Source of the DNA: Flavobacterium potami
GTDB taxonomy: Bacteria > Bacteroidota > Bacteroidia > Flavobacteriales > Flavobacteriaceae
Assembly: GCF_020026915.1 (NCBI RefSeq)
Contig: NZ_JAINUY010000001.1
Span: forward strand, 372,001 to 436,000
Direction of reading: 5' to 3'
DNA length: 64,000 nt
Shown in pieces: positions 1 to 64,000 of the stretch (its first letter is position 1; each line of letters begins with the position of its first letter). The translations under genes and the position numbers were made by a program. Below the pieces are notes generated by a model. It saw nothing but the letters and a program-made list of their open reading frames with translations, made no database searches and had not been told where the DNA came from.

Positions 1-62
1 GGCTATTAGCGAGTTCATCTCGTGAAGGGATAAACATGTCGGTGCATCAATATACGCAATAA
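1..62 (+). CDS. possible 3' end of an upstream gene (partial)
   Basis: One plus-strand frame is open from the window edge to a TAA at 60-62 and encodes about 19 residues ending SVHQYTQ. A strong terminator follows 25 bases later, as expected at the end of a gene. The other two plus frames stop at once or within 25 bases. The residues are too few to name a family. If this locus is a Y-RNA/RNA-repair locus, the upstream gene could be a Ro/TROVE protein or an RNA ligase, but nothing visible here shows that. Confidence 0.35.
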   Translation, partial: LLASSSREGINMSVHQYTQ

Positions 63-86
63 GATAATTATATCTATTTGTTATGA

Positions 87-112
87 AGCACCTTTAATCG
101 GGTGCTTTTTTT
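87..112 (+). terminator. intrinsic terminator of the upstream gene
   Basis: The stem AGCACC (87-92) pairs with GGTGCT (101-106) over an 8-base loop and runs into seven T residues. It separates the upstream gene from the noncoding RNA region that follows. Confidence 0.75.
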
Positions 113-126
113 ATGTCTTTTTATTA

Positions 127-202
127 GCCGCGAAGACGAAGGCACAAAGAATTTTACTAAAAGATTAAAAAGAAAAACTTTGCGACTTTGTGCCTTTGCG
201 GC
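127..202. repeat. short palindromic intergenic repeat (GCCGCGAAG type)
   Basis: The ends form an imperfect inverted repeat: GCCGCGAAG...GGCACAAAG at the left (127-149) against CTTTG...GTGCCTTTGCGGC at the right (178-202). The middle is A-rich. Related ends occur at 2823-2971, 13511-13545 and 34285-34459, so this is one copy of a dispersed family without coding capacity. Confidence 0.65.
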
Positions 203-443
203 AGAAAATAAAACTACGCAAAATAATTGCGCAGTATCATTTGAATCTTTGTTCAAGAAACAAAAAACGTTCTTATAAAAAATGAAATGACATCAAAGGA
301 AACTTTGATTTACAATATCAAACAAGCCTTGTTGGGTGTTTCTACATAGCACCATTGTAGGAGACTTTTCGCGAAAGCGTATGATGTTTTTCTATCCAGC
401 TTGGTTTGGAGGTTTTGATGGTTTTCCAAAAAATTATCCGCAC

Positions 444-510
444 TCTATGTGTCATGGGTTCGATTCCCATTCGCAGTAATGCGATAGCTCAGTCAGGTTA
501 GAGCAATAGA
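444..510 (+). ncRNA. tRNA-mimic module 1 (permuted, no anticodon loop)
   Basis: Read in permuted order the parts match canonical tRNA spacing. TCTAT (444-448) is the 3' anticodon-stem strand, followed by a 5-nt variable loop (449-453). The T-arm is ATGGG/CCCAT with loop TTCGATT (454-470). The acceptor TCGCA/TGCGA (471-475, 480-484) is capped by GTAA, a GNRA tetraloop. TA follows at 485-486. The D-arm is GCTC/GAGC with a GG-containing loop (487-504), then a single A. ATAGA (506-510) pairs back with TCTAT. Only the anticodon loop and two acceptor pairs are missing, so it cannot be a working tRNA but would fold like one. Confidence 0.65.
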
Positions 511-515
511 AATTT

Positions 516-585
516 GCAGGTTCGAATCCTGCATCAACTTATGGTTGATTGGACGAATTGGTAAGTCAACAGACTGAAAATCTGT
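516..585 (+). ncRNA. tRNA-mimic module 2 (permuted, Phe-like GAA anticodon arm)
   Basis: The T-arm is GCAGG/CCTGC with loop TTCGAAT (516-532). The acceptor is ATCAAC/GTTGAT (533-538, 544-549) with a TTATG loop. The D-arm is GAC/GTC with a GG loop (552-567). One base follows, then an anticodon-type arm ACAGA/TCTGT with loop CTGAAAA (569-585), which would present GAA. This is a tRNA opened in the variable region instead of at the acceptor end. No normal 5' and 3' acceptor ends or CCA are present, so it is not an ordinary tRNA-Phe gene. Confidence 0.6.
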
Positions 586-602
586 ATTTCCAGAGACCAT
601 CA

Positions 603-961
603 CTCTTAAAAAGATGACCATTAGAAAAAAACTGATTTGTCTTTGTCAGTGAAGTTAGAATTCTAGAATTCAAAATTTCACACTCTGATAAAGCCAGTGC
701 AAATAGAATTGTATTTTGAAAAGTTTGTTTTCTTTTTGATTTGATTGTTAAGAGAATTTGGGGATTCTCTCAATAAAATAGAATCAGAAACAATTCAGAC
801 AAACCAATAACAAACTATTTGTCCGTTTTTCTTGGAGGAGAAAGACAATGAGGTTTTTTATTTAGAAGATTTATAGAAGAAAGAAAATAGAAAATAGAAT
901 AAAAATAACAAAGGTTTACGGATTTCAAAACTTGAAACTTTAAACTTGAAACAAAAATATT
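603..961 (+). other. AT-rich noncoding leader before the slipin gene
   Basis: No ORF of note. A hairpin GAGAAT/ATTCTC with loop TTGGGG lies at 752-769, and a GGAGGAG purine block at about 834-840. The last 40 bases contain degenerate copies of the TTGAAAC heptamer seen elsewhere in the window. It may be the 5' leader of the slipin mRNA or the 3' part of the noncoding transcript. Confidence 0.4.
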
Positions 962-2059
962 ATGATAAAAAGAATTAAAATCGAAACATACCAAGTAGGC
1001 TTGGTGTTCGAAAATAGAAAATTAGTTAAAGTAATTGAAGAAGGATTACACTGGATTTTTGGAGATAAAAATGTGATGATTTTCGATCTTAACGGATCTT
1101 TTCAGGCTCCTTTTGAGTTGGATATTTTATTGCAAAATGAAGTATTATCTTCTCTTTTGGAAGTTGTTGAAGTTGCCGATAACGAAATTGTATTGCAATT
1201 CGTGAAAGGAAATTTCAAAGAGATTTTAACGCCAGGAAAGTATGCTTTTTGGAAAGGAGTTGTAAAAAACGAATTCATTAAAGCAGATTTGTCTAAGATT
1301 GAAATCACAGAAAACATTCCAGTTAACTTATTAGAAAACGCGAAGATGAGATTCTTTACAAGAAAATTCATTGTGGCAAGTAATGATAAAGCATTGTTAT
1401 TTGTAAATGGCACTTTCGTGAAAGAATTGAAATCTGGAACACATTATTTCTGGAATAACGCGATTACAATCGAAGTAAAAACAATCGATATGAGACAACA
1501 ACAATTGGAGATTTCTGGACAAGAGTTGTTGACTAAAGATAAAGCGGGATTAAGAATCAACTTTTTTGTGAGATACCAAGTGGTTGATATTATGAAAGCT
1601 TTGGTTGATAACAAAGATTTTGAAAAACAATTGTACGTCGCAATGCAATTGGCTCTGAGAGCTTTTGTTGGCGGATTGACTTTGGACGAATTATTGTCTA
1701 AGAAAGAGGCTATTGCTGAGGCTATTTTAGAAGAAGCAAAAACTAAAATCAAAGATTTAGGTTTAACAATTTCTGATGCTGGAATAAGAGATGTAATTCT
1801 TCCAGGAGATATGAAAGAAATCATGAATCAGGTTTTGGTTGCCGAGAAAAAAGCACAAGCCAACAGTATTATGAGAAGAGAAGAAACTGCTGCAACAAGA
1901 AGTTTGCTTAACACTGCAAAGTTGATGGAAGAAAACGAAATGTTGTGGAAGTTGAAAGAGATGGAATACGTGGAGAAAATCGCAGATAAAATTGGTGAAA
2001 TCACCATTTCTGGCGGTGGAAACGTAATCGGTCAATTAAAAGAAATCTTCGTAAAATAA
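962..2059 (+). CDS. slipin family protein (SPFH/band 7)
   Basis: This 365-aa protein belongs to the slipin branch of SPFH/band-7 proteins, which oligomerise on or near membranes. Residues 1-110 are a divergent N-terminal region without an obvious membrane anchor. The SPFH core lies at about 125-300, with the typical DMRQQQLEISGQELLTKD segment followed by VRYQV and later SDAGIRDVILPGDMKEI. A helical, glutamate/lysine-rich tail (about 300-345) follows. Slipins of this kind are often found in bacterial RNA-repair loci beside RtcB, Ro or Y-RNA genes; here the gene directly follows the tRNA-mimic RNA and precedes a small ORF and a 143-aa protein. The ATG at 962 is the first in frame. Confidence 0.85.
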   Translation: MIKRIKIETYQVGLVFENRKLVKVIEEGLHWIFGDKNVMIFDLNGSFQAPFELDILLQNEVLSSLLEVVEVADNEIVLQFVKGNFKEILTPGKYAFWKGVVKNEFIKADLSKIEITENIPVNLLENAKMRFFTRKFIVASNDKALLFVNGTFVKELKSGTHYFWNNAITIEVKTIDMRQQQLEISGQELLTKDKAGLRINFFVRYQVVDIMKALVDNKDFEKQLYVAMQLALRAFVGGLTLDELLSKKEAIAEAILEEAKTKIKDLGLTISDAGIRDVILPGDMKEIMNQVLVAEKKAQANSIMRREETAATRSLLNTAKLMEENEMLWKLKEMEYVEKIADKIGEITISGGGNVIGQLKEIFVK

Positions 2060-2117
2060 AAAAGAAACGGTTAACAGTTAATGTTGATCGTTTTAGTTTA
2101 ACAATAAAAATTTAAGG

Positions 2118-2273
2118 ATGAATCAAGAAAGAATATTTGCGTCGGACCAAGATTATGGTCAAACAGATATAGTTGAGTTAAGTGAGTTTCCGTTCGCCTC
2201 GTCGAAGGAAATGAATCTGAAACTCATTAACCAATGGAATGATAAAGGTAAGATTAAGGGAATTTATAGATAG
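2118..2273 (+). CDS. small hypothetical protein (51 aa)
   Basis: An ATG-initiated ORF of 51 codons begins 58 bases after the slipin stop and ends with TAG at 2271-2273. The upstream bases TTTAAGG could act as a weak ribosome-binding site. The predicted product is charged and soluble (MNQERIFASDQDYGQ at the start, WNDKGKIKGIYR at the end), with no membrane segment or metal motif. It sits on the same strand between slipin and the 143-aa gene, so it may be a third product of that operon. No known family was recognised. Confidence 0.5.
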   Translation: MNQERIFASDQDYGQTDIVELSEFPFASSKEMNLKLINQWNDKGKIKGIYR

Positions 2274-2362
2274 CTCCGGAGAGATTTCTCCAGCAAAGTA
2301 GTGGTGTTTAAAACTTCGCGGCTATTGGGTTTCCTGAGATCTACTTTTTCTGAGGTTCCCAA
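2273..2362 (+). other. structured intergenic RNA segment
   Basis: Two hairpins can be drawn. GGAGA/TCTCC with loop GATT (2278-2291) extends outward through GCT/AGC. A larger stem-loop TTGGG/CCCAA (2325-2329, 2358-2362) has an inner CCTGAGA/TCTGAGG helix. There is no T-run, so this is not an obvious terminator. It sits just before the start of the 143-aa gene and may affect its translation. Confidence 0.35.
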
Positions 2363-2383
2363 GAATTGCAAAAAATAAATACC

Positions 2384-2815
2384 ATGAACAACAATACACT
2401 AAAACAATATAAAAAAGCGATTCAAGCTAAATATGAGATAGAAAAAAAAGGAAAATACTTCGATTATTTGTACAAGCCTTCTCGTGGAAAACTACGTGAT
2501 TTGTGCTGGTTGATTTTCGAAAATAATCCAACTCAGGATGACTTGAACGTTTTTAAAAATCTATTAGGTTTAGATTTCGATCATACTAAAAAGAATAAGT
2601 TTAAGGAAAAGAAGGATAAATTCCGACCTATCGAAACATTCTTTAAAGGAGAAACAGATCCAGCTAATATTGATGCTATAAATATGGCAGCTATTTTTGT
2701 TGATTTTGAGCCACGTCCTTTCAAAAAGTTTTATGAAATGTCTAAAACTGAAAAGCCTAAAAAAAAGCCTAAGAAAAGAAGTTTCTTTAGAGAAATCAAA
2801 AGCATGTTCTTCTAG
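2384..2815 (+). CDS. lysine-rich hypothetical protein of the slipin locus (143 aa)
   Basis: An ATG at 2384 gives a 143-aa soluble basic protein; an upstream TTG at 2366 in the same frame is a poorer start. The protein has a helical N-terminus, a central segment with GKLRDLCWLIFENNPTQDD, and a very basic end (KTEKPKKKPKKRS) that could bind RNA or membrane phosphates. No signal peptide, membrane span or known domain was recognised. It follows slipin and the 51-aa ORF on the same strand, so a role in the same process is inferred from position only. Confidence 0.65.
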   Translation: MNNNTLKQYKKAIQAKYEIEKKGKYFDYLYKPSRGKLRDLCWLIFENNPTQDDLNVFKNLLGLDFDHTKKNKFKEKKDKFRPIETFFKGETDPANIDAINMAAIFVDFEPRPFKKFYEMSKTEKPKKKPKKRSFFREIKSMFF

Positions 2816-2822
2816 ACATTTT

Positions 2823-2971
2823 GCCACAAAGACGCTAAGACACAAAGTTTTTAGCCATAGATTACAGATAAAGGATTACTCAAAAATCTGCTCAAATCTG
2901 CTGAATCTGTGTGAAATTAATCTCAGCGTTCCTTTGCGAAAATCTTTGCGACCCTTGTGGTTAAAAGATTA
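2823..2971. repeat. dispersed palindromic repeat with an internal second repeat
   Basis: The outer ends GCCACAAAGACGCTAAG and CTTTGCGACCCTTGTGG resemble the family at 127-202. The middle carries CATAGATTACAG and AATCTGTGTG, which belong to the AATCTGTG family seen at 15073 and 59351. This looks like one small element inserted in another. It separates the 143-aa gene from the exonuclease gene. Confidence 0.55.
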
Positions 2972-2997
2972 ACACAAGTATTTAAAAATTAGAAAAA

Positions 2998-3543
2998 ATG
3001 AAAACTACAGATAAAATTATTATTATCGATTTAGAAGCCACATGTTGGCAAGGCGCTGTCCCGCAAGGTCAGCAAAATGAAATTATTGAAATCGGTTTGG
3101 CTGTCTTAGATACAGAAACTGGTTCAATTTCGAAAAACAAAGGAATTTTGGTCAAACCGCAACGCTCTAGCGTAAGTTTGTTTTGTACTGAACTGACAAC
3201 AATTACTCAAGATTTACTTGATGAAAACGGAGTTAGTTTTGAAGAAGCCATTAATCAACTGATTGATGAGTATCATCCAGATTTATACACTTGGGCGAGT
3301 TACGGTCAGTACGATTTGAATATGATTAAAAAACAATGTAAATCGTTTGGCATTTCTTATCCGATGGGAGAGGAGCATATTAACGTAAAAGAATATTTCG
3401 CCGAAAAATTTGGTTTAGTAAAACCGACCGGAATGAATGGTGCATTACATATGTTGAATATTCCATTAGAAGGAACACATCATCGCGGAATTGACGATGC
3501 CAAAAACATCGCTAAGATTTTGCACTGGTGTCTGCAAAACTAA
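2998..3543 (+). CDS. DEDDh 3'-5' exonuclease, ERI-1/KapD-like
   Basis: This 181-aa protein is a single DnaQ-like exonuclease domain. The acidic motif I is IDLEATCW (Asp11, Glu13), the second motif lies in YGQYDLNMIK near residue 100, and the last motif is HHRGIDDAKN (about 161-169), giving the DEDDh set. The EATCW signature matches the ERI-1/KapD/3'hExo branch, whose better known members trim structured RNA 3' ends. That fits a locus with structured RNAs, though a repeat of about 150 bases separates it from the genes before it, so co-transcription is uncertain. It ends at a strong bidirectional terminator. Confidence 0.85.
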   Translation: MKTTDKIIIIDLEATCWQGAVPQGQQNEIIEIGLAVLDTETGSISKNKGILVKPQRSSVSLFCTELTTITQDLLDENGVSFEEAINQLIDEYHPDLYTWASYGQYDLNMIKKQCKSFGISYPMGEEHINVKEYFAEKFGLVKPTGMNGALHMLNIPLEGTHHRGIDDAKNIAKILHWCLQN

Positions 3544-3545
3544 AA

Positions 3546-3571
3546 AAGGCTGTCTCGTAAAAGACAGCCTT
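3546..3571. terminator. bidirectional terminator between convergent genes
   Basis: A perfect 10-bp stem AAGGCTGTCT/AGACAGCCTT has a 6-base loop, A-rich on the left and T-rich on the right. It can end both the exonuclease transcript and the acyl-CoA synthetase transcript coming from the other side. Confidence 0.9.
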
Positions 3572-3598
3572 TCTTTTTGGTTATATTATTTTGATTTA

Positions 3599-5377
3599 TT
3601 AATTGTTCCCGTAGATTTTAGCGTAAAGATCTTTATAGATTTCTTTAATGATTTTACGTTTCAATTTCAATGTTGGAGTAAGCTGTCCGCCATCAATAGA
3701 CCAAACATCTGGAGTTAATTCAAAGCGTTTTACTTGTTCCCAGTGTCCGAATTTTTTGTTGATGCTTTCTACTTCTTCATCGATGCGTTTAATAACATCC
3801 GGATTTGAAGCAATTTCAGCTGTAGAATCTCCCAAAGTAATTTTATGGATTTTTGCCCATTCTTTCACAAAATCAAAATTCGGCTGAATAAAAGCAGCTG
3901 GCATTTTTTCGCCTTCGCCAATAACCATGATCTGCTCGATAAAACGAGATTGTTTCATCGCATTTTCAATCATTTGTGGAGCGATATATTTTCCTCCCGA
4001 AGTTTTGAACATTTCTTTTTTACGATCGGTAATTTTTAAGAAACCTTCGCTGTCAATTTCTCCGATATCTCCCGTGTGGAAATATCCGTCAATAATAGCT
4101 TCAGCAGTTTTTTCTGGATCTTTGTAATAACCCAACATCACATTTGGTCCTTTCAATAGAATTTCCCCATCTTGAGCAATTTTAACTTCAAGGTTACGAA
4201 TTGGTTTTCCTACAGTTCCAATCTTGAAACCTTTGTTTCTTTGATCGTTAACTGCAATTACTGGAGATGTTTCAGATAAACCATAACCTTCCATAACCGG
4301 AATTTCCGCAGCAGCAAAAACTCTTGTTAATCGTGGTTGTAAAGCGGCGCTTCCAGAAACCATTAAATCTAAATTTCCGCCCAAACCTTCTTTCCATTTA
4401 CTGAAAATCAATTTGCGGGCAATTTTTAATTGGAATTCATACCAGAATCCGTTTGCTCCGTAAGGTTCGTATTTTAAACCTAAATCAATAGCCCAGAAAA
4501 ACAGTTTTTTCTTAATTCCGGTTAATTCTGCACCTTTTGCATATATCTTATCGTAAACTTTTTCTAGAAGTCTTGGTACAGCCGTAATTACAGTTGGTTT
4601 AACTTCTTTTAAGTTATCACTGATTTTTTCAATAGATTCACCAAAATAAACGGAAACACCATAATATTGATAGATGTACAAAATCATTCTTTCAAAAATA
4701 TGGCAGATTGGCAAGAAACTTAAAGCCGTACTTTTTCCTGGATCAAACGGAATTCTCGGTGCACTGTCTAGAACATTTGATACAATATTTTTATGCGAAA
4801 GCATTACTCCTTTAGGTTTTCCAGTAGTTCCAGAAGTATAAATGATGGTTGCTAAATCGTCTGTTTGAATGCTGTCTTTTCTAGCTTCAACTTCACTTTG
4901 ATTGCTTTCGTCTGCACCCAAAGTCAAAAGTTCTGACCAATGTTTGCAGCCTGGAATTTCATTAAAAGAATAAACCTCTTTTAAAGTTGGTACATTGGCT
5001 TTAATAGCATTTACTTTTTGTAAAACTTCTTCATCAGAAACAAAACAGTAAATACTACCGCTGTGGTTTAAAATATATTCGTAATCTTCTTCTGCAATCG
5101 TTGGATAAATCGGTACGTTTTGCGCACCTGTCTGCAAAATACCAATATCCATGATATTCCACTCCGTTCTATTGTTTGAAGTTATTAATGCAATTTTATC
5201 ATCTTTCTGTACGCCCATGCGCAATAATGCTCTCGAAACAGCATTTGCTTTTGCAATATATTCCTGGCTAGATGTTTTTTCCCAGGCTCCATTTTTTTTG
5301 GTTGCTAGAGCGACTGGAAGGTTGTAAGTTTCTTGTTGATAGTAGGGAAAATCAAAAAGGCGTGTGATTGGAACCAT
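3599..5377 (-). CDS. long-chain fatty-acid--CoA ligase (AMP-forming)
   Basis: This 592-aa acyl-activating enzyme makes acyl-AMP and then acyl-CoA from long-chain fatty acids in the cytoplasm. The AMP-binding motif YTSGTTGKPKG lies at about 180-190, GYGLSETSP follows in the middle, and the hinge HTGDIGEID is near residue 440. The C-terminal lid domain contains TDRKKEMFKTSGGKYIAP. The length fits the long FadD/AAE15-like group common in Bacteroidota. The gene stands alone between a terminator and a 156-base gap, with an ATG start at 5377. Chain-length preference cannot be read from the sequence. Confidence 0.92.
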   Translation of the reverse strand: MVPITRLFDFPYYQQETYNLPVALATKKNGAWEKTSSQEYIAKANAVSRALLRMGVQKDDKIALITSNNRTEWNIMDIGILQTGAQNVPIYPTIAEEDYEYILNHSGSIYCFVSDEEVLQKVNAIKANVPTLKEVYSFNEIPGCKHWSELLTLGADESNQSEVEARKDSIQTDDLATIIYTSGTTGKPKGVMLSHKNIVSNVLDSAPRIPFDPGKSTALSFLPICHIFERMILYIYQYYGVSVYFGESIEKISDNLKEVKPTVITAVPRLLEKVYDKIYAKGAELTGIKKKLFFWAIDLGLKYEPYGANGFWYEFQLKIARKLIFSKWKEGLGGNLDLMVSGSAALQPRLTRVFAAAEIPVMEGYGLSETSPVIAVNDQRNKGFKIGTVGKPIRNLEVKIAQDGEILLKGPNVMLGYYKDPEKTAEAIIDGYFHTGDIGEIDSEGFLKITDRKKEMFKTSGGKYIAPQMIENAMKQSRFIEQIMVIGEGEKMPAAFIQPNFDFVKEWAKIHKITLGDSTAEIASNPDVIKRIDEEVESINKKFGHWEQVKRFELTPDVWSIDGGQLTPTLKLKRKIIKEIYKDLYAKIYGNN

Positions 5378-5533
5378 GTCTAATATATTGAATTTTACTG
5401 CAAATTAAATAAAATTTGGGAATGATTTTTAATTTTATAAAATTAAATGGCAAATTTTATGGGTACTATTAAAATTCAACGAAAACGTTTTCTTTTTAAT
5501 AGCAAATTTTACAAAAAATCGAGAAAAATTTAT

Positions 5534-5983
5534 TTACTGTAAGGTTTTTTTCATGTCATTATAATCTTCGTACTCTTTCATACGTTCTCCCATAATAAAC
5601 ATTTTCTTTTTATTGAAGTGAATAGAAAACTGAGTATAATTCCATTCGTCTTCATTTTTATCTCTGTACCAAAAAGTGTAAGAGGCACTATTGAAACCTT
5701 CTTTAAAAGTAGGAATACCTTCTTCAGAACATTCGATACCCCAGACAATATTTTTCTTTGTCAGATCTTCAAATTGAAAAACTCCGCTTCCGTCTGCATT
5801 TAGTTGTACAATTGGTTCTTTTTTACCTTCAGATGTAAAAGTGCCAATTACAGGATATCCAATTGTTGTGGTAATATAATGATCGTGAATTTTATAAGTA
5901 ATTTGATCGACTTTAATTTGGGAATGGGAATGGGAAGCAGTTAAAAATAAACTGCTTAAAAAAAGTAATTTTAAAAATTTCAT
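5534..5983 (-). CDS. secreted hypothetical protein (149 aa)
   Basis: The N-terminus (KFLKLLFLSSLFLTAS) is a clear signal peptide with a probable cut after the SHSHS region, so the product is exported. The mature part is about 128 residues, rich in beta strands, without cysteine pairs or an obvious catalytic motif. It reads like a small periplasmic or surface beta protein (VVQLNADGSGVFQFED-type strands). Single gene, minus strand, downstream of the barrel receptor by about 145 bases. No family recognised. Confidence 0.7.
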   Translation of the reverse strand: MKFLKLLFLSSLFLTASHSHSQIKVDQITYKIHDHYITTTIGYPVIGTFTSEGKKEPIVQLNADGSGVFQFEDLTKKNIVWGIECSEEGIPTFKEGFNSASYTFWYRDKNEDEWNYTQFSIHFNKKKMFIMGERMKEYEDYNDMKKTLQ

Positions 5984-6127
5984 TCTATGTAGGTTTAATG
6001 TTTTTGGGACTGAAAAATCTAATCTCCGATTTTTGGTTCGGCGAATATAAATTAAATTTTCAATAGAATTGAACCTTAAAAATACAAGAATGAAATTTTT
6101 ATTTTTTACTCTTTTTTGGTAAGTTTT

Positions 6128-8539
6128 TTACTCTGTTGAAAACTGATTTTCGAGTAATTTTTCTTTAAAATCAGATTTAAAGGTGTAAGCAAAAGTAACC
6201 ATCAAAGCGCGCGTGTCAGATTTTGAAGTTCTGTTGCTTCTAAATAAAAAAGTGTTGTTTTTGTAACCACTTTCTAAGGTGTTAAACATATCGGTAACAA
6301 CAATTCCGAGACGGGCATTGCCGCTTCCTAGTTTCTGCTGAAAGCCTAAATCTACGTTATAAATCGGAATTCTTTTTCCTTGCGGAGTGGCAACAGAAGA
6401 ATTATAATTTCCAATAACTTGAAGTTTTCCACCTTTCCACGGATTAAAATTATTGATCATTTTTCCGTACCAGCTAAAAGCACTGTTTACAACATCTTCT
6501 GTTTGTGACAAATTATCTGCTTTGATATTTTGTTGAAAAGCAGTCAAGCTAATATTGGCATCATAAAATGAAAATGGCTTAAAAGTGAAAAGCGTTTCCA
6601 ATCCGTAAGTAACCATATTTCCAATATTTTGAGGCTGTAATAAAACAGCTCCATTATCCTGAAGAATTGAATATTGCCTGATGGTATTATTGGCATTTCT
6701 ATAGAAAGCATTTCCCGAAAGTGAAGATTTCTCCCATTCTTTATTATAACTCAATTCTACAATATGAATAATTTCAGGTTTCAAATAAGGATTTCCACCA
6801 TGCGGATTCAAAGCGTCTGTAATATCCACAAACGGATTCAAATCATCTAAATCGGGACGATTGATACGTTTGCTGTAACCGAATTTTACAGATTCATCAG
6901 CTTGTAGATTCAATTGTATTGACGCGGAAGGGAAAAGTTTTATATAATGATTTGAAAAATTATCACTTCCATTTTCCGTTTTTCCATTATTTGAAACTTG
7001 TTCTGCACGAAGTCCCAAATTGTATTTCCATTTTTCATTGTCTTTTGAACCTGAATACGAATTTAAAAGTGCGTAAAAAGCATTTATTTGTTCATTAAAG
7101 TCAAAAATATTGCTCGTTAACGGGTTGACTACATAATCGCCGTTAATCTTGTCGGCGCTTTGAAAATCAGAATTGAAAAATCGGAAAGTTCCTTTATATC
7201 CTGTTTCAATAACTGATTTTTCTGAAATTGGAAATGCATAATTAAGAATGGCATTCGAAATGTTTTCCTTCGAATAATTGTGCGTTCGCTGTAAAAACGG
7301 ATCTCCAATTACTACCTCGTTTTCATCATAATTATTAGTATCAATATCGGTATTTTCTCTGCCGAAATTATAAGAAGTAGTAATACTGGCGTTTAAACTT
7401 TTTCGATCATCAGAGAATTTTCGATCATAATTGAAAGCCATTTCGGCTGCTTTAGCTTTTTGTATTTCTGAAGAAAAACGTTGATTTCCAGAGAAAAACA
7501 GATTTGAATTATTGAAAATATTGGTTTTTAAAGTTTCTTCATTGTCTTTGTTTTCAAGATTTCCAAGTGCCTCAAAAGAAAATGTATTTCTTTCATTGGG
7601 AGAAAAATCAAGATTGAATTTTAGATTCTGTAATGCTTCGGTTCTCTGATCGCTTCGATTCTGATCAATAAAATGTTCGTCGTCAATAAAATAATTCGTA
7701 CGATCGCCTTTTATGCTTTTGGTTCTTCCTGCAAAACGATTGTCATAAGCAAGACCAATATTCCATTTGTCATTTTTATAATTTAAAAGAGCCGAGCTGC
7801 TTAATCTGCCTTTTGCTCCAAAACCAGCTCCAAGAACTGCCGCACCATTTATTCCGTTCTGATTATTCTTTTTGAGTTTAATATTTATGATGCCACTTTC
7901 TGCATTTGCATCATATTTTGCGGTCGGACTCGTAATGATTTCAATGCTTTCAATACTACTCGCCGGAATCTGATTCATATCGGTAATGGCGGAATTTTTA
8001 CCATTAATTAAAATTAAAGGCGTTTTTCCTCTTAGCGAAATGGCATCGTCAGCATCAACAGAAACTGTTGGGATATTTTTAAGCATATCAATCGCTGTTC
8101 CGCCAGATTGAGAAATATTAGAAACTGCATTAAAAACAAAACCTTCAGCAGTTTTCTGAATTTGCTTTTTCTCCGATTTTACTACGACAGTATTTAAAAG
8201 ATTTGCATCTTCTTGTAAAACAATTGTTTGAAGTGAAATAGGAGAGCCCGTAAAATTTATTTTTTGATTATAAGTTTTAAAACCAATCAACCTGAATTTT
8301 AAAATATATTCAGATGGAGCTATATTTTCCAAAATGAATTTTCCAGCCGAATCTGTAACGGTATAAGCTGCTGTTTTAGTGGTATCATTTATAGGTTTTA
8401 AAACCACGTCAACAAATTCAAGTGGTGTTTTTCCGTCGGAAATTGTTCCGTTTATAGAATTGTTCTTTTGACTAAAAGTATATTGGCAAATAGCAAATAA
8501 GATAATTGCGGTGACTAAATTTTGTTTCCATTTTTTCAT
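6128..8539 (-). CDS. TonB-dependent-receptor-like outer membrane beta-barrel protein
   Basis: This 803-aa protein has a signal peptide (residues 1-23), a carboxypeptidase-regulatory-like domain (about 28-110), a plug domain (about 125-225, with SLRGKTPLILINGK and SIESIEIITSPTAKYDANA), and a long barrel of the OMP_b-brl_3 type to the C-terminus. Such proteins take up or sense substrates across the outer membrane. No TonB box could be named with confidence, and no SusD partner lies beside it, so the substrate is unknown. The ATG at 8539 is preceded by a promoter-like sequence 4 bases upstream. Confidence 0.88.
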   Translation of the reverse strand: MKKWKQNLVTAIILFAICQYTFSQKNNSINGTISDGKTPLEFVDVVLKPINDTTKTAAYTVTDSAGKFILENIAPSEYILKFRLIGFKTYNQKINFTGSPISLQTIVLQEDANLLNTVVVKSEKKQIQKTAEGFVFNAVSNISQSGGTAIDMLKNIPTVSVDADDAISLRGKTPLILINGKNSAITDMNQIPASSIESIEIITSPTAKYDANAESGIINIKLKKNNQNGINGAAVLGAGFGAKGRLSSSALLNYKNDKWNIGLAYDNRFAGRTKSIKGDRTNYFIDDEHFIDQNRSDQRTEALQNLKFNLDFSPNERNTFSFEALGNLENKDNEETLKTNIFNNSNLFFSGNQRFSSEIQKAKAAEMAFNYDRKFSDDRKSLNASITTSYNFGRENTDIDTNNYDENEVVIGDPFLQRTHNYSKENISNAILNYAFPISEKSVIETGYKGTFRFFNSDFQSADKINGDYVVNPLTSNIFDFNEQINAFYALLNSYSGSKDNEKWKYNLGLRAEQVSNNGKTENGSDNFSNHYIKLFPSASIQLNLQADESVKFGYSKRINRPDLDDLNPFVDITDALNPHGGNPYLKPEIIHIVELSYNKEWEKSSLSGNAFYRNANNTIRQYSILQDNGAVLLQPQNIGNMVTYGLETLFTFKPFSFYDANISLTAFQQNIKADNLSQTEDVVNSAFSWYGKMINNFNPWKGGKLQVIGNYNSSVATPQGKRIPIYNVDLGFQQKLGSGNARLGIVVTDMFNTLESGYKNNTFLFRSNRTSKSDTRALMVTFAYTFKSDFKEKLLENQFSTE

Positions 8540-8543
8540 AAAG

Positions 8544-8575
8544 CAAAGTTATTTATCCAATGAAGAAAGGAACAA
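8544..8575 (-). promoter_or_regulatory. promoter of the barrel receptor gene
   Basis: On the minus strand, TAACTTTG (8544-8551) fits the Bacteroidota -7 element TAnnTTTG, with TTG (8573-8575) 21 bases upstream. The element lies very close to the ATG at 8539, implying a very short or absent leader, so either the transcript is nearly leaderless or the start is slightly further in. Confidence 0.45.
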
Positions 8576-8780
8576 TAAAGCGCCTTAAGATACTATTAAA
8601 TTAAACTTAGGGCAGATTAAGTCAATTAAGAAAATAAAATGTTGCGAATAAAAAAGGTGTTTTTCCCCTTTAAAAACAGGAAATTTCATTACTAGTTTAA
8701 AAAACATGATTTCTATTTTTATCTCGTCATAATGCGGAAGCCGAAAAGCACATGAGTAGGCGTTTTTAAATTGAAAAAAT

Positions 8781-9062
8781 ATGGAAACTGCTTTTTTCTT
8801 AGCGATGGGCTGGTGTGGTACGAAATATCCTGGCTGGTGGAAAAAATTCTTCAAAAATCCACCAATTCCAGAACCTGAACCGTGGTGGATTATCGCTACA
8901 ATTGGACTCGGATTAATTGCGGGTTTAGCTGGTGGGACAATTTTTAGCATTGCTATTCGAAACAGTCCATTTTTTGCGGGTCAGGCTGCAATTGCTTCCG
9001 GATTGTTTGCTTTTGGTACTGCAAATATTGTAACCGGAATTGCCACTTCTTTTAGAAACTGA
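8781..9062 (+). CDS. small membrane protein (93 aa), hypothetical
   Basis: The ATG at 8781 opens a 93-aa ORF with unusual composition: a tryptophan-rich N-terminus (KYPGWWKKFF, PIPEPEPWW) followed by two hydrophobic glycine/alanine-rich spans (about 37-58 and 65-90). It is likely an inner-membrane protein with two spans. The opposite-strand ORF here has repetitive low-quality composition and is taken as a shadow. No family recognised. It lies alone on the plus strand between two minus-strand genes. Confidence 0.65.
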   Translation: METAFFLAMGWCGTKYPGWWKKFFKNPPIPEPEPWWIIATIGLGLIAGLAGGTIFSIAIRNSPFFAGQAAIASGLFAFGTANIVTGIATSFRN

Positions 9063-9109
9063 AAATAAAGAATGTCTCGAGAATGTGGGGATAGGATCGG
9101 GATATTTCC

Positions 9110-9159
9110 TGTCACCAATTGTGCAAATTTTTGCGAACTGATTTGTGTGATTGGTGACA
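9110..9159. repeat. 10-bp inverted repeat with 30-base loop
   Basis: TGTCACCAAT (9110-9119) and ATTGGTGACA (9150-9159) are exact reverse complements. It lies just after the 93-aa gene and before the terminator, so it may be part of that transcript's 3' end or a small mobile repeat with TGTCA ends. Confidence 0.5.
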
Positions 9160-9164
9160 AATAA

Positions 9165-9188
9165 AAACGCCCGATAATTCGGGCGTTT
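9165..9188. terminator. terminator between convergent genes
   Basis: A 10-bp stem AAACGCCCGA/TCGGGCGTTT has a TAAT loop and A/T runs on both sides. It lies between the plus-strand 93-aa gene and purL on the minus strand and could serve either. Confidence 0.8.
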
Positions 9189-9208
9189 ATTAAAGTGTTT
9201 AACCTTTT

Positions 9209-9305
9209 AGATATTAAGTCGATTAAGAGTTTAAACTTAATTTTCTAAAGTAATTATGGTATAAAAATCACATTAAGAGACAAAGACTTAATTAACTTAA
9301 TATCT
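9209..9305. repeat. inverted-repeat element (ATATTAAGT type)
   Basis: AGATATTAAGTCGATTAAG at 9209-9227 matches the reverse complement of 9287-9305 with two mismatches. A partial copy (GATTAAGTCAATTAAG) lies at about 8611-8626. The interior is AT-rich and noncoding. Confidence 0.5.
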
Positions 9306-9323
9306 TAATGGTGATAAATAATA

Positions 9324-12300
9324 TTAGTTTTTCTCAATCCATTTTCTTGCATTGACAAAAGCTTCGTGCCAAGGCGTAACCTCGTCGTTTCTGTCTTTTG
9401 CATAATGAGCCCAGTTCCATTGGAAAGTCGAACGCTCAATGTGAGGCATCATAACCAAGTGTCTTCCAGTTTTGTCACACATCATTGCAGTGTTGTAATC
9501 AGAACCGTTAGGGTTTGCTGGATATCCTTCGTAAGCATATTTAGAAACAATGTTGTATTGGTCTTCTGCGTAAGGCAATTTGAATTTACCTTCTCCGTGA
9601 GAAACCCAAACTCCTAAAGTGCTTCCTGCCAAAGTAGATAACATCACAGAATTGTTTTCCTGAACTGTTACAGAAGTAAAGATACTTTCGTGTTTCTGGC
9701 TTTCGTTATGGTGCATTTTTCCGTGAACTTCGTGCTCTGGATTAATTACTTCTAATTCCATAAACAATTGACATCCGTTACAGATTCCAACAGATAAAGT
9801 ATCTTCTCTTTTGAAGAAATTATCTAAAGCTGTTTTTGCTTTTTCGTTGTATAAGAAAGCTCCAGCCCAACCTTTAGCAGAACCTAAAACGTCAGAGTTA
9901 GAAAATCCACCAACAGCTCCAATGAACTGAATATCTTCTAAAGTTTCACGTCCAGAAATTAAATCCGTCATGTGAACGTCTTTTACGTCAAATCCAGCCA
10001 AGTACATAGCGTTTGCCATTTCACGCTCAGAATTACTTCCTTTTTCACGAATAATAGCTGCTTTTGGTCTTGGTTTAGAATTGTCGATTTCTGGTTTCTT
10101 TCCTGTAAAATGTGCAGGGAAAGTATAATTTAAAACCTGATTTTTATAGTTTTCGAAACGTGCTTTTGCAGTTCCGTTTTTAGATTGTTTTTGATCTAAT
10201 AAATAAGAAGTTTCAAACCAAACATCTCTGTAGGTTGGAATATCCAATTTATAAGTTCCAAATTCCAAACTTGCAGATTCTTGAACTGAACCTAATTTAA
10301 AGAATTCGATGTTGTTTCCTTTTAATTTAGCTTCAACTGCTGCATCTGATTTTGCTTGGAATACGATTCCGATATTTTCTGCGAAAAGGATTTTCAATAA
10401 GTCTTTTTCCGCGAAAGCGCTGAAATCAATTTTAGCTCCAAGATTTACATCAGCAAAACACATTTCTAATAAAGTCGTGATCAAACCACCACTTCCGATA
10501 TCGTGACCCGCTAAGATTTGGCTTTCGCCGATTAATTCCTGAACGGTATTAAATGCATTTTTAAAGAAAGCCGAATCTTTAATAGTAGAAGTTTCGTTTC
10601 CGATTGTATTTCTGATTTGTGCAAAAGAAGAACCTCCTAATTTGAAATCATCTTGAGACAAATTGATATAATAAATTGATTCTCCGTTTTTCTGTAAAAC
10701 AGGCTCAACTACTTTTCTGATATCTGTACAGTTTCCAGCAGCAGAAATAATAACCGTTCCTGGCGCAATTACTTCATCATTTGGATATTTTTGTTTCATT
10801 GAAAGTGAATCTTTTCCTGTTGGAATGTTGATTCCCAATTCAATTGCAAATTCTGAACATCCTTCAACAGCAGCGTATAAACGAGCATCTTCACCTTCGT
10901 TTTTACAAGCCCACATCCAGTTTGCAGATAATGAAACTCCTTTTAATTGATCTTTAATTGGCGCCCAGATGATGTTTGATAAAGATTCTGCAATTGCATT
11001 TCTAGAACCCGCAACAGGATCAATCAAAGCAGCGATAGGAGCATGCCCGATAGAAGTTGCGATTCCTTCTTTTCCTAAATAATCCAAAGCCATTACACCC
11101 ACATTGTTCAATGGTAATTGTAACGGACCTGCATTTTGCTGTTTCGCCACTCTTCCTCCAACGCAACGGTCAACTTTGTTGGTCAACCAGTCTTTTGAAG
11201 CAACAGCTTCTAAACGTAATACGTCTTTTAAGTAGCTTTCAAAATCTCCTGCGTTGTAAGCAACGTCAGCATATTTTCTGTCTACTTTTTTATCTGTCAT
11301 AATTGTTTTTGGAGAACTTCCAAAGAAATCTTCCAAAGCATAATCCATTGGTTTAGAACCGTTAGATTTTGATTCAAAAGTAAAACGGTGATCACCAGTT
11401 ACATCTCCAACTTCGTACATTGGAGAACGCTCTCTGTCGGCAATTCTTTGTAATGTATCGATGTCTTTTTGACCAATAACCAATCCCATTCTTTCTTGAG
11501 ATTCGTTACCGATAATTTCTTTTGCAGAAAGAGTAGGGTCACCAACAGGCAATTTATCTAAATCGATCAAACCTCCAGTTTCTTCAACCAATTCAGAAAG
11601 ACAGTTTAAGTGTCCGCCCGCACCGTGATCGTGAATTGAAACAATTGGGTTATTGTCGCTTTCTACTAAACCACGAATTGCGTTTGCAGCACGTTTTTGC
11701 ATTTCTGGATTTGAACGCTGAATGGCATTCAACTCAATTCCTGAACCAAAAGCTCCTGTATCTGCAGAAGAAACCGCAGCACCACCCATTCCGATTCTAT
11801 AATTTTCTCCACCAAGAATTACGATTTTATCACCTTCTTGTGGTTTGTTTTTGATAGCTTGATTTAATTTTCCGTAACCAATTCCACCCGCTTGCATGAT
11901 TACTTTATCGTAACCAATTTTTCTGTTTTCTTCTTCGTGTTCGAAAGTTAAAACAGAACCTGTAATAAGCGGCTGTCCAAATTTATTTCCGAAATCAGAA
12001 GCTCCGTTTGAAGCTTTGATCAAGATATCCATTGGCGTTTGGTACAACCATTTTCTTTCTTCTACTGCATTTTCCCATTTTCTGTCGTTGTTCAAACGAG
12101 AATATGAAGTCATGTAAACAGCAGTTCCAGCCAATGGCAATGAACCTTGTCCACCTGCTAAACGGTCACGGATTTCTCCTCCAGACCCAGTTGCAGCACC
12201 GTTGAAAGGCTCAACAGTTGTTGGGAAATTGTGTGTTTCGGCTTTTAAAGATAAAACCGAATCAAATTCTTTTATTTCGTAAAAATCAGGTTTATCAGCC

Positions 12301-12977
12301 GATTTTGGAGCAAACTGCTGCACTTTTGGTCCTTTTACAAAAGCAACGTTGTCTTTGTAAGCAGAAACAATATCGTTAGGATTTTCCTGAGATGTTTTTT
12401 TGATTAATTTGAAAAGAGAAGTTTCTTTTTCTTCGCCATCGATAACAAATGTTCCGTTGAAAATTTTGTGACGGCAGTGTTCTGAATTCGCTTGCGAGAA
12501 AGCAAAAATCTCAGAGTCAGTTAATTTTCTTCCTAGTTTAGTCGAAAGATTGTTTAAGTAATCAACTTCTTCTTCGCTTAAAGCTAAACCTTCAACTTTG
12601 TTGTAAGTCGCAATATCATCAATTTCCAAAATTGGTTCTGGCTGAATGTTGATAGTGAATATTTCCTGATCTAATTCATTGAATTTTTGAGAAAGCATCG
12701 GATCAAAATCAGTAAAATCTTCCGTTGCTGGATGAAATTCTTCAATTCTGATAATGCCCGGAATACCCATATTTTGAGTAATTTCTACAGCATTTGTACT
12801 CCAAGGAGTGATCATAGTAGCGCGTGGACCAACGAAGTAACCAGGCAATGCTGATTTTTCGATTTTACTCGCGTCGGCGAAAAGCCAGTTTAGTTTTGAA
12901 ATGTCTTGAGCTGAAATTTCGTTTTGCGTTTGTACGGCAAAAACAGTTTTGCTTTGGTTTTCAAAGAAATGGATCAT
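9324..12977 (-). CDS. purL: phosphoribosylformylglycinamidine synthase, large single-chain type
   Basis: PurL converts FGAR, ATP and glutamine to FGAM in purine synthesis. Started at the ATG at 12977 it has 1217 residues, the normal size for the fused large form with synthase and glutaminase domains. The synthase region holds LGRKLTDSEIFAFSQANSEHCRHK, typical of the family, split here across about residues 190-215. The glutaminase domain near the C-terminus has the nucleophile in GICNGCQL and a late SHGEGKF. The ORF could open 40 codons earlier, but a good promoter at 13004-13035 lies inside that extension, so 12977 is the real start. Confidence 0.95.
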   Translation of the reverse strand: MIHFFENQSKTVFAVQTQNEISAQDISKLNWLFADASKIEKSALPGYFVGPRATMITPWSTNAVEITQNMGIPGIIRIEEFHPATEDFTDFDPMLSQKFNELDQEIFTINIQPEPILEIDDIATYNKVEGLALSEEEVDYLNNLSTKLGRKLTDSEIFAFSQANSEHCRHKIFNGTFVIDGEEKETSLFKLIKKTSQENPNDIVSAYKDNVAFVKGPKVQQFAPKSADKPDFYEIKEFDSVLSLKAETHNFPTTVEPFNGAATGSGGEIRDRLAGGQGSLPLAGTAVYMTSYSRLNNDRKWENAVEERKWLYQTPMDILIKASNGASDFGNKFGQPLITGSVLTFEHEEENRKIGYDKVIMQAGGIGYGKLNQAIKNKPQEGDKIVILGGENYRIGMGGAAVSSADTGAFGSGIELNAIQRSNPEMQKRAANAIRGLVESDNNPIVSIHDHGAGGHLNCLSELVEETGGLIDLDKLPVGDPTLSAKEIIGNESQERMGLVIGQKDIDTLQRIADRERSPMYEVGDVTGDHRFTFESKSNGSKPMDYALEDFFGSSPKTIMTDKKVDRKYADVAYNAGDFESYLKDVLRLEAVASKDWLTNKVDRCVGGRVAKQQNAGPLQLPLNNVGVMALDYLGKEGIATSIGHAPIAALIDPVAGSRNAIAESLSNIIWAPIKDQLKGVSLSANWMWACKNEGEDARLYAAVEGCSEFAIELGINIPTGKDSLSMKQKYPNDEVIAPGTVIISAAGNCTDIRKVVEPVLQKNGESIYYINLSQDDFKLGGSSFAQIRNTIGNETSTIKDSAFFKNAFNTVQELIGESQILAGHDIGSGGLITTLLEMCFADVNLGAKIDFSAFAEKDLLKILFAENIGIVFQAKSDAAVEAKLKGNNIEFFKLGSVQESASLEFGTYKLDIPTYRDVWFETSYLLDQKQSKNGTAKARFENYKNQVLNYTFPAHFTGKKPEIDNSKPRPKAAIIREKGSNSEREMANAMYLAGFDVKDVHMTDLISGRETLEDIQFIGAVGGFSNSDVLGSAKGWAGAFLYNEKAKTALDNFFKREDTLSVGICNGCQLFMELEVINPEHEVHGKMHHNESQKHESIFTSVTVQENNSVMLSTLAGSTLGVWVSHGEGKFKLPYAEDQYNIVSKYAYEGYPANPNGSDYNTAMMCDKTGRHLVMMPHIERSTFQWNWAHYAKDRNDEVTPWHEAFVNARKWIEKN

Positions 12978-13003
12978 TTGTGTAGTTTGTTGTTTTGAAG
13001 GTG

Positions 13004-13035
13004 CAAATTTAGTGTAAATAAATAGTAAGCGCAAA
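13004..13035 (-). promoter_or_regulatory. purL promoter
   Basis: On the minus strand, TTTG (13032-13035) is followed after 20 bases by TAAATTTG (13004-13011), a full match to the Bacteroidota TAnnTTTG -7 element. Transcription would start near 12998, about 20 bases before the purL ATG. Confidence 0.75.
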
Positions 13036-13417
13036 TTTGAAAACCATCTCTTTTCAAAAAAAATGAAATTGCTTTTTTCTTGCATTTTTTCTACCAAAAA
13101 GACGCAAAATCAATAGGTTTCGGTCTTTCGTGAAATTTAAAGATTTAGTAAAATTTCTTTTTTGATAAACGTTGATATATTAAAGTTTTAGAAGGGGAAA
13201 ATGTTGATATATAAACTACACAAATTTTAGTTTTTTGAAAAAATAGATTTGCAAAATTTATGAAACGTTCAATTTGTCAAAAAGGAATATTTGTCAAAAA
13301 ATAAGGTTTTTAGAATAAAAAATGTTGTTTTTCTCAGTTTTTTAGGTACAATTTGTCATTTCGATAAAGGAGAGATCACTCGAAAATGGACAAATTAGAT
13401 TTTCGTTCCAATATTCC
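13036..13417. other. noncoding stretch upstream of purL
   Basis: AT-rich and without an ORF of note. It includes the sequence TTGTCATTTCGATAAAGGAG at about 13353, a fragment of a common flavobacterial intergenic repeat. Nothing else was recognised. Confidence 0.5.
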
Positions 13418-13491
13418 GTAGAGACGCACTGCAGTGCGTCTAAAGTATTGTGTATATTCGTTGCGTAAGATGCACTGCAGTGCATCTCTAC
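13418..13491. repeat. twin palindromes in inverted arrangement
   Basis: Two perfect 20-bp palindromes centred on CTGCAG lie at 13422-13441 and 13468-13487. With their GTAGAG/CTCTAC flanks the two 24-base arms are also reverse complements of each other apart from two positions. A small palindromic repeat element; noncoding. Confidence 0.7.
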
Positions 13492-13510
13492 AGATATACT
13501 TTGCGTAAAA

Positions 13511-13545
13511 AGAAACCTTTGCGCCTTAGTGCCTTCGCGGCAAAA
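13511..13545. repeat. half copy of the GCCGCGAAG-type repeat
   Basis: The stretch CCTTTGCGCCTTAGTGCC followed by TTCGCGGC matches the right end of the 127-202 element. The left end is absent, so this is a solo end or a decayed copy. Confidence 0.5.
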
Positions 13546-13548
13546 CCA

Positions 13549-15057
13549 CTATTTAGGAAAATCTTTACTCTGATAAGCGCCCAAATCTGGCGGAGAAGTT
13601 CTCGTAATTCCTAAAATATCTGTCGGAATGATGTATGACTGATTCCCTTTCGCGAAAGCGGCAGAAGTTTTATCAATATTGAATTTATTCTGAGCAACGT
13701 TATAAAACTTCGGGTTTTCATTCAAAATGATATTGTTATAATGTTCAGTGTCGGTTTTAAATTGATAATCTGGATTAGAGGTGTTTCCGAATTTTAATAA
13801 GCAATTGTTTAATTGGTAAACAAAAGCAGCAGCTGTATTTTTGCTCAAATTGAATTCATTAAAATTTGAACCATAAATAATGCAATTATTGAAAGTAGCT
13901 TGGGTTAACGGATTCGTTTCTGGTGTTGCTCCAGCCAAACTATTGCTCAAAGTGACGGCAAAATGTGTAGGATTAGACCAATTATTGTAAAAAGTACAAT
14001 GCGTGAACTTGTAATTTCCTCCGTAAACACAAGATAAGCCCGCAATTGAAGCATAATTAATGACAATGTTTTCTCCCACAATTTGAGCATTTTGAGCTAA
14101 AATTCCATACTCCACACAATTGTAAATCTGAGTATTTTTAATTTCGATTGTATTTAATGGATTCCTGAAATCTAAACCGATTACTGCATTTTTTAAAGTA
14201 AGATGATTAATAGCGTGATTCGCGCTTCCTTTTTCAAAAATTACAGATTTCCATTGTCCAGGAATGTCAGAATAAAGCGGTTCTAAACGATCGCCTTCAA
14301 AAACAACTTCGTTTTCCAGTTTTTCTGTTGTAGAAGCTGTTCCATTGATTTTTAAAGAAGCATTTTGGGCAACATATAAGCCTGAATTGGCATGAAAATG
14401 AACTCTCGCTCCGGCTTCAAAAGTTACGGTTTTGTTTTCTGGAACTCCTGCATAACCATAAATTACATAAGGTTTCTGTTTAGTAAAAAGAAGCTCGTTT
14501 CCGTTTGTAGGATCATTTTCATTCAAATAAAATCCGTCAACATCTTTTCTGTCGATTTTGATTTTTTCTTTCGAGCCATCAGGATTTTGATTCGGATATA
14601 AAAAAACAGCATCCTGAATTAAAGTAACCAAAGCGACTTCCTGAAGATTGGCGCCACTGTCAAACTGAATTTCATCGGTGTATAAAAAATCAGTTGGATT
14701 TGCATCTGTAATATCTGCAGTGGTTTCTATAAAAATGTATAAACTATCTTTTGCTAAAAGCGTAACATTTTGAAAAATTTTCCCATTGTTGCCCGTCATT
14801 CCGTCAACCGTCATGCGGTATTTAGAACTTAAGCCTTTTTTAAATTGAACAACTGGAATCGAAATGTCATTTTTACTTCTATTGTATACTTTTAATTGAT
14901 AAGTACTCGAGCCTATATTCTTGAAAACAGTGTCCAAGTAAACGGTGTCTTTTGAGAACTTCAAATCTCCAGAGCTGGCAACAGTATCAAAGTCAGTTCG
15001 GCAAGAACTGAAAGTTATAATTATTGCAAGAATGAAAAAAGTAAAATATTGACGCAT
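13549..15057 (-). CDS. lipoprotein with right-handed beta-helix-like repeats (502 aa)
   Basis: The N-terminus (FFILAIIITFSSCRTD) is a lipoprotein signal with a lipobox ending at Cys20, so the protein is lipid-anchored. Residues 30-130 look like an immunoglobulin-like beta domain (DLKFSKDTVYLDTVFKNIG). From about 200 on there are repeated asparagine-rich beta turns (LKNAVIGLDFRN, TQIYNCVEYGIL, THCTFYNNWSN, FNNCIIYGSN), as in pectate-lyase-like right-handed helices. The C-terminus has DLGAYQ, common in choice-of-anchor Q-type proteins. No catalytic residues could be assigned. Single gene on the minus strand. Confidence 0.75.
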   Translation of the reverse strand: MRQYFTFFILAIIITFSSCRTDFDTVASSGDLKFSKDTVYLDTVFKNIGSSTYQLKVYNRSKNDISIPVVQFKKGLSSKYRMTVDGMTGNNGKIFQNVTLLAKDSLYIFIETTADITDANPTDFLYTDEIQFDSGANLQEVALVTLIQDAVFLYPNQNPDGSKEKIKIDRKDVDGFYLNENDPTNGNELLFTKQKPYVIYGYAGVPENKTVTFEAGARVHFHANSGLYVAQNASLKINGTASTTEKLENEVVFEGDRLEPLYSDIPGQWKSVIFEKGSANHAINHLTLKNAVIGLDFRNPLNTIEIKNTQIYNCVEYGILAQNAQIVGENIVINYASIAGLSCVYGGNYKFTHCTFYNNWSNPTHFAVTLSNSLAGATPETNPLTQATFNNCIIYGSNFNEFNLSKNTAAAFVYQLNNCLLKFGNTSNPDYQFKTDTEHYNNIILNENPKFYNVAQNKFNIDKTSAAFAKGNQSYIIPTDILGITRTSPPDLGAYQSKDFPK

Positions 15058-15072
15058 TTAAATAGTTTTTTT

Positions 15073-15204
15073 GCCACTGATTATAAGAATTAAAATGATT
15101 TTTTCTCGCCACGAATTTCACTAATTCCCCGAATTAAATTAGTGCAAATTGGTAAATTTCGTAGCAAACAAAATTAATCTGTGTTAATCTGTGTAATCTG
15201 TGGC
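15073..15204. repeat. palindromic repeat interrupted by a second repeat
   Basis: The outer element runs from GCCACTGATT (15073) to AATCTGTGGC (to 15204) and is the same type as the intact copy at 59351-59413. Inside it, 15108-15165 is a second element with GCCACGAATTTC and AATTTCGTAGC ends, the type seen at 27401-27461. One element therefore sits within the other. Confidence 0.7.
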
Positions 15205-15349
15205 CCAAAAAAGCCAAAGATTGATTCTGATTGTTTTTGTAAAAATAACAAAAAACCTACAGCTTTGAAGTGGAATTTTAAATTTTAGAATCGGATTTTA
15301 GATTTATGTCTTATCTTTCTTTAATTTTACGATTTTAAAGTTTATTTTA

Positions 15350-15781
15350 ATGAATCATACAAAAGAGCAGATTTTGGCGCGATGCAATGAGTTTTCTAAA
15401 AACACATTAATGGAAACGCTGAAAATTGAATATATAGATGCTGGCGAAGATTTTTTAACTGCAAAAATGCCTGTAAATCCAAGTGTTCATCAACCAATGG
15501 GATTATTGCACGGCGGTGCTTCTGTAGCTTTGGCAGAAAGTGTTGGAAGTGCGGCTTCTTTCTTTTTTATCAATCCGAAAGAGCAGGAGGTAAGAGGTAT
15601 CGAAATTTCGGCAAATCATCTAAAAAGTATTCGTGAAGGTTATGTTTTCGGAACGGCCAGAATTATTCATAAAGGAAGAAGTCTTCATCTTTGGGAAATT
15701 AAAATTACCGATGAAGAAGGTAATTTGGTTTCGCTTTGTAAACTGACGAATATGGTTTTGGATAGAAAGAAAAGTGAATAA
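15350..15781 (+). CDS. hotdog-fold thioesterase (menaquinone-pathway type)
   Basis: This 143-aa PaaI/YdiI-type thioesterase has the family motif HGGASVALAESVGS at about residues 55-70, where a Glu acts in catalysis. Its stop lies 3 bases before the start of an isochorismate synthase gene, so the pair is surely co-translated. That context supports 1,4-dihydroxy-2-naphthoyl-CoA hydrolase (MenI) as the job, though members of this fold also hydrolyse other acyl-CoAs. The length fits single-domain hotdog enzymes. Confidence 0.82.
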   Translation: MNHTKEQILARCNEFSKNTLMETLKIEYIDAGEDFLTAKMPVNPSVHQPMGLLHGGASVALAESVGSAASFFFINPKEQEVRGIEISANHLKSIREGYVFGTARIIHKGRSLHLWEIKITDEEGNLVSLCKLTNMVLDRKKSE

Positions 15782-15784
15782 ATT

Positions 15785-16849
15785 ATGAGTCCATTTTTCT
15801 TGAAAATTAAAAATCATAAAGAACAAAATTTACCCTTTGTACTTTATTCAAAACCCAATACAGATAGATATATTGGAATTTTACAAAAAAACAATACGTT
15901 GCATCAAGTTTCTGATTACAGCGAAAAAGGTTTTGTTTTTGCTTCTTTTGATGAAAAACAACTAATCTTAATTCCTGAAAATGAGTCGGAAATTGTCACT
16001 TCAGAGAAAATAGCAACTTCATTTGAACCAATCGAAATTGATGATTTGAATTTTGATGCCGAAGCTAAATTTCAATACGAATATTTAGTAGCGCAGGGAA
16101 TTCAAGCGATAAAAAATGAAGAATTCAAAAAAGTGGTTTTATCAAGAAGTGAGGAAGTTTCTTTGGCAGAATTCGATTTTATTGAAACTTTTCAGCATTT
16201 GGTTCAATTATATCCTGCCACTTTCTGCTATTGTTTCTTTCATCCTAAAATCGGACTTTGGATGGGAGCAACTCCAGAAAAACTGCTAAAGGCAAATGAA
16301 AATGCTTTTGAAACCATGGCTTTAGCGGGAACGCAAAAAGATAATAAGGAAACAGAAATCGTTTGGCAGCAAAAAGAAAAAGACGAACAACAATTTGTAA
16401 CTGATTTTATCGTAAAAAGGCTTCGAGAATTTACGGCTTCTGTTGTAGTTTCTGAACCATACAGTTTAAAAGCAGGATCGATTTGGCATATTAAAACTGA
16501 TATTTCGGGAGTTTTAAAAGAGAATTCTACTTTAGAAGAAGTAATAGATACTCTGCATCCAACGCCAGCCGTTTGCGGACTGCCTAAAAAGAAATCAAAA
16601 ACTTTTATTTTAGAAAACGAAAATTACGATAGAACTTTCTACACCGGATTTTTAGGAGAATTAAATAGCACTTTTGCAGGAGAGAATGCAAGTTCTGATT
16701 TATTTGTAAATTTACGATGCATGCAGATTCAGGAAGAAAAAGCGATTTTATACATGGGTTGTGGTATTACAAAAGAAAGTATTCCCGAAAAAGAATGGGA
16801 AGAAAGCGTCAACAAATCGATGACGATGAAAAGAGTATTGAAAAAATAG
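15785..16849 (+). CDS. menF: isochorismate synthase / chorismate-binding protein
   Basis: This 354-aa protein has the chorismate-binding fold: FKKVVLSR near residue 117, AGTQKDNKE with the preceding METMAL-like strand in the middle, HPTPAVCGLPK around 258-268, and a C-terminal GCGITKES. It converts chorismate to isochorismate, the first step to menaquinone, the quinone used by flavobacteria. It is shorter than E. coli MenF, mainly at the N-terminus, as is common in Bacteroidota. It follows the thioesterase gene with a 3-base gap, forming a menaquinone pair. EntC-type use in siderophore synthesis cannot be excluded but has no supporting neighbours. Confidence 0.85.
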   Translation: MSPFFLKIKNHKEQNLPFVLYSKPNTDRYIGILQKNNTLHQVSDYSEKGFVFASFDEKQLILIPENESEIVTSEKIATSFEPIEIDDLNFDAEAKFQYEYLVAQGIQAIKNEEFKKVVLSRSEEVSLAEFDFIETFQHLVQLYPATFCYCFFHPKIGLWMGATPEKLLKANENAFETMALAGTQKDNKETEIVWQQKEKDEQQFVTDFIVKRLREFTASVVVSEPYSLKAGSIWHIKTDISGVLKENSTLEEVIDTLHPTPAVCGLPKKKSKTFILENENYDRTFYTGFLGELNSTFAGENASSDLFVNLRCMQIQEEKAILYMGCGITKESIPEKEWEESVNKSMTMKRVLKK

Positions 16850-16944
16850 TTTAAAGTTTCAGGTTTCAAGTTTCAAATTACTAATTGAAACGTATACCTG
16901 AAATGAAAAAATAAATAAGTTTTAAGTTTCTGTTTCATTAGCAG

Positions 16945-17001
16945 TGTCACCCTGAGCGAAGTCGAAGGGTACAAAGGGCTTCAACTTCGCTCAGCCTGAC
17001 A
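16945..17001. repeat. TGTCA-ended palindromic repeat
   Basis: TGTCACCCTGAGCGAAGTCG on the left is the inverse of CTTCGCTCAGCCTGACA on the right, with a short spacer. A close copy lies at 59240-59298 and a half copy at about 59455-59480. It lies between menF and bshB1, flanked by TTTCAGG heptamers on both sides. Confidence 0.7.
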
Positions 17002-17057
17002 CATCGAGAAGAAAACCTGAAACCTGAAACCTGAAACAAAACAAACAAAAAACAAAA

Positions 17058-17774
17058 ATGAAACTAGACATATTAGCCTTTGGCGCACATCCGGATGATG
17101 TAGAATTAGGTTGTGCCGGAACAATTTTAAAAGAAGTTTCCCTTGGGAAAAAAGTAGGTATTGTAGACTTAACGCGTGGTGAATTAGGAACGCGAGGAAC
17201 AGCAGAAACAAGAGATCAGGAAGCAAAAGACGCGGCTAAGATTTTAGGGGTTCTGGTACGTGAGAATTTAGCAATGCGAGATGGCTTTTTCGTTAATGAT
17301 GAAAAGCATCAATTAGAAGTCATAAAAATGATTCGTAAATACAAACCTGAGATTGTTTTGTGCAATGCAATAGACGATCGCCATATCGATCACGGAAAAG
17401 GAAGCAAATTAGTTTCTGATGCTTGTTTTCTTTCGGGTTTGATGAAAATCGAAACTTCAATAGACGGAGAGAAACAAGAAGCTTGGCGACCAAAAATAGT
17501 GTATCATTATATTCAATGGAAAAACATTGAGCCAGATTTCGTGGTAGACATTACAGGATTTGAAGAAAAAAAGATAGAAGCGATTATGGCATACAAAACA
17601 CAATTTTACGATCCGAATTCGAATGAACCTGCAACGCCAATTACAAGTAAAAACTTTTTTGAGAGCTTAAATTATCGTGCGCAGGACTTAGGAAGACTGG
17701 TTGGGAAAGATTTTGCAGAAGGATTTACAGTTGAAAGGTGTTTGGCAGTCAATAGCTTAGAAGATTTGATTTAA
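17058..17774 (+). CDS. bshB1: bacillithiol biosynthesis deacetylase BshB1
   Basis: This 238-aa PIG-L-family zinc hydrolase removes acetyl from GlcNAc-malate to give GlcN-malate, the second step of bacillithiol synthesis. The zinc motif AHPDDVELGC is at residues 9-18, and the later DRHIDHGKG supplies the last metal ligand. RGELGTRGTAETRDQEA is characteristic of BshB1. Flavobacteria use bacillithiol as their low-molecular-weight thiol, so the gene is expected. No other bsh gene lies nearby. Confidence 0.93.
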   Translation: MKLDILAFGAHPDDVELGCAGTILKEVSLGKKVGIVDLTRGELGTRGTAETRDQEAKDAAKILGVLVRENLAMRDGFFVNDEKHQLEVIKMIRKYKPEIVLCNAIDDRHIDHGKGSKLVSDACFLSGLMKIETSIDGEKQEAWRPKIVYHYIQWKNIEPDFVVDITGFEEKKIEAIMAYKTQFYDPNSNEPATPITSKNFFESLNYRAQDLGRLVGKDFAEGFTVERCLAVNSLEDLI

Positions 17775-17801
17775 TTTTTGTGAAATTTTTTCATTTTTTT
17801 C

Positions 17802-17832
17802 TTTGTAGAACTCAACCTTTGTTATATATTTG
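17802..17832 (+). promoter_or_regulatory. tRNA-His promoter
   Basis: TTTG (17802-17805), then 19 bases, then TATATTTG (17825-17832), a full match to the Bacteroidota -33/-7 pattern. The tRNA starts 21 bases after it. Confidence 0.8.
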
Positions 17833-17852
17833 CACTCGCTAAGCAGAAAAAT

Positions 17853-17927
17853 GGTGGTTGTAGCTCAGCTGGTTAGAGTAGCGGTTTGTGGTGCCGCGGG
17901 TCGCCGGTTCGAACCCGGTCAGCCACC
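17853..17927 (+). tRNA. tRNA-His (GTG)
   Basis: A full cloverleaf with acceptor GTGGTTG/CAGCCAC, D-arm GCTC...GAGT, anticodon loop TTGTGGT presenting GTG, and T-arm GCCGG/CCCGG-type with TTCGAAC loop. An extra G at 17853 opposite the C discriminator (17927) is the His identity mark. CCA is not fully encoded (CAG follows), so the end must be added by the nucleotidyltransferase. It is a single-gene transcript with its own promoter and terminator. Confidence 0.96.
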
Positions 17928-17935
17928 CAGATAGA

Positions 17936-17964
17936 AAGCCTTGAAGAAATTCAAGGCTTTTTTT
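17936..17964 (+). terminator. tRNA-His terminator
   Basis: A 10-bp stem AAGCCTTGAA/TTCAAGGCTT with GAAA loop, followed by a T-run. Confidence 0.92.
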
Positions 17965-18071
17965 GTGCTTATATTTTTCTGAACCCTATAAGTAATGTAA
18001 GTTCATTTTAGGTATAAGTCTCCACAAACAAAACTTAAATTATTTATATCACTTATATGGTTTAAACTAAA

Positions 18072-18100
18072 AAAAGCACAACTGTTTAGGTCGTGCTTTT
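18072..18100 (-). terminator. terminator of the metallopeptidase gene
   Basis: AAAAGCAC (18072-18079) pairs with GTGCTTTT (18093-18100) over a 13-base loop; on the minus strand it runs into a T-run. It lies 29 bases past the peptidase stop. Confidence 0.7.
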
Positions 18101-18128
18101 CTGGCGGTTATTATATTTGGTTTATGTA

Positions 18129-18980
18129 TTATCTAATTTCTTCAAATGTAGTTCCTTGTTTAATGTCTCCAGTTTTAAAACCTTTTTTAAACCAATACAT
18201 TCTTTGTTCGGATGTTCCGTGTGTAAAAGAATCCGGAACAACATGTCCTTGCATTTTACTTTGTATAGCATCATCTCCAACTGCGTTTGCGGCACTTAAA
18301 GCTTCTTCAATATCTCCAGTATCTAAATTTTCCTGATTGTAGTGTGCCCAAACTCCGGCATAAAAATCAGCTTGCAGTTCTAGTGCTACAGATAGTTTAT
18401 TGGCTTCGGCTTCGCTTTTGCCTTGTTGTTCCTGACGCATTTTGGCAGATGTTCCTAATAGAGTTTGAATGTGATGACCAATTTCATGTGCAATAACGTA
18501 TGCGATGGCAAAATCACCTCCTTTTGCACCAAATTTAGTTTTTAGTTCTTCAAAAAAAGCTAAATCCATATATACTTTTCGGTCTCCCGGACAATAAAAA
18601 GGACCTGAAGCAGATGATGCACCACCACAAGCCGTTTGTACAGAGCCTTTAAAAAGTACTAATTTTGGTTTTTCATATGTCATTCCGTGTTCGGAGAAAA
18701 TTTTGCTCCATATGTCTTCATTGTCCGCCAAAACAACTTTTACAAAATTCCCCATTTCTTCATCTTCTTTGCTTAAAGGAGCTGAAGTTTCAGTTTGTTG
18801 CTGTTGTCCACCTTGCAATTGCTCTAAAACAGGAGTGATCATTTGGGCATTTTCGCCTCCAAATACATTTACTAAAAGGATGATGATTCCGATTATTCCG
18901 CCACCAACTACAGCTTTTCCACCAGATATACCTCTTCTGTCTTCGACATTATCACTTTGTCTTCTGCCTTGCCATTTCAT
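18129..18980 (-). CDS. neutral zinc metallopeptidase (YpfJ family)
   Basis: This 283-aa membrane-bound protein belongs to the YpfJ/neutral zinc metallopeptidase family. The N-terminus KWQGRRQSDNVEDRRG is a family mark, followed by one membrane span (about 23-42, VVGGGIIGIIILLVNVF). The zinc site is AHEIGHH near residues 163-169, and FYCPGDRKVYMD and LELQADFYAGVWAH are family-conserved. Its substrate is unknown. It is the last gene before a terminator, with 134 bases to the sensor kinase gene upstream, so it is probably transcribed alone. Confidence 0.9.
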   Translation of the reverse strand: MKWQGRRQSDNVEDRRGISGGKAVVGGGIIGIIILLVNVFGGENAQMITPVLEQLQGGQQQQTETSAPLSKEDEEMGNFVKVVLADNEDIWSKIFSEHGMTYEKPKLVLFKGSVQTACGGASSASGPFYCPGDRKVYMDLAFFEELKTKFGAKGGDFAIAYVIAHEIGHHIQTLLGTSAKMRQEQQGKSEAEANKLSVALELQADFYAGVWAHYNQENLDTGDIEEALSAANAVGDDAIQSKMQGHVVPDSFTHGTSEQRMYWFKKGFKTGDIKQGTTFEEIR

Positions 18981-19114
18981 ATTGAATTGTTTTTAAACTT
19001 ATTATCAAAAGGGATGTACGAATTTATATATTTTTTATGATAAATTTTACATTCGAATGAGGAATGTTTTGAAAAGTTTGGGTTTCTCAACTATGACTGC
19101 TGAATACTATAATT

Positions 19115-22100
19115 TTACGCCAGCCATTTTGTTAATGCTTCTTCAACAGTTCCTTTCATAATAGGTTTTGAGATGTAATCGTCCATTCCGGCAGAGATAC
19201 ATTTGTTTCTTTCCTCTTTTTCTGTTCCTGCTGTTACTGCAATAATAGGAATATCACGGCCTTTTTTGGTGTTTCTGATCGCTTTAGCAGTTTCATAACC
19301 ATTCATAATTGGCATCTGAATGTCCATAAAAATAATAGTCGGATTGATTTGCTCGAATTTCTGAATGGCTTCGTAACCATTTTCACATTCGTAGATAAAA
19401 GCGTTGTTGTAAAGGTTTTTAATAATTGTTTTTAGAAGCAACATATTTACTTTGTTGTCTTCTACAATCAAAAACGTGATGTTGTTGCTATTTGGTTCAG
19501 TATTGTCAGATTCCAATTCGATATTTAAACTTTTAAGTTCAGCATTATATTTGTCATTAATGCTTTGGTTACTCGTTTTTAGATTTAAATCAAAAAAGAA
19601 AGTACTTCCTTCGTTAATTGTGCTTTCAAGTTGTAAACGGCTTTCCATTAAAGCGAGTAACTGATTTGAAATGGTCAATCCTAATCCTGTTCCTCCAAAT
19701 TTTCTCGTTGTAGAACTATCTTCTTGCGAAAAAGCTTTGAAAATTTTCTTTTGATTTTTTTCTAATATTCCAATTCCGGTGTCAATTACAGAAAAGCGAA
19801 TTAAACAATAATTATTTTTCTTTTTTTCTAAAACCGAAACATTTAATTTAATAGAACCTTCAGTTGTAAATTTTATTGCGTTAGAAAGCAGATTAATCAA
19901 AATTTGTTTGATACGGACAATGTCGGTCCAAATGTATTTCGGTACATCGGGATCTATATTCAATTCGAGAGTGAGGTTTTTTTGATTGGATTCGTAAATA
20001 ATTAAATCGAAAACTTGTCCCAGAACTTTTTTAATGTCATAAAGATCAATAAACAGTTCTAGTTTTCCTGCTTCAATTTTAGAGAAATCCAAAATATCAT
20101 TCACAATTTCAAGCAGCGAATGCGCCGATTGATTTATGGTGGTCATGTATTTTTCCTGAATTTCTTCCAATTCGGTTTTCATTAATAAATGAGTAAATCC
20201 TATAATTCCGTTGAGCGGAGTCCTAATTTCGTGCGACATATTAGCCAAGAAATCAGATTTAGATTTGCTGGCTGCTTCTGCCAGTTGTTTGGCTTTTATA
20301 GCATCTTCAATTTCTTTTTTGTTGGTAATATCGAAATAGATTCCGCCTACAAATTCAATTTCGTCATCTCTTTTTATTACATCTCCAAATTCTTCTATCC
20401 AGATATATTCGCCGGTTTTTTTTCGAATACGGTAAACATTGTGCAACGGCATTCCATTTTGTAAATTATCAATTTGATTGTTGATAACTTCCTCTTTGTC
20501 ATCATGATGAATTAATGAAAGAAACGATAAATTATTTTCTATAAATTCTGATTTTGAATACCCTGTCAAATTTAAGACTTCATCATTTAAGAAAATCTTG
20601 GTTGAAAAAGCATCAAATTTGGATAAGTAAACAGTTCCCGGAATGTTATTAGCGATTAATTTGAACTTTTCTTCACTTTCAATAATCTTACTTTCGTTAC
20701 GATTTCGTTCTAATGCAGAAGAAATATTATTGGCCAGGACTTGAAAAATATTGATTTCATCTTCGGTCCATCTTTTTTCTTTAAAACAATCATCGAAACC
20801 AATAAAACCTGTAAAAATATCGTTGATGTAAAGAGGTAATATTAAGATCGATTGGATCTCGTTATTGATGAGTAGTGTTTTAAAAAAGCCTTCATCGAGA
20901 TCACGTGTCAATGTGTTTAGGATTTTCTTTTGCTGAGCGGCTTCGTAAATTTCTTTTAAATTTTCTTCCGTCATATGACGCAAGGGCGTAATCTGGTGAA
21001 TCACTCCTTCGCGAGACCATTTGTATTTTTGGCTGACCGTATTGTAAATCGGATCTTTTTCGTAATAATACATATGATCTACTTTTGCTGCTCTTCCTAT
21101 AATATTATAGGTTTCCTGAAACATCTGTTCGGTAGTTTTGCTCAACAGAAATTTTTCTGTACAAGATGAAAGAGCCGACAAAAGATGGCTTTTAAATTCT
21201 AATTTTCTCTCTGCTTCCAAACGCATTTGAGAAGAGATTGCTAGAGAAATTACATCTGAAATGGTTCTCGCATAATTAATATCTTCATTGTCCCATTCGC
21301 GTTTTCGAACGGTACTTTCAAAACAAACCACCCCTGCCAATTGTCCCGTTAAGAAAATTGGAACATCGAGCATGGACTTAATGTTGTTTTTGGTAAAGTA
21401 TAATTTTTGAAATTCGGAAGTTTCTAATTTGTTAAAAACATCCGGAGCATTTATGATTGCTTTGTTGCTTAAGGTTTCAAAATAAATAGGATAAGATTCT
21501 TTGTTTAGAATATTTTTATCGTTCAGATTTTGATTATCATGGCTGTAAAGATTTTTACAAGTAATTAAATCTTTATGGTATTTCCAGAAACTTACACGAT
21601 CGGCATTGCTGATGGTAGAGGCTTCTTTTAGTATTAAATCAATGACAGTATTTAATTTGTCGTATTTACTAAAATCGGTGGTAGATAGTTTTTTGGTTGA
21701 ATTGTTGTACGCTTCAATTTTTTTGAGACGTCTTTTTTTCTCTTTTTCAATGTTCTTTTTTTCTGTAATATCTCTTGCAATTCCTGAGAAACCTGCAAAT
21801 TGCCCAAACTCATTTCTGCGTACTGTAATTTTCTGAGAAATCCACATCTCTATTCCGTTTTTCATTAAAATTGGAATTTCTATTACAGGATTATGAGCCT
21901 CATTTATAACTAAATTAGAGTAAAAATCGGCAGCACTTTTTACGTATTTCTCCCGAATAAAACTAGAATAATGTTTCTTGATGATTTCATTTTCCGAGTA
22001 TCCTAAAATAGAAATACCAAATTCATTTATGAAGGTGAAATTACCGTTGGCATCAAACTCAAAAATGATATCGGTTGCGGTCTGGATTAAATTTTTGTAT

Positions 22101-23167
22101 TGATCCTGAACCAAAATTTGCTCTGTAACATCTTGACCGATACTGATAATTAAGTCTTCGGAGAATTTTTTATCTTTCCATTGAATGTATTTAAATTCTC
22201 CATTTTTACATTTTAATTTACGAATGTAAAGTTTGTCTTCTTGGTTTTTTAATGGATTCAACTTTGTGTTGAACTCTGAATCCTTTGTTAAGTCAGAAAA
22301 CTTTAATCCCATAACTTCATCAGGATGATAGCCTAAAATGGAGGTTATGGTTTCGCTGCAAAATAAAATTTCACCATTTTGATTAGAGGCAATAGTTAAC
22401 GAATTTCCTTTGTGAACAATTTCATTGGCGAATCTAAAATTATCACGATTGTTTAATAAAACGGCATATTTTACCTGATTTATAATAAAAATCAGGATGC
22501 AGAAATTAATCAATAAAATAGATGATTTTGTCGGGATGAGCTGAAAAGCAATTGTAAGGATAAGAAAGACAAAAACGGAACCAACAAAAAACCAATAAAT
22601 TTTAATAGGTTTTAGAATGTTGTATGAAAAGAAAAAAGAAATCAGAAAAACAATAATCGGGACAACATCTTTAGGAAGCAAAATGATATTGGATCCTACA
22701 TAACTCATGTAAATGAAAAAACAAAATATAAAAAGCTGCTGAATTCGATCGCGAAGCCATTTTACTTTATCTGTAATGGCATAAAGAATAAGTACTCCAA
22801 CACCAATAGAAACATTTAGGATTAAAAGGCTTTTGGGTCTGATTTTAAAGATTTCATTGATAATTTCGATTACAATTACCGCAATTCCAAAGAATAAAAT
22901 ATAGAGTTGATATTCTTTGCTAATAGTATCCTGTTCTTTCTTTTTTTCAATGAAATATCCAATTTTTGCTTTAATTCTAAAAAACTGATAAACAAGCAGT
23001 GAAAGAAATGCAAAAAGAGATAATCCTAAAACAATAAGTTTAGGATTATTATAGAAAATAATATCTGAATTAAAAAGATGCCAACTTGCCATAATAACTT
23101 CTAGGGCATTTCCAATACTGAAAATTCCCGAAATTACCGAATTGAAAAAACTACAGTCCGTGGCCAT
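19115..23167 (-). CDS. hybrid sensor histidine kinase with PAS/GAF array and receiver
   Basis: A 1350-aa inner-membrane kinase. About seven membrane spans fill residues 40-235. PAS domains lie at about 253-350 and 356-470, GAF domains at about 505-648 and 672-820, and a third PAS at 833-953. The HisKA motif MSHEIRTPLNG places the phospho-His at 979. The ATPase region follows with GTGLGL, and a receiver domain starts near 1235, with MDIQMPIMNG holding the acceptor Asp. There is no HPt or output domain, and no response regulator lies next to it, so its partner is elsewhere. It overlaps no neighbour and is probably monocistronic. Confidence 0.93.
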   Translation of the reverse strand: MATDCSFFNSVISGIFSIGNALEVIMASWHLFNSDIIFYNNPKLIVLGLSLFAFLSLLVYQFFRIKAKIGYFIEKKKEQDTISKEYQLYILFFGIAVIVIEIINEIFKIRPKSLLILNVSIGVGVLILYAITDKVKWLRDRIQQLFIFCFFIYMSYVGSNIILLPKDVVPIIVFLISFFFSYNILKPIKIYWFFVGSVFVFLILTIAFQLIPTKSSILLINFCILIFIINQVKYAVLLNNRDNFRFANEIVHKGNSLTIASNQNGEILFCSETITSILGYHPDEVMGLKFSDLTKDSEFNTKLNPLKNQEDKLYIRKLKCKNGEFKYIQWKDKKFSEDLIISIGQDVTEQILVQDQYKNLIQTATDIIFEFDANGNFTFINEFGISILGYSENEIIKKHYSSFIREKYVKSAADFYSNLVINEAHNPVIEIPILMKNGIEMWISQKITVRRNEFGQFAGFSGIARDITEKKNIEKEKKRRLKKIEAYNNSTKKLSTTDFSKYDKLNTVIDLILKEASTISNADRVSFWKYHKDLITCKNLYSHDNQNLNDKNILNKESYPIYFETLSNKAIINAPDVFNKLETSEFQKLYFTKNNIKSMLDVPIFLTGQLAGVVCFESTVRKREWDNEDINYARTISDVISLAISSQMRLEAERKLEFKSHLLSALSSCTEKFLLSKTTEQMFQETYNIIGRAAKVDHMYYYEKDPIYNTVSQKYKWSREGVIHQITPLRHMTEENLKEIYEAAQQKKILNTLTRDLDEGFFKTLLINNEIQSILILPLYINDIFTGFIGFDDCFKEKRWTEDEINIFQVLANNISSALERNRNESKIIESEEKFKLIANNIPGTVYLSKFDAFSTKIFLNDEVLNLTGYSKSEFIENNLSFLSLIHHDDKEEVINNQIDNLQNGMPLHNVYRIRKKTGEYIWIEEFGDVIKRDDEIEFVGGIYFDITNKKEIEDAIKAKQLAEAASKSKSDFLANMSHEIRTPLNGIIGFTHLLMKTELEEIQEKYMTTINQSAHSLLEIVNDILDFSKIEAGKLELFIDLYDIKKVLGQVFDLIIYESNQKNLTLELNIDPDVPKYIWTDIVRIKQILINLLSNAIKFTTEGSIKLNVSVLEKKKNNYCLIRFSVIDTGIGILEKNQKKIFKAFSQEDSSTTRKFGGTGLGLTISNQLLALMESRLQLESTINEGSTFFFDLNLKTSNQSINDKYNAELKSLNIELESDNTEPNSNNITFLIVEDNKVNMLLLKTIIKNLYNNAFIYECENGYEAIQKFEQINPTIIFMDIQMPIMNGYETAKAIRNTKKGRDIPIIAVTAGTEKEERNKCISAGMDDYISKPIMKGTVEEALTKWLA

Positions 23168-23255
23168 AGAATTTGGGGTAGTTGGTTTTACTAAACAGCC
23201 TTTGAAAATTCTTTAAAGAGGTGGTTAGTCTCTTTATAAATTAGAATTTTCTATT

Positions 23256-24062
23256 TTAATCTACATTATATTTTCCAATTGAATCAATTGAATCTTCTTC
23301 CTCTTCGTCTATCCCAAAAATGGCAAAATACGTTGCATATTGCATTGAACTGTTAAAAACTACAGTAAAAATAACTCCAACGCAGCATCCTACAAGTCCC
23401 ACAAGGGCACCTAAAAAACCTGTTAAAAAAAATGCTAATATAGCAAGCGGATTTTTGGTTACAACTGCAATACTTGATTTTAAGGCATCTAAGCCAGTTA
23501 GATTTCCAAAAATAATTAAAGGTGCTGCAAAGTACACGAAGTAAGAGACAATATATGGAATTGCAAATGCAACTACATTTTCGTACGGAATATCCAGACT
23601 TCTAACTAAGTTAGAAAGTGCGTTTCCAATAATGGCAGGTATTATAGCAGCTATAAAAAGTTGTGCAAAATGTTTTCCTTTGTAATACGTGAACATTGTA
23701 GAAACATTAAATTCAACATCTTTATCTGCTGAATCAGCCATTTTTAAGAATCCCGCGCTAAAAGGAGCTATTAATGCCGCTAAAGCAGAAAAACCAATAG
23801 TTTGTATTAAAAGTTCAACTGCGCTAAATTTTTGATTGTTAAGTTCTTTTAGATAATCTTCTTTCAGACTTTCTACTCCGAAATAAGTAATCATTATTCC
23901 CATATAAACCATGACCGCGATAACGGTAAAAACCAAAATAATAAGCCCAGAATAAATTGCTATTTTTTTATAATTTTCGAAGGCGTGATTAAAAACTGTA
24001 GCAAAATCAAGGGAATAGCCGTTTCTTTTGATGTCCTCAATTTGGTCAAGTGTAGATTTCAT
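23256..24062 (-). CDS. polytopic membrane protein (268 aa)
   Basis: This 268-aa protein has about six hydrophobic spans (roughly 37-58, 85-110, 130-150, 165-190, 205-235 and 240-255) and an acidic C-terminus (DEEEEDSIDS). Proteins with this N-terminus (SLDFATVFNHAFENYKK) recur in flavobacteria and are sometimes mislabelled as beta-carotene monooxygenases; nothing here supports an enzyme role. It looks like a DUF-type integral membrane protein of the YciC kind. It lies 88 bases upstream of the sensor kinase gene on the same strand. Confidence 0.75.
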   Translation of the reverse strand: MKSTLDQIEDIKRNGYSLDFATVFNHAFENYKKIAIYSGLIILVFTVIAVMVYMGIMITYFGVESLKEDYLKELNNQKFSAVELLIQTIGFSALAALIAPFSAGFLKMADSADKDVEFNVSTMFTYYKGKHFAQLFIAAIIPAIIGNALSNLVRSLDIPYENVVAFAIPYIVSYFVYFAAPLIIFGNLTGLDALKSSIAVVTKNPLAILAFFLTGFLGALVGLVGCCVGVIFTVVFNSSMQYATYFAIFGIDEEEEDSIDSIGKYNVD

Positions 24063-24182
24063 TTTTAGCGTAAAATTGTTTTATAGACTTGTAAGGTTTT
24101 ATAAGTATCTTGACGTAAATATAGCATTTTAAATCAATTCCGTATAAAAATCTAAAAAACATTCTACGATGTTCTAAGTGAT

Positions 24183-25511
24183 TTAAAGCCAGTTCAGAAT
24201 GCGTTTTATGGAAGCTAATTTATCTTTGTAAGGAGCATATCGCATTGGCAAATCGAGCCAGTTTCCTTTTTTAACGATTGCTTTATGATGAGAAAATGTG
24301 TCAAAGCTAAGCTTGCCGTGGTATGCCCCGATTCCGCTATGACCAACACCGCCAAAAGGAAGTCTTTTATTAGAAAAGTGAACAACCGTGTCATTGATGC
24401 ATCCGCCTCCAAAAGAGTATCTGGAAATTAATTTTTTGGAGAATGAATTATTTTCACTAAAAATGTAAAATGAAAGAGGTTTCTCATAACGGCTGACGAC
24501 ATTTTCGATATCATTTTTATTTTCGTACGTAAGAATTGGCAAGATTGGACCAAAAATTTCTTCTTTCATAACCGGACTGTCTAAATCTGGATCTTCAAGT
24601 AGAGTTGGAGCAATGTACAGCTTGTTGGCATCACTTTCTCCTCCAAATAAAATATGTTCACCCTGAATCATATTTGTTAGACGGTACCAGTTTTTAGTAT
24701 TTATAATTCGTGCAAAATCAGGCGATTTGTCTATTTTTTTTCCGTAAGCTTTAAGGATTTCCTCGATTAAATAGCTAATGAAATTGACTTTCATGTTTTT
24801 CTGAACCAGAATATAATCGGGAGCTATGCAAGTCTGGCCTGCATTAATGAATTTTCCCCAAACAATACGTTTTGCTGCCAGTTTTAAATCGGCAGTTTCG
24901 TCAACGATGCACGGATTTTTTCCTCCCAATTCTAATGTGACAGGAGTGAGGTTTTCGGCTGCGGCTTTAGCAACGATTTTTCCAACGGCTACGCTTCCGG
25001 TAAAAAAGATATAATCCCAACGTTGGGCTAATAGTTTATTTGAAACTTCGACTCCACCTTCAAAAACTTCCACATGATTAACATGAAAAGTCTTTTCTAT
25101 AATTTTAGCAATAATGGCAGAAGTATGCGGTGTGAGTTCAGAAGGTTTTAAAACAACTTTGTTTCCTGCAGCAACAGCAGCAATTAAGGGGCAAAGTGCC
25201 AATTGGAAAGGATAATTCCACGGCGCAATGATTAAAACATTTCCATAAGGTTCTTTGTACAGATAATCAGAGGAAGGAAAATTGAGTAGCGAGGGAAAAA
25301 CACGCTTAGGTTTTGCCCATTTACTGATATTTTTAATGACATTTTTTAAATCCGAAATAACGTAGTTGGTTTCCGTTAAAACAGCCTCAAACTCTGGTTT
25401 TTGAAAGTCATCATGCAAAGCTTTTACGATAAGATCCTCGCTTTTCTGAATATTATACAATAACTTTTTTAGGGTTTCTTTTCGATATCCGATGTCGCTT
25501 TTATAATCCAT
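24183..25511 (-). CDS. aldehyde dehydrogenase family protein
   Basis: This protein oxidises aldehydes with NAD(P). PWNYPFQLAL is at about 100, LELGGKNPCIV supplies the general-base Glu, and NAGQTCIAPDY contains the catalytic Cys. The short form without the extra N-terminal arm resembles the fatty-aldehyde/benzaldehyde group (ALDH3-like), including the KRLPFGGVGHSGIGAYHG end. The ATG at 25511 gives 442 aa; the frame also opens 21 codons earlier at a TTG (25574), a less likely start. It follows the pseudouridine synthase gene on the same strand. Confidence 0.9.
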   Translation of the reverse strand: MDYKSDIGYRKETLKKLLYNIQKSEDLIVKALHDDFQKPEFEAVLTETNYVISDLKNVIKNISKWAKPKRVFPSLLNFPSSDYLYKEPYGNVLIIAPWNYPFQLALCPLIAAVAAGNKVVLKPSELTPHTSAIIAKIIEKTFHVNHVEVFEGGVEVSNKLLAQRWDYIFFTGSVAVGKIVAKAAAENLTPVTLELGGKNPCIVDETADLKLAAKRIVWGKFINAGQTCIAPDYILVQKNMKVNFISYLIEEILKAYGKKIDKSPDFARIINTKNWYRLTNMIQGEHILFGGESDANKLYIAPTLLEDPDLDSPVMKEEIFGPILPILTYENKNDIENVVSRYEKPLSFYIFSENNSFSKKLISRYSFGGGCINDTVVHFSNKRLPFGGVGHSGIGAYHGKLSFDTFSHHKAIVKKGNWLDLPMRYAPYKDKLASIKRILNWL

Positions 25512-25588
25512 TTTTTCGATTAGCTTGATTTTTTCTCTATGCAAGTTAATTGATAAATTTTTAAAAATTAACAATTATATCATAAAAA

Positions 25589-26278
25589 TCAGACAGCATT
25601 CCAAATAGAATCGTCGGGAGTAGGGGCGATAATAGTAATTTCTTCTTTTGAAACCGGATGTGTAAAAGTCAATTTTCTGGCATGAAGATGAATTCCTCCG
25701 TCAGGATTACTTCGATCTGCGCCGTACTTTAAATCGCCTTTGATCGGAGAACCAATCGCTGTTAATTGGGCTCTAATTTGATGGTGGCGACCCGTATGCA
25801 AATTGATTTCTAGAGCGGTATAATTCTGAAGTTCTTTAATAATAGTATAATCTAAACTGGCTAATTTACTATCAGGAACTTCTTTTAAATGTGCTTTTGA
25901 AGTGTTGTTTTTTTCGTTTCTTTTTAAATAATGAACCAATTTAGCTTTCGCCTCTTTTGGTTTGTTTTTGACAACAGCCCAATATGTTTTTTTGGTTTCA
26001 CGATTACTGAATAATTCATTCATTCGAGATAGAGCCTTACTCGTTCTAGCAAAAACCACAATTCCAGTTGTTGGTCTGTCCAAACGATGAATTACACCCA
26101 AGAAAACATCACCAGGCTTATTGTATTTGGCTTTAATATATTCTTTTACAACATCAGAAAGAGGTTTGTCACCAGTTTTATCTCCCTGAACAATATCACC
26201 AACACGTTTATTGACCACAATGATGTGATTGTCTTCATGTAATACTTGTAAGTTGTCTTTATTAGAAATGATTTTCAT
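25589..26278 (-). CDS. RluA family RNA pseudouridine synthase
   Basis: This 229-aa protein has the RluA catalytic motif HRLDRPTTGIVVFAR at about 65-79, where the Asp attacks the target uridine, and the later ALEINLHTGRHHQIRAQL. There is no S4 domain, so it is the short form, as in many Bacteroidota. It modifies rRNA or tRNA; the exact site cannot be told. It lies between panB (139 bases upstream) and the aldehyde dehydrogenase gene. Confidence 0.9.
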   Translation of the reverse strand: MKIISNKDNLQVLHEDNHIIVVNKRVGDIVQGDKTGDKPLSDVVKEYIKAKYNKPGDVFLGVIHRLDRPTTGIVVFARTSKALSRMNELFSNRETKKTYWAVVKNKPKEAKAKLVHYLKRNEKNNTSKAHLKEVPDSKLASLDYTIIKELQNYTALEINLHTGRHHQIRAQLTAIGSPIKGDLKYGADRSNPDGGIHLHARKLTFTHPVSKEEITIIAPTPDDSIWNAV

Positions 26279-26417
26279 TAAAAGAATTTTAGATTTCTGA
26301 TTTTAGATTGAAATTTGGCTAAAGCCGAGAAAAGCCTTAAAAATAAACCTCCAGCTAAAGCTGGAGGCAATTCATAAAACTTTGTCCCTTTGTTACTTTG
26401 TCCCTTTGACCCTTAGA

Positions 26418-27236
26418 TTAATATTGTTCTTTCTCGTTAGGAAAATCACTAGACTTAACATCTGCTGCGTATTGACCAATTGCTTTTGTCATTTCTTCAT
26501 AAAGATTTAAGTAACGACGCAAGAAACGCGGACTGAATTCATTATTCATACCTAACATATCATGAATAACTAAAACCTGACCATCAACGGCACCTCCAGC
26601 ACCAATTCCGATTACAGGAATAGAAATACTGTCTGCTACTTTTTTAGCAAGATCTGCCGGTATTTTTTCTAGAACAACTGCAAAACATCCAATTTTTTCA
26701 AGCATTTGAGCATCTTCAATTAGTTTTTCTGCTTCTTCTTCCTCTTTTGCACGAACGCTGTAAGTTCCGAATTTGTAGATAGATTGAGGTGTTAAACCCA
26801 AATGGCCCATTACCGGAATTCCGGCATGTAATATCTTTTTAATAGATTCTTTAATTTCCTTTCCGCCTTCTAGTTTTACTGCGTGTCCGCCACTTTCTTT
26901 CATAATTCTGATAGAAGAACGAAGCGCTTCTTTAGGATCCGATTGGTAACTTCCAAAAGGTAAATCTACGACAACTAAAGCTCTTTCGACAGCGCGAACA
27001 ACAGACGAAGCATGATAAATCATTTGATCTAAAGTAATTGGCAAAGTCGTTTCGTGACCCGCCATAACGTTCGATGCAGAATCTCCAACTAAAATTACGT
27101 CAACACCTGCAGTGTCAACAATTTTCGCCATAGTATAATCATACGCAGTAAGCATAGAGATTTTCTCTCCATTGCTTTTCATTTCAATTAATGACTTTGT
27201 TGTGATTCTTTTATAATCTTTCTTTGCTACTGACAT
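26418..27236 (-). CDS. panB: 3-methyl-2-oxobutanoate hydroxymethyltransferase
   Basis: PanB makes ketopantoate from 2-oxoisovalerate and methylene-THF, the first step to pantothenate and CoA. The 272-aa protein shows the family signatures [32 protein letters not shown] with metal and substrate ligands, [10 protein letters not shown] and [18 protein letters not shown]. Length and order are normal. No other pan gene is near. The pseudouridine synthase gene follows after 139 bases. Confidence 0.95.
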
Positions 27237-27400
27237 TTTTTTATTTTTTTGATATTGTAAAAGTATTGAATAATTGTAAAAGAGGAATCAGCAGTAATAG
27301 AATATTTCAACAGAAAATGCTTTTCGGTTTTTAAATTCTAATAGAAATTGACTGTTTTCCATTACAATAGATTTATTGTGTAGTGATTTTAATGGTTTTT

Positions 27401-27461
27401 GCCACGAATTCCAAGAATTTAAATACAAAAGAAATTCGTGAAAATTCGTGTAATTCGTGGC
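27401..27461. repeat. GCCACGAATT-type palindromic repeat
   Basis: GCCACGAATT at the left and AATTCGTGGC at the right are exact reverse complements, with internal AATTCGTG copies. The same type is found inserted at 15108-15165. Confidence 0.7.
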
Positions 27462-27473
27462 AAGCCTAGTTTT

Positions 27474-28901
27474 TTAGCAATCCGCCATATTTACGGCAAT
27501 TGCAAGTCCACCTTCTGAGGTTTCTTTATATTTTGAATTCATATCTTTTGCCGTTTCCCACATGGTATTAATTACTTTGTCTAACGGAACTTTAGCATTT
27601 TTAGAATCAGTTTCTAAAGCCAATTCTGCAGCATTAATGGCTTTTATGGCGCCCATTGTATTTCTTTCTATACACGGAATCTGAACTAAACCGCCAATTG
27701 GATCGCAGGTTAAACCTAAATGATGTTCCATAGCAATTTCTGCTGCCATTAAAACCTGTGCAGGAGTTCCGCCCATTAATTCGCAAAGTGCCGCTGCTGC
27801 CATTGATGATGAAACGCCAATTTCGGCCTGACATCCGCCCATTGCAGCAGAAATCGTAGAACCTTTTTTGAAGATACTTCCAATTTCTCCGGCAACCATC
27901 AAAAATTGTTTGATTTCTTTTTCGCCTGCATCGTGGTTTTCAATTACCATGTAATACATTAAAACGGCCGGAATTACACCAGAACTTCCGTTTGTTGGAG
28001 CAGTAACCACACGACCTAAAGACGCGTTTACTTCATTCACGGCAAGTGCAAAACAGCTCACCCATTTTAAAATCTGACGAAATTTTACCTCGGTTTTTCT
28101 AATTTCTTCCAACCAAGACTGTGGATCGTTATAATTAGACAATCCAATTAAGTTTTGATGCATGTCAAAAGCTCTTCTTCGAACGTGGAGTCCACCAGGA
28201 AGAATACCTTCAGAATGACATCCAATATACATGCATTCTAACATCGTATTCCAAATACGCATTAATTCAGAATGCACTTCAGCTTCTGGGCGCATCGAAA
28301 TTTCATTTTCATATACAATCTCAGAAATCGATTTGTTTTCAGAAACGGTATAATTCAATAATTCTGCCGCATTTTGAATCGGATAGGGAAAGGCACATTT
28401 TATAACTTCTTTCAGTTTTGCATTAGTACGTTCTTCTTTCACAACAAATCCGCCTCCAATTGAATAAAAAGTAGATTCATATTCAGAATCGTCAGCTTTA
28501 TAAGCGGTGAATTTTAAGCCATTTGCATGGAAAGGAAGAAAATCTTTGTTGAAAACGATGTCCTGAAGAAAAAAGAAAGGAATCACTTTTTGGTTGCCCA
28601 AATTGATTTCGTTTGTTGTTTCAATTTTTTTAATAATTCCGGCAATATCTTCTACAGGAATATATTCAGGATCTTGTCCGCTCAAGCCAAGCATAACGGC
28701 AAGATCGGTTGCGTGCCCTTTTCCGGTTAAAGAAAGAGAGCCGTATAAATCGACTTTTACTCTTGTAATATTGTCTAAAATAGCTTCGTCTTTCAATTCT
28801 TCTAGAAAGCGTTCAGCAGCGCGCCATGGTCCTAAAGTATGTGAACTTGAAGGGCCAACGCCAATTTTAAGCATATCAAAAACAGAGATACATTCTTCCA
28901 T
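27474..28901 (-). CDS. sdaA: L-serine ammonia-lyase (iron-sulfur type)
   Basis: This 475-aa enzyme deaminates L-serine to pyruvate. It is the single-chain type: an N-terminal beta domain with [20 protein letters not shown], and the alpha domain with [32 protein letters not shown] and [18 protein letters not shown], which hold the cysteines of the 4Fe-4S cluster. Length fits E. coli SdaA (about 454). It is divergent from the antiporter gene. A -7 like TATCTTTG lies just upstream (28921-28928), though no clear -33 was found. Confidence 0.95.
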
Positions 28902-28920
28902 TGTTCATTTTTTGTTAAGA

Positions 28921-28928
28921 CAAAGATA
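28921..28928 (-). promoter_or_regulatory. -7 element of the sdaA promoter
   Basis: TATCTTTG on the minus strand fits TAnnTTTG and lies about 20 bases from the sdaA ATG. The -33 element is not obvious. Confidence 0.4.
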
Positions 28929-29070
28929 ATTGAATAATGTAATGAAAGTTTATATTTGAATATTAATCTTGCATATTTGTTAAAATAAATATTAAATTTT
29001 AATAATTCGGCAACGAAATAAAATTAATTCCTTAATATTCGGTTTACGTAAAAAGTTCGTGTTTTTTAGG

Positions 29071-29078
29071 TATTTTTG
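29071..29078 (+). promoter_or_regulatory. -7 element of the antiporter promoter
   Basis: TATTTTTG fits TAnnTTTG. It would leave a leader of about 110 bases before the ATG at 29193. No good -33 match was seen at 19-20 bases. Confidence 0.35.
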
Positions 29079-29192
29079 TAAATAGAGTTTTAAAAGACTC
29101 CATTTTTAATATTAATACTTCCTGGATTTAGTTTTAATTCTGAAAATCGTCTTTTTCAAATTTATAATGCCACAAGAAGATAAAGTTACCCT

Positions 29193-31340
29193 ATGATAGA
29201 ATTTTTCAAACATCTATTACAAGAATTCGAATTACCACTAAGCAATCCAGTATTGATATTTTCGTTAATACTTTTTATTATTCTGCTTTCGCCAATTTTA
29301 CTTAAAAAAATTAACATCCCTGGAATTATTGGATTGATTATTTCTGGAGTTGTGATTGGTCCTCACGGATTAAACATTCTCGCAAAAAACTCTGCAGTAG
29401 ATTTGTTTTCAACAATCGGTCTTTTGTATATCATGTTTATTGCCGGATTAGAATTGGATATGAATGAATTTAAAGCCAATCGAAATAAAAGTGTTTTGTT
29501 TGGTTTTTTTACTTTCATTCTCCCGCTTTCAATCGGATTTCCAGTTTGTTTCTATTTATTGAATTATGATTTTAATGCCAGTTTCTTAACTGCCAGTATG
29601 TTTGCTACACACACGCTAGTGGCATATCCAATTGTAAGCAAGTTAGGAATTGCGAAAAATCAAGCTGTTGCAATTACGGTAGGTGGAACTATTTTGACAG
29701 ATACAGCTGTTTTGATTATTCTAGCAGTAATTATGGGAAGCAGTCAAGGAAATCTAAATCAGGCGTTTTGGGTAAAATTGATCGTTTCTTTAGCTATTTT
29801 TTCGGCCATCATGTTTTTGATTATTCCGCGTGTTGCAAAGTGGTTTTTCAAAAAATTAGAAAGTGAAAAACATGCACATTATATTTTTGTACTTTCTGTC
29901 GTTTTCTTTGCCGCATTTTTGGCGGAAGTAGCAGGAGTAGAGCCTATTATTGGAGCATTCGTTGCTGGTTTGGCATTAAATCCTTTAATTCCACATTCTT
30001 CTGCTTTAATGAACAGAATCGAGTTTATTGGTAATTCACTTTTTATTCCGTTTTTCTTGATTTCTGTCGGAATGCTTGTTGATGTGAGCGTTATTCTAAG
30101 CGGACCCACTGCGTTAATCGTGGCAGGAACTCTGAGTGTTGTAGCTATCTTTGGGAAATGGATTGCGGCTTTCTTTACTCAAATTGTTTTTAAATATTCT
30201 AGAACAGAAAGACAACTTATTTTCGGATTGAGCAGTGCACATGCTGCAGCAACTTTGGCTGTAATTTTGGTTGGATTTAAAGCCAAAATTCTTGATGAAA
30301 ACATCTTGAACGGAACTATTATTTTGATTTTGATAACCTGTATCGTGGCTTCATTTGCAACAGAAAAAGCAGCGAAAAAAATTGCAATCTGTGAAGAAGA
30401 AATTTCGCATGAAGATGCTGAGAAGGATCAGATTTTAGACGAACATATTCTGATTCCGCTGGCAAAAACTTCTGCAGCAGCGGGCTTGTTAGATTTTGCG
30501 CTTTTAATTAAAGATAAAAAATCGTCTAATCCTGTTACTTTGTTAACGATTGTTCCGAATAATAATCAGGCAGAAAAGAATATTTTAAAATACAGAAAAG
30601 CAGTTGATAAATTTGTAATTCAAGCTTCTGCCTCAGAAGCAAAAATCAATACCATTGCCAGAATTGATCATAATCCAGCGAGTGGAATTGCAAGAACTTC
30701 TAAAGAAATTATGTCGGATATCGTAATTGTAGGATGGCCGAGAAAGACCGGTTTTATTGATAAGATTTTTGGTGAAAATGTAGATTCAATCATTAATAAT
30801 GTAGATAAGAATTTATTCATTTGTCGATTCCAAATGAATTTTATAGAAGAAAAAAGGCTGGTTTTTGTTTGTCCGCCATTTTCAGAAAGAGGAATTGGTT
30901 TTCATTTATTATTACAAAAAGTTACCCGTTTGTCTCAGGAACTTAGTATTCCAATTGTGGTTTACGCAGAAGAAAAAACATATCAGACTATTCAGCAGAT
31001 TGCCTTAAACTTAAAGTTAAACAGCAAATTAGGTTTCAAAAATATTTCTGACTGGGAAGATTTTGAAGTGATTTCAAATGATATAAAAACAACAGATTTA
31101 GTAGTTTTCAATTTATCAAGAAAAGGTTCTGTTTCCTATCAATCGATCTTTGACAAATTGCCTCAGAAATTCGAAAAATCTTTTGGAGATAACAATGTGA
31201 TTTTGGTTTATCCGCAAGACGATCGCAAAGAAAGCGCAATGGATGCTTACGAAGATTTTACCGCATCTCCTTTAACCAAAAGTCTGGAAGCAATTGAACA
31301 AATCGGTCGCGGTTTGGGAAGTATTTTGAAAAAAAGCTAA
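29193..31340 (+). CDS. cation:proton antiporter (CPA2/Kef type)
   Basis: This 715-aa inner-membrane protein has about 12 spans in residues 15-395, with the CPA2 features PGIIGLIISGVVIGPHGL, MFIAGLELDM and VEPIIGAFVAGLALNP. The C-terminal 300 residues are soluble and look like two universal-stress-like domains instead of a TrkA-N (RCK) domain, as no GxGxxG motif is visible there. It probably exchanges Na+ or K+ for protons. It starts a plus-strand run; the WG-repeat gene follows after 27 bases. Confidence 0.9.
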   Translation: MIEFFKHLLQEFELPLSNPVLIFSLILFIILLSPILLKKINIPGIIGLIISGVVIGPHGLNILAKNSAVDLFSTIGLLYIMFIAGLELDMNEFKANRNKSVLFGFFTFILPLSIGFPVCFYLLNYDFNASFLTASMFATHTLVAYPIVSKLGIAKNQAVAITVGGTILTDTAVLIILAVIMGSSQGNLNQAFWVKLIVSLAIFSAIMFLIIPRVAKWFFKKLESEKHAHYIFVLSVVFFAAFLAEVAGVEPIIGAFVAGLALNPLIPHSSALMNRIEFIGNSLFIPFFLISVGMLVDVSVILSGPTALIVAGTLSVVAIFGKWIAAFFTQIVFKYSRTERQLIFGLSSAHAAATLAVILVGFKAKILDENILNGTIILILITCIVASFATEKAAKKIAICEEEISHEDAEKDQILDEHILIPLAKTSAAAGLLDFALLIKDKKSSNPVTLLTIVPNNNQAEKNILKYRKAVDKFVIQASASEAKINTIARIDHNPASGIARTSKEIMSDIVIVGWPRKTGFIDKIFGENVDSIINNVDKNLFICRFQMNFIEEKRLVFVCPPFSERGIGFHLLLQKVTRLSQELSIPIVVYAEEKTYQTIQQIALNLKLNSKLGFKNISDWEDFEVISNDIKTTDLVVFNLSRKGSVSYQSIFDKLPQKFEKSFGDNNVILVYPQDDRKESAMDAYEDFTASPLTKSLEAIEQIGRGLGSILKKS

Positions 31341-31367
31341 TTTAATTTTATTATTTTTTATTAACGT

Positions 31368-32342
31368 ATGGGAGTAAAATTACGTTTCATTGTTTTGTTT
31401 TTAGTAAGTACTATGTGTTTAGGGCAAAGTACCTTATACAAAAAATGGGATATTTTTACCTTAAATGGTAAAAAAGGAATTAAAAATAAAAGTGGAGCAG
31501 TGGTCTTACCTGCAAAATATGATGATGTAATGTTTGATTACGCAGATACTTTACCTAGAGTTAAACTTGATGATAAAATTGGGGTAATAGATAAGTTTGG
31601 TAAAGAATTAACTCCGATAAAATACACACTTACGTATTGGTATACTGATAATTTACTTCTTGTAAAGGCAGATGGAAAATGGGGCTATTTGGACCGAAAA
31701 GGAATAGAGGTTATTCCTTTGATATATGAAAAAGCGAGTATGTTTTCTGAGAAATTAGCCGATGTTAAATTAGATGGCAAATGCGGATTTATAGACACGA
31801 AGGGAAAGATAATAATTGATCTACAATATGATGGAGTTTCTCCGTTTAGAGAAGGAATTGCAAGTGTTAGAAACGATTGGAAATATGCATACATAAACCT
31901 TCAGGGAAAAGAAATTACACCTTTTAAATATGATCAAGGCTTTTTTTGCGTGGATGGAATGATAAAGGTTAAAATAGATAATAAATTTGGGTTTATCAAT
32001 AAAAATGGAGAGGAAGTAGTGCCTGTTAAATATGATGATGCCAATGGTTTTGAAGAAGGATTGGCAGTTGTAAGTCTAAACAAAAAATTTGGTTTTGTAG
32101 ATAAGAAAGGTAATGAAGTAGTACCATTAATTTATGATCGTACCTATCCTTTTTCTTCTGGTCTTGCGCCTGTTCAAATTGATAAAAAGTATGGCTTTGT
32201 AGATAAAACAGGTAAAGTTGTTATTCCAATAAAATATGCTAGTGCAGCAGGATTTATAAACGGAAAAGCAATGGTGGGCCTTAATGGGAATTACTTTTTT
32301 ATTGATCAAAAAGGGAATTGTTTAGATAATGATTGTAAATAA
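31368..32342 (+). CDS. WG repeat-containing secreted protein
   Basis: A signal peptide (RFIVLFLVSTMCLGQ) is followed by about eleven WG-type beta repeats of 22-24 residues across residues 25-320, each with a core like GFVDKKGNEVVPLIYD. WG repeats are thought to form binding surfaces outside the cytoplasm; no enzymatic motif is present. It lies 27 bases after the antiporter gene and 19 before the next lipoprotein gene, so these may be one transcript. Confidence 0.85.
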   Translation: MGVKLRFIVLFLVSTMCLGQSTLYKKWDIFTLNGKKGIKNKSGAVVLPAKYDDVMFDYADTLPRVKLDDKIGVIDKFGKELTPIKYTLTYWYTDNLLLVKADGKWGYLDRKGIEVIPLIYEKASMFSEKLADVKLDGKCGFIDTKGKIIIDLQYDGVSPFREGIASVRNDWKYAYINLQGKEITPFKYDQGFFCVDGMIKVKIDNKFGFINKNGEEVVPVKYDDANGFEEGLAVVSLNKKFGFVDKKGNEVVPLIYDRTYPFSSGLAPVQIDKKYGFVDKTGKVVIPIKYASAAGFINGKAMVGLNGNYFFIDQKGNCLDNDCK

Positions 32343-32361
32343 ATCTAGTTAAGATTGAATT

Positions 32362-32802
32362 ATGAGAATTAAGTTTTTGACGTTTATCTTATCTGTTTTC
32401 TTTTGCATTAGTTGTAAAAATAATGTGGATCATCCATTTGTTCCATCAAAAAAGATAGAACAAAAAATAGTCAAGAAAGTAGAAAGAGAAAACTTCGAAG
32501 AATTCAATAAAAAATTTCATTCGGATTCTCTTTTTCAGGTTTCAAGAGTTGATTTTCCAATTGAAGGAAAACATATTTATGGATTTGAACAATACAATTG
32601 GACAAGGAAGAATTGGCAATTTCAAGCTGTTCCTGTTGCTGAACAGGTAGAAATTGGAGAATATCAGCATTCTTTAGTAAAGACAGATACTTTAATCACA
32701 GAAAGATTCTGGATTCCTGACAGCGGTTTTGAAGTCGAAAGACAGTTTAAATTGATTGGAAATAAATGGTTTTTAATTTATTATAATGACATAAATTTAT
32801 AG
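32362..32802 (+). CDS. lipoprotein, hypothetical (146 aa)
   Basis: The N-terminus FLTFILSVFFCISCKN is a lipoprotein signal with the lipidated Cys at about 18. The mature region is about 128 residues with beta strands and several Trp/Tyr (YNWTRKNWQF), and reads like a DUF4348-type domain, but that is a weak impression. It ends 2 bases before the VOC gene starts, so the two are coupled. Confidence 0.7.
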   Translation: MRIKFLTFILSVFFCISCKNNVDHPFVPSKKIEQKIVKKVERENFEEFNKKFHSDSLFQVSRVDFPIEGKHIYGFEQYNWTRKNWQFQAVPVAEQVEIGEYQHSLVKTDTLITERFWIPDSGFEVERQFKLIGNKWFLIYYNDINL

Positions 32803-32804
32803 TT

Positions 32805-33167
32805 ATGGAAAAGAGCATAAAATCAATCCGACCATTTATTGGTTCTCAAAATTTTGAAATTTCAAGAAGTTTTTATCGTGATTTAGGTTTTGAAGAAACC
32901 GTTTTAGACTCAAAAATGTCTGTTTTTAAAACGGATGAAATTGCTTTTTATCTACAGGATGCCTACGTAAAAGACTGGATTGACAATACTATGATTTTTG
33001 TAGAAGTTGATGATGTTGAATCTTATTATAGTAAACTTTCAGCTTTAAATCTTCCAGAAAAGTATGAAGGTTCAAAATTAAGTTCGATACAATATTTAGA
33101 TTGGGGAAGCGAATGTTTCTTGCACGATCCGTCCGGAATTTTATGGCATTTTGGAAAGTTCAAATAA
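32805..33167 (+). CDS. VOC (glyoxalase/bleomycin-resistance) family protein
   Basis: A 120-aa single VOC domain: IRPFIGSQNFEISRSFYRDLGF at the start (in two pieces, 6-27) and ECFLHDPSGILWHFGKF at the end are the two beta-alpha-beta-beta-beta halves. The closing DPSG.LWHF is typical. The function could be antibiotic binding or a small-molecule reaction; metal ligands are not complete. It ends 2 bases before the stop of the convergent 2H gene. Confidence 0.8.
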   Translation: MEKSIKSIRPFIGSQNFEISRSFYRDLGFEETVLDSKMSVFKTDEIAFYLQDAYVKDWIDNTMIFVEVDDVESYYSKLSALNLPEKYEGSKLSSIQYLDWGSECFLHDPSGILWHFGKFK

Positions 33168-33169
33168 AT

Positions 33170-33853
33170 TTACCTCAAACCAAAATCACCCAAAACTTTC
33201 GTTGTCTCTTTACGCTGATACCAATCATTGTAAACCAATTCTATGTTTTTAACGTCAAATTCGCCAAAATCGTAATCGCGAAATTTCTCTGCAACTTCGA
33301 TTAATCTCTTCGGATCATGAAGTTTTTCCTGAAAACGCATTACTGTAGAATGTGCCGTAAATATAGAATAGCGACTATCCATACTTTGCTGCAATCCTGA
33401 TTTTTTGAAGTTCTCGCGAAGTTTGTTTCTTAAATTATTCAAAGTTTCATCACTCGGAAATCCCTGGATAAGTAAAGCAGATGGAGAAGCTGTAATGCCT
33501 TTAAAATGAATTTTAATTTTCTCTACTTCAACAAGACTTCTACAAATAATTTCGATGTATTCTTTTGGTGCAATCTGATTTAGAGTAAATTGATCCGAGC
33601 AAGAAATAATCGACATGATGGTAATGTGAATGTCTGAATCGGGATAAAAATACTGTTCAGGTTCAATTTTTTTTAATTCGCTGATGAAAGCCTGGATATT
33701 GGCTTTTACTTCTTCATTTGGGCGAATTAGAAGCGTGATTCCGAAACGGGAATCAGATTCGTTTTTTAGTTCAGAATCTATCGAATATTTTCCTGCCGAA
33801 ATTGCTTCAGCCGAAGTTTTATAAAGTTGGTTGTAATGTTCGGTTAGATTCAT
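33170..33853 (-). CDS. 2H phosphoesterase (2'-5' RNA ligase-like)
   Basis: This 227-aa protein carries two H-x-[ST] motifs, SDIHITIMSI near residue 83 and AHSTVMRF near 173, the marks of the 2H phosphoesterase superfamily, which opens 2',3'-cyclic phosphates or joins 2'-5' ends. It is often annotated as mutarotase in flavobacteria. Start at the ATG at 33853. It is followed upstream by a DUF1801 gene with 6 bases between them. Confidence 0.8.
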   Translation of the reverse strand: MNLTEHYNQLYKTSAEAISAGKYSIDSELKNESDSRFGITLLIRPNEEVKANIQAFISELKKIEPEQYFYPDSDIHITIMSIISCSDQFTLNQIAPKEYIEIICRSLVEVEKIKIHFKGITASPSALLIQGFPSDETLNNLRNKLRENFKKSGLQQSMDSRYSIFTAHSTVMRFQEKLHDPKRLIEVAEKFRDYDFGEFDVKNIELVYNDWYQRKETTKVLGDFGLR

Positions 33854-33859
33854 TTTTGT

Positions 33860-34228
33860 TTATTTCTTTTTTACTTTTTCAAGGTTTTCTTTTACTCTAA
33901 ATTTTACGATCTCCGCAATTAAATCATACGGAATTTCATTTTTAAATGGAAACTGAATTGAGCCTTTTCCTGTTTTATATTTAGAAAGTTGCGGAGCAAA
34001 AGCTTCGTTTCCCGTTGGAAGTGCATATAGGCCAATATGATTTTTAAAAGCCGCAAAATAAACCACAATTCCATTTTGCTCAAAAGCGGGCATCGAATAA
34101 CTGATTTTCTCTTTAGCATCTGGCGCAGCATTCTGAATCGTCATTCTGACTTTTTCTAAAATTTCCTGAACTTCATTTGGAAATCCACCAATGTATTCGT
34201 CTATATTTTCGGGTTTTTTAACTTCCAT
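33860..34228 (-). CDS. DUF1801 domain protein (iron-chaperone-like)
   Basis: This 122-aa protein is of the DUF1801/YdhG type, with IDEYIGGFPNEVQEIL and KISYSMPAFEQNG, then a GSIQFPFKNEIPYDLI segment near the C-terminus. Members have a frataxin-like or SRPBCC-like fold; the physiological role is unknown. The gene is coupled to the 2H gene 6 bases downstream. It is one of three DUF1801 genes in this window (also 39406 and 47478). Confidence 0.85.
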   Translation of the reverse strand: MEVKKPENIDEYIGGFPNEVQEILEKVRMTIQNAAPDAKEKISYSMPAFEQNGIVVYFAAFKNHIGLYALPTGNEAFAPQLSKYKTGKGSIQFPFKNEIPYDLIAEIVKFRVKENLEKVKKK

Positions 34229-34284
34229 AGTTTTTTTTTGTTTCAGGTTTCAGGTTTCAAGTTTTCTTTCTTTGAGTTTTTTTT

Positions 34285-34459
34285 ACCGCAAAGTGCGCAA
34301 AGTTTTTTTATTACAAGTCTCAGCAGAATCTATATTTTAAGTTCGCAAAGCTTTGTATTGATAAAACTTTATAAGACAAAACTTTGTGAACTTTTCATTT
34401 TTAATGAATCTCAAAAAAAACTTAGCGAACTTTGCGTAAACCTTTGCGACCTTTGCGGT
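34285..34459. repeat. nested palindromic repeats
   Basis: Outer ends ACCGCAAAG (34285) and CTTTGCGGT (to 34459) match the GCCGCGAAG/CTTTGCGG family. Inside, AAGTTCGCAAAGC (from 34339) and ACTTTGTGAACTT (to 34392) form another inverted repeat. It is noncoding and lies between two minus-strand genes, next to TTTCAGG heptamers at 34242-34262. Confidence 0.65.
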
Positions 34460-34492
34460 TAAATAACCACAAAAAATGCGGTTAAATAACCA

Positions 34493-34960
34493 TTAAGCTA
34501 GCCCTTTCGGAAAACGATCCAAAACCAAATTCAATAGTAAATTATGTTCTAAATACGCCTTTGCTCCAGCTAGAACCAAAGTAAAACCTTCGGTCGAGTT
34601 ACGAACTTGATCTATTATTTTGTCTGTATCGCCCTGAAAACCAGAATTGGTAATGCTTACAAAAGTTTCATGCTCATTTAACGGACTAAAAACCCATTCT
34701 ACCAAAGTAACCTCGTCAGGATTTCCCCATTCGATCACAATCTTTTTGTTTTCTTGTAAAACTAGCGTTTTAACAGAAAGAGAAAAACCATACATCTCCC
34801 AGGTCCATTCCGTTTTTTGGTTTTCTTCTAAATTTCCTGATCCTTTAGTAAACCAAAATTTACTTGTAATTTTAGGATCAATAAAAGCCTGAAAAACTTC
34901 TGAAACAGGTTTCCTAATCAGCATTTCGGCCTTTGCATATTTGTTGTTTTCTGTTTTCAT
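34493..34960 (-). CDS. SRPBCC / AHSA1 family protein
   Basis: A 155-aa single AHSA1-type START-like domain, with the opening IRKPVSEVFQAFIDP and ITSKFWFTKG, and VEWVFSPLNEHETFV strands. These bind hydrophobic small molecules or partner proteins such as Hsp90 co-chaperones; the ligand here is unknown. A paralogue is at 44067. It stands between a repeat region and the PorT-like gene. Confidence 0.82.
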   Translation of the reverse strand: MKTENNKYAKAEMLIRKPVSEVFQAFIDPKITSKFWFTKGSGNLEENQKTEWTWEMYGFSLSVKTLVLQENKKIVIEWGNPDEVTLVEWVFSPLNEHETFVSITNSGFQGDTDKIIDQVRNSTEGFTLVLAGAKAYLEHNLLLNLVLDRFPKGLA

Positions 34961-35061
34961 ATGTTTTTAGATTAGATGTGGTTTGTTAGAAGCAAGATGG
35001 TAAATTCTTTAATTTTCCAAGCCCTAATTTATGAAATTAGTATTTTACGGACTCCCAAAAT

Positions 35062-35736
35062 TTAATTAAATGTATAACCAACCAAGACATTTAATGAATT
35101 AGTTTTTATCGCGCCACCATTCATTACTTCGGTTTTTGAGATATCAGATACTCCTAAGTTATCTCTGATCTCTACATACACTTGATGATTTTCATTTACC
35201 TTGAACTCTTTTCCAATTCCAGCAGTAAAGCCAAAATCCATTGATTTCTTATATTTTGTGTCTTCTTCATCATAATCGGTTTCGCCAGGAATATTTACAT
35301 GTGTTTTTATGCCCGATTTTAGCAAATAGCCAAGATATGGTCCCGCATTTACATAAAAACTTTTATCCTTAGAGAAGTTGTATTTTAAAAGAACCGGAAG
35401 CACGAGATAATTTAAATATACAGTACTTTTTACAGAATAGGTTCCAGGTGAAATTGAACTTTCTGGGTCAAGAATTTCAATGTTGTTTTTGCTTTTTTGA
35501 GTTTTTCTTTCGTAGTTAAGATCTGTTTTTATAGATAAATTGTCTTGGATTTTATATTGAAACGAAACGCCAAAAACATAAGCTAAACCCGAATTAAGGT
35601 CAGCATAAGAGTCGAAACCCCAAAGCGTTGAGTAGTTTGCTCCTCCTTGTAATCCAAATTTAATTTTTGATTCTTGTGCAGTTGTTTTAAAACTAATTAA
35701 AGAAATGGTAAAAAGTAATACAGTAATTTTTTTCAT
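35062..35736 (-). CDS. outer-membrane beta-barrel protein (PorT-like)
   Basis: A signal peptide (VLLFTISLISFKTTAQ) is followed by a 200-residue beta-barrel: KIKFGLQGGANYSTLWG, SIKTDLNYERKTQ, VNAGPYLGYLL, FGFTAGIGKEF and the terminal strand NVLVGYTFN. It fits the OmpA-like small-barrel 'PorT family' of Bacteroidota. It is a single gene with about 100 bases on the downstream side without features. Confidence 0.85.
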   Translation of the reverse strand: MKKITVLLFTISLISFKTTAQESKIKFGLQGGANYSTLWGFDSYADLNSGLAYVFGVSFQYKIQDNLSIKTDLNYERKTQKSKNNIEILDPESSISPGTYSVKSTVYLNYLVLPVLLKYNFSKDKSFYVNAGPYLGYLLKSGIKTHVNIPGETDYDEEDTKYKKSMDFGFTAGIGKEFKVNENHQVYVEIRDNLGVSDISKTEVMNGGAIKTNSLNVLVGYTFN

Positions 35737-35792
35737 GTAATGTTTAGGTTGTTTTTAGGGAATATATGTAATTCTTTTTTCTCGCAAATTAA

Positions 35793-36374
35793 TTAAATCT
35801 CTTCCTTCTCAATCCATTTTCCTACGGTTGGAGCAACATAATTTTTCATTTGATGTAATAGATCTTCAATAGTATCGCTAACCAAAAGCATTTCTCTATT
35901 GACTTCTTTCAACAAACCTTTTTCGGTCATTGTTTTTAGTAATTCAATAAGCGAATCGTAAAAACCATTTACATTCAAAATTGCGATTGGTTTTTTATGA
36001 AGTCCTAATTGTGCCCAAGTCAGCATTTCGAAAAGTTCTTCGAGAGTTCCAAAACCTCCAGGAAGTGCAATTACACCATCACATAAATCGTTCATTTTAG
36101 TTTTTCTTTCGTGCATGCTTTCTACCAAAATTAATTCAGTCAAACCTAAGTGCGCAATTTCTTTCGATCTTAAAAAGTTCGGAAGTACTCCAATTACTTT
36201 TCCGCCGGCATTTAAAGCTCCGTCAGCAACAGCGCCCATTAAACCGACATTTGCACCGCCATAAACCACTTCTATATTTTGTTCCGCAAGAGTTTTTCCT
36301 AACGCTGCAGCTTGTTCTTCATAAATTTTTTCGGTGCCATAACTTGAAGCACAGAATACTGTTATTCTTTTCAT
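35793..36374 (-). CDS. LOG family protein (nucleoside 5'-monophosphate phosphoribohydrolase)
   Basis: This 193-aa protein has the LOG motifs VVYGGANVGLMG, PNFLRSKEI and the signature PGGFGTLEELFEMLTWAQLG. It splits cytokinin-like or other purine nucleoside 5'-monophosphates into base and ribose phosphate. TIGR00730 family. The length is normal. A short 57-base gap separates it from the PorT-like gene. Confidence 0.92.
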   Translation of the reverse strand: MKRITVFCASSYGTEKIYEEQAAALGKTLAEQNIEVVYGGANVGLMGAVADGALNAGGKVIGVLPNFLRSKEIAHLGLTELILVESMHERKTKMNDLCDGVIALPGGFGTLEELFEMLTWAQLGLHKKPIAILNVNGFYDSLIELLKTMTEKGLLKEVNREMLLVSDTIEDLLHQMKNYVAPTVGKWIEKEEI

Positions 36375-36482
36375 TATTGTTGTAATGTTAAATGTTAAAA
36401 GTTAGATGTTAAAAGTTAGATGTAAAATGTGGTTTTACTGTGAACTGATACTGAGAACTGATACTGAAAACCGCGACTAACT

Positions 36483-37004
36483 TTATTTCTTCAATTCATA
36501 TTCAAAATACGGCATTTCTGCGCCATTAACCGTAAATTTCAACTCATTAATTTTTTCTGCTCCGAGTTTTAAAACGGCTTTTTGCGAACGAAAATTTTCT
36601 GATCCAATATGAAAAAGTACCGAATCAACGTGCTGAAAAGCATAGTCAATCATTAATTTTTTGTTTGATTTATTGTAAGGACCGCCCCAATATTTTCGTG
36701 ATATAAAAGTGTAACCAATTGCAACGCTTGATTGTTCAGGATTATAGTCATAAAAACTAGTTGTTCCCATAATTTCATTGGTTTGTTTGTCGAGGATTAA
36801 AAAAGGATTTTTTGTCATTATGATGTCAAAAAAAGTTTTAAAACCTTCTTTTTCATAACGATTTTTTACAGGATTCTGTTCCCAGATTAAAGGATCAGAA
36901 GCGGCCTGAAAAAGAGCTTCAAAATGTTTTTCTTCTAGCGGAATTAATTTTGTGAGTTCGTTTTCTAGAAAATCGGGTTTTAATTTGAAGTTTGATGTAT
37001 TCAT
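36483..37004 (-). CDS. GNAT N-acetyltransferase, RimJ-like
   Basis: A 173-aa acetyltransferase of the RimJ/RimL type: TKLIPLEEKHFEALFQAA near the N-terminus, EIMGTTSFYDY and IGYTFISRKYWGGPYNKS for the acetyl-CoA strand, and NFRSQKAVLKLGAEKI at the end. The target (ribosomal protein or a small molecule) cannot be told. No partner gene. Confidence 0.85.
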   Translation of the reverse strand: MNTSNFKLKPDFLENELTKLIPLEEKHFEALFQAASDPLIWEQNPVKNRYEKEGFKTFFDIIMTKNPFLILDKQTNEIMGTTSFYDYNPEQSSVAIGYTFISRKYWGGPYNKSNKKLMIDYAFQHVDSVLFHIGSENFRSQKAVLKLGAEKINELKFTVNGAEMPYFEYELKK

Positions 37005-37097
37005 TTTTTTGGTTTTTTGATAATTGATACATTTTGTGCAGCTTCTTACGAAGATTCATCGTTCCTCAGAATGACAAAAATAAAAGTAATTTAGAGG

Positions 37098-38222
37098 TTA
37101 AATTCTTTTAATTTGAACACAAGAAACATTTTCCATTTTAATTTGCGTTCCTGTTTTCTTTAATAATCCGGTTTTAGAATCTCTTTTAAAAACCACGACA
37201 TTTCCTGTTTGTACATTCGAAGCGACTAAAAATTTACCGCTTTCATCAATTGCAAAAATTCTAGGATGTTTTCCTAAAGTCGATTGATAGCCAATGTTTT
37301 TCAGTAGCCCATTTGCATCGATAGAGAAAATGGCAGTATTGTTTTCTTTTCCTCGATTTGTTGCATAAAGAAATTTTCCGTCGGGAGAAATGTGAATGTC
37401 GGAGCTTTCAAAACCGTCTTTTATTTTATCTGAATGTGTTGCGATACGTTGGATTTTATTTAAAACACCGTTTTCATATTGATAAACGCTTATTTGTCCT
37501 GCCATTTCTTCAATACAATAACCGAATTTTTGATTTGGATGAAAGGTAAAATGTCTTGGGCCAGCCTCTAAATCGGTTTTTGTAAATGGATTTCGAGTTT
37601 CCACTAAAGGCATTTTCTGATTTTCATCAAAAGCATAACATCTAATTTTATCTGCTCCTAAGTCGGGTAAAAACAAGTAATCGTTTTGTGGTGAAAATAC
37701 CGCCGAATGCACGTGCGAGCGTGTTTGCCTCTCTTTATGAGTACTTCCGTCCATGTACTGAAAATTCTGCGCAATAGAATCGATTTTTCCATTTTCTAAA
37801 AGAGGAAAAACGGAGACACTTCCTTCAGTATAATTAGCATCAACCAGCCATTTGCCGTTTTTGTGAACAGCAACATAAACCGGATTTTCTCCACCACTTC
37901 TTTGACTATTCAAAAAAGTCAACGTTTTTGCTGTTGTATTAAATTCAAAACTGCTTACACTTCCGGCATTTGGCGTTTTGGTATCCGTACAAGAATAAAC
38001 AAATTTTCCATTAGGAGAAACCGTTAAATAGGAAGGATTCACAACATTTTTGACCGAAGTAAATTTGATCAATTTTCCGTTTAAAGTATCCAGCTGATAA
38101 ACCTGAATCGCCTCAGCCGTTTTATCACGATTATAAGATCCCAAAAAGACATAAGTGTTTTGAGAAAATAGGTTGATGGTTAATAGAAATGCAATTGCGA
38201 AATAATGAATTTTTTGTTTCAC
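37098..38222 (-). CDS. lactonase family protein (6-phosphogluconolactonase-like beta-propeller)
   Basis: A secreted seven-bladed propeller: signal peptide (IHYFAIAFLLTINLFSQ), then repeated blades with PSYLTVSPNGKFVYSC, NPVYVAVHKNGKWL, GPRHFTFHPNQKFGYC, DIHISPDGKFLYATNRG and GKHPRIFAIDESGKFLVASN. It fits the YbhE/lactonase group, about 374 aa. No ATG precedes the signal peptide in frame; a GTG at 38222 starts it directly, and a TTG at 38243 is the other choice. The export signal suggests a periplasmic or extracellular lactone substrate, not the cytoplasmic pentose-phosphate reaction. Confidence 0.85.
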   Translation of the reverse strand: MKQKIHYFAIAFLLTINLFSQNTYVFLGSYNRDKTAEAIQVYQLDTLNGKLIKFTSVKNVVNPSYLTVSPNGKFVYSCTDTKTPNAGSVSSFEFNTTAKTLTFLNSQRSGGENPVYVAVHKNGKWLVDANYTEGSVSVFPLLENGKIDSIAQNFQYMDGSTHKERQTRSHVHSAVFSPQNDYLFLPDLGADKIRCYAFDENQKMPLVETRNPFTKTDLEAGPRHFTFHPNQKFGYCIEEMAGQISVYQYENGVLNKIQRIATHSDKIKDGFESSDIHISPDGKFLYATNRGKENNTAIFSIDANGLLKNIGYQSTLGKHPRIFAIDESGKFLVASNVQTGNVVVFKRDSKTGLLKKTGTQIKMENVSCVQIKRI

Positions 38223-38297
38223 GGTTTTTTTGGGTTGTTTCAAGTTTCAGGTTTCAGGTTTCAGGTTTTCAGTCTCGGTTTCATTAACAATTAACAA

Positions 38298-39401
38298 TTA
38301 ACGAATTCCTTTCCACCACTGTTTAAATTCTTGGTTGTCATTTTTTAATTCGACCACTTCACCAATCATTGGCGTGATTAATGGAATCGGATTTTCAGAC
38401 AAACTGTTTAGCTCTGTAACTTTATTCAGAGGCTCATCCCAGGAATGCAGAGATAAAGCAAATTTCGAAGAATGAACTGGAAAAACTCTTTTTGCTTTTA
38501 GGTCTTTCATTGCTTTGATCACATCTTCTGGCATATTATGAATGTATTTCCACTTCTGATTGTATTGTCCGTTGTCAATCAAAGCAATGTCAAATGGTCC
38601 GTATTTTTCTCCAATTTCAGCAAAATGCGAATCGTAACCGCTGTCTCCGCCCAAATACATTTTAAAATCTTTGGTTTCCAGAATAAATGAAGTCCAAAGT
38701 GTATTGCATCTTTTGAAACTTCTTCCAGAAAAATGCCTTGAAGGAGCGGTATGAAGTGTCAGATTTTCATCTAATTCAATTGTAGAAAACCAATCTTTTT
38801 CGATAATACTTTCAGAAGGAAAACCCCAAAATTCAAAATGAGAACCAACACCAAGTGCAGTAATAATTTTTTTGGTTTTTGGTTTTAATTTTAAAATCGT
38901 ATCGTAGTCCAAATGATCGTAATGATCGTGAGTAATCAATAAATAATCAATTTCTGGAAGATCTTCAACCGTATAAATGTCAGATCCTTTAAATGATTTG
39001 GTGGTGCCCGGAATAGGTGAGGCGTTGCCGCTAAAAACGGGATCAATCAAAAAACGTTTTCCTTCCAATTGAATAAAATAAGAAGAATGTCCAAACCAAA
39101 CTAAAACATCTTGATCAAGAGTAAGTTCTTTTAAATTGGTTTTTACAGACGGAATCAAATCAGTAGGCATTTTTCGATCTACTTTTTTAAAGAAGAATTC
39201 AAACAAAACACCCGCCATACTTTCTCCCTCGGCAAGATCTGGCGTAAAACTTTGATTTTCGAATTTTCCGTTTTTATATTGAGGCGAATTCTGGATTTGA
39301 GCTAGTCTTTGGCCAGAGGGCGCTTTTCCAAATTTTGGATGCTGTAGAAATCTGTAAATTGCTAGAGCTATTAAGAATAATAGAATTAAAAATAGTGCCA
39401 T
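38298..39401 (-). CDS. MBL-fold metallo-hydrolase (NAPE-PLD/UlaG-like)
   Basis: A 367-aa protein with one N-terminal membrane anchor (about 1-16, ALFLILLFLIALAIYRF) and a metallo-beta-lactamase domain: the metal motif ITHDHYDHLDYDT near 155-168, an early VWFGHSSYFIQLEG, LHTAPSRHFSGRSF, and YLGGDSGYDSHF. It fits the NAPE-PLD-like phospholipase D/UlaG lactonase group. Four bases separate it from the DUF1801 gene upstream; the serine hydrolase gene follows further upstream, so these three may be one operon. Confidence 0.9.
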   Translation of the reverse strand: MALFLILLFLIALAIYRFLQHPKFGKAPSGQRLAQIQNSPQYKNGKFENQSFTPDLAEGESMAGVLFEFFFKKVDRKMPTDLIPSVKTNLKELTLDQDVLVWFGHSSYFIQLEGKRFLIDPVFSGNASPIPGTTKSFKGSDIYTVEDLPEIDYLLITHDHYDHLDYDTILKLKPKTKKIITALGVGSHFEFWGFPSESIIEKDWFSTIELDENLTLHTAPSRHFSGRSFKRCNTLWTSFILETKDFKMYLGGDSGYDSHFAEIGEKYGPFDIALIDNGQYNQKWKYIHNMPEDVIKAMKDLKAKRVFPVHSSKFALSLHSWDEPLNKVTELNSLSENPIPLITPMIGEVVELKNDNQEFKQWWKGIR

Positions 39402-39405
39402 TTTA

Positions 39406-39825
39406 TTATTGGGGATATAATTTTAGAGTGTATTCAATAGAAAGCAAGATTATCTTTTTTAAGATTTCTATATCAATATCAGCTAATTTTTTGATGTAAA
39501 TACAAGCTTTAGAAGAAGTATGTTTTCCTAGTTTTGATAGTAATTCTTCTCTTTTTTCTTCTGGCAAGTAGAAATAAACGGTCATAGCAGTTTTTCTTGG
39601 CGAAAATCCAGCCAATGGCGCATCGCCTTCATGTCCGCTGTCATATTTATAATGATAACTTCCAAACCCAATAATGCTTGGTCCCCACATTTTAGGCTCA
39701 AAACCTGTGGTTTCTTGTATTACTTTAAGCAGTTCAAAAGCATCATTTCTTTTAGCATCATTTTCGACAGCGTTAATAAAATCAGTAACACTGTTTTCGG
39801 TTTCTGTGGTCTTATTGGTGGCCAT
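39406..39825 (-). CDS. DUF1801 domain protein
   Basis: A 139-aa DUF1801 protein with NDAFELLKVIQETTGFEPKM at about 27-46, WGPSIIGFGSYHYKYDSG, and AFYFYLPEE-like strands (MTVYFYLPEEKREELL) and a C-terminal KKIILLSIEYTLKLYP. The role of the family is unknown. It lies 4 bases before the MBL gene and 6 bases after the serine hydrolase gene, so it is probably co-transcribed with both. Confidence 0.82.
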   Translation of the reverse strand: MATNKTTETENSVTDFINAVENDAKRNDAFELLKVIQETTGFEPKMWGPSIIGFGSYHYKYDSGHEGDAPLAGFSPRKTAMTVYFYLPEEKREELLSKLGKHTSSKACIYIKKLADIDIEILKKIILLSIEYTLKLYPQ

Positions 39826-39831
39826 TTTGGT

Positions 39832-40872
39832 TTATTTTTTATTTAATAAATCACTTTTGAAAAGGATGTTCTTTATTTTAAATTCAGTTGCATAAAACAA
39901 GTTCGAATCTTCGGGCATCTGATTTTCTAAAACAATCAAACTCACATCACTTTTAGGAAAGTATAAATTTACAGCAGAAAATCCGTTTCCAAGACCAGTA
40001 TGTCCAAAATATTTTACGGGTTCTTTTTCAATAATTCTTAAACCGTAACCATATCCTTCTTTCTCTTTTCCGAAGAAGTTGTGTTGATTCTTAATAGTAT
40101 AAGATATCATTAATTGGTATAATTCAGGTTTTAGAATTTTTCCTTTATGAAGATTATTGTTCCAGATTAAAAGATCATTTACAGTAGAAACAAGACCGCC
40201 AGAAGGTACTTTGTACGGACTTATTAAATTGTTCTCTGCTTTATCAAAATTATTATTCTTGCTCATGTATCCTGTAACTAAATTTTGATCAAGATCTTTT
40301 GAATAACAAAATGTATGATTCATTTTAAGCTTTTTAAACAGATTATTTGCTAGTTCTGAATAGCTTTTTTGAGAAACAGCTTCAAGAATCTGACCTAATA
40401 TAGGATAACCTTCATTGCCGTACTTAAAATCGCTTCCGGGTTTAAAAAGTAAAGGTTTTTGTAGATCCGTGATTCCATGTGAATGATTCAACAACTGATG
40501 GACCGTTATCGTATCTGCCCATGGTTGTTTTAAATTTGGGAGGTATTTTTTAATGGGAGTATGGAGGTCAATTGTGCCTTTCTCTACTTCTTGTAAAACC
40601 AAAGAGGCAGTAATTTGTCGGGTAATTGACATGATTTCAAATTGACTATCTAAATTTAAAGGTTTTTTGGTTTCAAAATTGGCAAATCCTTTTGCTTTTG
40701 AATAGACTGTTTTTCCATTTTTTGCAATCAAAACTACACCGTTAAATTGCGGATTAGCATCTTGAATTATGCTATCAATACTTTTTTGATAATTGTTTTT
40801 TTTCTGCGCTGAAGAATTAGGAATTGTAAAGATGAAAAGAGATAGAAGGAAAAATTTAGAGATTAAGTTCAT
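39832..40872 (-). CDS. beta-lactamase-like serine hydrolase with SxxR in place of SxxK
   Basis: This 346-aa secreted protein (signal peptide KFFLLSLFIFTIPNSSAQ) has the class C beta-lactamase/D-Ala-D-Ala carboxypeptidase fold: FKYGNEGYPILGQIL (the YxN motif) near residue 150, and FGHTGLGNGF near 290 (the HTG/KTG motif). The motif that should read SxxK is SITR (Ser82 to Arg85); the codon is CGA, so this is not a misreading. The lysine is the usual general base, so activity may be altered or lost. The gene begins an apparent operon with DUF1801 and MBL genes. Confidence 0.85.
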   Translation of the reverse strand: MNLISKFFLLSLFIFTIPNSSAQKKNNYQKSIDSIIQDANPQFNGVVLIAKNGKTVYSKAKGFANFETKKPLNLDSQFEIMSITRQITASLVLQEVEKGTIDLHTPIKKYLPNLKQPWADTITVHQLLNHSHGITDLQKPLLFKPGSDFKYGNEGYPILGQILEAVSQKSYSELANNLFKKLKMNHTFCYSKDLDQNLVTGYMSKNNNFDKAENNLISPYKVPSGGLVSTVNDLLIWNNNLHKGKILKPELYQLMISYTIKNQHNFFGKEKEGYGYGLRIIEKEPVKYFGHTGLGNGFSAVNLYFPKSDVSLIVLENQMPEDSNLFYATEFKIKNILFKSDLLNKK

Positions 40873-40898
40873 TTATGGTTATTTGGTAGTTTGTTTTT

Positions 40899-41011
40899 GG
40901 TTTCAGGTTTCAAGTTTCAAGTTTCAAGTTTCAAGTTTCAAGTTTCAAGTTTCAAGTTTCAGGTTTCAGGTTTCAGGTTTGCAGAGAACTTGAAACCTGA
41001 AACCTGAAACC
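40899..41011. repeat. tandem heptamer array with inverted arm
   Basis: Eleven copies of RGTTTCA in a row (40899-40975) plus a partial copy are followed by three inverted copies TGAAACC (40991-41011). The RNA would fold into a long hairpin. Shorter stretches of the same heptamer lie at 16853, 17013, 34242 and 38240, all between genes. Confidence 0.8.
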
Positions 41012-41015
41012 AAAC

Positions 41016-41384
41016 TTAAAACATCCCATTTTCATTAATATTATTTTTCGGTATAGGCTGGCCTAGATCCCAAAGTTCTACGATTTTTTCTGATTCAAAT
41101 TTAAGGATATGAACGACAGCAAAACCGATATCAGATGGAGTTTGTTTAAGATGCGAATGCACGGCAACCAAATCTCCATCTCGCAAAATGTGATGAATTT
41201 TAAAAACCTTATTCGGATTTGTTCTGGCTGACTCTTCCATGGCAAGCATCAAAGTTTCGGCATCGCCTTTAAAATGCGCATTATGATGCTTGAAATTCTT
41301 TCCAACATACAATCGAAAAGCTTCGTGAGGATGCCCTTTAGCTGCCAGTTTCAGGAAGTTTTTAGCGATTTCTTTCTTAGTCAT
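41016..41384 (-). CDS. SnoaL-like / NTF2-fold protein (122 aa)
   Basis: A 122-aa protein of the NTF2-like fold: ANKFLKLAAKGHPHEAFRLY-like helices at the N-terminus (KNFLKLAAKGHPHEAFRLYV in part), HHNAHFKGDAETL, DGDLVAVHSHLKQTP and IVELWDLGQPIP. Proteins of this type bind or isomerise small molecules; the substrate is unknown. It starts after the heptamer array and stands alone. Confidence 0.8.
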   Translation of the reverse strand: MTKKEIAKNFLKLAAKGHPHEAFRLYVGKNFKHHNAHFKGDAETLMLAMEESARTNPNKVFKIHHILRDGDLVAVHSHLKQTPSDIGFAVVHILKFESEKIVELWDLGQPIPKNNINENGMF

Positions 41385-41463
41385 GATTCAAAATTTAAAA
41401 ACGAACTAAGTTAAGAAATTAAGCGCTATGATATTTGTAGAAAAAGTAAAGAAATTTATAAAA

Positions 41464-41676
41464 TTAAATAGTTTCAGATTTAATTTTTGTTAGGTCTAAT
41501 CCCATTTTGGCAAACTCTTTTTCGCCCAGTTCGGTAATGTAGAAATGTTTATCTGAAGGAGCATTTTTAGCAATCCATTCTTTTTCGATAAAGGATTCTA
41601 AAAGAAGTTCACCAAGCTTTCCTCCAAGATGTTCGTAACATTTTTTTGCCGGTTTTACAGAAGGGGAATTGCTCAT
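41464..41676 (-). CDS. ArsR-type C-terminal domain protein without HTH (70 aa)
   Basis: The 70 residues (PAKKCYEHLGGKLGELLLE, FYITELGEKEFAKMGLDL) match the C-terminal region seen in some ArsR regulators (the CYDHLAGRLG and LTPAG segments), but the DNA-binding winged helix that should precede it is absent. The ATG lies one base after the stop of the upstream membrane protein gene, so there is no lost N-terminal region in frame. It may be a stand-alone domain that senses or partners instead of binding DNA. Confidence 0.6.
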   Translation of the reverse strand: MSNSPSVKPAKKCYEHLGGKLGELLLESFIEKEWIAKNAPSDKHFYITELGEKEFAKMGLDLTKIKSETI

Positions 41677-41677
41677 T

Positions 41678-42094
41678 TTAGATTTTGTTTTTTACGGCCA
41701 ATCTAGATGCAAAATAAGCCGTAGGAATGTAGGCAAAAATCAGATCAACAAAGCCAAACCAAATTGGAGAAGGCAAAGTGAACATGGTTACGATACCGCC
41801 AAACAAGAAGAAAGCTCCGATTCCAAAAGCTAATTTTGTTTTGTGTTTAATCGCGATTAAAGCTGTAGTGAGTGCACCGGCAAAAGTTCCGATGGCGTGT
41901 GCTAAAAAAGGGAAAAGAAAATGCTTTGGCTCAAATAAATGCATCGTTGCTTTTAAACCTTCTGTAGTGCTTACATCTGCACCATTTGGAGCAGGAATTA
42001 TAGAGTCGCTTATTAAAATAATACTCATATTGACAACGCTTCCGATAACAAGACCCGCAATAACGGCCAAAGTGTTTCTTAAAAATGGATTCAT
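41678..42094 (-). CDS. small polytopic membrane protein (138 aa)
   Basis: This 138-aa protein has four hydrophobic spans (about 7-30, 55-78, 82-105 and 108-132) and little else; the N-terminus has LAVIAGLVIGSVVNMSIILI. No family name is firm. It is translated one base before the ArsR-domain ORF, which may share its function. Confidence 0.7.
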   Translation of the reverse strand: MNPFLRNTLAVIAGLVIGSVVNMSIILISDSIIPAPNGADVSTTEGLKATMHLFEPKHFLFPFLAHAIGTFAGALTTALIAIKHKTKLAFGIGAFFLFGGIVTMFTLPSPIWFGFVDLIFAYIPTAYFASRLAVKNKI

Positions 42095-42139
42095 AATCTT
42101 TCGCTTTTTGTTATAACGAATTTATGAAAAATAAAATAA

Positions 42140-43054
42140 TTAGCTGAAAGACTGCCTAAATTCCAAAGGAGAACTATTTGTCTTGGTTTTGAACAGTTTA
42201 CTAAACGATTGCTGATGCTCAAAACCGAGTTCAAAAGCGATTTCACTAATGGATAATGTAGTGGTCGAAAGTTTTTCTTTTGCCTTTTCAATTAGTTTAT
42301 TATGAATATGCTGTTGGGTGCTTTGACCTGTGTGAGTCTTTAATAATCCGCTTAGATAATTAGGAGAGACGTTTAAGTTTTCGGCAATAAACTGAACCGT
42401 AGGAAGCCCTTTATGTTTTAAGGAATCATCGGTAAAATAATCTTCCAATAATTTTTCTAAACGTGCTAAAATCTGGTGACTACTTATTTTTCGGGTAATA
42501 AATTGTCTGTTGTAAAATCGTTCAGCGTAGGTAAGAAACAATTCGATTTGTGCAATAATAACATCTTGGCTGAATTTATCAATATTGGATTGGTATTCCT
42601 GTTTAATATTTTTAATAATATCAATCAACATATTTTCTTCTTTATCAGAAAGATGAAGTGCTTCGTTGACAGCATAACCAAAGTAATCGTATTGCTTGAT
42701 TTTTTGCGAAAGAGGCGTATTCCAAAGAAAATCAGGATGGATCAATAAAGACCATCCTGTATGCTGCATTTCGGCATTTCCTTCTATAGAAAAAACTTGT
42801 CCCGGCGAGAGAAATATCAAAACCCCTTCTTTGAAATCATATTCCTGTTGGCCATAACGCATTTTGGCATTGGCATTTCTTTTTAATGCAATCGAATAGA
42901 AGTCAAGCATTAAACTTTTTGGTTCTTCGCTATTCAGATATTTGAGATCTTCAAAATTGTAAACGCTTACCAAAGGATGTTCGGGTTTTGGCAAATCTCG
43001 AAAATCATGAAATTCGCTAATACTTTTAAATCGAAGAGGTTGTTGATTTGCCAT
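42140..43054 (-). CDS. AraC family transcriptional regulator
   Basis: This 304-aa regulator has an N-terminal cupin-like sensing region (LRFKSISEFHDFRDL, EGVLIFLSPGQVFSIEG) and a C-terminal AraC HTH pair at about 200-304: FIAENLNVSPNYLSGLLKTHTG, then SISEIAFELGFEHQQSFSKLFK and SPLEFRQSF. It lies 12 bases after a NAD(P)-binding reductase gene on the same strand and may control it or be controlled with it. The second AraC/NmrA-type pair is at 55422-57214. Confidence 0.92.
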   Translation of the reverse strand: MANQQPLRFKSISEFHDFRDLPKPEHPLVSVYNFEDLKYLNSEEPKSLMLDFYSIALKRNANAKMRYGQQEYDFKEGVLIFLSPGQVFSIEGNAEMQHTGWSLLIHPDFLWNTPLSQKIKQYDYFGYAVNEALHLSDKEENMLIDIIKNIKQEYQSNIDKFSQDVIIAQIELFLTYAERFYNRQFITRKISSHQILARLEKLLEDYFTDDSLKHKGLPTVQFIAENLNVSPNYLSGLLKTHTGQSTQQHIHNKLIEKAKEKLSTTTLSISEIAFELGFEHQQSFSKLFKTKTNSSPLEFRQSFS

Positions 43055-43066
43055 ATTACAAAGTAC

Positions 43067-43963
43067 TTAATTTTGATTGAAAATAGCAGCAAATTCTTTG
43101 GCATAATCGGCCAGTTTGGTTTTTCCTAAAACTGCTGGACGGTTTTTATAGTAATCTTCTCCAAGTAAACCGCTGTAAAGTCCAGCATACATTTCCACCA
43201 AACCTTGCGCAATTTTGGGTTGTATTCCAACAGAAATCAAGCCATCCAAAGTTTCCTTATCGGTGATTAATTTCCATTCTAAATCTGGAATTCCGATTGC
43301 TTCGCCCAGAATTTTTGCCGTTTGATGTCCTGAAAGTTCTTCACTTGCCACATAACGGATTTTTTTTCCGTCAAGCGGATGGGTAAGTTCTTCGGCAATT
43401 GCTGCTGCAATGTCGTTTGGAGAAACCCAGGGAATTAATTCGTCAGCACCATAATTTGCCGCTATAAAACCTTGATTTTTGATCATCGGAATATAAGCCA
43501 GTAAATTGTAATAAAAAGAAGTCGGACGCATGAATGTAATGGAAACCTCTGAAAGTTGGTTCAAAACAGCTTCAATTTCATTATATCGCTGAATAATTCC
43601 TGAATTCTTTTCCAAATGTGCGCCAATACTGCTCAAAAACACCACACGTTCTACGCCAGATTTTGTGATCGCTTCTGCGTAATTATTTCCGATTGTGCGA
43701 GTAAAAGCATCTAAATCAAGATTTGGATCGAAATAATTCGCACGTGGAATCATGCAATATACCGCATCTGCTCCTGTGAAAGTCTGCGTTAAAAATGAAA
43801 CGTTGTTTACAGAACCAATCGCAGCCGAAGCTCCAAGATTTTCAATATCCGATTTTCTGTCGTTACTGCTTGCAATTACGGTAATTTGATGTCCTTCTGC
43901 GATTAGCGTTTTCGCTAAAGGTTTGCTGATGTTCCCTAAAGAACCTGTAATGATAATTTTCAT
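43067..43963 (-). CDS. NmrA-type NAD(P)-binding protein
   Basis: A 298-aa Rossmann protein of the NmrA/HSCARG or NAD(P)H-quinone reductase group: KIIITGSLGNISKPLAKTL at the start (a variant glycine motif), SGVERVVFLSSIG, and TFMRPTSFYYN. There is no Tyr-x-x-x-Lys pair, so it may be a redox sensor or quinone reductase. Start at the ATG at 43963; the frame also opens 8 codons earlier. It precedes the AraC gene by 12 bases. Confidence 0.85.
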   Translation of the reverse strand: MKIIITGSLGNISKPLAKTLIAEGHQITVIASSNDRKSDIENLGASAAIGSVNNVSFLTQTFTGADAVYCMIPRANYFDPNLDLDAFTRTIGNNYAEAITKSGVERVVFLSSIGAHLEKNSGIIQRYNEIEAVLNQLSEVSITFMRPTSFYYNLLAYIPMIKNQGFIAANYGADELIPWVSPNDIAAAIAEELTHPLDGKKIRYVASEELSGHQTAKILGEAIGIPDLEWKLITDKETLDGLISVGIQPKIAQGLVEMYAGLYSGLLGEDYYKNRPAVLGKTKLADYAKEFAAIFNQN

Positions 43964-44066
43964 AATACTATTTTTTTGATGGTACAAAGTTGCACAGCAT
44001 CAGTCAAATAGATGTAGCCAAATCTATGATTGATGTAGTCTAAAATAGTAATATGAAAATGAGATT

Positions 44067-44552
44067 TTATTTTTCGGATAGTTTTCTTTCTGTTTCGGTT
44101 TGCGGTTTTCCGGTTGCATTAGGTTCGCCTTTTCCCGTTTCAATCAGTTTTTTTAAGCTGTTTTGGATGTAGTTGGTCCAACCTGATTTACAAACTTCAA
44201 AACATTCGTATTCTGGAACAAGACCAACATGTGTAAAAGTAAGTTTCGTTTTATTGTTTTCTTTAGAAATATCAAAAACAGCAGTTGTATTCGTCCATTC
44301 AGTATCGTCTTTGGTAAAACTGAAATAATTTTCCTCAATCAGCCATACGATTTTCTGATTCGGAATTACTTCAATCAGCTTTATTTTGCAGCGATGAACG
44401 TCTTCATAATGGTATTTAAATTCGTCTCCTTCGTTTGCTGTTTTTCCCTCAATTTCTTCCGACCACCAGCCTCGAACATTTTGTATGGCTTTAAAAACTT
44501 CTTCGGGTGATTGATCAACCAGTATCGTTGTGTTAAAATCTTGCGCGCTCAT
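44067..44552 (-). CDS. SRPBCC / AHSA1 family protein
   Basis: This 161-aa single-domain protein starts TTILVDQSPEEVFKAIQNVRG and has VRGWWSEEIEG and KTKLTFTHVGLVPEYECFEVC strands. It is an AHSA1-type START-like domain, with a lysine/glutamate-rich tail. The role is unknown. A relative lies at 34493. About 70 bases separate it from the region of the NmrA gene. Confidence 0.85.
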   Translation of the reverse strand: MSAQDFNTTILVDQSPEEVFKAIQNVRGWWSEEIEGKTANEGDEFKYHYEDVHRCKIKLIEVIPNQKIVWLIEENYFSFTKDDTEWTNTTAVFDISKENNKTKLTFTHVGLVPEYECFEVCKSGWTNYIQNSLKKLIETGKGEPNATGKPQTETERKLSEK

Positions 44553-44686
44553 TTTTTTGATTCTTTAGAAATTAGTAAAGTAAAATTACAATCTAAAAAT
44601 CAATTGTTTAAGGTGCTTAGGAGACAATTTTGAGGTGTGTTTCGGACAAAATCTGTTCTGATTTTATTTTGATGGAAGAGATATAT

Positions 44687-45280
44687 TTATTGTAGTTGTT
44701 TAATTTTTTCGGGAATTTTACTGAGGACTTCAAAATGCCTTGCCATTACATTTTCAAGTTGCAGTGTGCCTCCCAAAATAATCATTTCTTTTTCCAAGAA
44801 ACGCTTTCCAAGTCTATCTTCCAGCATTACTTTTTCCATGCTTTGAGCAATTCCAATTTCATTCAAAAAATCATTTGGATGTCCGGCAGTACAAATTACA
44901 AGTCCAAACGGAATGGTTTTCATTTTTCTCGAAGTCTCATTTTGCCCGTAAGCATATCCAACCGAATAAACACGATCAAACCAACCTTTTAATTTTGCGG
45001 GACAATCGCTCCACCAAACGGGATAAAGAAAAATAATACAGTCGGCTTTTTCTATTTTTTCCTGTTCCTTTAAAACATCTTCAGGAATTGGTAGGTGTGT
45101 TTTGCCAAAACCTTCACGCTCATATTCTTCTTCAGAAATATCGCTGGCAAAATTTGAAACATACAAATCAGAGATTTCAATATTCCATTTCTCAATAGCC
45201 AAAACCGATTTCAATTTTTCTAAAACCTGAAAAGTATACGACTTTTTGCTAGGATGTGCATAAACGATTAAAATGTTCAT
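44687..45280 (-). CDS. NAD(P)H dehydrogenase (quinone), flavodoxin-like fold
   Basis: A 197-aa flavoprotein of the NQO/Kef-ancillary type: NILIVYAHPSKKSYTFQVL at the start, ADCIIFLYPVWWSDCPAKLKG with the FMN/FAD-binding region, and GWFDRVYSVGYAYG. It would reduce quinones or azo compounds with NAD(P)H. The nearby HTH and DUF2975 genes are on the same strand but 57 bases away. No partner antiporter gene is next to it. Confidence 0.88.
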   Translation of the reverse strand: MNILIVYAHPSKKSYTFQVLEKLKSVLAIEKWNIEISDLYVSNFASDISEEEYEREGFGKTHLPIPEDVLKEQEKIEKADCIIFLYPVWWSDCPAKLKGWFDRVYSVGYAYGQNETSRKMKTIPFGLVICTAGHPNDFLNEIGIAQSMEKVMLEDRLGKRFLEKEMIILGGTLQLENVMARHFEVLSKIPEKIKQLQ

Positions 45281-45337
45281 TTTGAAGTTTTTAAGTTGTA
45301 CTCTTTGTACGAAGATATAAATTAAATCTAATGGAAA

Positions 45338-45544
45338 TTATTCTTCTGAGAATTCTAAAATATCTCCAGGTTGACAATCTAAAACTTTGCAAATGGCTTC
45401 TAAAGTACTAAAACGAATAGCTTTTGCTTTGCCTGTTTTTAAAATCGAAAGATTAGACAGCGTTAAATCGACCTTTTCTGAAAGTTCATTTAATGACATT
45501 TTTCGCTTTGCCATCATGACGTCTAAGTTTACTATTATGGGCAT
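45338..45544 (-). CDS. small HTH transcriptional regulator (YozG-like)
   Basis: A 68-aa Xre-type helix-turn-helix (KRKMSLNELSEKVDLTLSNLSILKTGKAKAIRF in parts; e.g. NELSEKVDLT and SNLSILKTGK) with the end KVLDCQPGDILEF, typical of the short YozG-like regulators. These genes are regularly coupled to DUF2975 genes, as here (11 bases apart). It probably regulates its own operon. Confidence 0.9.
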   Translation of the reverse strand: MPIIVNLDVMMAKRKMSLNELSEKVDLTLSNLSILKTGKAKAIRFSTLEAICKVLDCQPGDILEFSEE

Positions 45545-45555
45545 AATTTTTTTGT

Positions 45556-46098
45556 TTAAATAGTTAAATCCATTTCAGATTGAATTTCGATTCCTCTCTT
45601 AAAAATCTGTCCGACAACAAAAAGGATAATTGCCATGAATATCCAGACACTATGACCTTCAAGATTCAGTAATTCTAAACTTGGTAGTTGTACTCCATTT
45701 GAAATCAGCCAAGTATTAAATTTAAAAGCCCAAAAAGAAAATAAACCAATTCCGAAAGCAAGGTAAGAGATATAAGAGATAAATCTTCCCATTTCAGCAG
45801 TGAAAGGCTGAACGATGTCTAATTTTTTCTCATGAAGCATTTTAACAATCAAATAAAACATAATCGCTTTTAAAATTGCCACAATGCTGATAAAACTTAT
45901 TTCCTGAATATAAAAACTCGTGCTGTAATTATATAAATCAAGTAAATCGAGAAAACGGGCATTGTACGAATTTATAGTTATTGTATAAACTCCGTTAAAA
46001 ATATACATACCAGCTTCTACACATAATCCAATAAAAATGATCCAGGATAAAATATTTAATACTTTAAGGATCTGCGGTGTTTCAATTTTAATTTTCAT
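45556..46098 (-). CDS. DUF2975 membrane protein
   Basis: A 180-aa protein with four hydrophobic spans (about 15-35, 60-85, 98-120 and 145-165) and the features of DUF2975, including FTAEMGRFISYISYLAFGIG and LFVVGQIFKRGIEIQSEMDLTI near the C-terminus. It sits 11 bases before the HTH gene. The pair is a common small regulatory-membrane unit in Firmicutes and Bacteroidota; its signal is unknown. Confidence 0.88.
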   Translation of the reverse strand: MKIKIETPQILKVLNILSWIIFIGLCVEAGMYIFNGVYTITINSYNARFLDLLDLYNYSTSFYIQEISFISIVAILKAIMFYLIVKMLHEKKLDIVQPFTAEMGRFISYISYLAFGIGLFSFWAFKFNTWLISNGVQLPSLELLNLEGHSVWIFMAIILFVVGQIFKRGIEIQSEMDLTI

Positions 46099-46238
46099 TG
46101 TAATTAAGATTAAAGTTATACCGCTAAAATAATAAAAATTTATTGATAAACGATAAATAAATATTTTTAATCAAAAAAAACTCTAATATTTAAACTATTA
46201 GTGTTGTCTATTTATATTTTAAAGATTCGGGGATTTGT

Positions 46239-47231
46239 TTATTTTCCAATTTGCCACCATTTCTTCTTTGCATTTTCTTTTTTATTCTGATGATTGTAAT
46301 ACACACAAATTTTGTCTGTCAGATAATCATAAACGTCATCATCCAGATATGGTTTTTTGGCACTCATTAATTTTTTTACGTTGCTGCTAATGGTTTTAAT
46401 TTCTTTATCATCAAAAACAGTTGAGGTTGTTAAGGTTAGTAATATAAATTGAGCGAAATCTTTATGTTGCTGATTGTAATTGATATTTCCGTTTCTGTAC
46501 GCTTCGTCTTGAAGAATATCTAATCCCCGCAGCATTTCTGCTTCGATTGTTTTTGCGCTTCCGGTAGGCGGAATAAGTGCGCGAAGCTGTTCTACAATTT
46601 CTGGAAATTTATAATTGGTTGGAAATTTTGGAACAATGGTATGACTTGGTTTGTAAACAGGATTTCTTTTTTCGCATTTTGCAACCAGTTCTTTTACATC
46701 TTCAGAAGTGTGTTCGAGCCATTTTCTCGGATCGACACCAAACTTATTTTTACGATCAAGATCGGCTCCCAGCATCATTATTTTTTCGATAGTATTTAAA
46801 TGATTTTCGCGTTCTTGACCTTCTGTTCTCCACGGAAACCCCTGAATTGCCCAGTAAGCAACGGTTCCGCCATTAGGATCGGCTAAATTTACATCGCCTC
46901 CATAATCAAGAAGTAAATTCATGCATTTAACCAGCTTATCTTGCTGTACGGCTATATGTAATGCATTATATCCGTTTTTGCAATACGTATTCGGATTTGC
47001 ACCTTTTTCTAACAAATAGCGTAACATTTCGGCTCTTTCCTCTTCGTCTTTACAGCCATACGTTGTAAGGACTTCTATTATTAAGGTACTATAGTCTTCA
47101 GAATCTATATACGCATTAATATCAATAGCATTTTGGTCTACTATCTTTTGAGCAGAATCAAATTCACCTTTTGCAATATGAGAAGATAAAAGTGAAGCAT
47201 ATTGTTGCGGAATAAAAGTAAATGCACTCAT
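46239..47231 (-). CDS. ankyrin repeat protein (330 aa)
   Basis: Ankyrin repeats lie at about residues 40-180: DYSTLIIEVLTTYG, KGANPNTYCKNGYNALHIA, LLLDYGGDVNLADPNGGTVAYWAI and EKIMMLGADLDRKNKFG. The rest (180-330) is helical, without a recognised domain, and may hold a partner site or immunity function. The ORF extends 74 codons upstream, but that part lies over the structured RNA-like element at 47371-47452, so the ATG at 47231 is taken. Ankyrin proteins here and at 50865 suggest a toxin-immunity neighbourhood, an inference only. Confidence 0.82.
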   Translation of the reverse strand: MSAFTFIPQQYASLLSSHIAKGEFDSAQKIVDQNAIDINAYIDSEDYSTLIIEVLTTYGCKDEEERAEMLRYLLEKGANPNTYCKNGYNALHIAVQQDKLVKCMNLLLDYGGDVNLADPNGGTVAYWAIQGFPWRTEGQERENHLNTIEKIMMLGADLDRKNKFGVDPRKWLEHTSEDVKELVAKCEKRNPVYKPSHTIVPKFPTNYKFPEIVEQLRALIPPTGSAKTIEAEMLRGLDILQDEAYRNGNINYNQQHKDFAQFILLTLTTSTVFDDKEIKTISSNVKKLMSAKKPYLDDDVYDYLTDKICVYYNHQNKKENAKKKWWQIGK

Positions 47232-47370
47232 TGAAATTGTTTTTTTAATTTTAAAAGAAAGCTGTTTTACTATTTGTACGAAAATACAAATTAAATCGCG
47301 AAAATAAACTATACGTAAAAGACTTTCGAACTTGTTTTTAGAAGTAAATGTTCTTGCTAAAACGGTTGCG

Positions 47371-47452
47371 TGAGGGATTGAGGCGATATCCTTTTGTGAA
47401 GTGAAACGGAGCAAAAGATAAAGCCGAAAGCCCGACCCGGAGGGGCACGCCA
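47371..47452 (+). ncRNA. possible flavobacterial structured RNA or repeat (flavo-1-like)
   Basis: GC-rich for its surroundings. CTTTTG (47390-47396 region) pairs with CAAAAG (47412-47417 region), and a second helix can form around AGCCCGACCC and GGGGCACGCC. The stretch AGCCGAAAGCCCGACC recalls a repeated structured element of flavobacterial genomes (the Rfam flavo-1 motif comes to mind). I could not align it, so this is a recognition-level call. Confidence 0.4.
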
Positions 47453-47477
47453 TTACTTAAATTGTACTTATGAGCGA

Positions 47478-47867
47478 TTATTTCAAACGGATTAAAACAC
47501 CTTTACGTTTTACAAGATTTTTATAATCCCATTGAATTTCTTTGGCTTTTTCAATCCAGCGATTTACGTCCTGATTATTGATCTGATCGCTATTTGTATA
47601 ACGAATTTCGGCAGCTTTAAACGAACCTTCATTTTGCAGTTTTTCTTCGTCAAAAGATTGTCCGCTCCAGAAAAGCAATCTTACAGAATCTTTGAGTTTG
47701 CTGTAACCTACAATCGGATTTCCGTCTAAAAACCAAACCGGATGTGCGTGCCAGATTTTGTTTTCGGCTTCGGCCAAATTTTTATTTATAATAGAATAGA
47801 GAAGATCACAGATTTTTTTGTCTTCTAAACTTTGCGCGTCATTGTAATTTTGGACTTCCTGATTCAT
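47478..47867 (-). CDS. DUF1801 domain protein
   Basis: A 129-aa DUF1801 protein: AEAENKIWHAHPVWFLDGN, PIVGYSKLKDSVRLLFWSGQ and the end IQWDYKNLVKRKG are marks of the group. It is 10 bases after the next gene upstream (47879), so probably co-transcribed with that membrane protein gene. This is the third DUF1801 gene of the window and the most diverged in its N-terminus. Confidence 0.85.
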   Translation of the reverse strand: MNQEVQNYNDAQSLEDKKICDLLYSIINKNLAEAENKIWHAHPVWFLDGNPIVGYSKLKDSVRLLFWSGQSFDEEKLQNEGSFKAAEIRYTNSDQINNQDVNRWIEKAKEIQWDYKNLVKRKGVLIRLK

Positions 47868-47878
47868 ATTATTTTCTT

Positions 47879-48508
47879 TTAATATTCAACAACAGCAGGA
47901 GTAGGATCGTTTTCTTTGATTCTGATTCTGCATTTTCTCTCAATTTCGTAAACATTTACGATTCCTAAAATGTATATAACATCAGGAACAAATTTGTCTG
48001 GTTGATTTTTTCTTCCTTTTATTTTTCCGGTTCTCAATTCGTATTCAAGATTGCCATAATTATTTTTAGCATTGATTTTGACATTTCCAGTAAATTGTTC
48101 CCAATCTGTACTGATTGTTTTTCCGTTTTGAAATTGAATTAGTCTGCTTTCCGTTCCAACAAAATATCCGCCACTTTGAAAAATGGAATAAATGGCTCTT
48201 ATAACCACGTAAATTCCCGACAGCGACAATAAAATGATAATTATGCCAGGAAAGATTAATTCATCTAAATTATCTAGACTTGCAGTTACGGGTTGGCCAT
48301 TAGACTCGAAATGAACTACTTCATTTGTAAACAAAGGTCCCATAAAAGCATGAACAAAAAGGCTCATAAAAATGCACATGCATAATCCGATAAGCAAATT
48401 GGTTAACGATTTGTTGAGCGGATATTTTCGTGTTGATTTTAGTGAGAAATCTATTTTTTCATTTTCAATTTGTTTTTTAAGATCAATAGGTAATTCGGTT
48501 AGATTCAT
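47879..48508 (-). CDS. membrane protein, hypothetical (209 aa)
   Basis: A 209-aa protein with two hydrophobic spans (about 35-56 and 88-110) separated by an outside loop, and a C-terminal soluble beta region of about 95 residues (GGYFVGTESRLIQFQNGKTIS; NYGNLEYELRTGKIKG). It could be a bacterial PH-domain-like membrane protein, but I am not sure. Adjacent DUF1801 and GNAT genes are on the same strand. Confidence 0.7.
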   Translation of the reverse strand: MNLTELPIDLKKQIENEKIDFSLKSTRKYPLNKSLTNLLIGLCMCIFMSLFVHAFMGPLFTNEVVHFESNGQPVTASLDNLDELIFPGIIIILLSLSGIYVVIRAIYSIFQSGGYFVGTESRLIQFQNGKTISTDWEQFTGNVKINAKNNYGNLEYELRTGKIKGRKNQPDKFVPDVIYILGIVNVYEIERKCRIRIKENDPTPAVVEY

Positions 48509-48527
48509 TTGGGAGGTTAGGGTTTTG

Positions 48528-48962
48528 TTAGTTGATATTTTCTAGTAATTCGAAGACAATGTAAGTTCCGTGTTCTGAATTTCCTTTTTGTTTTTCCACA
48601 AAGCCTTTTTTTATATAAAAATCAACTGCTTTGGTATTTTTTTCAAGACACTTTAAAGTAATCGGAAATTTCGTTTTTTTAACGGCGGCTTTTAATAATT
48701 CAGTTCCGATGTTTTGTCCTTGATAACTATGATCGACATAAAGATGGTGAATGAAATTATTAGGCATCCACATGGAGACAAATCCAACAGGAACATCATC
48801 TAAACAAGCTGTTAGAATGTATTCTCCCTGAGTTTGTTTCTCGAAATCTTCCAATTTGAATTCAGAAATGTCATTCCACGAAAAAGTTCTTTTTCTTTCT
48901 TCTAAGAAAATTTCTCGTAAAGATGGTAAATCGATATTCCTAAATTCTCTAATACTTAACAT
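48528..48962 (-). CDS. GNAT N-acetyltransferase (144 aa)
   Basis: This small acetyltransferase shows the acetyl-CoA site IHHLYVDHSYQGQNIGTELL at about 92-111 and the closing VDFYIKKGFVEK. The family acts on amines of many kinds; the substrate is unknown. It lies 19 bases before the 209-aa membrane protein gene and 12 after the next gene upstream, suggesting one transcript. Confidence 0.88.
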   Translation of the reverse strand: MLSIREFRNIDLPSLREIFLEERKRTFSWNDISEFKLEDFEKQTQGEYILTACLDDVPVGFVSMWMPNNFIHHLYVDHSYQGQNIGTELLKAAVKKTKFPITLKCLEKNTKAVDFYIKKGFVEKQKGNSEHGTYIVFELLENIN

Positions 48963-48974
48963 GTGTTTTTTTGG

Positions 48975-49418
48975 TTAATCTCTTTTTAACAAGATTGTAT
49001 TTGATCCGTTAGATTCATTAAATTCAGAAGCTCTTGTTCCGCTTAAACTGATATTGATTTTTATTTCGTCGTTGCTTTTAAAATCTAAAATGGCTAAAAT
49101 TCTGCCTTTTTCGATTTGTTTGTTTTTTTCTAAAGAATAAGCGATAATATCCATCGCAATTGGAGTTTTAGACTCGTCGATTTCATATTTCAACAGACCT
49201 ATTTTTCCATCGTTTTTTCCTCCTTTGACCACAAAATTTTTCCCATCGATGAATTCACCATTCACAGTCATTGAAATGAAATTATCTGAAGTAAAAATCA
49301 TTTTATTTTTTACTCCATTAGAATCGGTTCCTTGCCAGTTGCCAACCAATATTTCTTTTTTAGTTTGTGCGTATGATAAACTAGTGAAAATAAAAAAGAG
49401 TAAGAGATATTTTTTCAT
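48975..49418 (-). CDS. secreted lipocalin-like protein (147 aa)
   Basis: A signal peptide (KYLLLFFIFTSLSYAQ) is followed by a 130-residue all-beta protein: LVGNWQGTDSNGVKNKMIF at the start of the mature part and IKINISLSGTRASEF near the end. The GNW start suggests a lipocalin-like or DUF4488-type barrel in the periplasm. No metal or catalytic motif. Confidence 0.7.
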   Translation of the reverse strand: MKKYLLLFFIFTSLSYAQTKKEILVGNWQGTDSNGVKNKMIFTSDNFISMTVNGEFIDGKNFVVKGGKNDGKIGLLKYEIDESKTPIAMDIIAYSLEKNKQIEKGRILAILDFKSNDEIKINISLSGTRASEFNESNGSNTILLKRD

Positions 49419-49469
49419 TTGATAAACTGTTTCTGTTTTAGTATTGAAATTGTAAACTTTAAAAAAAAA

Positions 49470-50117
49470 TCAATCTTTTCGATTTAAATCGGTAATCAAC
49501 AACGGATTGTTTTCTTTTAATTTATTAACCAAAGCTTCAACTTTTTCCGGATTTTCCTTAATGTCTTCATACTCTTTAGAAGTTATTCCAACAATTTGTA
49601 AAAAAGAAACTTCGCCGTGAGGAGTTTGCTTTTTCTTGACTTCAGGATCATTTACAAAAACTAAAGCGGTAATGTCGGTTTCGGTATTCAGGCGAATTGG
49701 ACCATTTGCTGGCATATAATGAAATTCTTCAAACCAATTTCCGCTGTCAAAGACATATTTGGCAATGTTTTGTAAAAGTGCCACAGCCCAACTAGGATTT
49801 CCGTTATCAGCTTCAAAAGGTTTTAATCTAAAAGTAAGTTCAAATCCCCATTTACTGAATTCTCCGTTTACTTTTTCTTCATTATAATACAATTCAGAAA
49901 ATCCATAGGTAATAAAATGAAAATGATCTTCCTGATTTTTACTTTCATAATGGCTTACGCCGTCAAGCGGATGTTCTCCTCCCAACATATAACTAATTGC
50001 AGGAGCAAAGTGTTTAGGTTCCTGACCAGGGTACAAACGATCAAATTCTTTGTCAATTTCTAACCAGCCGACAGCATCGTCTTCTGAAAATTCTTTTTTA
50101 TATTCTTCTAAATTCAT
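49470..50117 (-). CDS. suppressor of fused (SUFU) domain protein
   Basis: This 215-aa protein is a SUFU domain: PKHFAPAISYMLGGEHPLDG, SHYESKNQEDHFHFITYGFS and ELYYNEEKVNGEFSKWGFEL are its marks. In bacteria SUFU proteins are known as immunity proteins in polymorphic-toxin systems. The cytoplasmic protein here has no toxin next to it. Its neighbours (TPM, DUF2314-ankyrin) form an accessory cluster. About 110 bases separate it from the TPM gene. Confidence 0.88.
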   Translation of the reverse strand: MNLEEYKKEFSEDDAVGWLEIDKEFDRLYPGQEPKHFAPAISYMLGGEHPLDGVSHYESKNQEDHFHFITYGFSELYYNEEKVNGEFSKWGFELTFRLKPFEADNGNPSWAVALLQNIAKYVFDSGNWFEEFHYMPANGPIRLNTETDITALVFVNDPEVKKKQTPHGEVSFLQIVGITSKEYEDIKENPEKVEALVNKLKENNPLLITDLNRKD

Positions 50118-50193
50118 TTTTGTAGTTTTCTGGTTAAAGCGTAGACAAGATATTGTTTTTATGTGAAAAAACGGAATTTGAAATGTAAAAAAA

Positions 50194-50219
50194 ATCCGAT
50201 TTGATTTAACAAACCGGAT
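50194..50219 (-). terminator. terminator of the TPM gene
   Basis: ATCCGATTTG pairs with CAAACCGGAT through one wobble pair in the minus-strand RNA, followed by a long T-run. Same ATCCGAT core as the other cluster terminators. Confidence 0.75.
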
Positions 50220-50229
50220 CTTGTTTTTA

Positions 50230-50721
50230 TTATTCTATTTTTTTAACTAACTGATGTGTGCCTTCTTGCAGACCTTTGTAATAATCGCCTTTTTTTAATT
50301 CTGGAATTACATAGTTTGCAATAATGTCTTTTAGTTCCTGATCGGTAATTTTAGCACCAATCTTTGCAACTCCTTGAAACTGAATTTGTCTCAATTGTTT
50401 GCTTATTACAATTAATATAGAAGTGTCAATTTTAAGTTTGGAAAACAAATAGTTGTCCAAATACAAAGAATATTCATTTAAGTCTTTGTACGGACTTACA
50501 GATGCAGCACTAACAATTAGAATTTTGGATTTTGTTTTGGCTTCACTCGATTTTAGAAAATCATTTAAATCTTTAGCTTGTTTTGGTGTTAGAATATTTT
50601 CGAAATCATTTACGTAATCATAAGATTTGGCAAAAATATTTTGGTTCTCTGTACTTGTTTGTGCAGAAGAATAATGCGGTAAAAAAAGAACAAATAGTAG
50701 AATAAGAACTAATTTTTTCAT
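50230..50721 (-). CDS. TPM domain secreted protein
   Basis: A 163-aa protein with a signal peptide (KLVLILLFVLFLPHYSSAQ) and one TPM (TLP18.3/Psb32/MOLO-1) domain: VNDFENILTPKQAKDLNDFL, KSKILIVSAASVSPYKDLNE and a C-terminal PELKKGDYYKGLQEGTHQLV. TPM proteins are membrane-linked and take part in repair or folding of membrane complexes. It has no C-terminal anchor, unlike many members. It ends at a terminator. Confidence 0.88.
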   Translation of the reverse strand: MKKLVLILLFVLFLPHYSSAQTSTENQNIFAKSYDYVNDFENILTPKQAKDLNDFLKSSEAKTKSKILIVSAASVSPYKDLNEYSLYLDNYLFSKLKIDTSILIVISKQLRQIQFQGVAKIGAKITDQELKDIIANYVIPELKKGDYYKGLQEGTHQLVKKIE

Positions 50722-50825
50722 GGCAGATAGGTTTTGGGCGCTGCAAAACTACTGCTTTATTATTAAAAATTAGTCTTGAAATTGTTATGAAAAATCAATA
50801 TTTATTTTCATAGAATCAAATAAAA

Positions 50826-50854
50826 AAATCCGATTTAGTTTGTAAATCGGATTT
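50826..50854 (-). terminator. terminator of the DUF2314-ankyrin gene
   Basis: A perfect 11-bp stem AAATCCGATTT/AAATCGGATTT with a 7-base loop, followed by a T-run on the minus strand. Confidence 0.88.
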
Positions 50855-50864
50855 CTTTAAAATT

Positions 50865-51614
50865 TTATTGCAATAACGGAAGTAGATGATCCCATTTAAG
50901 TTCTTTAGCATAATCTAAAGCTGTTTTGCCATGCTCGTTTTTCGCATTTACATCAGCACCAGATTCTATAATAATTTCAACAGAAGTACTATTTCCGGCA
51001 ATGGTTTCACGATGTAGGAAAGTGTAACCTAATTCATCCTGTCCATTAATTTCTTCGGGATTACTTTTTAGAAATTCAATAAGACTTTCTTTCATGTTTT
51101 TACTCATTGGGTGTTCTATCAGATTCTCCGGTTTTTCTTTTTGCTCGTTAACGATTAAAATGTCATTAAAATCTCCGAAATCCAATCCCCAGGCTTCGTC
51201 ATGAGATTCCCTTTCTTCTTCGCTCATTTCAGAACGCATGGCCTGAATGGTAAAGGCTCCGTAAGTTTGTCCGTTAATTGCAAATAACCAATCGCTGATT
51301 TGATTGACTGGTATTGCTATTTCGTCTCCATTGTTTACGTTTGTCAACTCATCTGGATCGTTTACTAAAATGCCGTAAATATTTTCTCCATCAAAATTTA
51401 CATCGTTAATCCACATATGTTCTACAACGGTTTCTCCGTCGATTTCCTGAGTAAAAGCCAGTTTGACGCACGCAACATCCAATCCTGGAATTATTCTTCT
51501 GTATTCCCAAGATAGTTCTCTCCAGAAATATTTAAAGGTTTCTTGGGCTTTTTGGTAAGCTTCAATCATTTTTGGACTTTCTCCGTCGGCGTAGAATATT
51601 TTTGTATCAGACAT
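50865..51614 (-). CDS. DUF2314 domain plus ankyrin repeat protein
   Basis: A 249-aa two-domain protein. The N-terminal DUF2314 (about 15-125) has AQETFKYFWRELSWEYRRII, EHMWINDVNFDGENIYGILV and IPVNQISDWLFAINGQTYGA. A short linker leads to two ankyrin repeats (about 185-249) with ELGYTFLHRETIAG and SGADVNAKNEHGKTALDYAK. DUF2314 proteins are often linked to bacterial immunity or stress genes. It is separated from its neighbours by terminators on both sides, so it is expressed as one gene. Confidence 0.85.
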   Translation of the reverse strand: MSDTKIFYADGESPKMIEAYQKAQETFKYFWRELSWEYRRIIPGLDVACVKLAFTQEIDGETVVEHMWINDVNFDGENIYGILVNDPDELTNVNNGDEIAIPVNQISDWLFAINGQTYGAFTIQAMRSEMSEEERESHDEAWGLDFGDFNDILIVNEQKEKPENLIEHPMSKNMKESLIEFLKSNPEEINGQDELGYTFLHRETIAGNSTSVEIIIESGADVNAKNEHGKTALDYAKELKWDHLLPLLQ

Positions 51615-51645
51615 AATTTTTGATTTTTATTATTGATAAGATAAA

Positions 51646-51675
51646 AAATCCGATCTGGGTTTACAAATCGGATTT
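51646..51675 (-). terminator. terminator of the 51701 gene
   Basis: AAATCCGAT (51646-51654) pairs with ATCGGATTT (51667-51675); on the minus strand a T-run follows. Same core as the neighbouring terminators. Confidence 0.85.
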
Positions 51676-51700
51676 GAATTTAAAGTTTGAAAAGTTCAAT

Positions 51701-52663
51701 TTAGAAATTTACATCGTCTGCAATATTTCCTCCTTGTTCTGCAGCAAATTTTGCCGCATATTCTTTTTGTTTTTCTTGTTGATAATCTGAGAAAGCGATG
51801 ATGTCAGCAGAATTCCAGTTTTGGTTTTGCTCGGTCATCCATTGCATGGCTACAGATTGGAAATCGGCTAAATTGATTCCGAAATTATCCAAAATCCATT
51901 GTGCACCGTCAATTCCGTATTCGTATGCCGCTTGTCTTGCTCCAGCTAATTCTTCGTAGAAATAACGATCGGTTTTAATTCTATCTAGATTCGCTTGTCC
52001 TTCAGCAGAAATCTCAGCATTAAGATTTTCTAATTGAGGAACCGTAACATTTTCAGCATAATATTGTCCGAATAAAGTTGTAACAGTAAACGAAGTATCT
52101 TCGCCCATACGCTGCGGCCAGATTGTGTTTAGTTCTTCCCAGACAATTGGTTCAAACCCCATTGCTTTACAAACTTCAAGATAATCAACTCCTGCACTAA
52201 TTTTAAGACACATTGCGGTGTAAGTTCTTAAATCTACACCGTGAACTGGCTCTAAAAACGGATTGTTGTCATCTACTTTTACAAAACCAGAAGTCTGAAT
52301 TCCAGTATATTTTAATGAATTGGCGTGTTCAAAACGAATCATTTGATCAGAATCGCAATTGTTCCATTCCGTATAAACTTCTCTTCTGTAATTGAAGTAT
52401 ATATTTTGAATGTCTTTTTCTTCAACGTTTTCTCCGCTTGCGCGTTCGTCTTCAATCCAAGCTTCGGCTCTTCTTGCAACTTCTGCATCAAAATCTTCGA
52501 CAGAATAATGTGTTCCGTGCAAAGTTTCTGGATCGTATTCTACTTCCTGATATTCATTATCATAATCATTTTCGTAATTGTCGTTTGATGTTTGCGCTTG
52601 CTCGTAATTTTGGTTTTCTTGCTTGTTGTCTCCAGTTAGAGATCCAAAAAGTTTTTTAAACAT
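51701..52663 (-). CDS. DUF6620-like protein (320 aa)
   Basis: A 320-aa cytoplasmic protein: a disordered acidic N-terminus rich in Asn/Tyr/Glu (residues 12-45), then a mostly helical region with LHGTHYSVEDFDAEVARRAE, VDLRTYTAMCLKISAGVDYL, CKAMGFEPIVWEELNTIWPQ and a C-terminal IAFSDYQQEKQKEYAAKFA. I believe this is the DUF6620 group, but without a search that is an impression. It is the last gene before a terminator in the run of 53876, 53634 and 52688, and so is likely the end of the SPFH operon. Confidence 0.7.
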   Translation of the reverse strand: MFKKLFGSLTGDNKQENQNYEQAQTSNDNYENDYDNEYQEVEYDPETLHGTHYSVEDFDAEVARRAEAWIEDERASGENVEEKDIQNIYFNYRREVYTEWNNCDSDQMIRFEHANSLKYTGIQTSGFVKVDDNNPFLEPVHGVDLRTYTAMCLKISAGVDYLEVCKAMGFEPIVWEELNTIWPQRMGEDTSFTVTTLFGQYYAENVTVPQLENLNAEISAEGQANLDRIKTDRYFYEELAGARQAAYEYGIDGAQWILDNFGINLADFQSVAMQWMTEQNQNWNSADIIAFSDYQQEKQKEYAAKFAAEQGGNIADDVNF

Positions 52664-52687
52664 TTGTCGATTTTTAGAGTTAATAAT

Positions 52688-53623
52688 TTAATATTTCAAT
52701 TGATTTAGATACATTTTTTCGTTGTGTTCTTTCAAATCTGGTGTGATTTTATTCCATTCGTCATACATTGCTCTCAAATAAATCTGACGCAGTTTTGGAG
52801 CGTTTTGAATTGCAAATTGTCTTTGCTTTTCTAAATCTTCCATTTTGATTTGAATTTCGTTCAAGACACTTTTATTAGATTCATGAATGGTGCTTAAACT
52901 TAGTGTATGATGCTCATGATATAAATCTCTTTCTTTATCTACTTCATTTTCAAATTCTTCTTTTAAATGAGCTGTTCTTTGTTCTGCCAATTCTCTGGCG
53001 ATATTTTGTAAATTTCTCCCGATTGTACTAGGTGTAAAAGTGTTTTGAGTCTGACAAAATGGACAAGAAACATAAGTTTCGATTAAAAATATTTTATCAA
53101 TCGTCAGATTTCCACCGCATTGTGTACACTTGAATTTGTCTTTTATGGTTTCAAATTCAGATAAGATTTTCTGGTATTCAATTTCCAGATCTCGTTCTTT
53201 CGTTTTATCAATCTGCTTTCTCCAATAATCGTATTTATTTTCAAATGCGTTGTGTCGATCGGAGCAGTTGTTTCTAAAATCAGAAACCAAGTTATGGTGT
53301 TTGCTCAAAACCGAAATCTTAGAATTGTAATGGTAATACACCGAAATAATTTTTTCTTCGTAAGTATCTCTGGCTTTTTCTCGAATGTTGTTTAATTGAC
53401 CATTAACACCCGAATATACTTTATGAAAAGTTCTTTTATAAAGATCGTCATCTTCTTCTAAAAGCTGTTTTAATTCTGGAATTGCCGCCGTTGCAAATTC
53501 TTCCATTTTAGCTTCTAGTTTTTCTAAAAAAGAAAACCATCTTTCTTGAGATTCCTGAAGTTCAGCATACCATTCAGGAACAACTTCTTCGCTTTGTTTT
53601 GATTTATTGAATAATCCGAACAC
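52688..53623 (-). CDS. zinc-ribbon coiled-coil protein (311 aa)
   Basis: Started with GTG at 53623, this 311-aa protein is helical and charged at both ends with a zinc ribbon in the middle: CTQCGG near 170 and CPFCQT near 190 supply four Cys. Flanking regions (30-160, 210-300) are predicted coiled coil. It is on the same strand between the small zinc-ribbon gene and the 320-aa gene. No enzyme motif. It may be an adaptor of the SPFH protein encoded further upstream, judged by position only. Confidence 0.78.
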   Translation of the reverse strand: MFGLFNKSKQSEEVVPEWYAELQESQERWFSFLEKLEAKMEEFATAAIPELKQLLEEDDDLYKRTFHKVYSGVNGQLNNIREKARDTYEEKIISVYYHYNSKISVLSKHHNLVSDFRNNCSDRHNAFENKYDYWRKQIDKTKERDLEIEYQKILSEFETIKDKFKCTQCGGNLTIDKIFLIETYVSCPFCQTQNTFTPSTIGRNLQNIARELAEQRTAHLKEEFENEVDKERDLYHEHHTLSLSTIHESNKSVLNEIQIKMEDLEKQRQFAIQNAPKLRQIYLRAMYDEWNKITPDLKEHNEKMYLNQLKY

Positions 53624-53633
53624 GTTATCTGAT

Positions 53634-53876
53634 TTAAAGTGAATTATCTTCTTTTTTAATGTACATTCCGTCAGTAAGTTTTACGCTTAAAAACTCGAAT
53701 CCGCAATACGCGCAATGCGTCACGCCGTCTTGTTTGGCTCTTCCGGCTCCGCAGTTTGGACAGTCTTTTAGCTTCATTTGAGCATCAGTGTTTTCTGTTT
53801 CTCCGCCATAATTAGACTGCTTTTGAGCATTTTCTTTTAATCGATTTAAAAACGAATTGACTTTTTTCTCTTCCAT
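53634..53876 (-). CDS. small double zinc-ribbon-type protein (80 aa)
   Basis: An 80-aa protein with one four-Cys ribbon: CPNCGAGRAKQDGVTHCAYC at about 39-58, preceded by a charged helix and followed by a beta tail. The ATG overlaps the stop of the SPFH gene by one base, so translation of the two is coupled. Small ribbon proteins next to SPFH genes are also known from the ydjG/ydjI pair of Bacillus; this looks like a counterpart. Confidence 0.8.
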   Translation of the reverse strand: MEEKKVNSFLNRLKENAQKQSNYGGETENTDAQMKLKDCPNCGAGRAKQDGVTHCAYCGFEFLSVKLTDGMYIKKEDNSL

Positions 53877-54829
53877 TACAACTGACTTAATAATTCTGAT
53901 TTCTTGGTTTTGAATTCGTCTTCATCAATTAATCCCGCATCAAACAACGATTTCAGTTTTTGAAGTTTAGAAGTTAAATCATCTGCAGTTTCCGATTTCG
54001 GAGTTTCTTTGTTTTGCTGTAATTGATTTAAAAGAATTCCCATTCCCAAGGCATTTTGAGTGGCATCATGAAGTGTATTTCCTTTATCGCCAATGGCAGT
54101 TGCAGTATTGAATTTGGTAAATTTATCCATATCGGTTACCATATTCATGTTGGTGATTTTATCGTAATGTGCCGTAACTTCTTCCGGAAGAGTAACGCTG
54201 GTAATTACAAATTGAGTTAATTCTATACCGAATTGAAGGAAATACGGTTTTAAATACGGTTCTATTTTCTGTCCTAATTGTGTAATGTTTCCAGCAATAT
54301 CGGTAACGGTGATGTTTTCATTTGCTAAAACTTCTCCGAATTTAGGAGCTACAAAATCTCTTAATTGATTCTGTAATTCGAAAATGGTAAGCTGTTTATA
54401 AGTTCCTGCATATTGACGGAAGAATTTTGCAACATCAATAATTTTGATATCAAAACTTCCAAAAGCGCGAACTCTTATTTGTCCGAATTGAGGATCATTT
54501 AGTAAAATAGGAGCAGGAGTTCCCCATTTATTATTAATGAATTGGTGTGTATTAAAGAAGTAAACATCTGCCTTAAACGGACTTTCGAATCCGAACTTCC
54601 AACCTTTTAATTGGCTTAAAATTGGAATATTCTCTGTTGATAAAGTATGAAGTCCTGGAGAAAATACATCTGCAAGTTGACCTTCATTTAAAAACATAAC
54701 CTGTTGACTTTCGCGAACGGTCAATTTGGCTCCGTTTTTTATTTCTTTATCTTCATCAAAATATTTCCACATTAATAAATTAGGATCGCTTGTCGTGGCT
54801 TCGATTATTTCTATAAAAGGTAACTTCAT
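53876..54829 (-). CDS. SPFH domain protein with C-terminal SHOCT (YdjI-like)
   Basis: This 317-aa protein has the 'virion core'/YdjI-type SPFH region: LTVRESQQVMFLNEGQLADV, GLHTLSTENIPI, FNTHQFINNKWGTPAPILL and VRAFGSFDIKI, followed by helical segments and a SHOCT motif at the end (LKSLFDAGLIDEDEFKTKKS). YdjI-type proteins gather at the membrane under envelope stress. The stop overlaps the ATG of a zinc-ribbon gene, and two more genes follow, so the four form one operon. It is a second SPFH family member in the window, distinct from the slipin. Confidence 0.88.
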   Translation of the reverse strand: MKLPFIEIIEATTSDPNLLMWKYFDEDKEIKNGAKLTVRESQQVMFLNEGQLADVFSPGLHTLSTENIPILSQLKGWKFGFESPFKADVYFFNTHQFINNKWGTPAPILLNDPQFGQIRVRAFGSFDIKIIDVAKFFRQYAGTYKQLTIFELQNQLRDFVAPKFGEVLANENITVTDIAGNITQLGQKIEPYLKPYFLQFGIELTQFVITSVTLPEEVTAHYDKITNMNMVTDMDKFTKFNTATAIGDKGNTLHDATQNALGMGILLNQLQQNKETPKSETADDLTSKLQKLKSLFDAGLIDEDEFKTKKSELLSQL

Positions 54830-55008
54830 CGGATTTTCTTATTTATAAACAATAAAAATAAGAATTTTACGACGATGGCAATGCTTTTTTATGTCAAGTT
54901 TTAAACAACTTTTTATTTGGTAATTTCTTTTGTGTAAAATGTAAAAAGCGATTTGTAAGTTGATGTTAGAAAAAAAACTTCCTTTTTGATACAGAAATGG
55001 TATAAAAA

Positions 55009-55034
55009 ATCCGGATCGCTAGTACAATCCGGAT
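55009..55034 (-). terminator. terminator of the 55042 gene
   Basis: Two copies of ATCCGGAT (itself palindromic) pair around a 10-base loop; a run of T follows on the minus strand. Confidence 0.8.
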
Positions 55035-55041
55035 GCTTTTT

Positions 55042-55425
55042 TTAATTGATTTTTAATCTTGTTTTTGAATAAAAATAGACCGTTGCTATATTTAGAATCG
55101 CAAGAATCCATAATAATGGATTGCTGAAAAAATCCTGATACGTGTTGCCTTTCGGAATTTCTACTAGAGGAACAAATAACAAAGCGTCTAATACAATTGC
55201 TGTCAAAGACATCATAACACCCACTTGAAACCCAGATCTAGAAATTGCTTTTTTATAATAAAATGAAGCTCCAATTGTCGAATAGAAAATAATAAAGAGA
55301 CAGATTATTGCAGTTTGCACATTTAGTGAATCTTTTATAATTGGAATATGTTCTAAGATAAAAAAGGTTACAGCGACACAAATCCAGAGAATGATTCCCG
55401 ATAAAATGGCTCTCCAATAATTCAT
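55042..55425 (-). CDS. polytopic membrane protein (127 aa)
   Basis: A 127-aa protein with four hydrophobic spans (about 6-28, 37-57, 67-90 and 100-122). The ATG overlaps the stop of the NmrA-type reductase gene by four bases, so the two are translated together. No family recognised. Confidence 0.75.
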   Translation of the reverse strand: MNYWRAILSGIILWICVAVTFFILEHIPIIKDSLNVQTAIICLFIIFYSTIGASFYYKKAISRSGFQVGVMMSLTAIVLDALLFVPLVEIPKGNTYQDFFSNPLLWILAILNIATVYFYSKTRLKIN

Positions 55426-56264
55426 GATAACTGATTTATTTCATTCCAAACACCAGTTTTTGCCGTGTTCTCAACATAGACTGAAAAATCGGTTGCTTTT
55501 CGTCCTAAAACTTTTTCAACATCATTTGTAATGCTCGAATTTCTTCCATCCAAAACCTCTTCGAATAAATAATTGATCAACCAGATTTCATCTTCTGGAG
55601 TTTGGTATTCGCGAAGCATATTTAGATATTCGTCTAATTCTAAAGATTGAAAAATGATTTCTTTCTCGGTAATTTTTGCTATTTCGGCAATAGCACTTTT
55701 AAAAGTAAGCAAACGCGGACCTGTTAATTCATAAGTTTGTCCGTTATGTTTTTCGTTTAAAAGTGCTTCTGTAACTACTTCTGCAATGTCGTCAGCATCT
55801 ATAAAAGGTTCTAAGACATCTGCTCTTGGAAGCGCCACGAATCCGGCTAAAATAGGCTCTAAAAAGAAGCTTTCGCTAAAGTTCTGATCAAACCAAGAAG
55901 CTCTAACAATAGTCCATTTCTGAGCTGTAGCTTTTACGATTTCTTCGCAGACTTGTGCTTCTTTTTCGCCTCTTCCAGAAAGTAAGACCATTTTTTCTAC
56001 ACCAAGTTTTGTTGCTAAAAGTGTAAATTTTTGAATCGTTTCTGGCGCAGACGGAATAGCTAAATCGGGATAAAAAGTAATATAAACGCTGTTTTTGTCT
56101 TTTAAAGCAAGTGACCAAGTTTCTGGATTTTCCCAATCAAATGGAATTTCTGCAGTTCTTGAACCAATGCTGATTTTGACATTTTCTTTTTTCGCTAATA
56201 ATGCAGCAACACGTCGACCTGTTTTTCCGTTACCGCCAATTACTAAAATGTTGTTTGTTTTCAT
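55422..56264 (-). CDS. NmrA-type NAD(P)-binding protein
   Basis: This 280-aa protein begins NILVIGGNGKTGRRVAALLA, a Rossmann GxGxxG motif, followed by GVEKMVLLSGRGEKEA and TIVRASWFDQNFSESF. It belongs to the NmrA/HSCARG group of sensors and quinone reductases. It is followed by a coupled membrane protein gene and preceded by an AraC gene. Its start region shares a TACAAAGTTGC stretch with the other NmrA-type gene at 43963. Confidence 0.87.
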   Translation of the reverse strand: MKTNNILVIGGNGKTGRRVAALLAKKENVKISIGSRTAEIPFDWENPETWSLALKDKNSVYITFYPDLAIPSAPETIQKFTLLATKLGVEKMVLLSGRGEKEAQVCEEIVKATAQKWTIVRASWFDQNFSESFFLEPILAGFVALPRADVLEPFIDADDIAEVVTEALLNEKHNGQTYELTGPRLLTFKSAIAEIAKITEKEIIFQSLELDEYLNMLREYQTPEDEIWLINYLFEEVLDGRNSSITNDVEKVLGRKATDFSVYVENTAKTGVWNEINQLS

Positions 56265-56335
56265 GATGAATGTTTTTTAATTAATGATGATACAAAGTTG
56301 CGCACATCATTATCAAAACATTTGTCTGAAAGGAA

Positions 56336-57214
56336 TTAAGATTTGTTTGAAAAGAATTGTTTTCTGACTTCGTTTGGTCTCGATCCGAATTTTTTCTGAA
56401 AGGCGTTTGAGAACGAACTCAAACTTTCGTAGCCAACATCCCAAGCGGTTTCTTGTACTGTTTTTTCGCTGTTGCAAAGTAATTCGTAAGCTTTATTGAG
56501 ACGTTCTTCATGAATGAATTTGTAAACCGGAATTCCGAACAGATCTTTGAAATTCTTTTTTAATTTGTTGCTGTTCAATCCAATCAGTTTGGATAATTCG
56601 GTTATTGTTGGTGGTTTAGAATAATTAGTGCTGACAATATCTTTTGCCTGAAAAAGTTTTTCTTTGTCTTTTTCGGTTAAATCTGTTTTCTTTTCGCTGG
56701 AAAGAAGAGCAAAATAATGCGCCAATAATTCATTAATCTGACTCTTCAGAAATAGAAGTCTAGTGTTGCCTGTATAAGTTGTATTGAATACTTTTTGAAC
56801 AGCCAATTGCATTTCTAAAGTCATAAATAGAGTTGGGCCTTTTACAAAATGAGAATTTGGATTAACCAATTCGGGCAATTGTTTCTCGAAAATCTCTTTT
56901 TCTGTTTGAGGTAAATTCTGAATAGTTTTCAGTTTAGCAAAAATACTAATAGATTGTAAAGGTTTTTCAGGTGTAATTTTATGGGCAAAACCAACTTTTT
57001 GATTTCCGAAAAAGGAAATTGCCAAACCTGTTGTGTTCATTAAATATTTGGTTTGGTCGTTGTGTTTAATTTCTAATTCGACATTTCCGGAACCATAAAA
57101 AGCAAAACCAACTGCATCGCCGTCAATTTCGCAACGTTGCACAAACTCTTTGTCAGAATTGGACTGCTCGATCAAGACAATGAAATTATTTACTTCTATG
57201 ATATCGGTGGTCAT
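56336..57214 (-). CDS. AraC family transcriptional regulator
   Basis: This 292-aa regulator has a C-terminal AraC HTH pair at about 190-290: TITELSKLIGLNSNKLKKNF, then VQETAWDVGYESLSSFSNAFQ and SRPNEVRKQFF. The N-terminal part is a diverged sensing region. It is upstream of the NmrA gene on the same strand (71 bases), the reverse order of the pair at 42140-43963. Confidence 0.9.
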   Translation of the reverse strand: MTTDIIEVNNFIVLIEQSNSDKEFVQRCEIDGDAVGFAFYGSGNVELEIKHNDQTKYLMNTTGLAISFFGNQKVGFAHKITPEKPLQSISIFAKLKTIQNLPQTEKEIFEKQLPELVNPNSHFVKGPTLFMTLEMQLAVQKVFNTTYTGNTRLLFLKSQINELLAHYFALLSSEKKTDLTEKDKEKLFQAKDIVSTNYSKPPTITELSKLIGLNSNKLKKNFKDLFGIPVYKFIHEERLNKAYELLCNSEKTVQETAWDVGYESLSSFSNAFQKKFGSRPNEVRKQFFSNKS

Positions 57215-57357
57215 TTTTTTTGAATTAGAAAATTAGTCAATTTGATAATTAGATAATTTTTTAAAAGGCTGTAATGTAGTCAAATATACAAAAGTAATTT
57301 TAGGACTATTTGTAGGGAGGAGAAATCTGCATTTATTCGTAACTATATTTTGCGATT
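57215..57357. other. noncoding stretch upstream of the AraC gene
   Basis: AT-rich with no recognised element; promoter parts were not clear enough to place. Confidence 0.4.
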
Positions 57358-57390
57358 CTCTTTGTCAAAGTTTTAAACTTTGACAAAGAG
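57358..57390. repeat. perfect 16-bp inverted repeat
   Basis: CTCTTTGTCAAAGTTT and AAACTTTGACAAAGAG surround a single base. It lies between the AraC gene and lpdA; there is no T-run on either side. A repeat of the TTCGGTCGAAATGACAAA kind follows at about 57461-57477. Confidence 0.7.
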
Positions 57391-57489
57391 TCGTAATTTA
57401 CTTTTTGGAGTTTCTTGTGTGATTTACTTCTTCTGTTCGCTGTCGCTCGGGTCTCCCTTCGGTCGAAATGACAAAAAGGGAGAATAAAA

Positions 57490-57518
57490 AAATCCGATTC
57501 ACTTTCGCAAATCGGATT
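57490..57518 (-). terminator. lpdA terminator
   Basis: AAATCCGATT/AATCGGATTT with a 9-base loop, followed by a T-run on the minus strand, about 60 bases past the lpdA stop. Confidence 0.88.
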
Positions 57519-57576
57519 TTTATAAATTGAAAATTATATATAACTCCGTAAAGATGAATCTTTACATTGTATATTT

Positions 57577-58965
57577 TTACAAGTGAATTACTTCGCCGTA
57601 AGCATCAGCTACAGCTTCCATAACAGCCTCGCTCATTGTTGGGTGAGGGTGGATTGCTTTTAAGATTTCGTGACCAGTAGTTTCTAGTTTACGAGCTACA
57701 ACTGCCTCAGCAATCATATCTGTAACACCAGCACCAATCATGTGGCATCCTAACCATTCTCCGTATTTAGCATCGAAGATTACTTTTACGAATCCGTCAG
57801 CAGCTCCAGCAGCTTTTGCTTTTCCAGAAGCTGAGAATGGGAATTTACCAATTTTTAATTCGTAACCTTTTTCTTTAGCTTGTTTTTCAGTCAAACCAAC
57901 AGAAGCAATTTCTGGAGTTGCATAAGTACAACCAGGAACGTTTCCGTAATCAATTGGGTCAACGTGCATACCAGCGATTTTCTCCACACAGTTGATTCCT
58001 TCAGCAGAAGCAACGTGAGCTAAAGCTTGACCTGGAGTAACGTCTCCAATTGCGTAGTATCCTGGAATATTAGTTGCGTTGTAAGCGTTTACTAAGATTT
58101 TATCTCTGTCAACAGCAATACCAACTTCTTCTAATCCGATGTTTTCGATGTTTGTTTTGATTCCAACTGCAGAAAGTACGATGTCAGCTTCAAGAATTTC
58201 TTCTCCTTTAGCTGTTTTTACAGTTGCTTTTACTCCGTTTCCAGAAGTATCAATTTTTTCTACAGAAGAGTTTGTCATGATTTTTACACCCGCTTTCTTC
58301 ATAGAACGCTCCATTTGTTTAGAAACGTCTTCGTCTTCTACAGGAACGATGTTTGGCATAAATTCTACGATAGTAACATCAGTTCCCATTGAGTTGTAGA
58401 AGTGAGCGAACTCCACTCCAATTGCTCCAGAACCAACAATAATCATAGATTTTGGTTGTGTTGGCAAAGTCATTGCCTGACGGTATCCAATTACTTTTAC
58501 ACCATCTTGAGGTAAATTTGGTAACTCACGAGAACGAGCACCAGTTGCGATGATAATGTGATCAGCGCTATATTCTGTAACTTTATTGTCTTTATCCGTA
58601 ACGTCAAGTTTTTTTCCTGGTTTTAATTTACCAAAACCTTCGATAACGTCAATTTTGTTTTTTTTCATTAAGAATTGAACTCCTTTGCTCATTCCTTCCG
58701 CAACACCACGGCTACGTTGAACAACAGCTGGGAAATCTTTATCGAATTCAGAAACTTTCAATCCGTAGTCAGAAGCATGTTTTAAATAATCAAAAACCTG
58801 AGCAGATTTTAAAAGTGCTTTTGTTGGAATACATCCCCAGTTAAGGCAAACTCCACCAAGATTTTCTTTTTCTACTACAGCTACTTTAAAGCCTAATTGA
58901 GAAGCTCTAATCGCTGTTACATATCCTCCAGGACCACTTCCTAAAACAATAACGTCGTATTTCAT
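57577..58965 (-). CDS. lpdA: dihydrolipoyl dehydrogenase
   Basis: LpdA (E3) reoxidises the lipoyl groups of the 2-oxoacid dehydrogenase and glycine-cleavage complexes with FAD and NAD. The 462-aa protein has the FAD motif [19 protein letters not shown], the redox pair [16 protein letters not shown] (Cys about 41 and 46), the NAD site [15 protein letters not shown], and the closing [13 protein letters not shown] with the active-site His-Glu. The length is normal. It is a single gene with its own terminator. Confidence 0.96.
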
Positions 58966-59239
58966 TTTTTTTGTTTTTAGTATTAACTATCGAAAAATGA
59001 ATTCTACAATTCCGAAACTCATCTTTCGATTTATTCTTTTGTTATTTGTGATTGCGAATTTAAGGATTTATTTTAAACGAACACCTGAAAATTTGTTTTT
59101 AAAGTCACAGATTTTGGTCTTTTCACAGAAACTGAAGTAATTGTGAATTGTAAATTGTGAATTATGAAGTGATTTTTGGAATTTTGGAAATAAATCTGAA
59201 AAAATAGTTGAAGTCACTTTAGAGTATTTACGCATTCGA
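58966..59239. other. noncoding stretch upstream of lpdA
   Basis: AT-rich, no ORF. TAAATTCG near 59052-59059 on the minus strand is a near match to the -7 element and may be the lpdA promoter, but no -33 was clear. Confidence 0.35.
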
Positions 59240-59298
59240 TGTCACTCTGAGCGAAGTCGAAGTGCTTTGTGTGGACTTCGACTTCGCTCAGTCTGACA
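59240..59298. repeat. TGTCA-ended palindromic repeat
   Basis: TGTCACTCTGAGCGAAGTCG against CGACTTCGCTCAGTCTGACA; same family as 16945-17001. A half copy (GGCTTCGACTCCGCTCAGCC) is at about 59456-59475. Confidence 0.75.
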
Positions 59299-59350
59299 GA
59301 CGTTCAGGTTAGTTGTAAAATGCAAATTTCTTTTCAGATAAAAAAAATAA

Positions 59351-59413
59351 GCCACAGATTATTAGGATTAAAATGATTTTTAAAAATCAGTGTTAATCTG
59401 TGTAATCTGTGGC
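59351..59413. repeat. GCCACAGATT-type palindromic repeat, intact
   Basis: GCCACAGATT at the left and AATCTGTGGC at the right are exact reverse complements. This is the uninterrupted form of the element at 15073-15204. Confidence 0.75.
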
Positions 59414-59521
59414 TTTTATAATTTTATTTTATTGCTTGTAGAATAACTTTGCGTGGGCTTCGACTCCGCTCAGCCTGACAATTCACGTTTCAATTAACCA
59501 TCAACCATTAACAACTAACAA

Positions 59522-60106
59522 TTAAATCTTAACGTGTCCCCAGTTTTCTCCGCTGGCGATTCTTCTGATCTGCATTTCGCTTACGCCGAATTGTTTCGCA
59601 ATCATTTTTAGACGCGTTTTTTGTTCCGGTCTGGCTAGGATTTTTTTGATCAACATCACTTTTGTGGTGGTTAATTTTCTTCCGTCGGCTTTTAGATTGT
59701 GTTCGATAAGATTCTTTTTTGCCTGAATAACACGTGGGCTTTTTCGGCTGTGTGCCATCATTTCCTGTTTGGTTGCCCAGCGTAAATTGCTGATGTCATC
59801 ATTACTTCTGTTGTAATCCAAATGAAGAACGTAAGTTTGATCTTCGGAATCTTTCGGGATAAAATATTGGGCAACTAATTTGTATAAGAAGAGATATTTA
59901 TTTACGATTTTATCGTCTTTTTTAACCTTAAAACGGAAAGTTGGGTATCCGTCGCTTAATCCACCTTTTAGTATTCGGCCGTTTTCAATTTCGTCAGTAA
60001 AACTTATTAATCTTCCTCTGTTCGAAATGGCATATTTTAATTGTAATGAGGCGTTTATTTCTATTTCTTTAAATTGTTCGTTTGGATAAAATCGATTTTG
60101 TGGCAT
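59522..60106 (-). CDS. NUMOD4/HNH-type protein with C-terminal HTH
   Basis: A 194-aa protein. Residues 8-40 resemble NUMOD4 (YAISNRGRLISF), about 70-115 resemble an HNH domain (KLVAQYFIPKDSEDQTYVLH, with the LHLDYNRSNDDISNLRWAT core), and 155-190 form a helix-turn-helix (LKMIAKQFGVSEMQIRRIAS). Homing-type HNH proteins have this layout. In the HNH core the usual DG is DY, but the main His and Asn are kept. It stands alone near lpdA and looks like a resident gene, not an intron-borne one. Confidence 0.75.
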   Translation of the reverse strand: MPQNRFYPNEQFKEIEINASLQLKYAISNRGRLISFTDEIENGRILKGGLSDGYPTFRFKVKKDDKIVNKYLFLYKLVAQYFIPKDSEDQTYVLHLDYNRSNDDISNLRWATKQEMMAHSRKSPRVIQAKKNLIEHNLKADGRKLTTTKVMLIKKILARPEQKTRLKMIAKQFGVSEMQIRRIASGENWGHVKI

Positions 60107-60331
60107 ATTCTTTTACATTTGATTTCTATACTCTCAAAGATAAATAATAAACCAAAAAAGTCGGCTATCTACTTGATACTGAAATATCAATTTTATGATT
60201 TCTATAACGCTATTTTAACGTTTTGAAATCATTTTGACAGTTTTTAGTCGGATTTTAAATCACAAATTGTCAAATATGCAGTTTTTCTATTTTCCGCGAA
60301 AGCGTAAATTTTAGATTAAATTACGATTATT
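60107..60331. other. noncoding gap between the HNH and LytTR genes
   Basis: AT-rich. TATCTTTG on the minus strand (60135-60142) may be the -7 element of the HNH gene. CGCGAAAGCG lies at 60295-60304. Confidence 0.4.
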
Positions 60332-61096
60332 TTATTGGTCAAGCCAATTTTTAAAGTTGTTTATTTCTTTTTTACTGATAAAAATAGCGTCATTTTCGAC
60401 GGAAGGAACAGTTAAAATTAATTCGACTTTTTGGTGTGAATGTCTTATGACTTCTTTTATAATGTCTCGACTGACAATATACTTTCTATTAATTTTAAAA
60501 AAATGAAACGGATCAAGGCTGTTTATGATCTCTGTTAAAGTGTTATTGTACAAATAACTGGTTCCAGATTTTACATGAATAAAAAGGTGTTTTCCTGTTG
60601 CCGCAAAATAGGTAATTTCAGATTCATTGATAGAAATCAGTTTGTAACCGTGATTAACTAAGAAATGATGCTGTATTTTATTGTTTTCAGGATTTTCTAT
60701 TGCAACTAAAGATTGAAGCGTTGAATTGCTATTAAAACTGTCTTTAATTTTTTTGAATTTGAAAAGTGCTTCTAATAATTCTGATTCTTCAAAAGGTTTT
60801 AAAAGATAATCAATGGTAAAATGTTTGAAGACCGAAATGGCATAAGAATCGTAAGCTGTAATAAAGATGACAGGGCAGGAGATGATTGTTTTCTCGAAAA
60901 TTTCAAGACTTTTTCCGTCACCTAAATGAATGTCCATAAAAGCTAAATCTACTCGATTTTCACTAAAGAAAATTACTGCTTCTTTGACCGATTTTATAAC
61001 ATTGATTTCTGCTACCGGCAAAATATCCTGCTGTTCTAAAATGGATTTTAGATAGCTTGAAGCCAGATATTCGTCTTCGACAATAGCAATTCTCAT
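60332..61096 (-). CDS. LytTR response regulator
   Basis: A 254-aa regulator: receiver domain 1-120 with phospho-acceptor Asp55 in FMDIHLGDGKS and the conserved Lys in DYLLKPFEESEL, and a LytTR DNA-binding domain at about 150-252 (HFLVNHGYKLISINESEITY, FFKINRKYIVSRDIIKEVI). Its usual partner is a LytS/YehU-type histidine kinase, absent here. It follows the SusD gene by about 150 bases, but a strong own promoter (61127-61157) separates them. Confidence 0.93.
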   Translation of the reverse strand: MRIAIVEDEYLASSYLKSILEQQDILPVAEINVIKSVKEAVIFFSENRVDLAFMDIHLGDGKSLEIFEKTIISCPVIFITAYDSYAISVFKHFTIDYLLKPFEESELLEALFKFKKIKDSFNSNSTLQSLVAIENPENNKIQHHFLVNHGYKLISINESEITYFAATGKHLFIHVKSGTSYLYNNTLTEIINSLDPFHFFKINRKYIVSRDIIKEVIRHSHQKVELILTVPSVENDAIFISKKEINNFKNWLDQ

Positions 61097-61126
61097 TTTA
61101 TAAATTTTGGGTCACGGAATTATTTG

Positions 61127-61157
61127 CAAAGATAATTGACTAATTATTATTCGCAAA
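61127..61157 (-). promoter_or_regulatory. LytTR gene promoter
   Basis: On the minus strand, TTTG (61154-61157), 19 bases, TATCTTTG (61127-61134), a full Bacteroidota match; the leader would be about 25 bases. Confidence 0.78.
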
Positions 61158-61191
61158 AAAGAAGACCTTTTGTTGCTCAATTTTTTTGTAT

Positions 61192-61220
61192 AAAAAAAAG
61201 CTCAATTGTAAAAACTGAGC
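61192..61220 (-). terminator. SusC/SusD operon terminator
   Basis: GCTCA (61200-61204) pairs with TGAGC (61216-61220); on the minus strand the stem ends in a run of eight T. It lies 25 bases past the SusD stop. Confidence 0.8.
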
Positions 61221-61245
61221 CTTTTAAAAAAACAATTAGGTAAAA

Positions 61246-62565
61246 TTATAGATTGGGATTATTCAATCTCGCGTCTGCTGGGTAAATAATGGTATAACGC
61301 GGATCATTTTGTATCAATGTGTATGCGTCTCCGTCTACAGTATGAATAATTTGTTTTTGAGAAGTTCTTCTCAAGTCAAACCAACGGTGACCTTCGGCAG
61401 CAAATTCGCGACGTCTTTCATCACCAATAAAGGTTGCTAAATCTGTTGCGTTCATTGCATTAACTGAAGTTGCTAGTTGAGATAATCCCGCTTGTGTGTA
61501 ACGTTTTGCAGCAAAATCTAATACAGTTGTTTTTGCATCTGCCAAATTGTTTAATGCTAACAATGTTTCTGCTTTTGTCAAATACAATTCAGAAGTTCTA
61601 AAAGAACATTTCTGTGCATCTTCACCACCTTTTTGGATTCTGAAACGGCTTCCGCTTGCTAAAAAGTAAAGCGAATAACGTAAATCTGTCGTTTTGTTAT
61701 AAGTCGCAATTAAGTCTGGAGAAGCATATGATGCTGCTTTTAAAATATTAATAAAGGTATTTTCAAGTGCTAAAATAGATTCTACACCGTCAAATCTGTT
61801 GGCTAAAACTTTAGTAGTATTTAAATCGACTAAATTATTTTTGATTGCCAATGCTTTGTTTGCTGCATCAAGCGATTTTTGCCATTGTTTTTGGTACAAA
61901 TAAATACGGCTTTCTAAACTATACAATGAAGCTTTAGAAAAACGGTAATTTAATCCTTTTGGCTGAGATGTTACATTTAGTAATTTCTCTGCTTCGTTAG
62001 TATCAGAAATAATCTGGTTGTAAATTACTTCTACACTTTCAGGAATAAAAGCTTGCTCTAAATCTATTTCTAAAGCTAATGGAACTGCTTTGTCGCTTGC
62101 TGCAGTTGCCGCATTATAAGGTTTTGCAAAAAGGTTAGCCAAATCAAAATAAGCCATTGCTCTTAAGGCGTAAGCTTCTCCGATTAATTGGTCTCTTTCT
62201 GCAGAAGTTTCGATTTTTTTAGAAGCTTCGTTGATTAAAACATTGGTGTAAAAAATTACATTATATAAACTCGCATATTGAAAAGAGGTTGTAATCCTGT
62301 CTGGATTAGCGTCTTTCCAAATGTAGATGTCTCTATAGTAGATAAAATCATCGCTAAATTCATTCAACGTAAGCTCGTCTGCGCGAACTTCAGTCAATGA
62401 TTTATGTTGTGGATAAGTAGAATATGCTGTTGTTAAAACGGCACGAAATTGTGGTAATGTTTCCGGAATTACTTTACCTACAGGCGTTACATCCAGATAA
62501 TCATCACAGCTGCTTACAGTAAGCGCTGCGATAAAAAACAATATATATTTTGAGTATTTTTTCAT
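61246..62565 (-). CDS. SusD/RagB family outer-membrane lipoprotein
   Basis: A 439-aa lipoprotein (signal YILFFIAALTVSSCDDYL, Cys at about 20) of the SusD family: DYLDVTPVGKVIPETLPQFR at the start, YALRAMAYFDLANLFAKPYN, and ERRREFAAEGHRWFDLRRTS at the end. SusD proteins bind glycans or peptides on the cell surface and hand them to the SusC transporter encoded upstream. It is 12 bases after the SusC gene. The substrate is unknown, since no glycoside hydrolase is in the window. Confidence 0.95.
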   Translation of the reverse strand: MKKYSKYILFFIAALTVSSCDDYLDVTPVGKVIPETLPQFRAVLTTAYSTYPQHKSLTEVRADELTLNEFSDDFIYYRDIYIWKDANPDRITTSFQYASLYNVIFYTNVLINEASKKIETSAERDQLIGEAYALRAMAYFDLANLFAKPYNAATAASDKAVPLALEIDLEQAFIPESVEVIYNQIISDTNEAEKLLNVTSQPKGLNYRFSKASLYSLESRIYLYQKQWQKSLDAANKALAIKNNLVDLNTTKVLANRFDGVESILALENTFINILKAASYASPDLIATYNKTTDLRYSLYFLASGSRFRIQKGGEDAQKCSFRTSELYLTKAETLLALNNLADAKTTVLDFAAKRYTQAGLSQLATSVNAMNATDLATFIGDERRREFAAEGHRWFDLRRTSQKQIIHTVDGDAYTLIQNDPRYTIIYPADARLNNPNL

Positions 62566-62577
62566 CTTTTGATAGTA

Positions 62578-64000
62578 TTAAAAAGTAACATTACATCCTA
62601 TAGTAAATGACTTAGGAACTGGCTGTGCATAAATATTTCCGTAAGTTTCAGGATCAAAGTAACCTTTGAAATCAGAACTAATTACAAATAAGTTTCTTGC
62701 TTCAACATTAAGTCTAATACTTGAAATATTAATTTGATCTGTAAATGCCTTTGGTAATGTATAACCTAAACGCATACTGTTCAATCTCATATAACTCATT
62801 TTATTTACCCAGGTATCCAGATAATTCATGGTTTTAATTTGATTTCCTCCAGAATACCATTGGTAAGCCATCCATGAATCTCCTGTTCCAGAAGTCTGGC
62901 TTGTAATACCAGGCAGGTTTGAAGATGTATTTGTTGGTGACCAAGCATTCAGAATTCTAGTAGAATAATTTAATCCTCTGTCTACTTCTGCTCCGTAATA
63001 AGGTGGAGTTTCAACCATAGTTTGGTCTAAAGTAAAAGAAGCCACAATTGCTAGATCAAAATTACCCACTTTGAAAGTATTGGTAATACCTCCGGTATAT
63101 TTAGGGTCTCTATCTCCTAAATAAGTAAATAAATCTCTAAATTCTGCCGCAGATAAGTTAGATTGAGAAAACGCTCCTGGGAATACGTCTGCTAAAACAT
63201 CATACAATCCGAAGAAAGTCTGACTGTTTACTGTTTCTCCTTTTTTGTTTACGAATAATGGATTTCCGTTTTCATCAATTCCGTTTGTTTTAAATCCGAA
63301 AATTGCATTTACAGGACGTCCTTCTTTGTTTGGCATATAATCAGTATCACGAACTTCTATACGGTCAACATTACTCTTGTTTTGTGCAAGGTTAAAGTTG
63401 GTAGTCCATTTAAAGTTTGGACGATCAATATTTTTTGTTGCGATAGAAAGTTCGAAACCTTTATTGGTTACCTGAGCCCAGTTCATGTTTGTAAATTCAA
63501 AACCATTTTCTAATGGTAATGATCTATTACCTAATAAATCGGCACTTTTTCTTCCGTAAACATCGGCAATAATACTAATACGGTTGTGAAACAATCCAAG
63601 GTCTGCACCAATGTTTGTGCTCGTCGTTTTTTCCCAACGTAATTTTTCGTTAGGCGGATTAATTACTACAATTGTAGGTTCTATCTGCCCCGGAAGAATT
63701 GTTGTTGTTTTGTTTTCTCCTACAACAAATGGAGAAGTGTTTTTGTCGACATTTCCTTGTAAACCATAAGAACCTCTCAGTCTTAAGTTAGAAATAACAT
63801 TGCTGTCTTTTAAGAAGTTTTCCTGAGAAACCAACCAAGCTGCAGAAGTAGACCAAAGTGGCAAATATTTGTATTTTGGATCTACACCAAATAAATTAGA
63901 ACCATCATATCTTGCACTTCCAAAGAAAGTATATTTTCTGTTGTAGGTATAAGAAGCCGTTGCAAAGAAAGAAGCGTATGCATTTTCATTTTGCTCTTTG
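62578..64000 (-). CDS. SusC/RagA TonB-linked outer-membrane protein (partial)
   Basis: The reading frame is open to the window end, so the 5' part is lost. About 474 residues of barrel are visible: FFGSARYDGSNLFGVDPKYK near the edge, LRGSYGLQGNVDKNTSPF, WEKTTSTNIGADLGLFHNRI, TGGITNTFKVGNFDLAI, MNSMRLGYTLPKAFT-like strands, and the terminal FTIGCNVTF. It transports the substrate bound by SusD, powered by TonB. The start lies outside the window; an internal TTG at 63864 is not a real start. Confidence 0.94.
   Translation of the reverse strand, partial: KEQNENAYASFFATASYTYNRKYTFFGSARYDGSNLFGVDPKYKYLPLWSTSAAWLVSQENFLKDSNVISNLRLRGSYGLQGNVDKNTSPFVVGENKTTTILPGQIEPTIVVINPPNEKLRWEKTTSTNIGADLGLFHNRISIIADVYGRKSADLLGNRSLPLENGFEFTNMNWAQVTNKGFELSIATKNIDRPNFKWTTNFNLAQNKSNVDRIEVRDTDYMPNKEGRPVNAIFGFKTNGIDENGNPLFVNKKGETVNSQTFFGLYDVLADVFPGAFSQSNLSAAEFRDLFTYLGDRDPKYTGGITNTFKVGNFDLAIVASFTLDQTMVETPPYYGAEVDRGLNYSTRILNAWSPTNTSSNLPGITSQTSGTGDSWMAYQWYSGGNQIKTMNYLDTWVNKMSYMRLNSMRLGYTLPKAFTDQINISSIRLNVEARNLFVISSDFKGYFDPETYGNIYAQPVPKSFTIGCNVTF

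Follow-up and report, generated by a model that had tools for sequence, protein, structure and literature searches.

Organization of the locus

The stretch of DNA analysed here, referred to as the window, comprises 64,000 nucleotides of the Flavobacterium potami genome (contig NZ_JAINUY010000001.1, positions 372,001 to 436,000). Close to its start, positions 309–865 form a conserved structured element which contains two tandem permuted tRNA-like modules and lies directly upstream of a slipin gene. The features of the locus, in window coordinates, are as follows.

215–233, palindrome (no strand assigned): operator TACGCA-N7-TGCGCA, the sole such site in the window
244–251, + strand: putative -7-like promoter box AATCTTTG
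312–440, + strand: conserved 5' domain, from the 20-sequence alignment
444–510, + strand: module 1, permuted tRNA mimic, from sequence, Rfam match and covariation
516–585, + strand: module 2, tRNA mimic permuted by opening at the variable loop, from sequence and covariation
594–865, + strand: 3' domain of the element, ending in a T-run, from conservation
598–616, + strand: hairpin CATC/GATG with loop ACTCTTAAAAA, directly 3' of the module array, 91.3% paired
962–2059, + strand: slipin family protein (365 aa, Band_7/SPFH), directly downstream of the element

In the alignment with relatives, conservation extends from about position 309 to about position 865, i.e., over some 550 nt. The preliminary description of this DNA had placed the element at 416–602, about 190 nt, which is too short, since the 5' domain possesses supported helices of its own. 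These are formed by 323–328/403–408, 331–335/396–400, 357–363/389–395 and 370–372/377–379, along with the hairpin 336–338/350–352 (GTG-TTTC...-CAC) and the hairpin 417–421/434–438, whose loop carries the invariant CCAAAAAA. Over the 29 pairs of this domain, 97.4% of the alignment cells are paired, and 50 cells have changed on both sides as compared with 19.5 after shuffling. On the 3' side of the array, the stem of the 598–616 type varies in several distant loci, where, as judged by eye, a similar loop is retained. An Rfam scan of positions 1–960 returned nothing credible for either the 5' or the 3' domain, and no intrinsic terminator was detected between the 3' domain and the slipin gene. Matches to the Flavo-1 RNA family occur near homologous elements and outside them (L080:6580–6668, L087:2726–2879 and L087:1218–1295).

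Structure and covariation of the tRNA-like modules

In both modules, the T-arm is succeeded by a hairpin of acceptor type, closed by a short cap, and then by the D-arm. Module 1 is closed by a 5-bp helix equivalent to the anticodon stem (444–448/506–510), followed by a 5-nt variable loop (GTGTC, 449–453), the T-arm (454–470), a capped acceptor (471–484) in which the strands TCGCA (471–475) and TGCGA (480–484) are joined by GTAA, the equivalents of U8-A9 (485–486), the D-arm (487–504), and an unpaired A505 in the place of residue 26; the anticodon loop is absent. Module 2 consists of a T-arm (516–532), an acceptor helix ATCAAC/GTTGAT (533–549) capped by TTATG, a D-arm (552–567), and an anticodon arm (569–585) with the loop CTGAAAA and the anticodon GAA. 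The main features of the two modules had been proposed beforehand, and they can be read directly in the sequence.

The modules were then evaluated for covariation. A DNA search over 199 related genomes gave 26 matches, from which G035 and G089 were dropped as spurious 27-bp matches in genomes where the element is absent, leaving 24; the alignment itself comprises 20 full-length sequences, i.e., the window and 19 from relatives. Of the cells belonging to the 42 named pairs, 92.9% are paired, and changes on both sides are present in 30 of the 42 pairs, so that the two tandem circularly permuted tRNA mimics claimed for this region do exist at 444–585 and are kept by covariation. Over the 42 pairs, 120 cells have changed on both sides; shuffling gives 35.4 ± 4.5 such cells, and sliding the partners gives no more than 29. 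Compensatory change affects all five pairs of acceptor helix 1 and all six of acceptor helix 2, the weakest helix of the array being the D-arm of module 2 (74.5% of cells paired in the same 20 sequences). Compensatory changes had been expected in both acceptor stems and in an outer helix enclosing the two modules; the stems bear this out, while the outer helix does not, with 65.8% of cells pairing (65.3% when shuffled) and no compensatory change. Although 417–422/596–601 does pair in the window itself, it fails over the 20 sequences, and the local hairpin 417–421/434–438 is kept in its place (97.0% of cells paired).

T-arms with five standard pairs are sparse in this DNA. On the + strand of the 64-kb window there are only three, namely these two and that of tRNA-His, with one further on the - strand, and among 2000 dinucleotide shuffles of positions 61–960 only 56 contain even one. 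A simple test for a hairpin after each T-arm was passed by 139 of 187, as compared with 275 of 3740 shuffled controls, while the thermodynamic z-score is modest on its own (-2.08).

A plain tRNA pseudogene is ruled out by the covariation. ARAGORN called no tRNA at the element, which has neither the canonical order nor the free acceptor end of a tRNA gene, and the Rfam tRNA match at 543–606, barely above the cut-off (29.3 vs 29), arises from the D- and anticodon arms.

The slipin gene as a constant neighbour

The gene product encoded at 962–2059 contains a Band_7 domain (PF01145), and hydropathy indicates no transmembrane segment, the highest Kyte-Doolittle mean over 19 residues being 1.22. To our knowledge, no RNA partner has been described for the SPFH family in bacteria. 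Among the 199 related genomes, a slipin match was found in 36, and the RNA modules are present in 35 of these, the exception being a 74-residue slipin fragment. In 34 of the 35 the modules lie upstream of slipin on the same contig; in the remaining genome (G023) they are on different contigs. Within a sample of 395 genomes of the phylum, slipin was matched in 21, with T-arms upstream in all 20 with at least 48% identity and none upstream of the lone paralog at 29% identity.

Altogether 115 distinct slipin loci were collected, 113 of them with 900 nt of upstream sequence, and a 5-bp sense T-arm occurs upstream in 110 of the 113. Antisense 5-bp T-arms were not found upstream of these genes, nor any downstream (0/98). 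The three loci lacking one are L063, in which the best alignment begins about 400 nt inside the gene, and L277 and L278, which have 4-bp stems. Because 80 loci had been picked by the RNA, the count was redone on loci fetched by the protein. This set holds 58 distinct loci, of which 55 have a full-length gene and 900 nt upstream; L233 (67 nt upstream), L248 (a 67-aa slipin fragment) and L271 (the 29% paralog) were left out. A 5-bp sense T-arm is located upstream in 53 of the 55 and downstream in none, a count over loci which include near relatives and are thus not independent. These T-arms are situated at least 213 nt before the slipin start. When 4-bp stems are allowed, the numbers become 55/55 upstream, 3/55 downstream and 8/55 upstream on the other strand, and the 5-bp count is preferred since this background is appreciable.

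At one locus (L046 / L239, genome G103), a stop interrupts slipin and the RNA has a single T-arm, which seems to be a case of joint decay.

Distribution of the element

A pattern built from the 5' domain alone matched at least 117 stretches among genome contigs, and 80 loci are represented among the matches listed, from Flavobacterium, Chryseobacterium, Tenacibaculum, Aquimarina, Kordia, Dokdonia, Winogradskyella, Maribacter and other genera. A T-loop follows downstream in all 80 of these listed loci. In 78 of them the first is 116–134 nt away, while for the other two the distance is about 210 nt. Slipin is found 519–995 nt downstream in 74 of the 80, and the sequence of the remaining six stops no more than 830 nt from the pattern. 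The covariance model of the 5' domain (R1) detected one copy in the F. potami genome and was positive in 13 of the 395 genomes of the phylum sample, all in the order to which F. potami belongs; divergent forms from other families, which were reached via slipin, escape this model. In 90 arrays, the number of T-arms is one in 4, two in 73, three in 10 and four in 3, tallies which take in a few chance matches within the domains. The anticodon loops vary by species and include GAA, CAA, AAA, GTA, TTT and CAT.

The loci selected by the protein belong to Bacteroidota, to Pseudomonadota, including E. coli, and, in one record so labelled, to Bacillota. Slipins with 34–42% identity are encoded in E. 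coli, Citrobacter, Photobacterium, Burkholderia and a record labelled Subdoligranulum (Bacillota). The elements of Photobacterium and Burkholderia read as canonical-order tRNA-like genes. Those of E. coli and Citrobacter show a single T-loop with a 4-bp stem, then a 6–7-bp acceptor-type hairpin and a vestigial D-arm, and the T-arm is missing from the predicted minimum-energy fold of the 63-nt E. coli piece. The homologous slipin leader was matched in 1627 of 5426 complete E. coli genomes, and slipin is the sole annotated feature among the 12 leader matches listed. A record labelled Limnohabitans (L119) carries an element of the Flavobacteriales type and is probably a misbinned contig.

A phage origin was also considered and ruled against: the 5'-domain pattern had no match in viral contigs, and DNA comparison with phage records gave none either. 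The slipin sequence had one weak partial match to phage.

Operator, promoter and RNA-repair neighbourhood

The degenerate form of the operator, TRCGCA-N7-TGCGYA, has four sites in the 5.69-Mb F. potami genome, all within this locus: two before a tRNA-like element and a gene for a 746-aa protein, one before rtcB, and one before the element described here. A reversed control gave no sites in the same genome. Of 89 homologous RNAs, 53 have the core CGCA-N7-TGCG within the 300 nt that precede them. By eye, AATCTTTG or AATATTTG can be recognized 3' of the operator in many Flavobacterium loci, and we take AATCTTTG to be a putative -7-like box of the Bacteroidota type. A WYL-domain regulator is encoded near the locus. 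A sigma54-like site is located about 315 nt before slipin in both E. coli and Citrobacter. In Citrobacter, rtcR adjoins slipin and a nucleotidyltransferase gene is on the flank too, while in E. coli the gene after slipin encodes RlaP, an RNA-repair nucleotidyltransferase (loci L277, L278 and L281 for the two genera). One E. coli strain also has a zeta-toxin-family gene after slipin. The constancy of slipin, the operator common to rtcB, and the RlaP and rtcR neighbours together place the element in an RNA-repair response.

RtcB is encoded near the element in many loci, as are tRNA arrays. At least five same-strand tRNA genes are predicted upstream in 28 of the 80 named loci and at least one in 45, with up to 18, a count in which 19 of the 80 loci have less than 1.5 kb of upstream sequence. 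In these loci, between 14 nt and 6.2 kb separate the 5'-domain motif from the nearest upstream tRNA. At least one tRNA is predicted in 13 of 20 Flavobacterium loci, a few of these being the RNA's own modules. No tRNA genes occur upstream at the locus of the window itself. Loci bearing arrays include L096, L081, L123, L109, L086, L077 and others.

About 16 kb upstream of the window (F. potami C26, L212:1863–2244), there is a second unusual RNA-like region, which consists of a tRNA-like element whose acceptor is ordinary and whose anticodon loop is swapped for an insert. It is surrounded by five copies of GGTCAA-N7-TTACTTC, is located upstream of the 746-aa gene and rtcB, and folds alone no better than shuffles. 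The 746-aa protein (L212:2305–4542; L252:5407–7086) has only a sub-threshold RING-type zinc match, and shares 54% identity with the product of a gene that immediately follows slipin in a different genome. As a guess, it might be a Ro60 substitute in the regulon. Elsewhere in F. potami, a DUF5724/DUF4132 gene (L029:8097–13226) is split by an in-frame stop at codon 1145, a point at which the frame continues in three relatives.

Proposed function of the element

From its sequence and surroundings, it is likely that the predicted RNA works with slipin in response to damaged tRNA. For the form that this would take, we propose that the element, once transcribed, may yield an RNA that is induced by damage and serves as a scaffold, bringing slipin together with tRNA-handling enzymes; we put the chances of this a little short of even. 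The RNA would be transcribed upon induction by damaged tRNA through the WYL regulator (RtcR/sigma54 in Enterobacteria), its conserved domains would hold slipin, and the capped tRNA shapes would dock enzymes which read the tRNA elbow, rather than being aminoacylated. Judging from the fold, capped acceptor stems could not be aminoacylated, and the mimics are thus most likely docking shapes. The whole might resemble a Y RNA-like tether, with slipin standing where Ro60 would. Covariation, fixed synteny and co-inheritance with slipin, the operator common to rtcB and the three-phylum spread support such a scaffold. Against it, the number of modules varies from one to four T-arms among the 90 arrays, which is odd for a precise scaffold, and there are canonical-order elements in Photobacterium and Burkholderia and a reduced module in E. 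coli.

The main rival to a scaffold is a cis-acting leader, in which slipin expression would be controlled, through mimics within its own mRNA, by a tRNA-binding protein or by a signal from damaged tRNA. Since there is no terminator before slipin, the element may be merely the 5' part of that mRNA, and in the loci selected by the protein it precedes the same gene in the sense orientation, the 5-bp T-arms being positioned as described above. The sigma54-like site of E. coli and Citrobacter would likewise place the module in a leader. However, some 550 conserved nucleotides carrying several mimics seem far beyond what a leader needs, and in 28 of 80 relatives the element is downstream of same-strand tRNA arrays, as the product of a tRNA operon could be. 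We consider a leader possible, although on the unlikely side.

Alternatively, the mimics might be decoys that absorb anticodon nucleases or other tRNA-cleaving toxins. The anticodon loops differ among species, as an arms race would produce, tRNA arrays and RtcB are close by in many loci, and the idea has already been published for YrlA (in the excerpt of PMC7790460). Module 1, however, has no anticodon loop, a decoy requires neither a fixed slipin partner nor large conserved domains, and, in the same excerpt, YrlA fragments were not detected in Salmonella (PMC7790460). A decoy thus appears improbable, and the platform role is preferred over it. A degenerate, functionless remnant of a tRNA gene array is barely credible: the modules do resemble halves of true tRNAs, and many relatives have arrays upstream, but the compensatory changes in both acceptor caps, the T-arms and the 5' domain already contradict it, and 53 of the 55 loci selected by the protein would not have retained a mere remnant before slipin.

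Extending the scaffold reading, we tentatively suggest, while thinking it rather doubtful, that a Ro60-independent, vault-like bacterial ribonucleoprotein exists from Flavobacterium to E. coli, in which a soluble slipin assembly and its own RNA with one to four tRNA mimics would be induced by RNA damage alongside RtcB or RlaP. If slipin and the RNA do form a ribonucleoprotein, these slipins would gain a role and RNA repair a new component, and the function of the Y RNA tRNA mimic would become testable in E. coli.

Comparison with known systems

The major vault protein resembles slipin in combining an SPFH-type shoulder with a long helix, and vault particles also contain RNA. Homology of the N-terminal half of slipin to the vault protein, in which R-repeats precede the SPFH shoulder, was not above background, and a Foldseek search with this half gave no row at E ≤ 0.001.

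The closest counterpart among known RNAs is the Y RNA YrlA, to which the preliminary description had assigned the element. The YrlA covariance model (Rfam RF02553) does match positions 429–534, but its 38.4 bits (E value 1.1e-6 over 960 nt) fall short of the gathering score, which is 69. At the gathering score, YrlA is absent from 18 related loci scanned. The TROVE/Ro60 domain (PF05731) has no match in the F. potami genome, and one of the 149 family genomes scanned encodes the protein, with 1 of 14 positive in the control set (Deinobacterium). A true Y RNA operating with Ro60 is ruled out by the sub-threshold score and the missing TROVE protein. In addition, YrlA measures 90–150 nt according to PMC8394870, as compared with about 550 nt conserved here, so that what survives of the Y RNA assignment is the YrlA-like module 1 and the permuted mimics, not membership of the family. 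The preliminary description had also overlooked the slipin neighbour, the operator, the flanking conserved domains and the distribution beyond a single phylum.

The likeness to YrlA (crystal structure 6CU1, as named in the excerpts of PMC8394870 and PMC11472068) lies in the permuted T-arm, capped acceptor and D-arm closed by an anticodon-stem equivalent, and in the neighbourhood of RNA-repair genes. Permuted tRNA mimicry as such is therefore already known, as far as the excerpted YrlA reports describe it. There, the tRNA-like domain of YrlA is described as tethering PNPase to Rsr. YrlA has one tRNA-like domain and a Ro60-binding basal stem, whereas the slipin-linked element has one to four modules and its own 5' and 3' domains, with slipin replacing Ro60. 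The terminal enclosing stem of YrlA has a proposed equivalent here which does not covary; as the ends of this RNA are placed by conservation, it may have a different terminal stem.

With respect to gene organization, the Salmonella rsr-yrlBA-rtcBA operon likewise unites RtcB and a tRNA-mimic RNA in one stress regulon, as excerpted in PMC7790460. It employs Rsr (Ro60), RtcA and control by RtcR, in contrast to slipin, a nearby WYL regulator and no Ro60 in F. potami. The trn operon and TrcR regulon of Anabaena place the slipin gene alr0740 under the same regulator as rtcB and a tRNA array (excerpt of PMC10272220). TrcR differs in being a ribbon-helix-helix repressor of dispersed genes, and a tRNA-mimic RNA is unmentioned in that excerpt (PMC10272220).

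Among the papers listed by the literature searches, none showed the apparent combination of tandem modules in a long RNA, a slipin partner and three-phylum spread, and none showed a vault likeness; priority is uncertain, and an earlier mention is possible. Permuted tRNA mimicry, known from Y RNAs tied to Ro60, is encountered here in tandem, in a much larger element, and tied to an SPFH protein.
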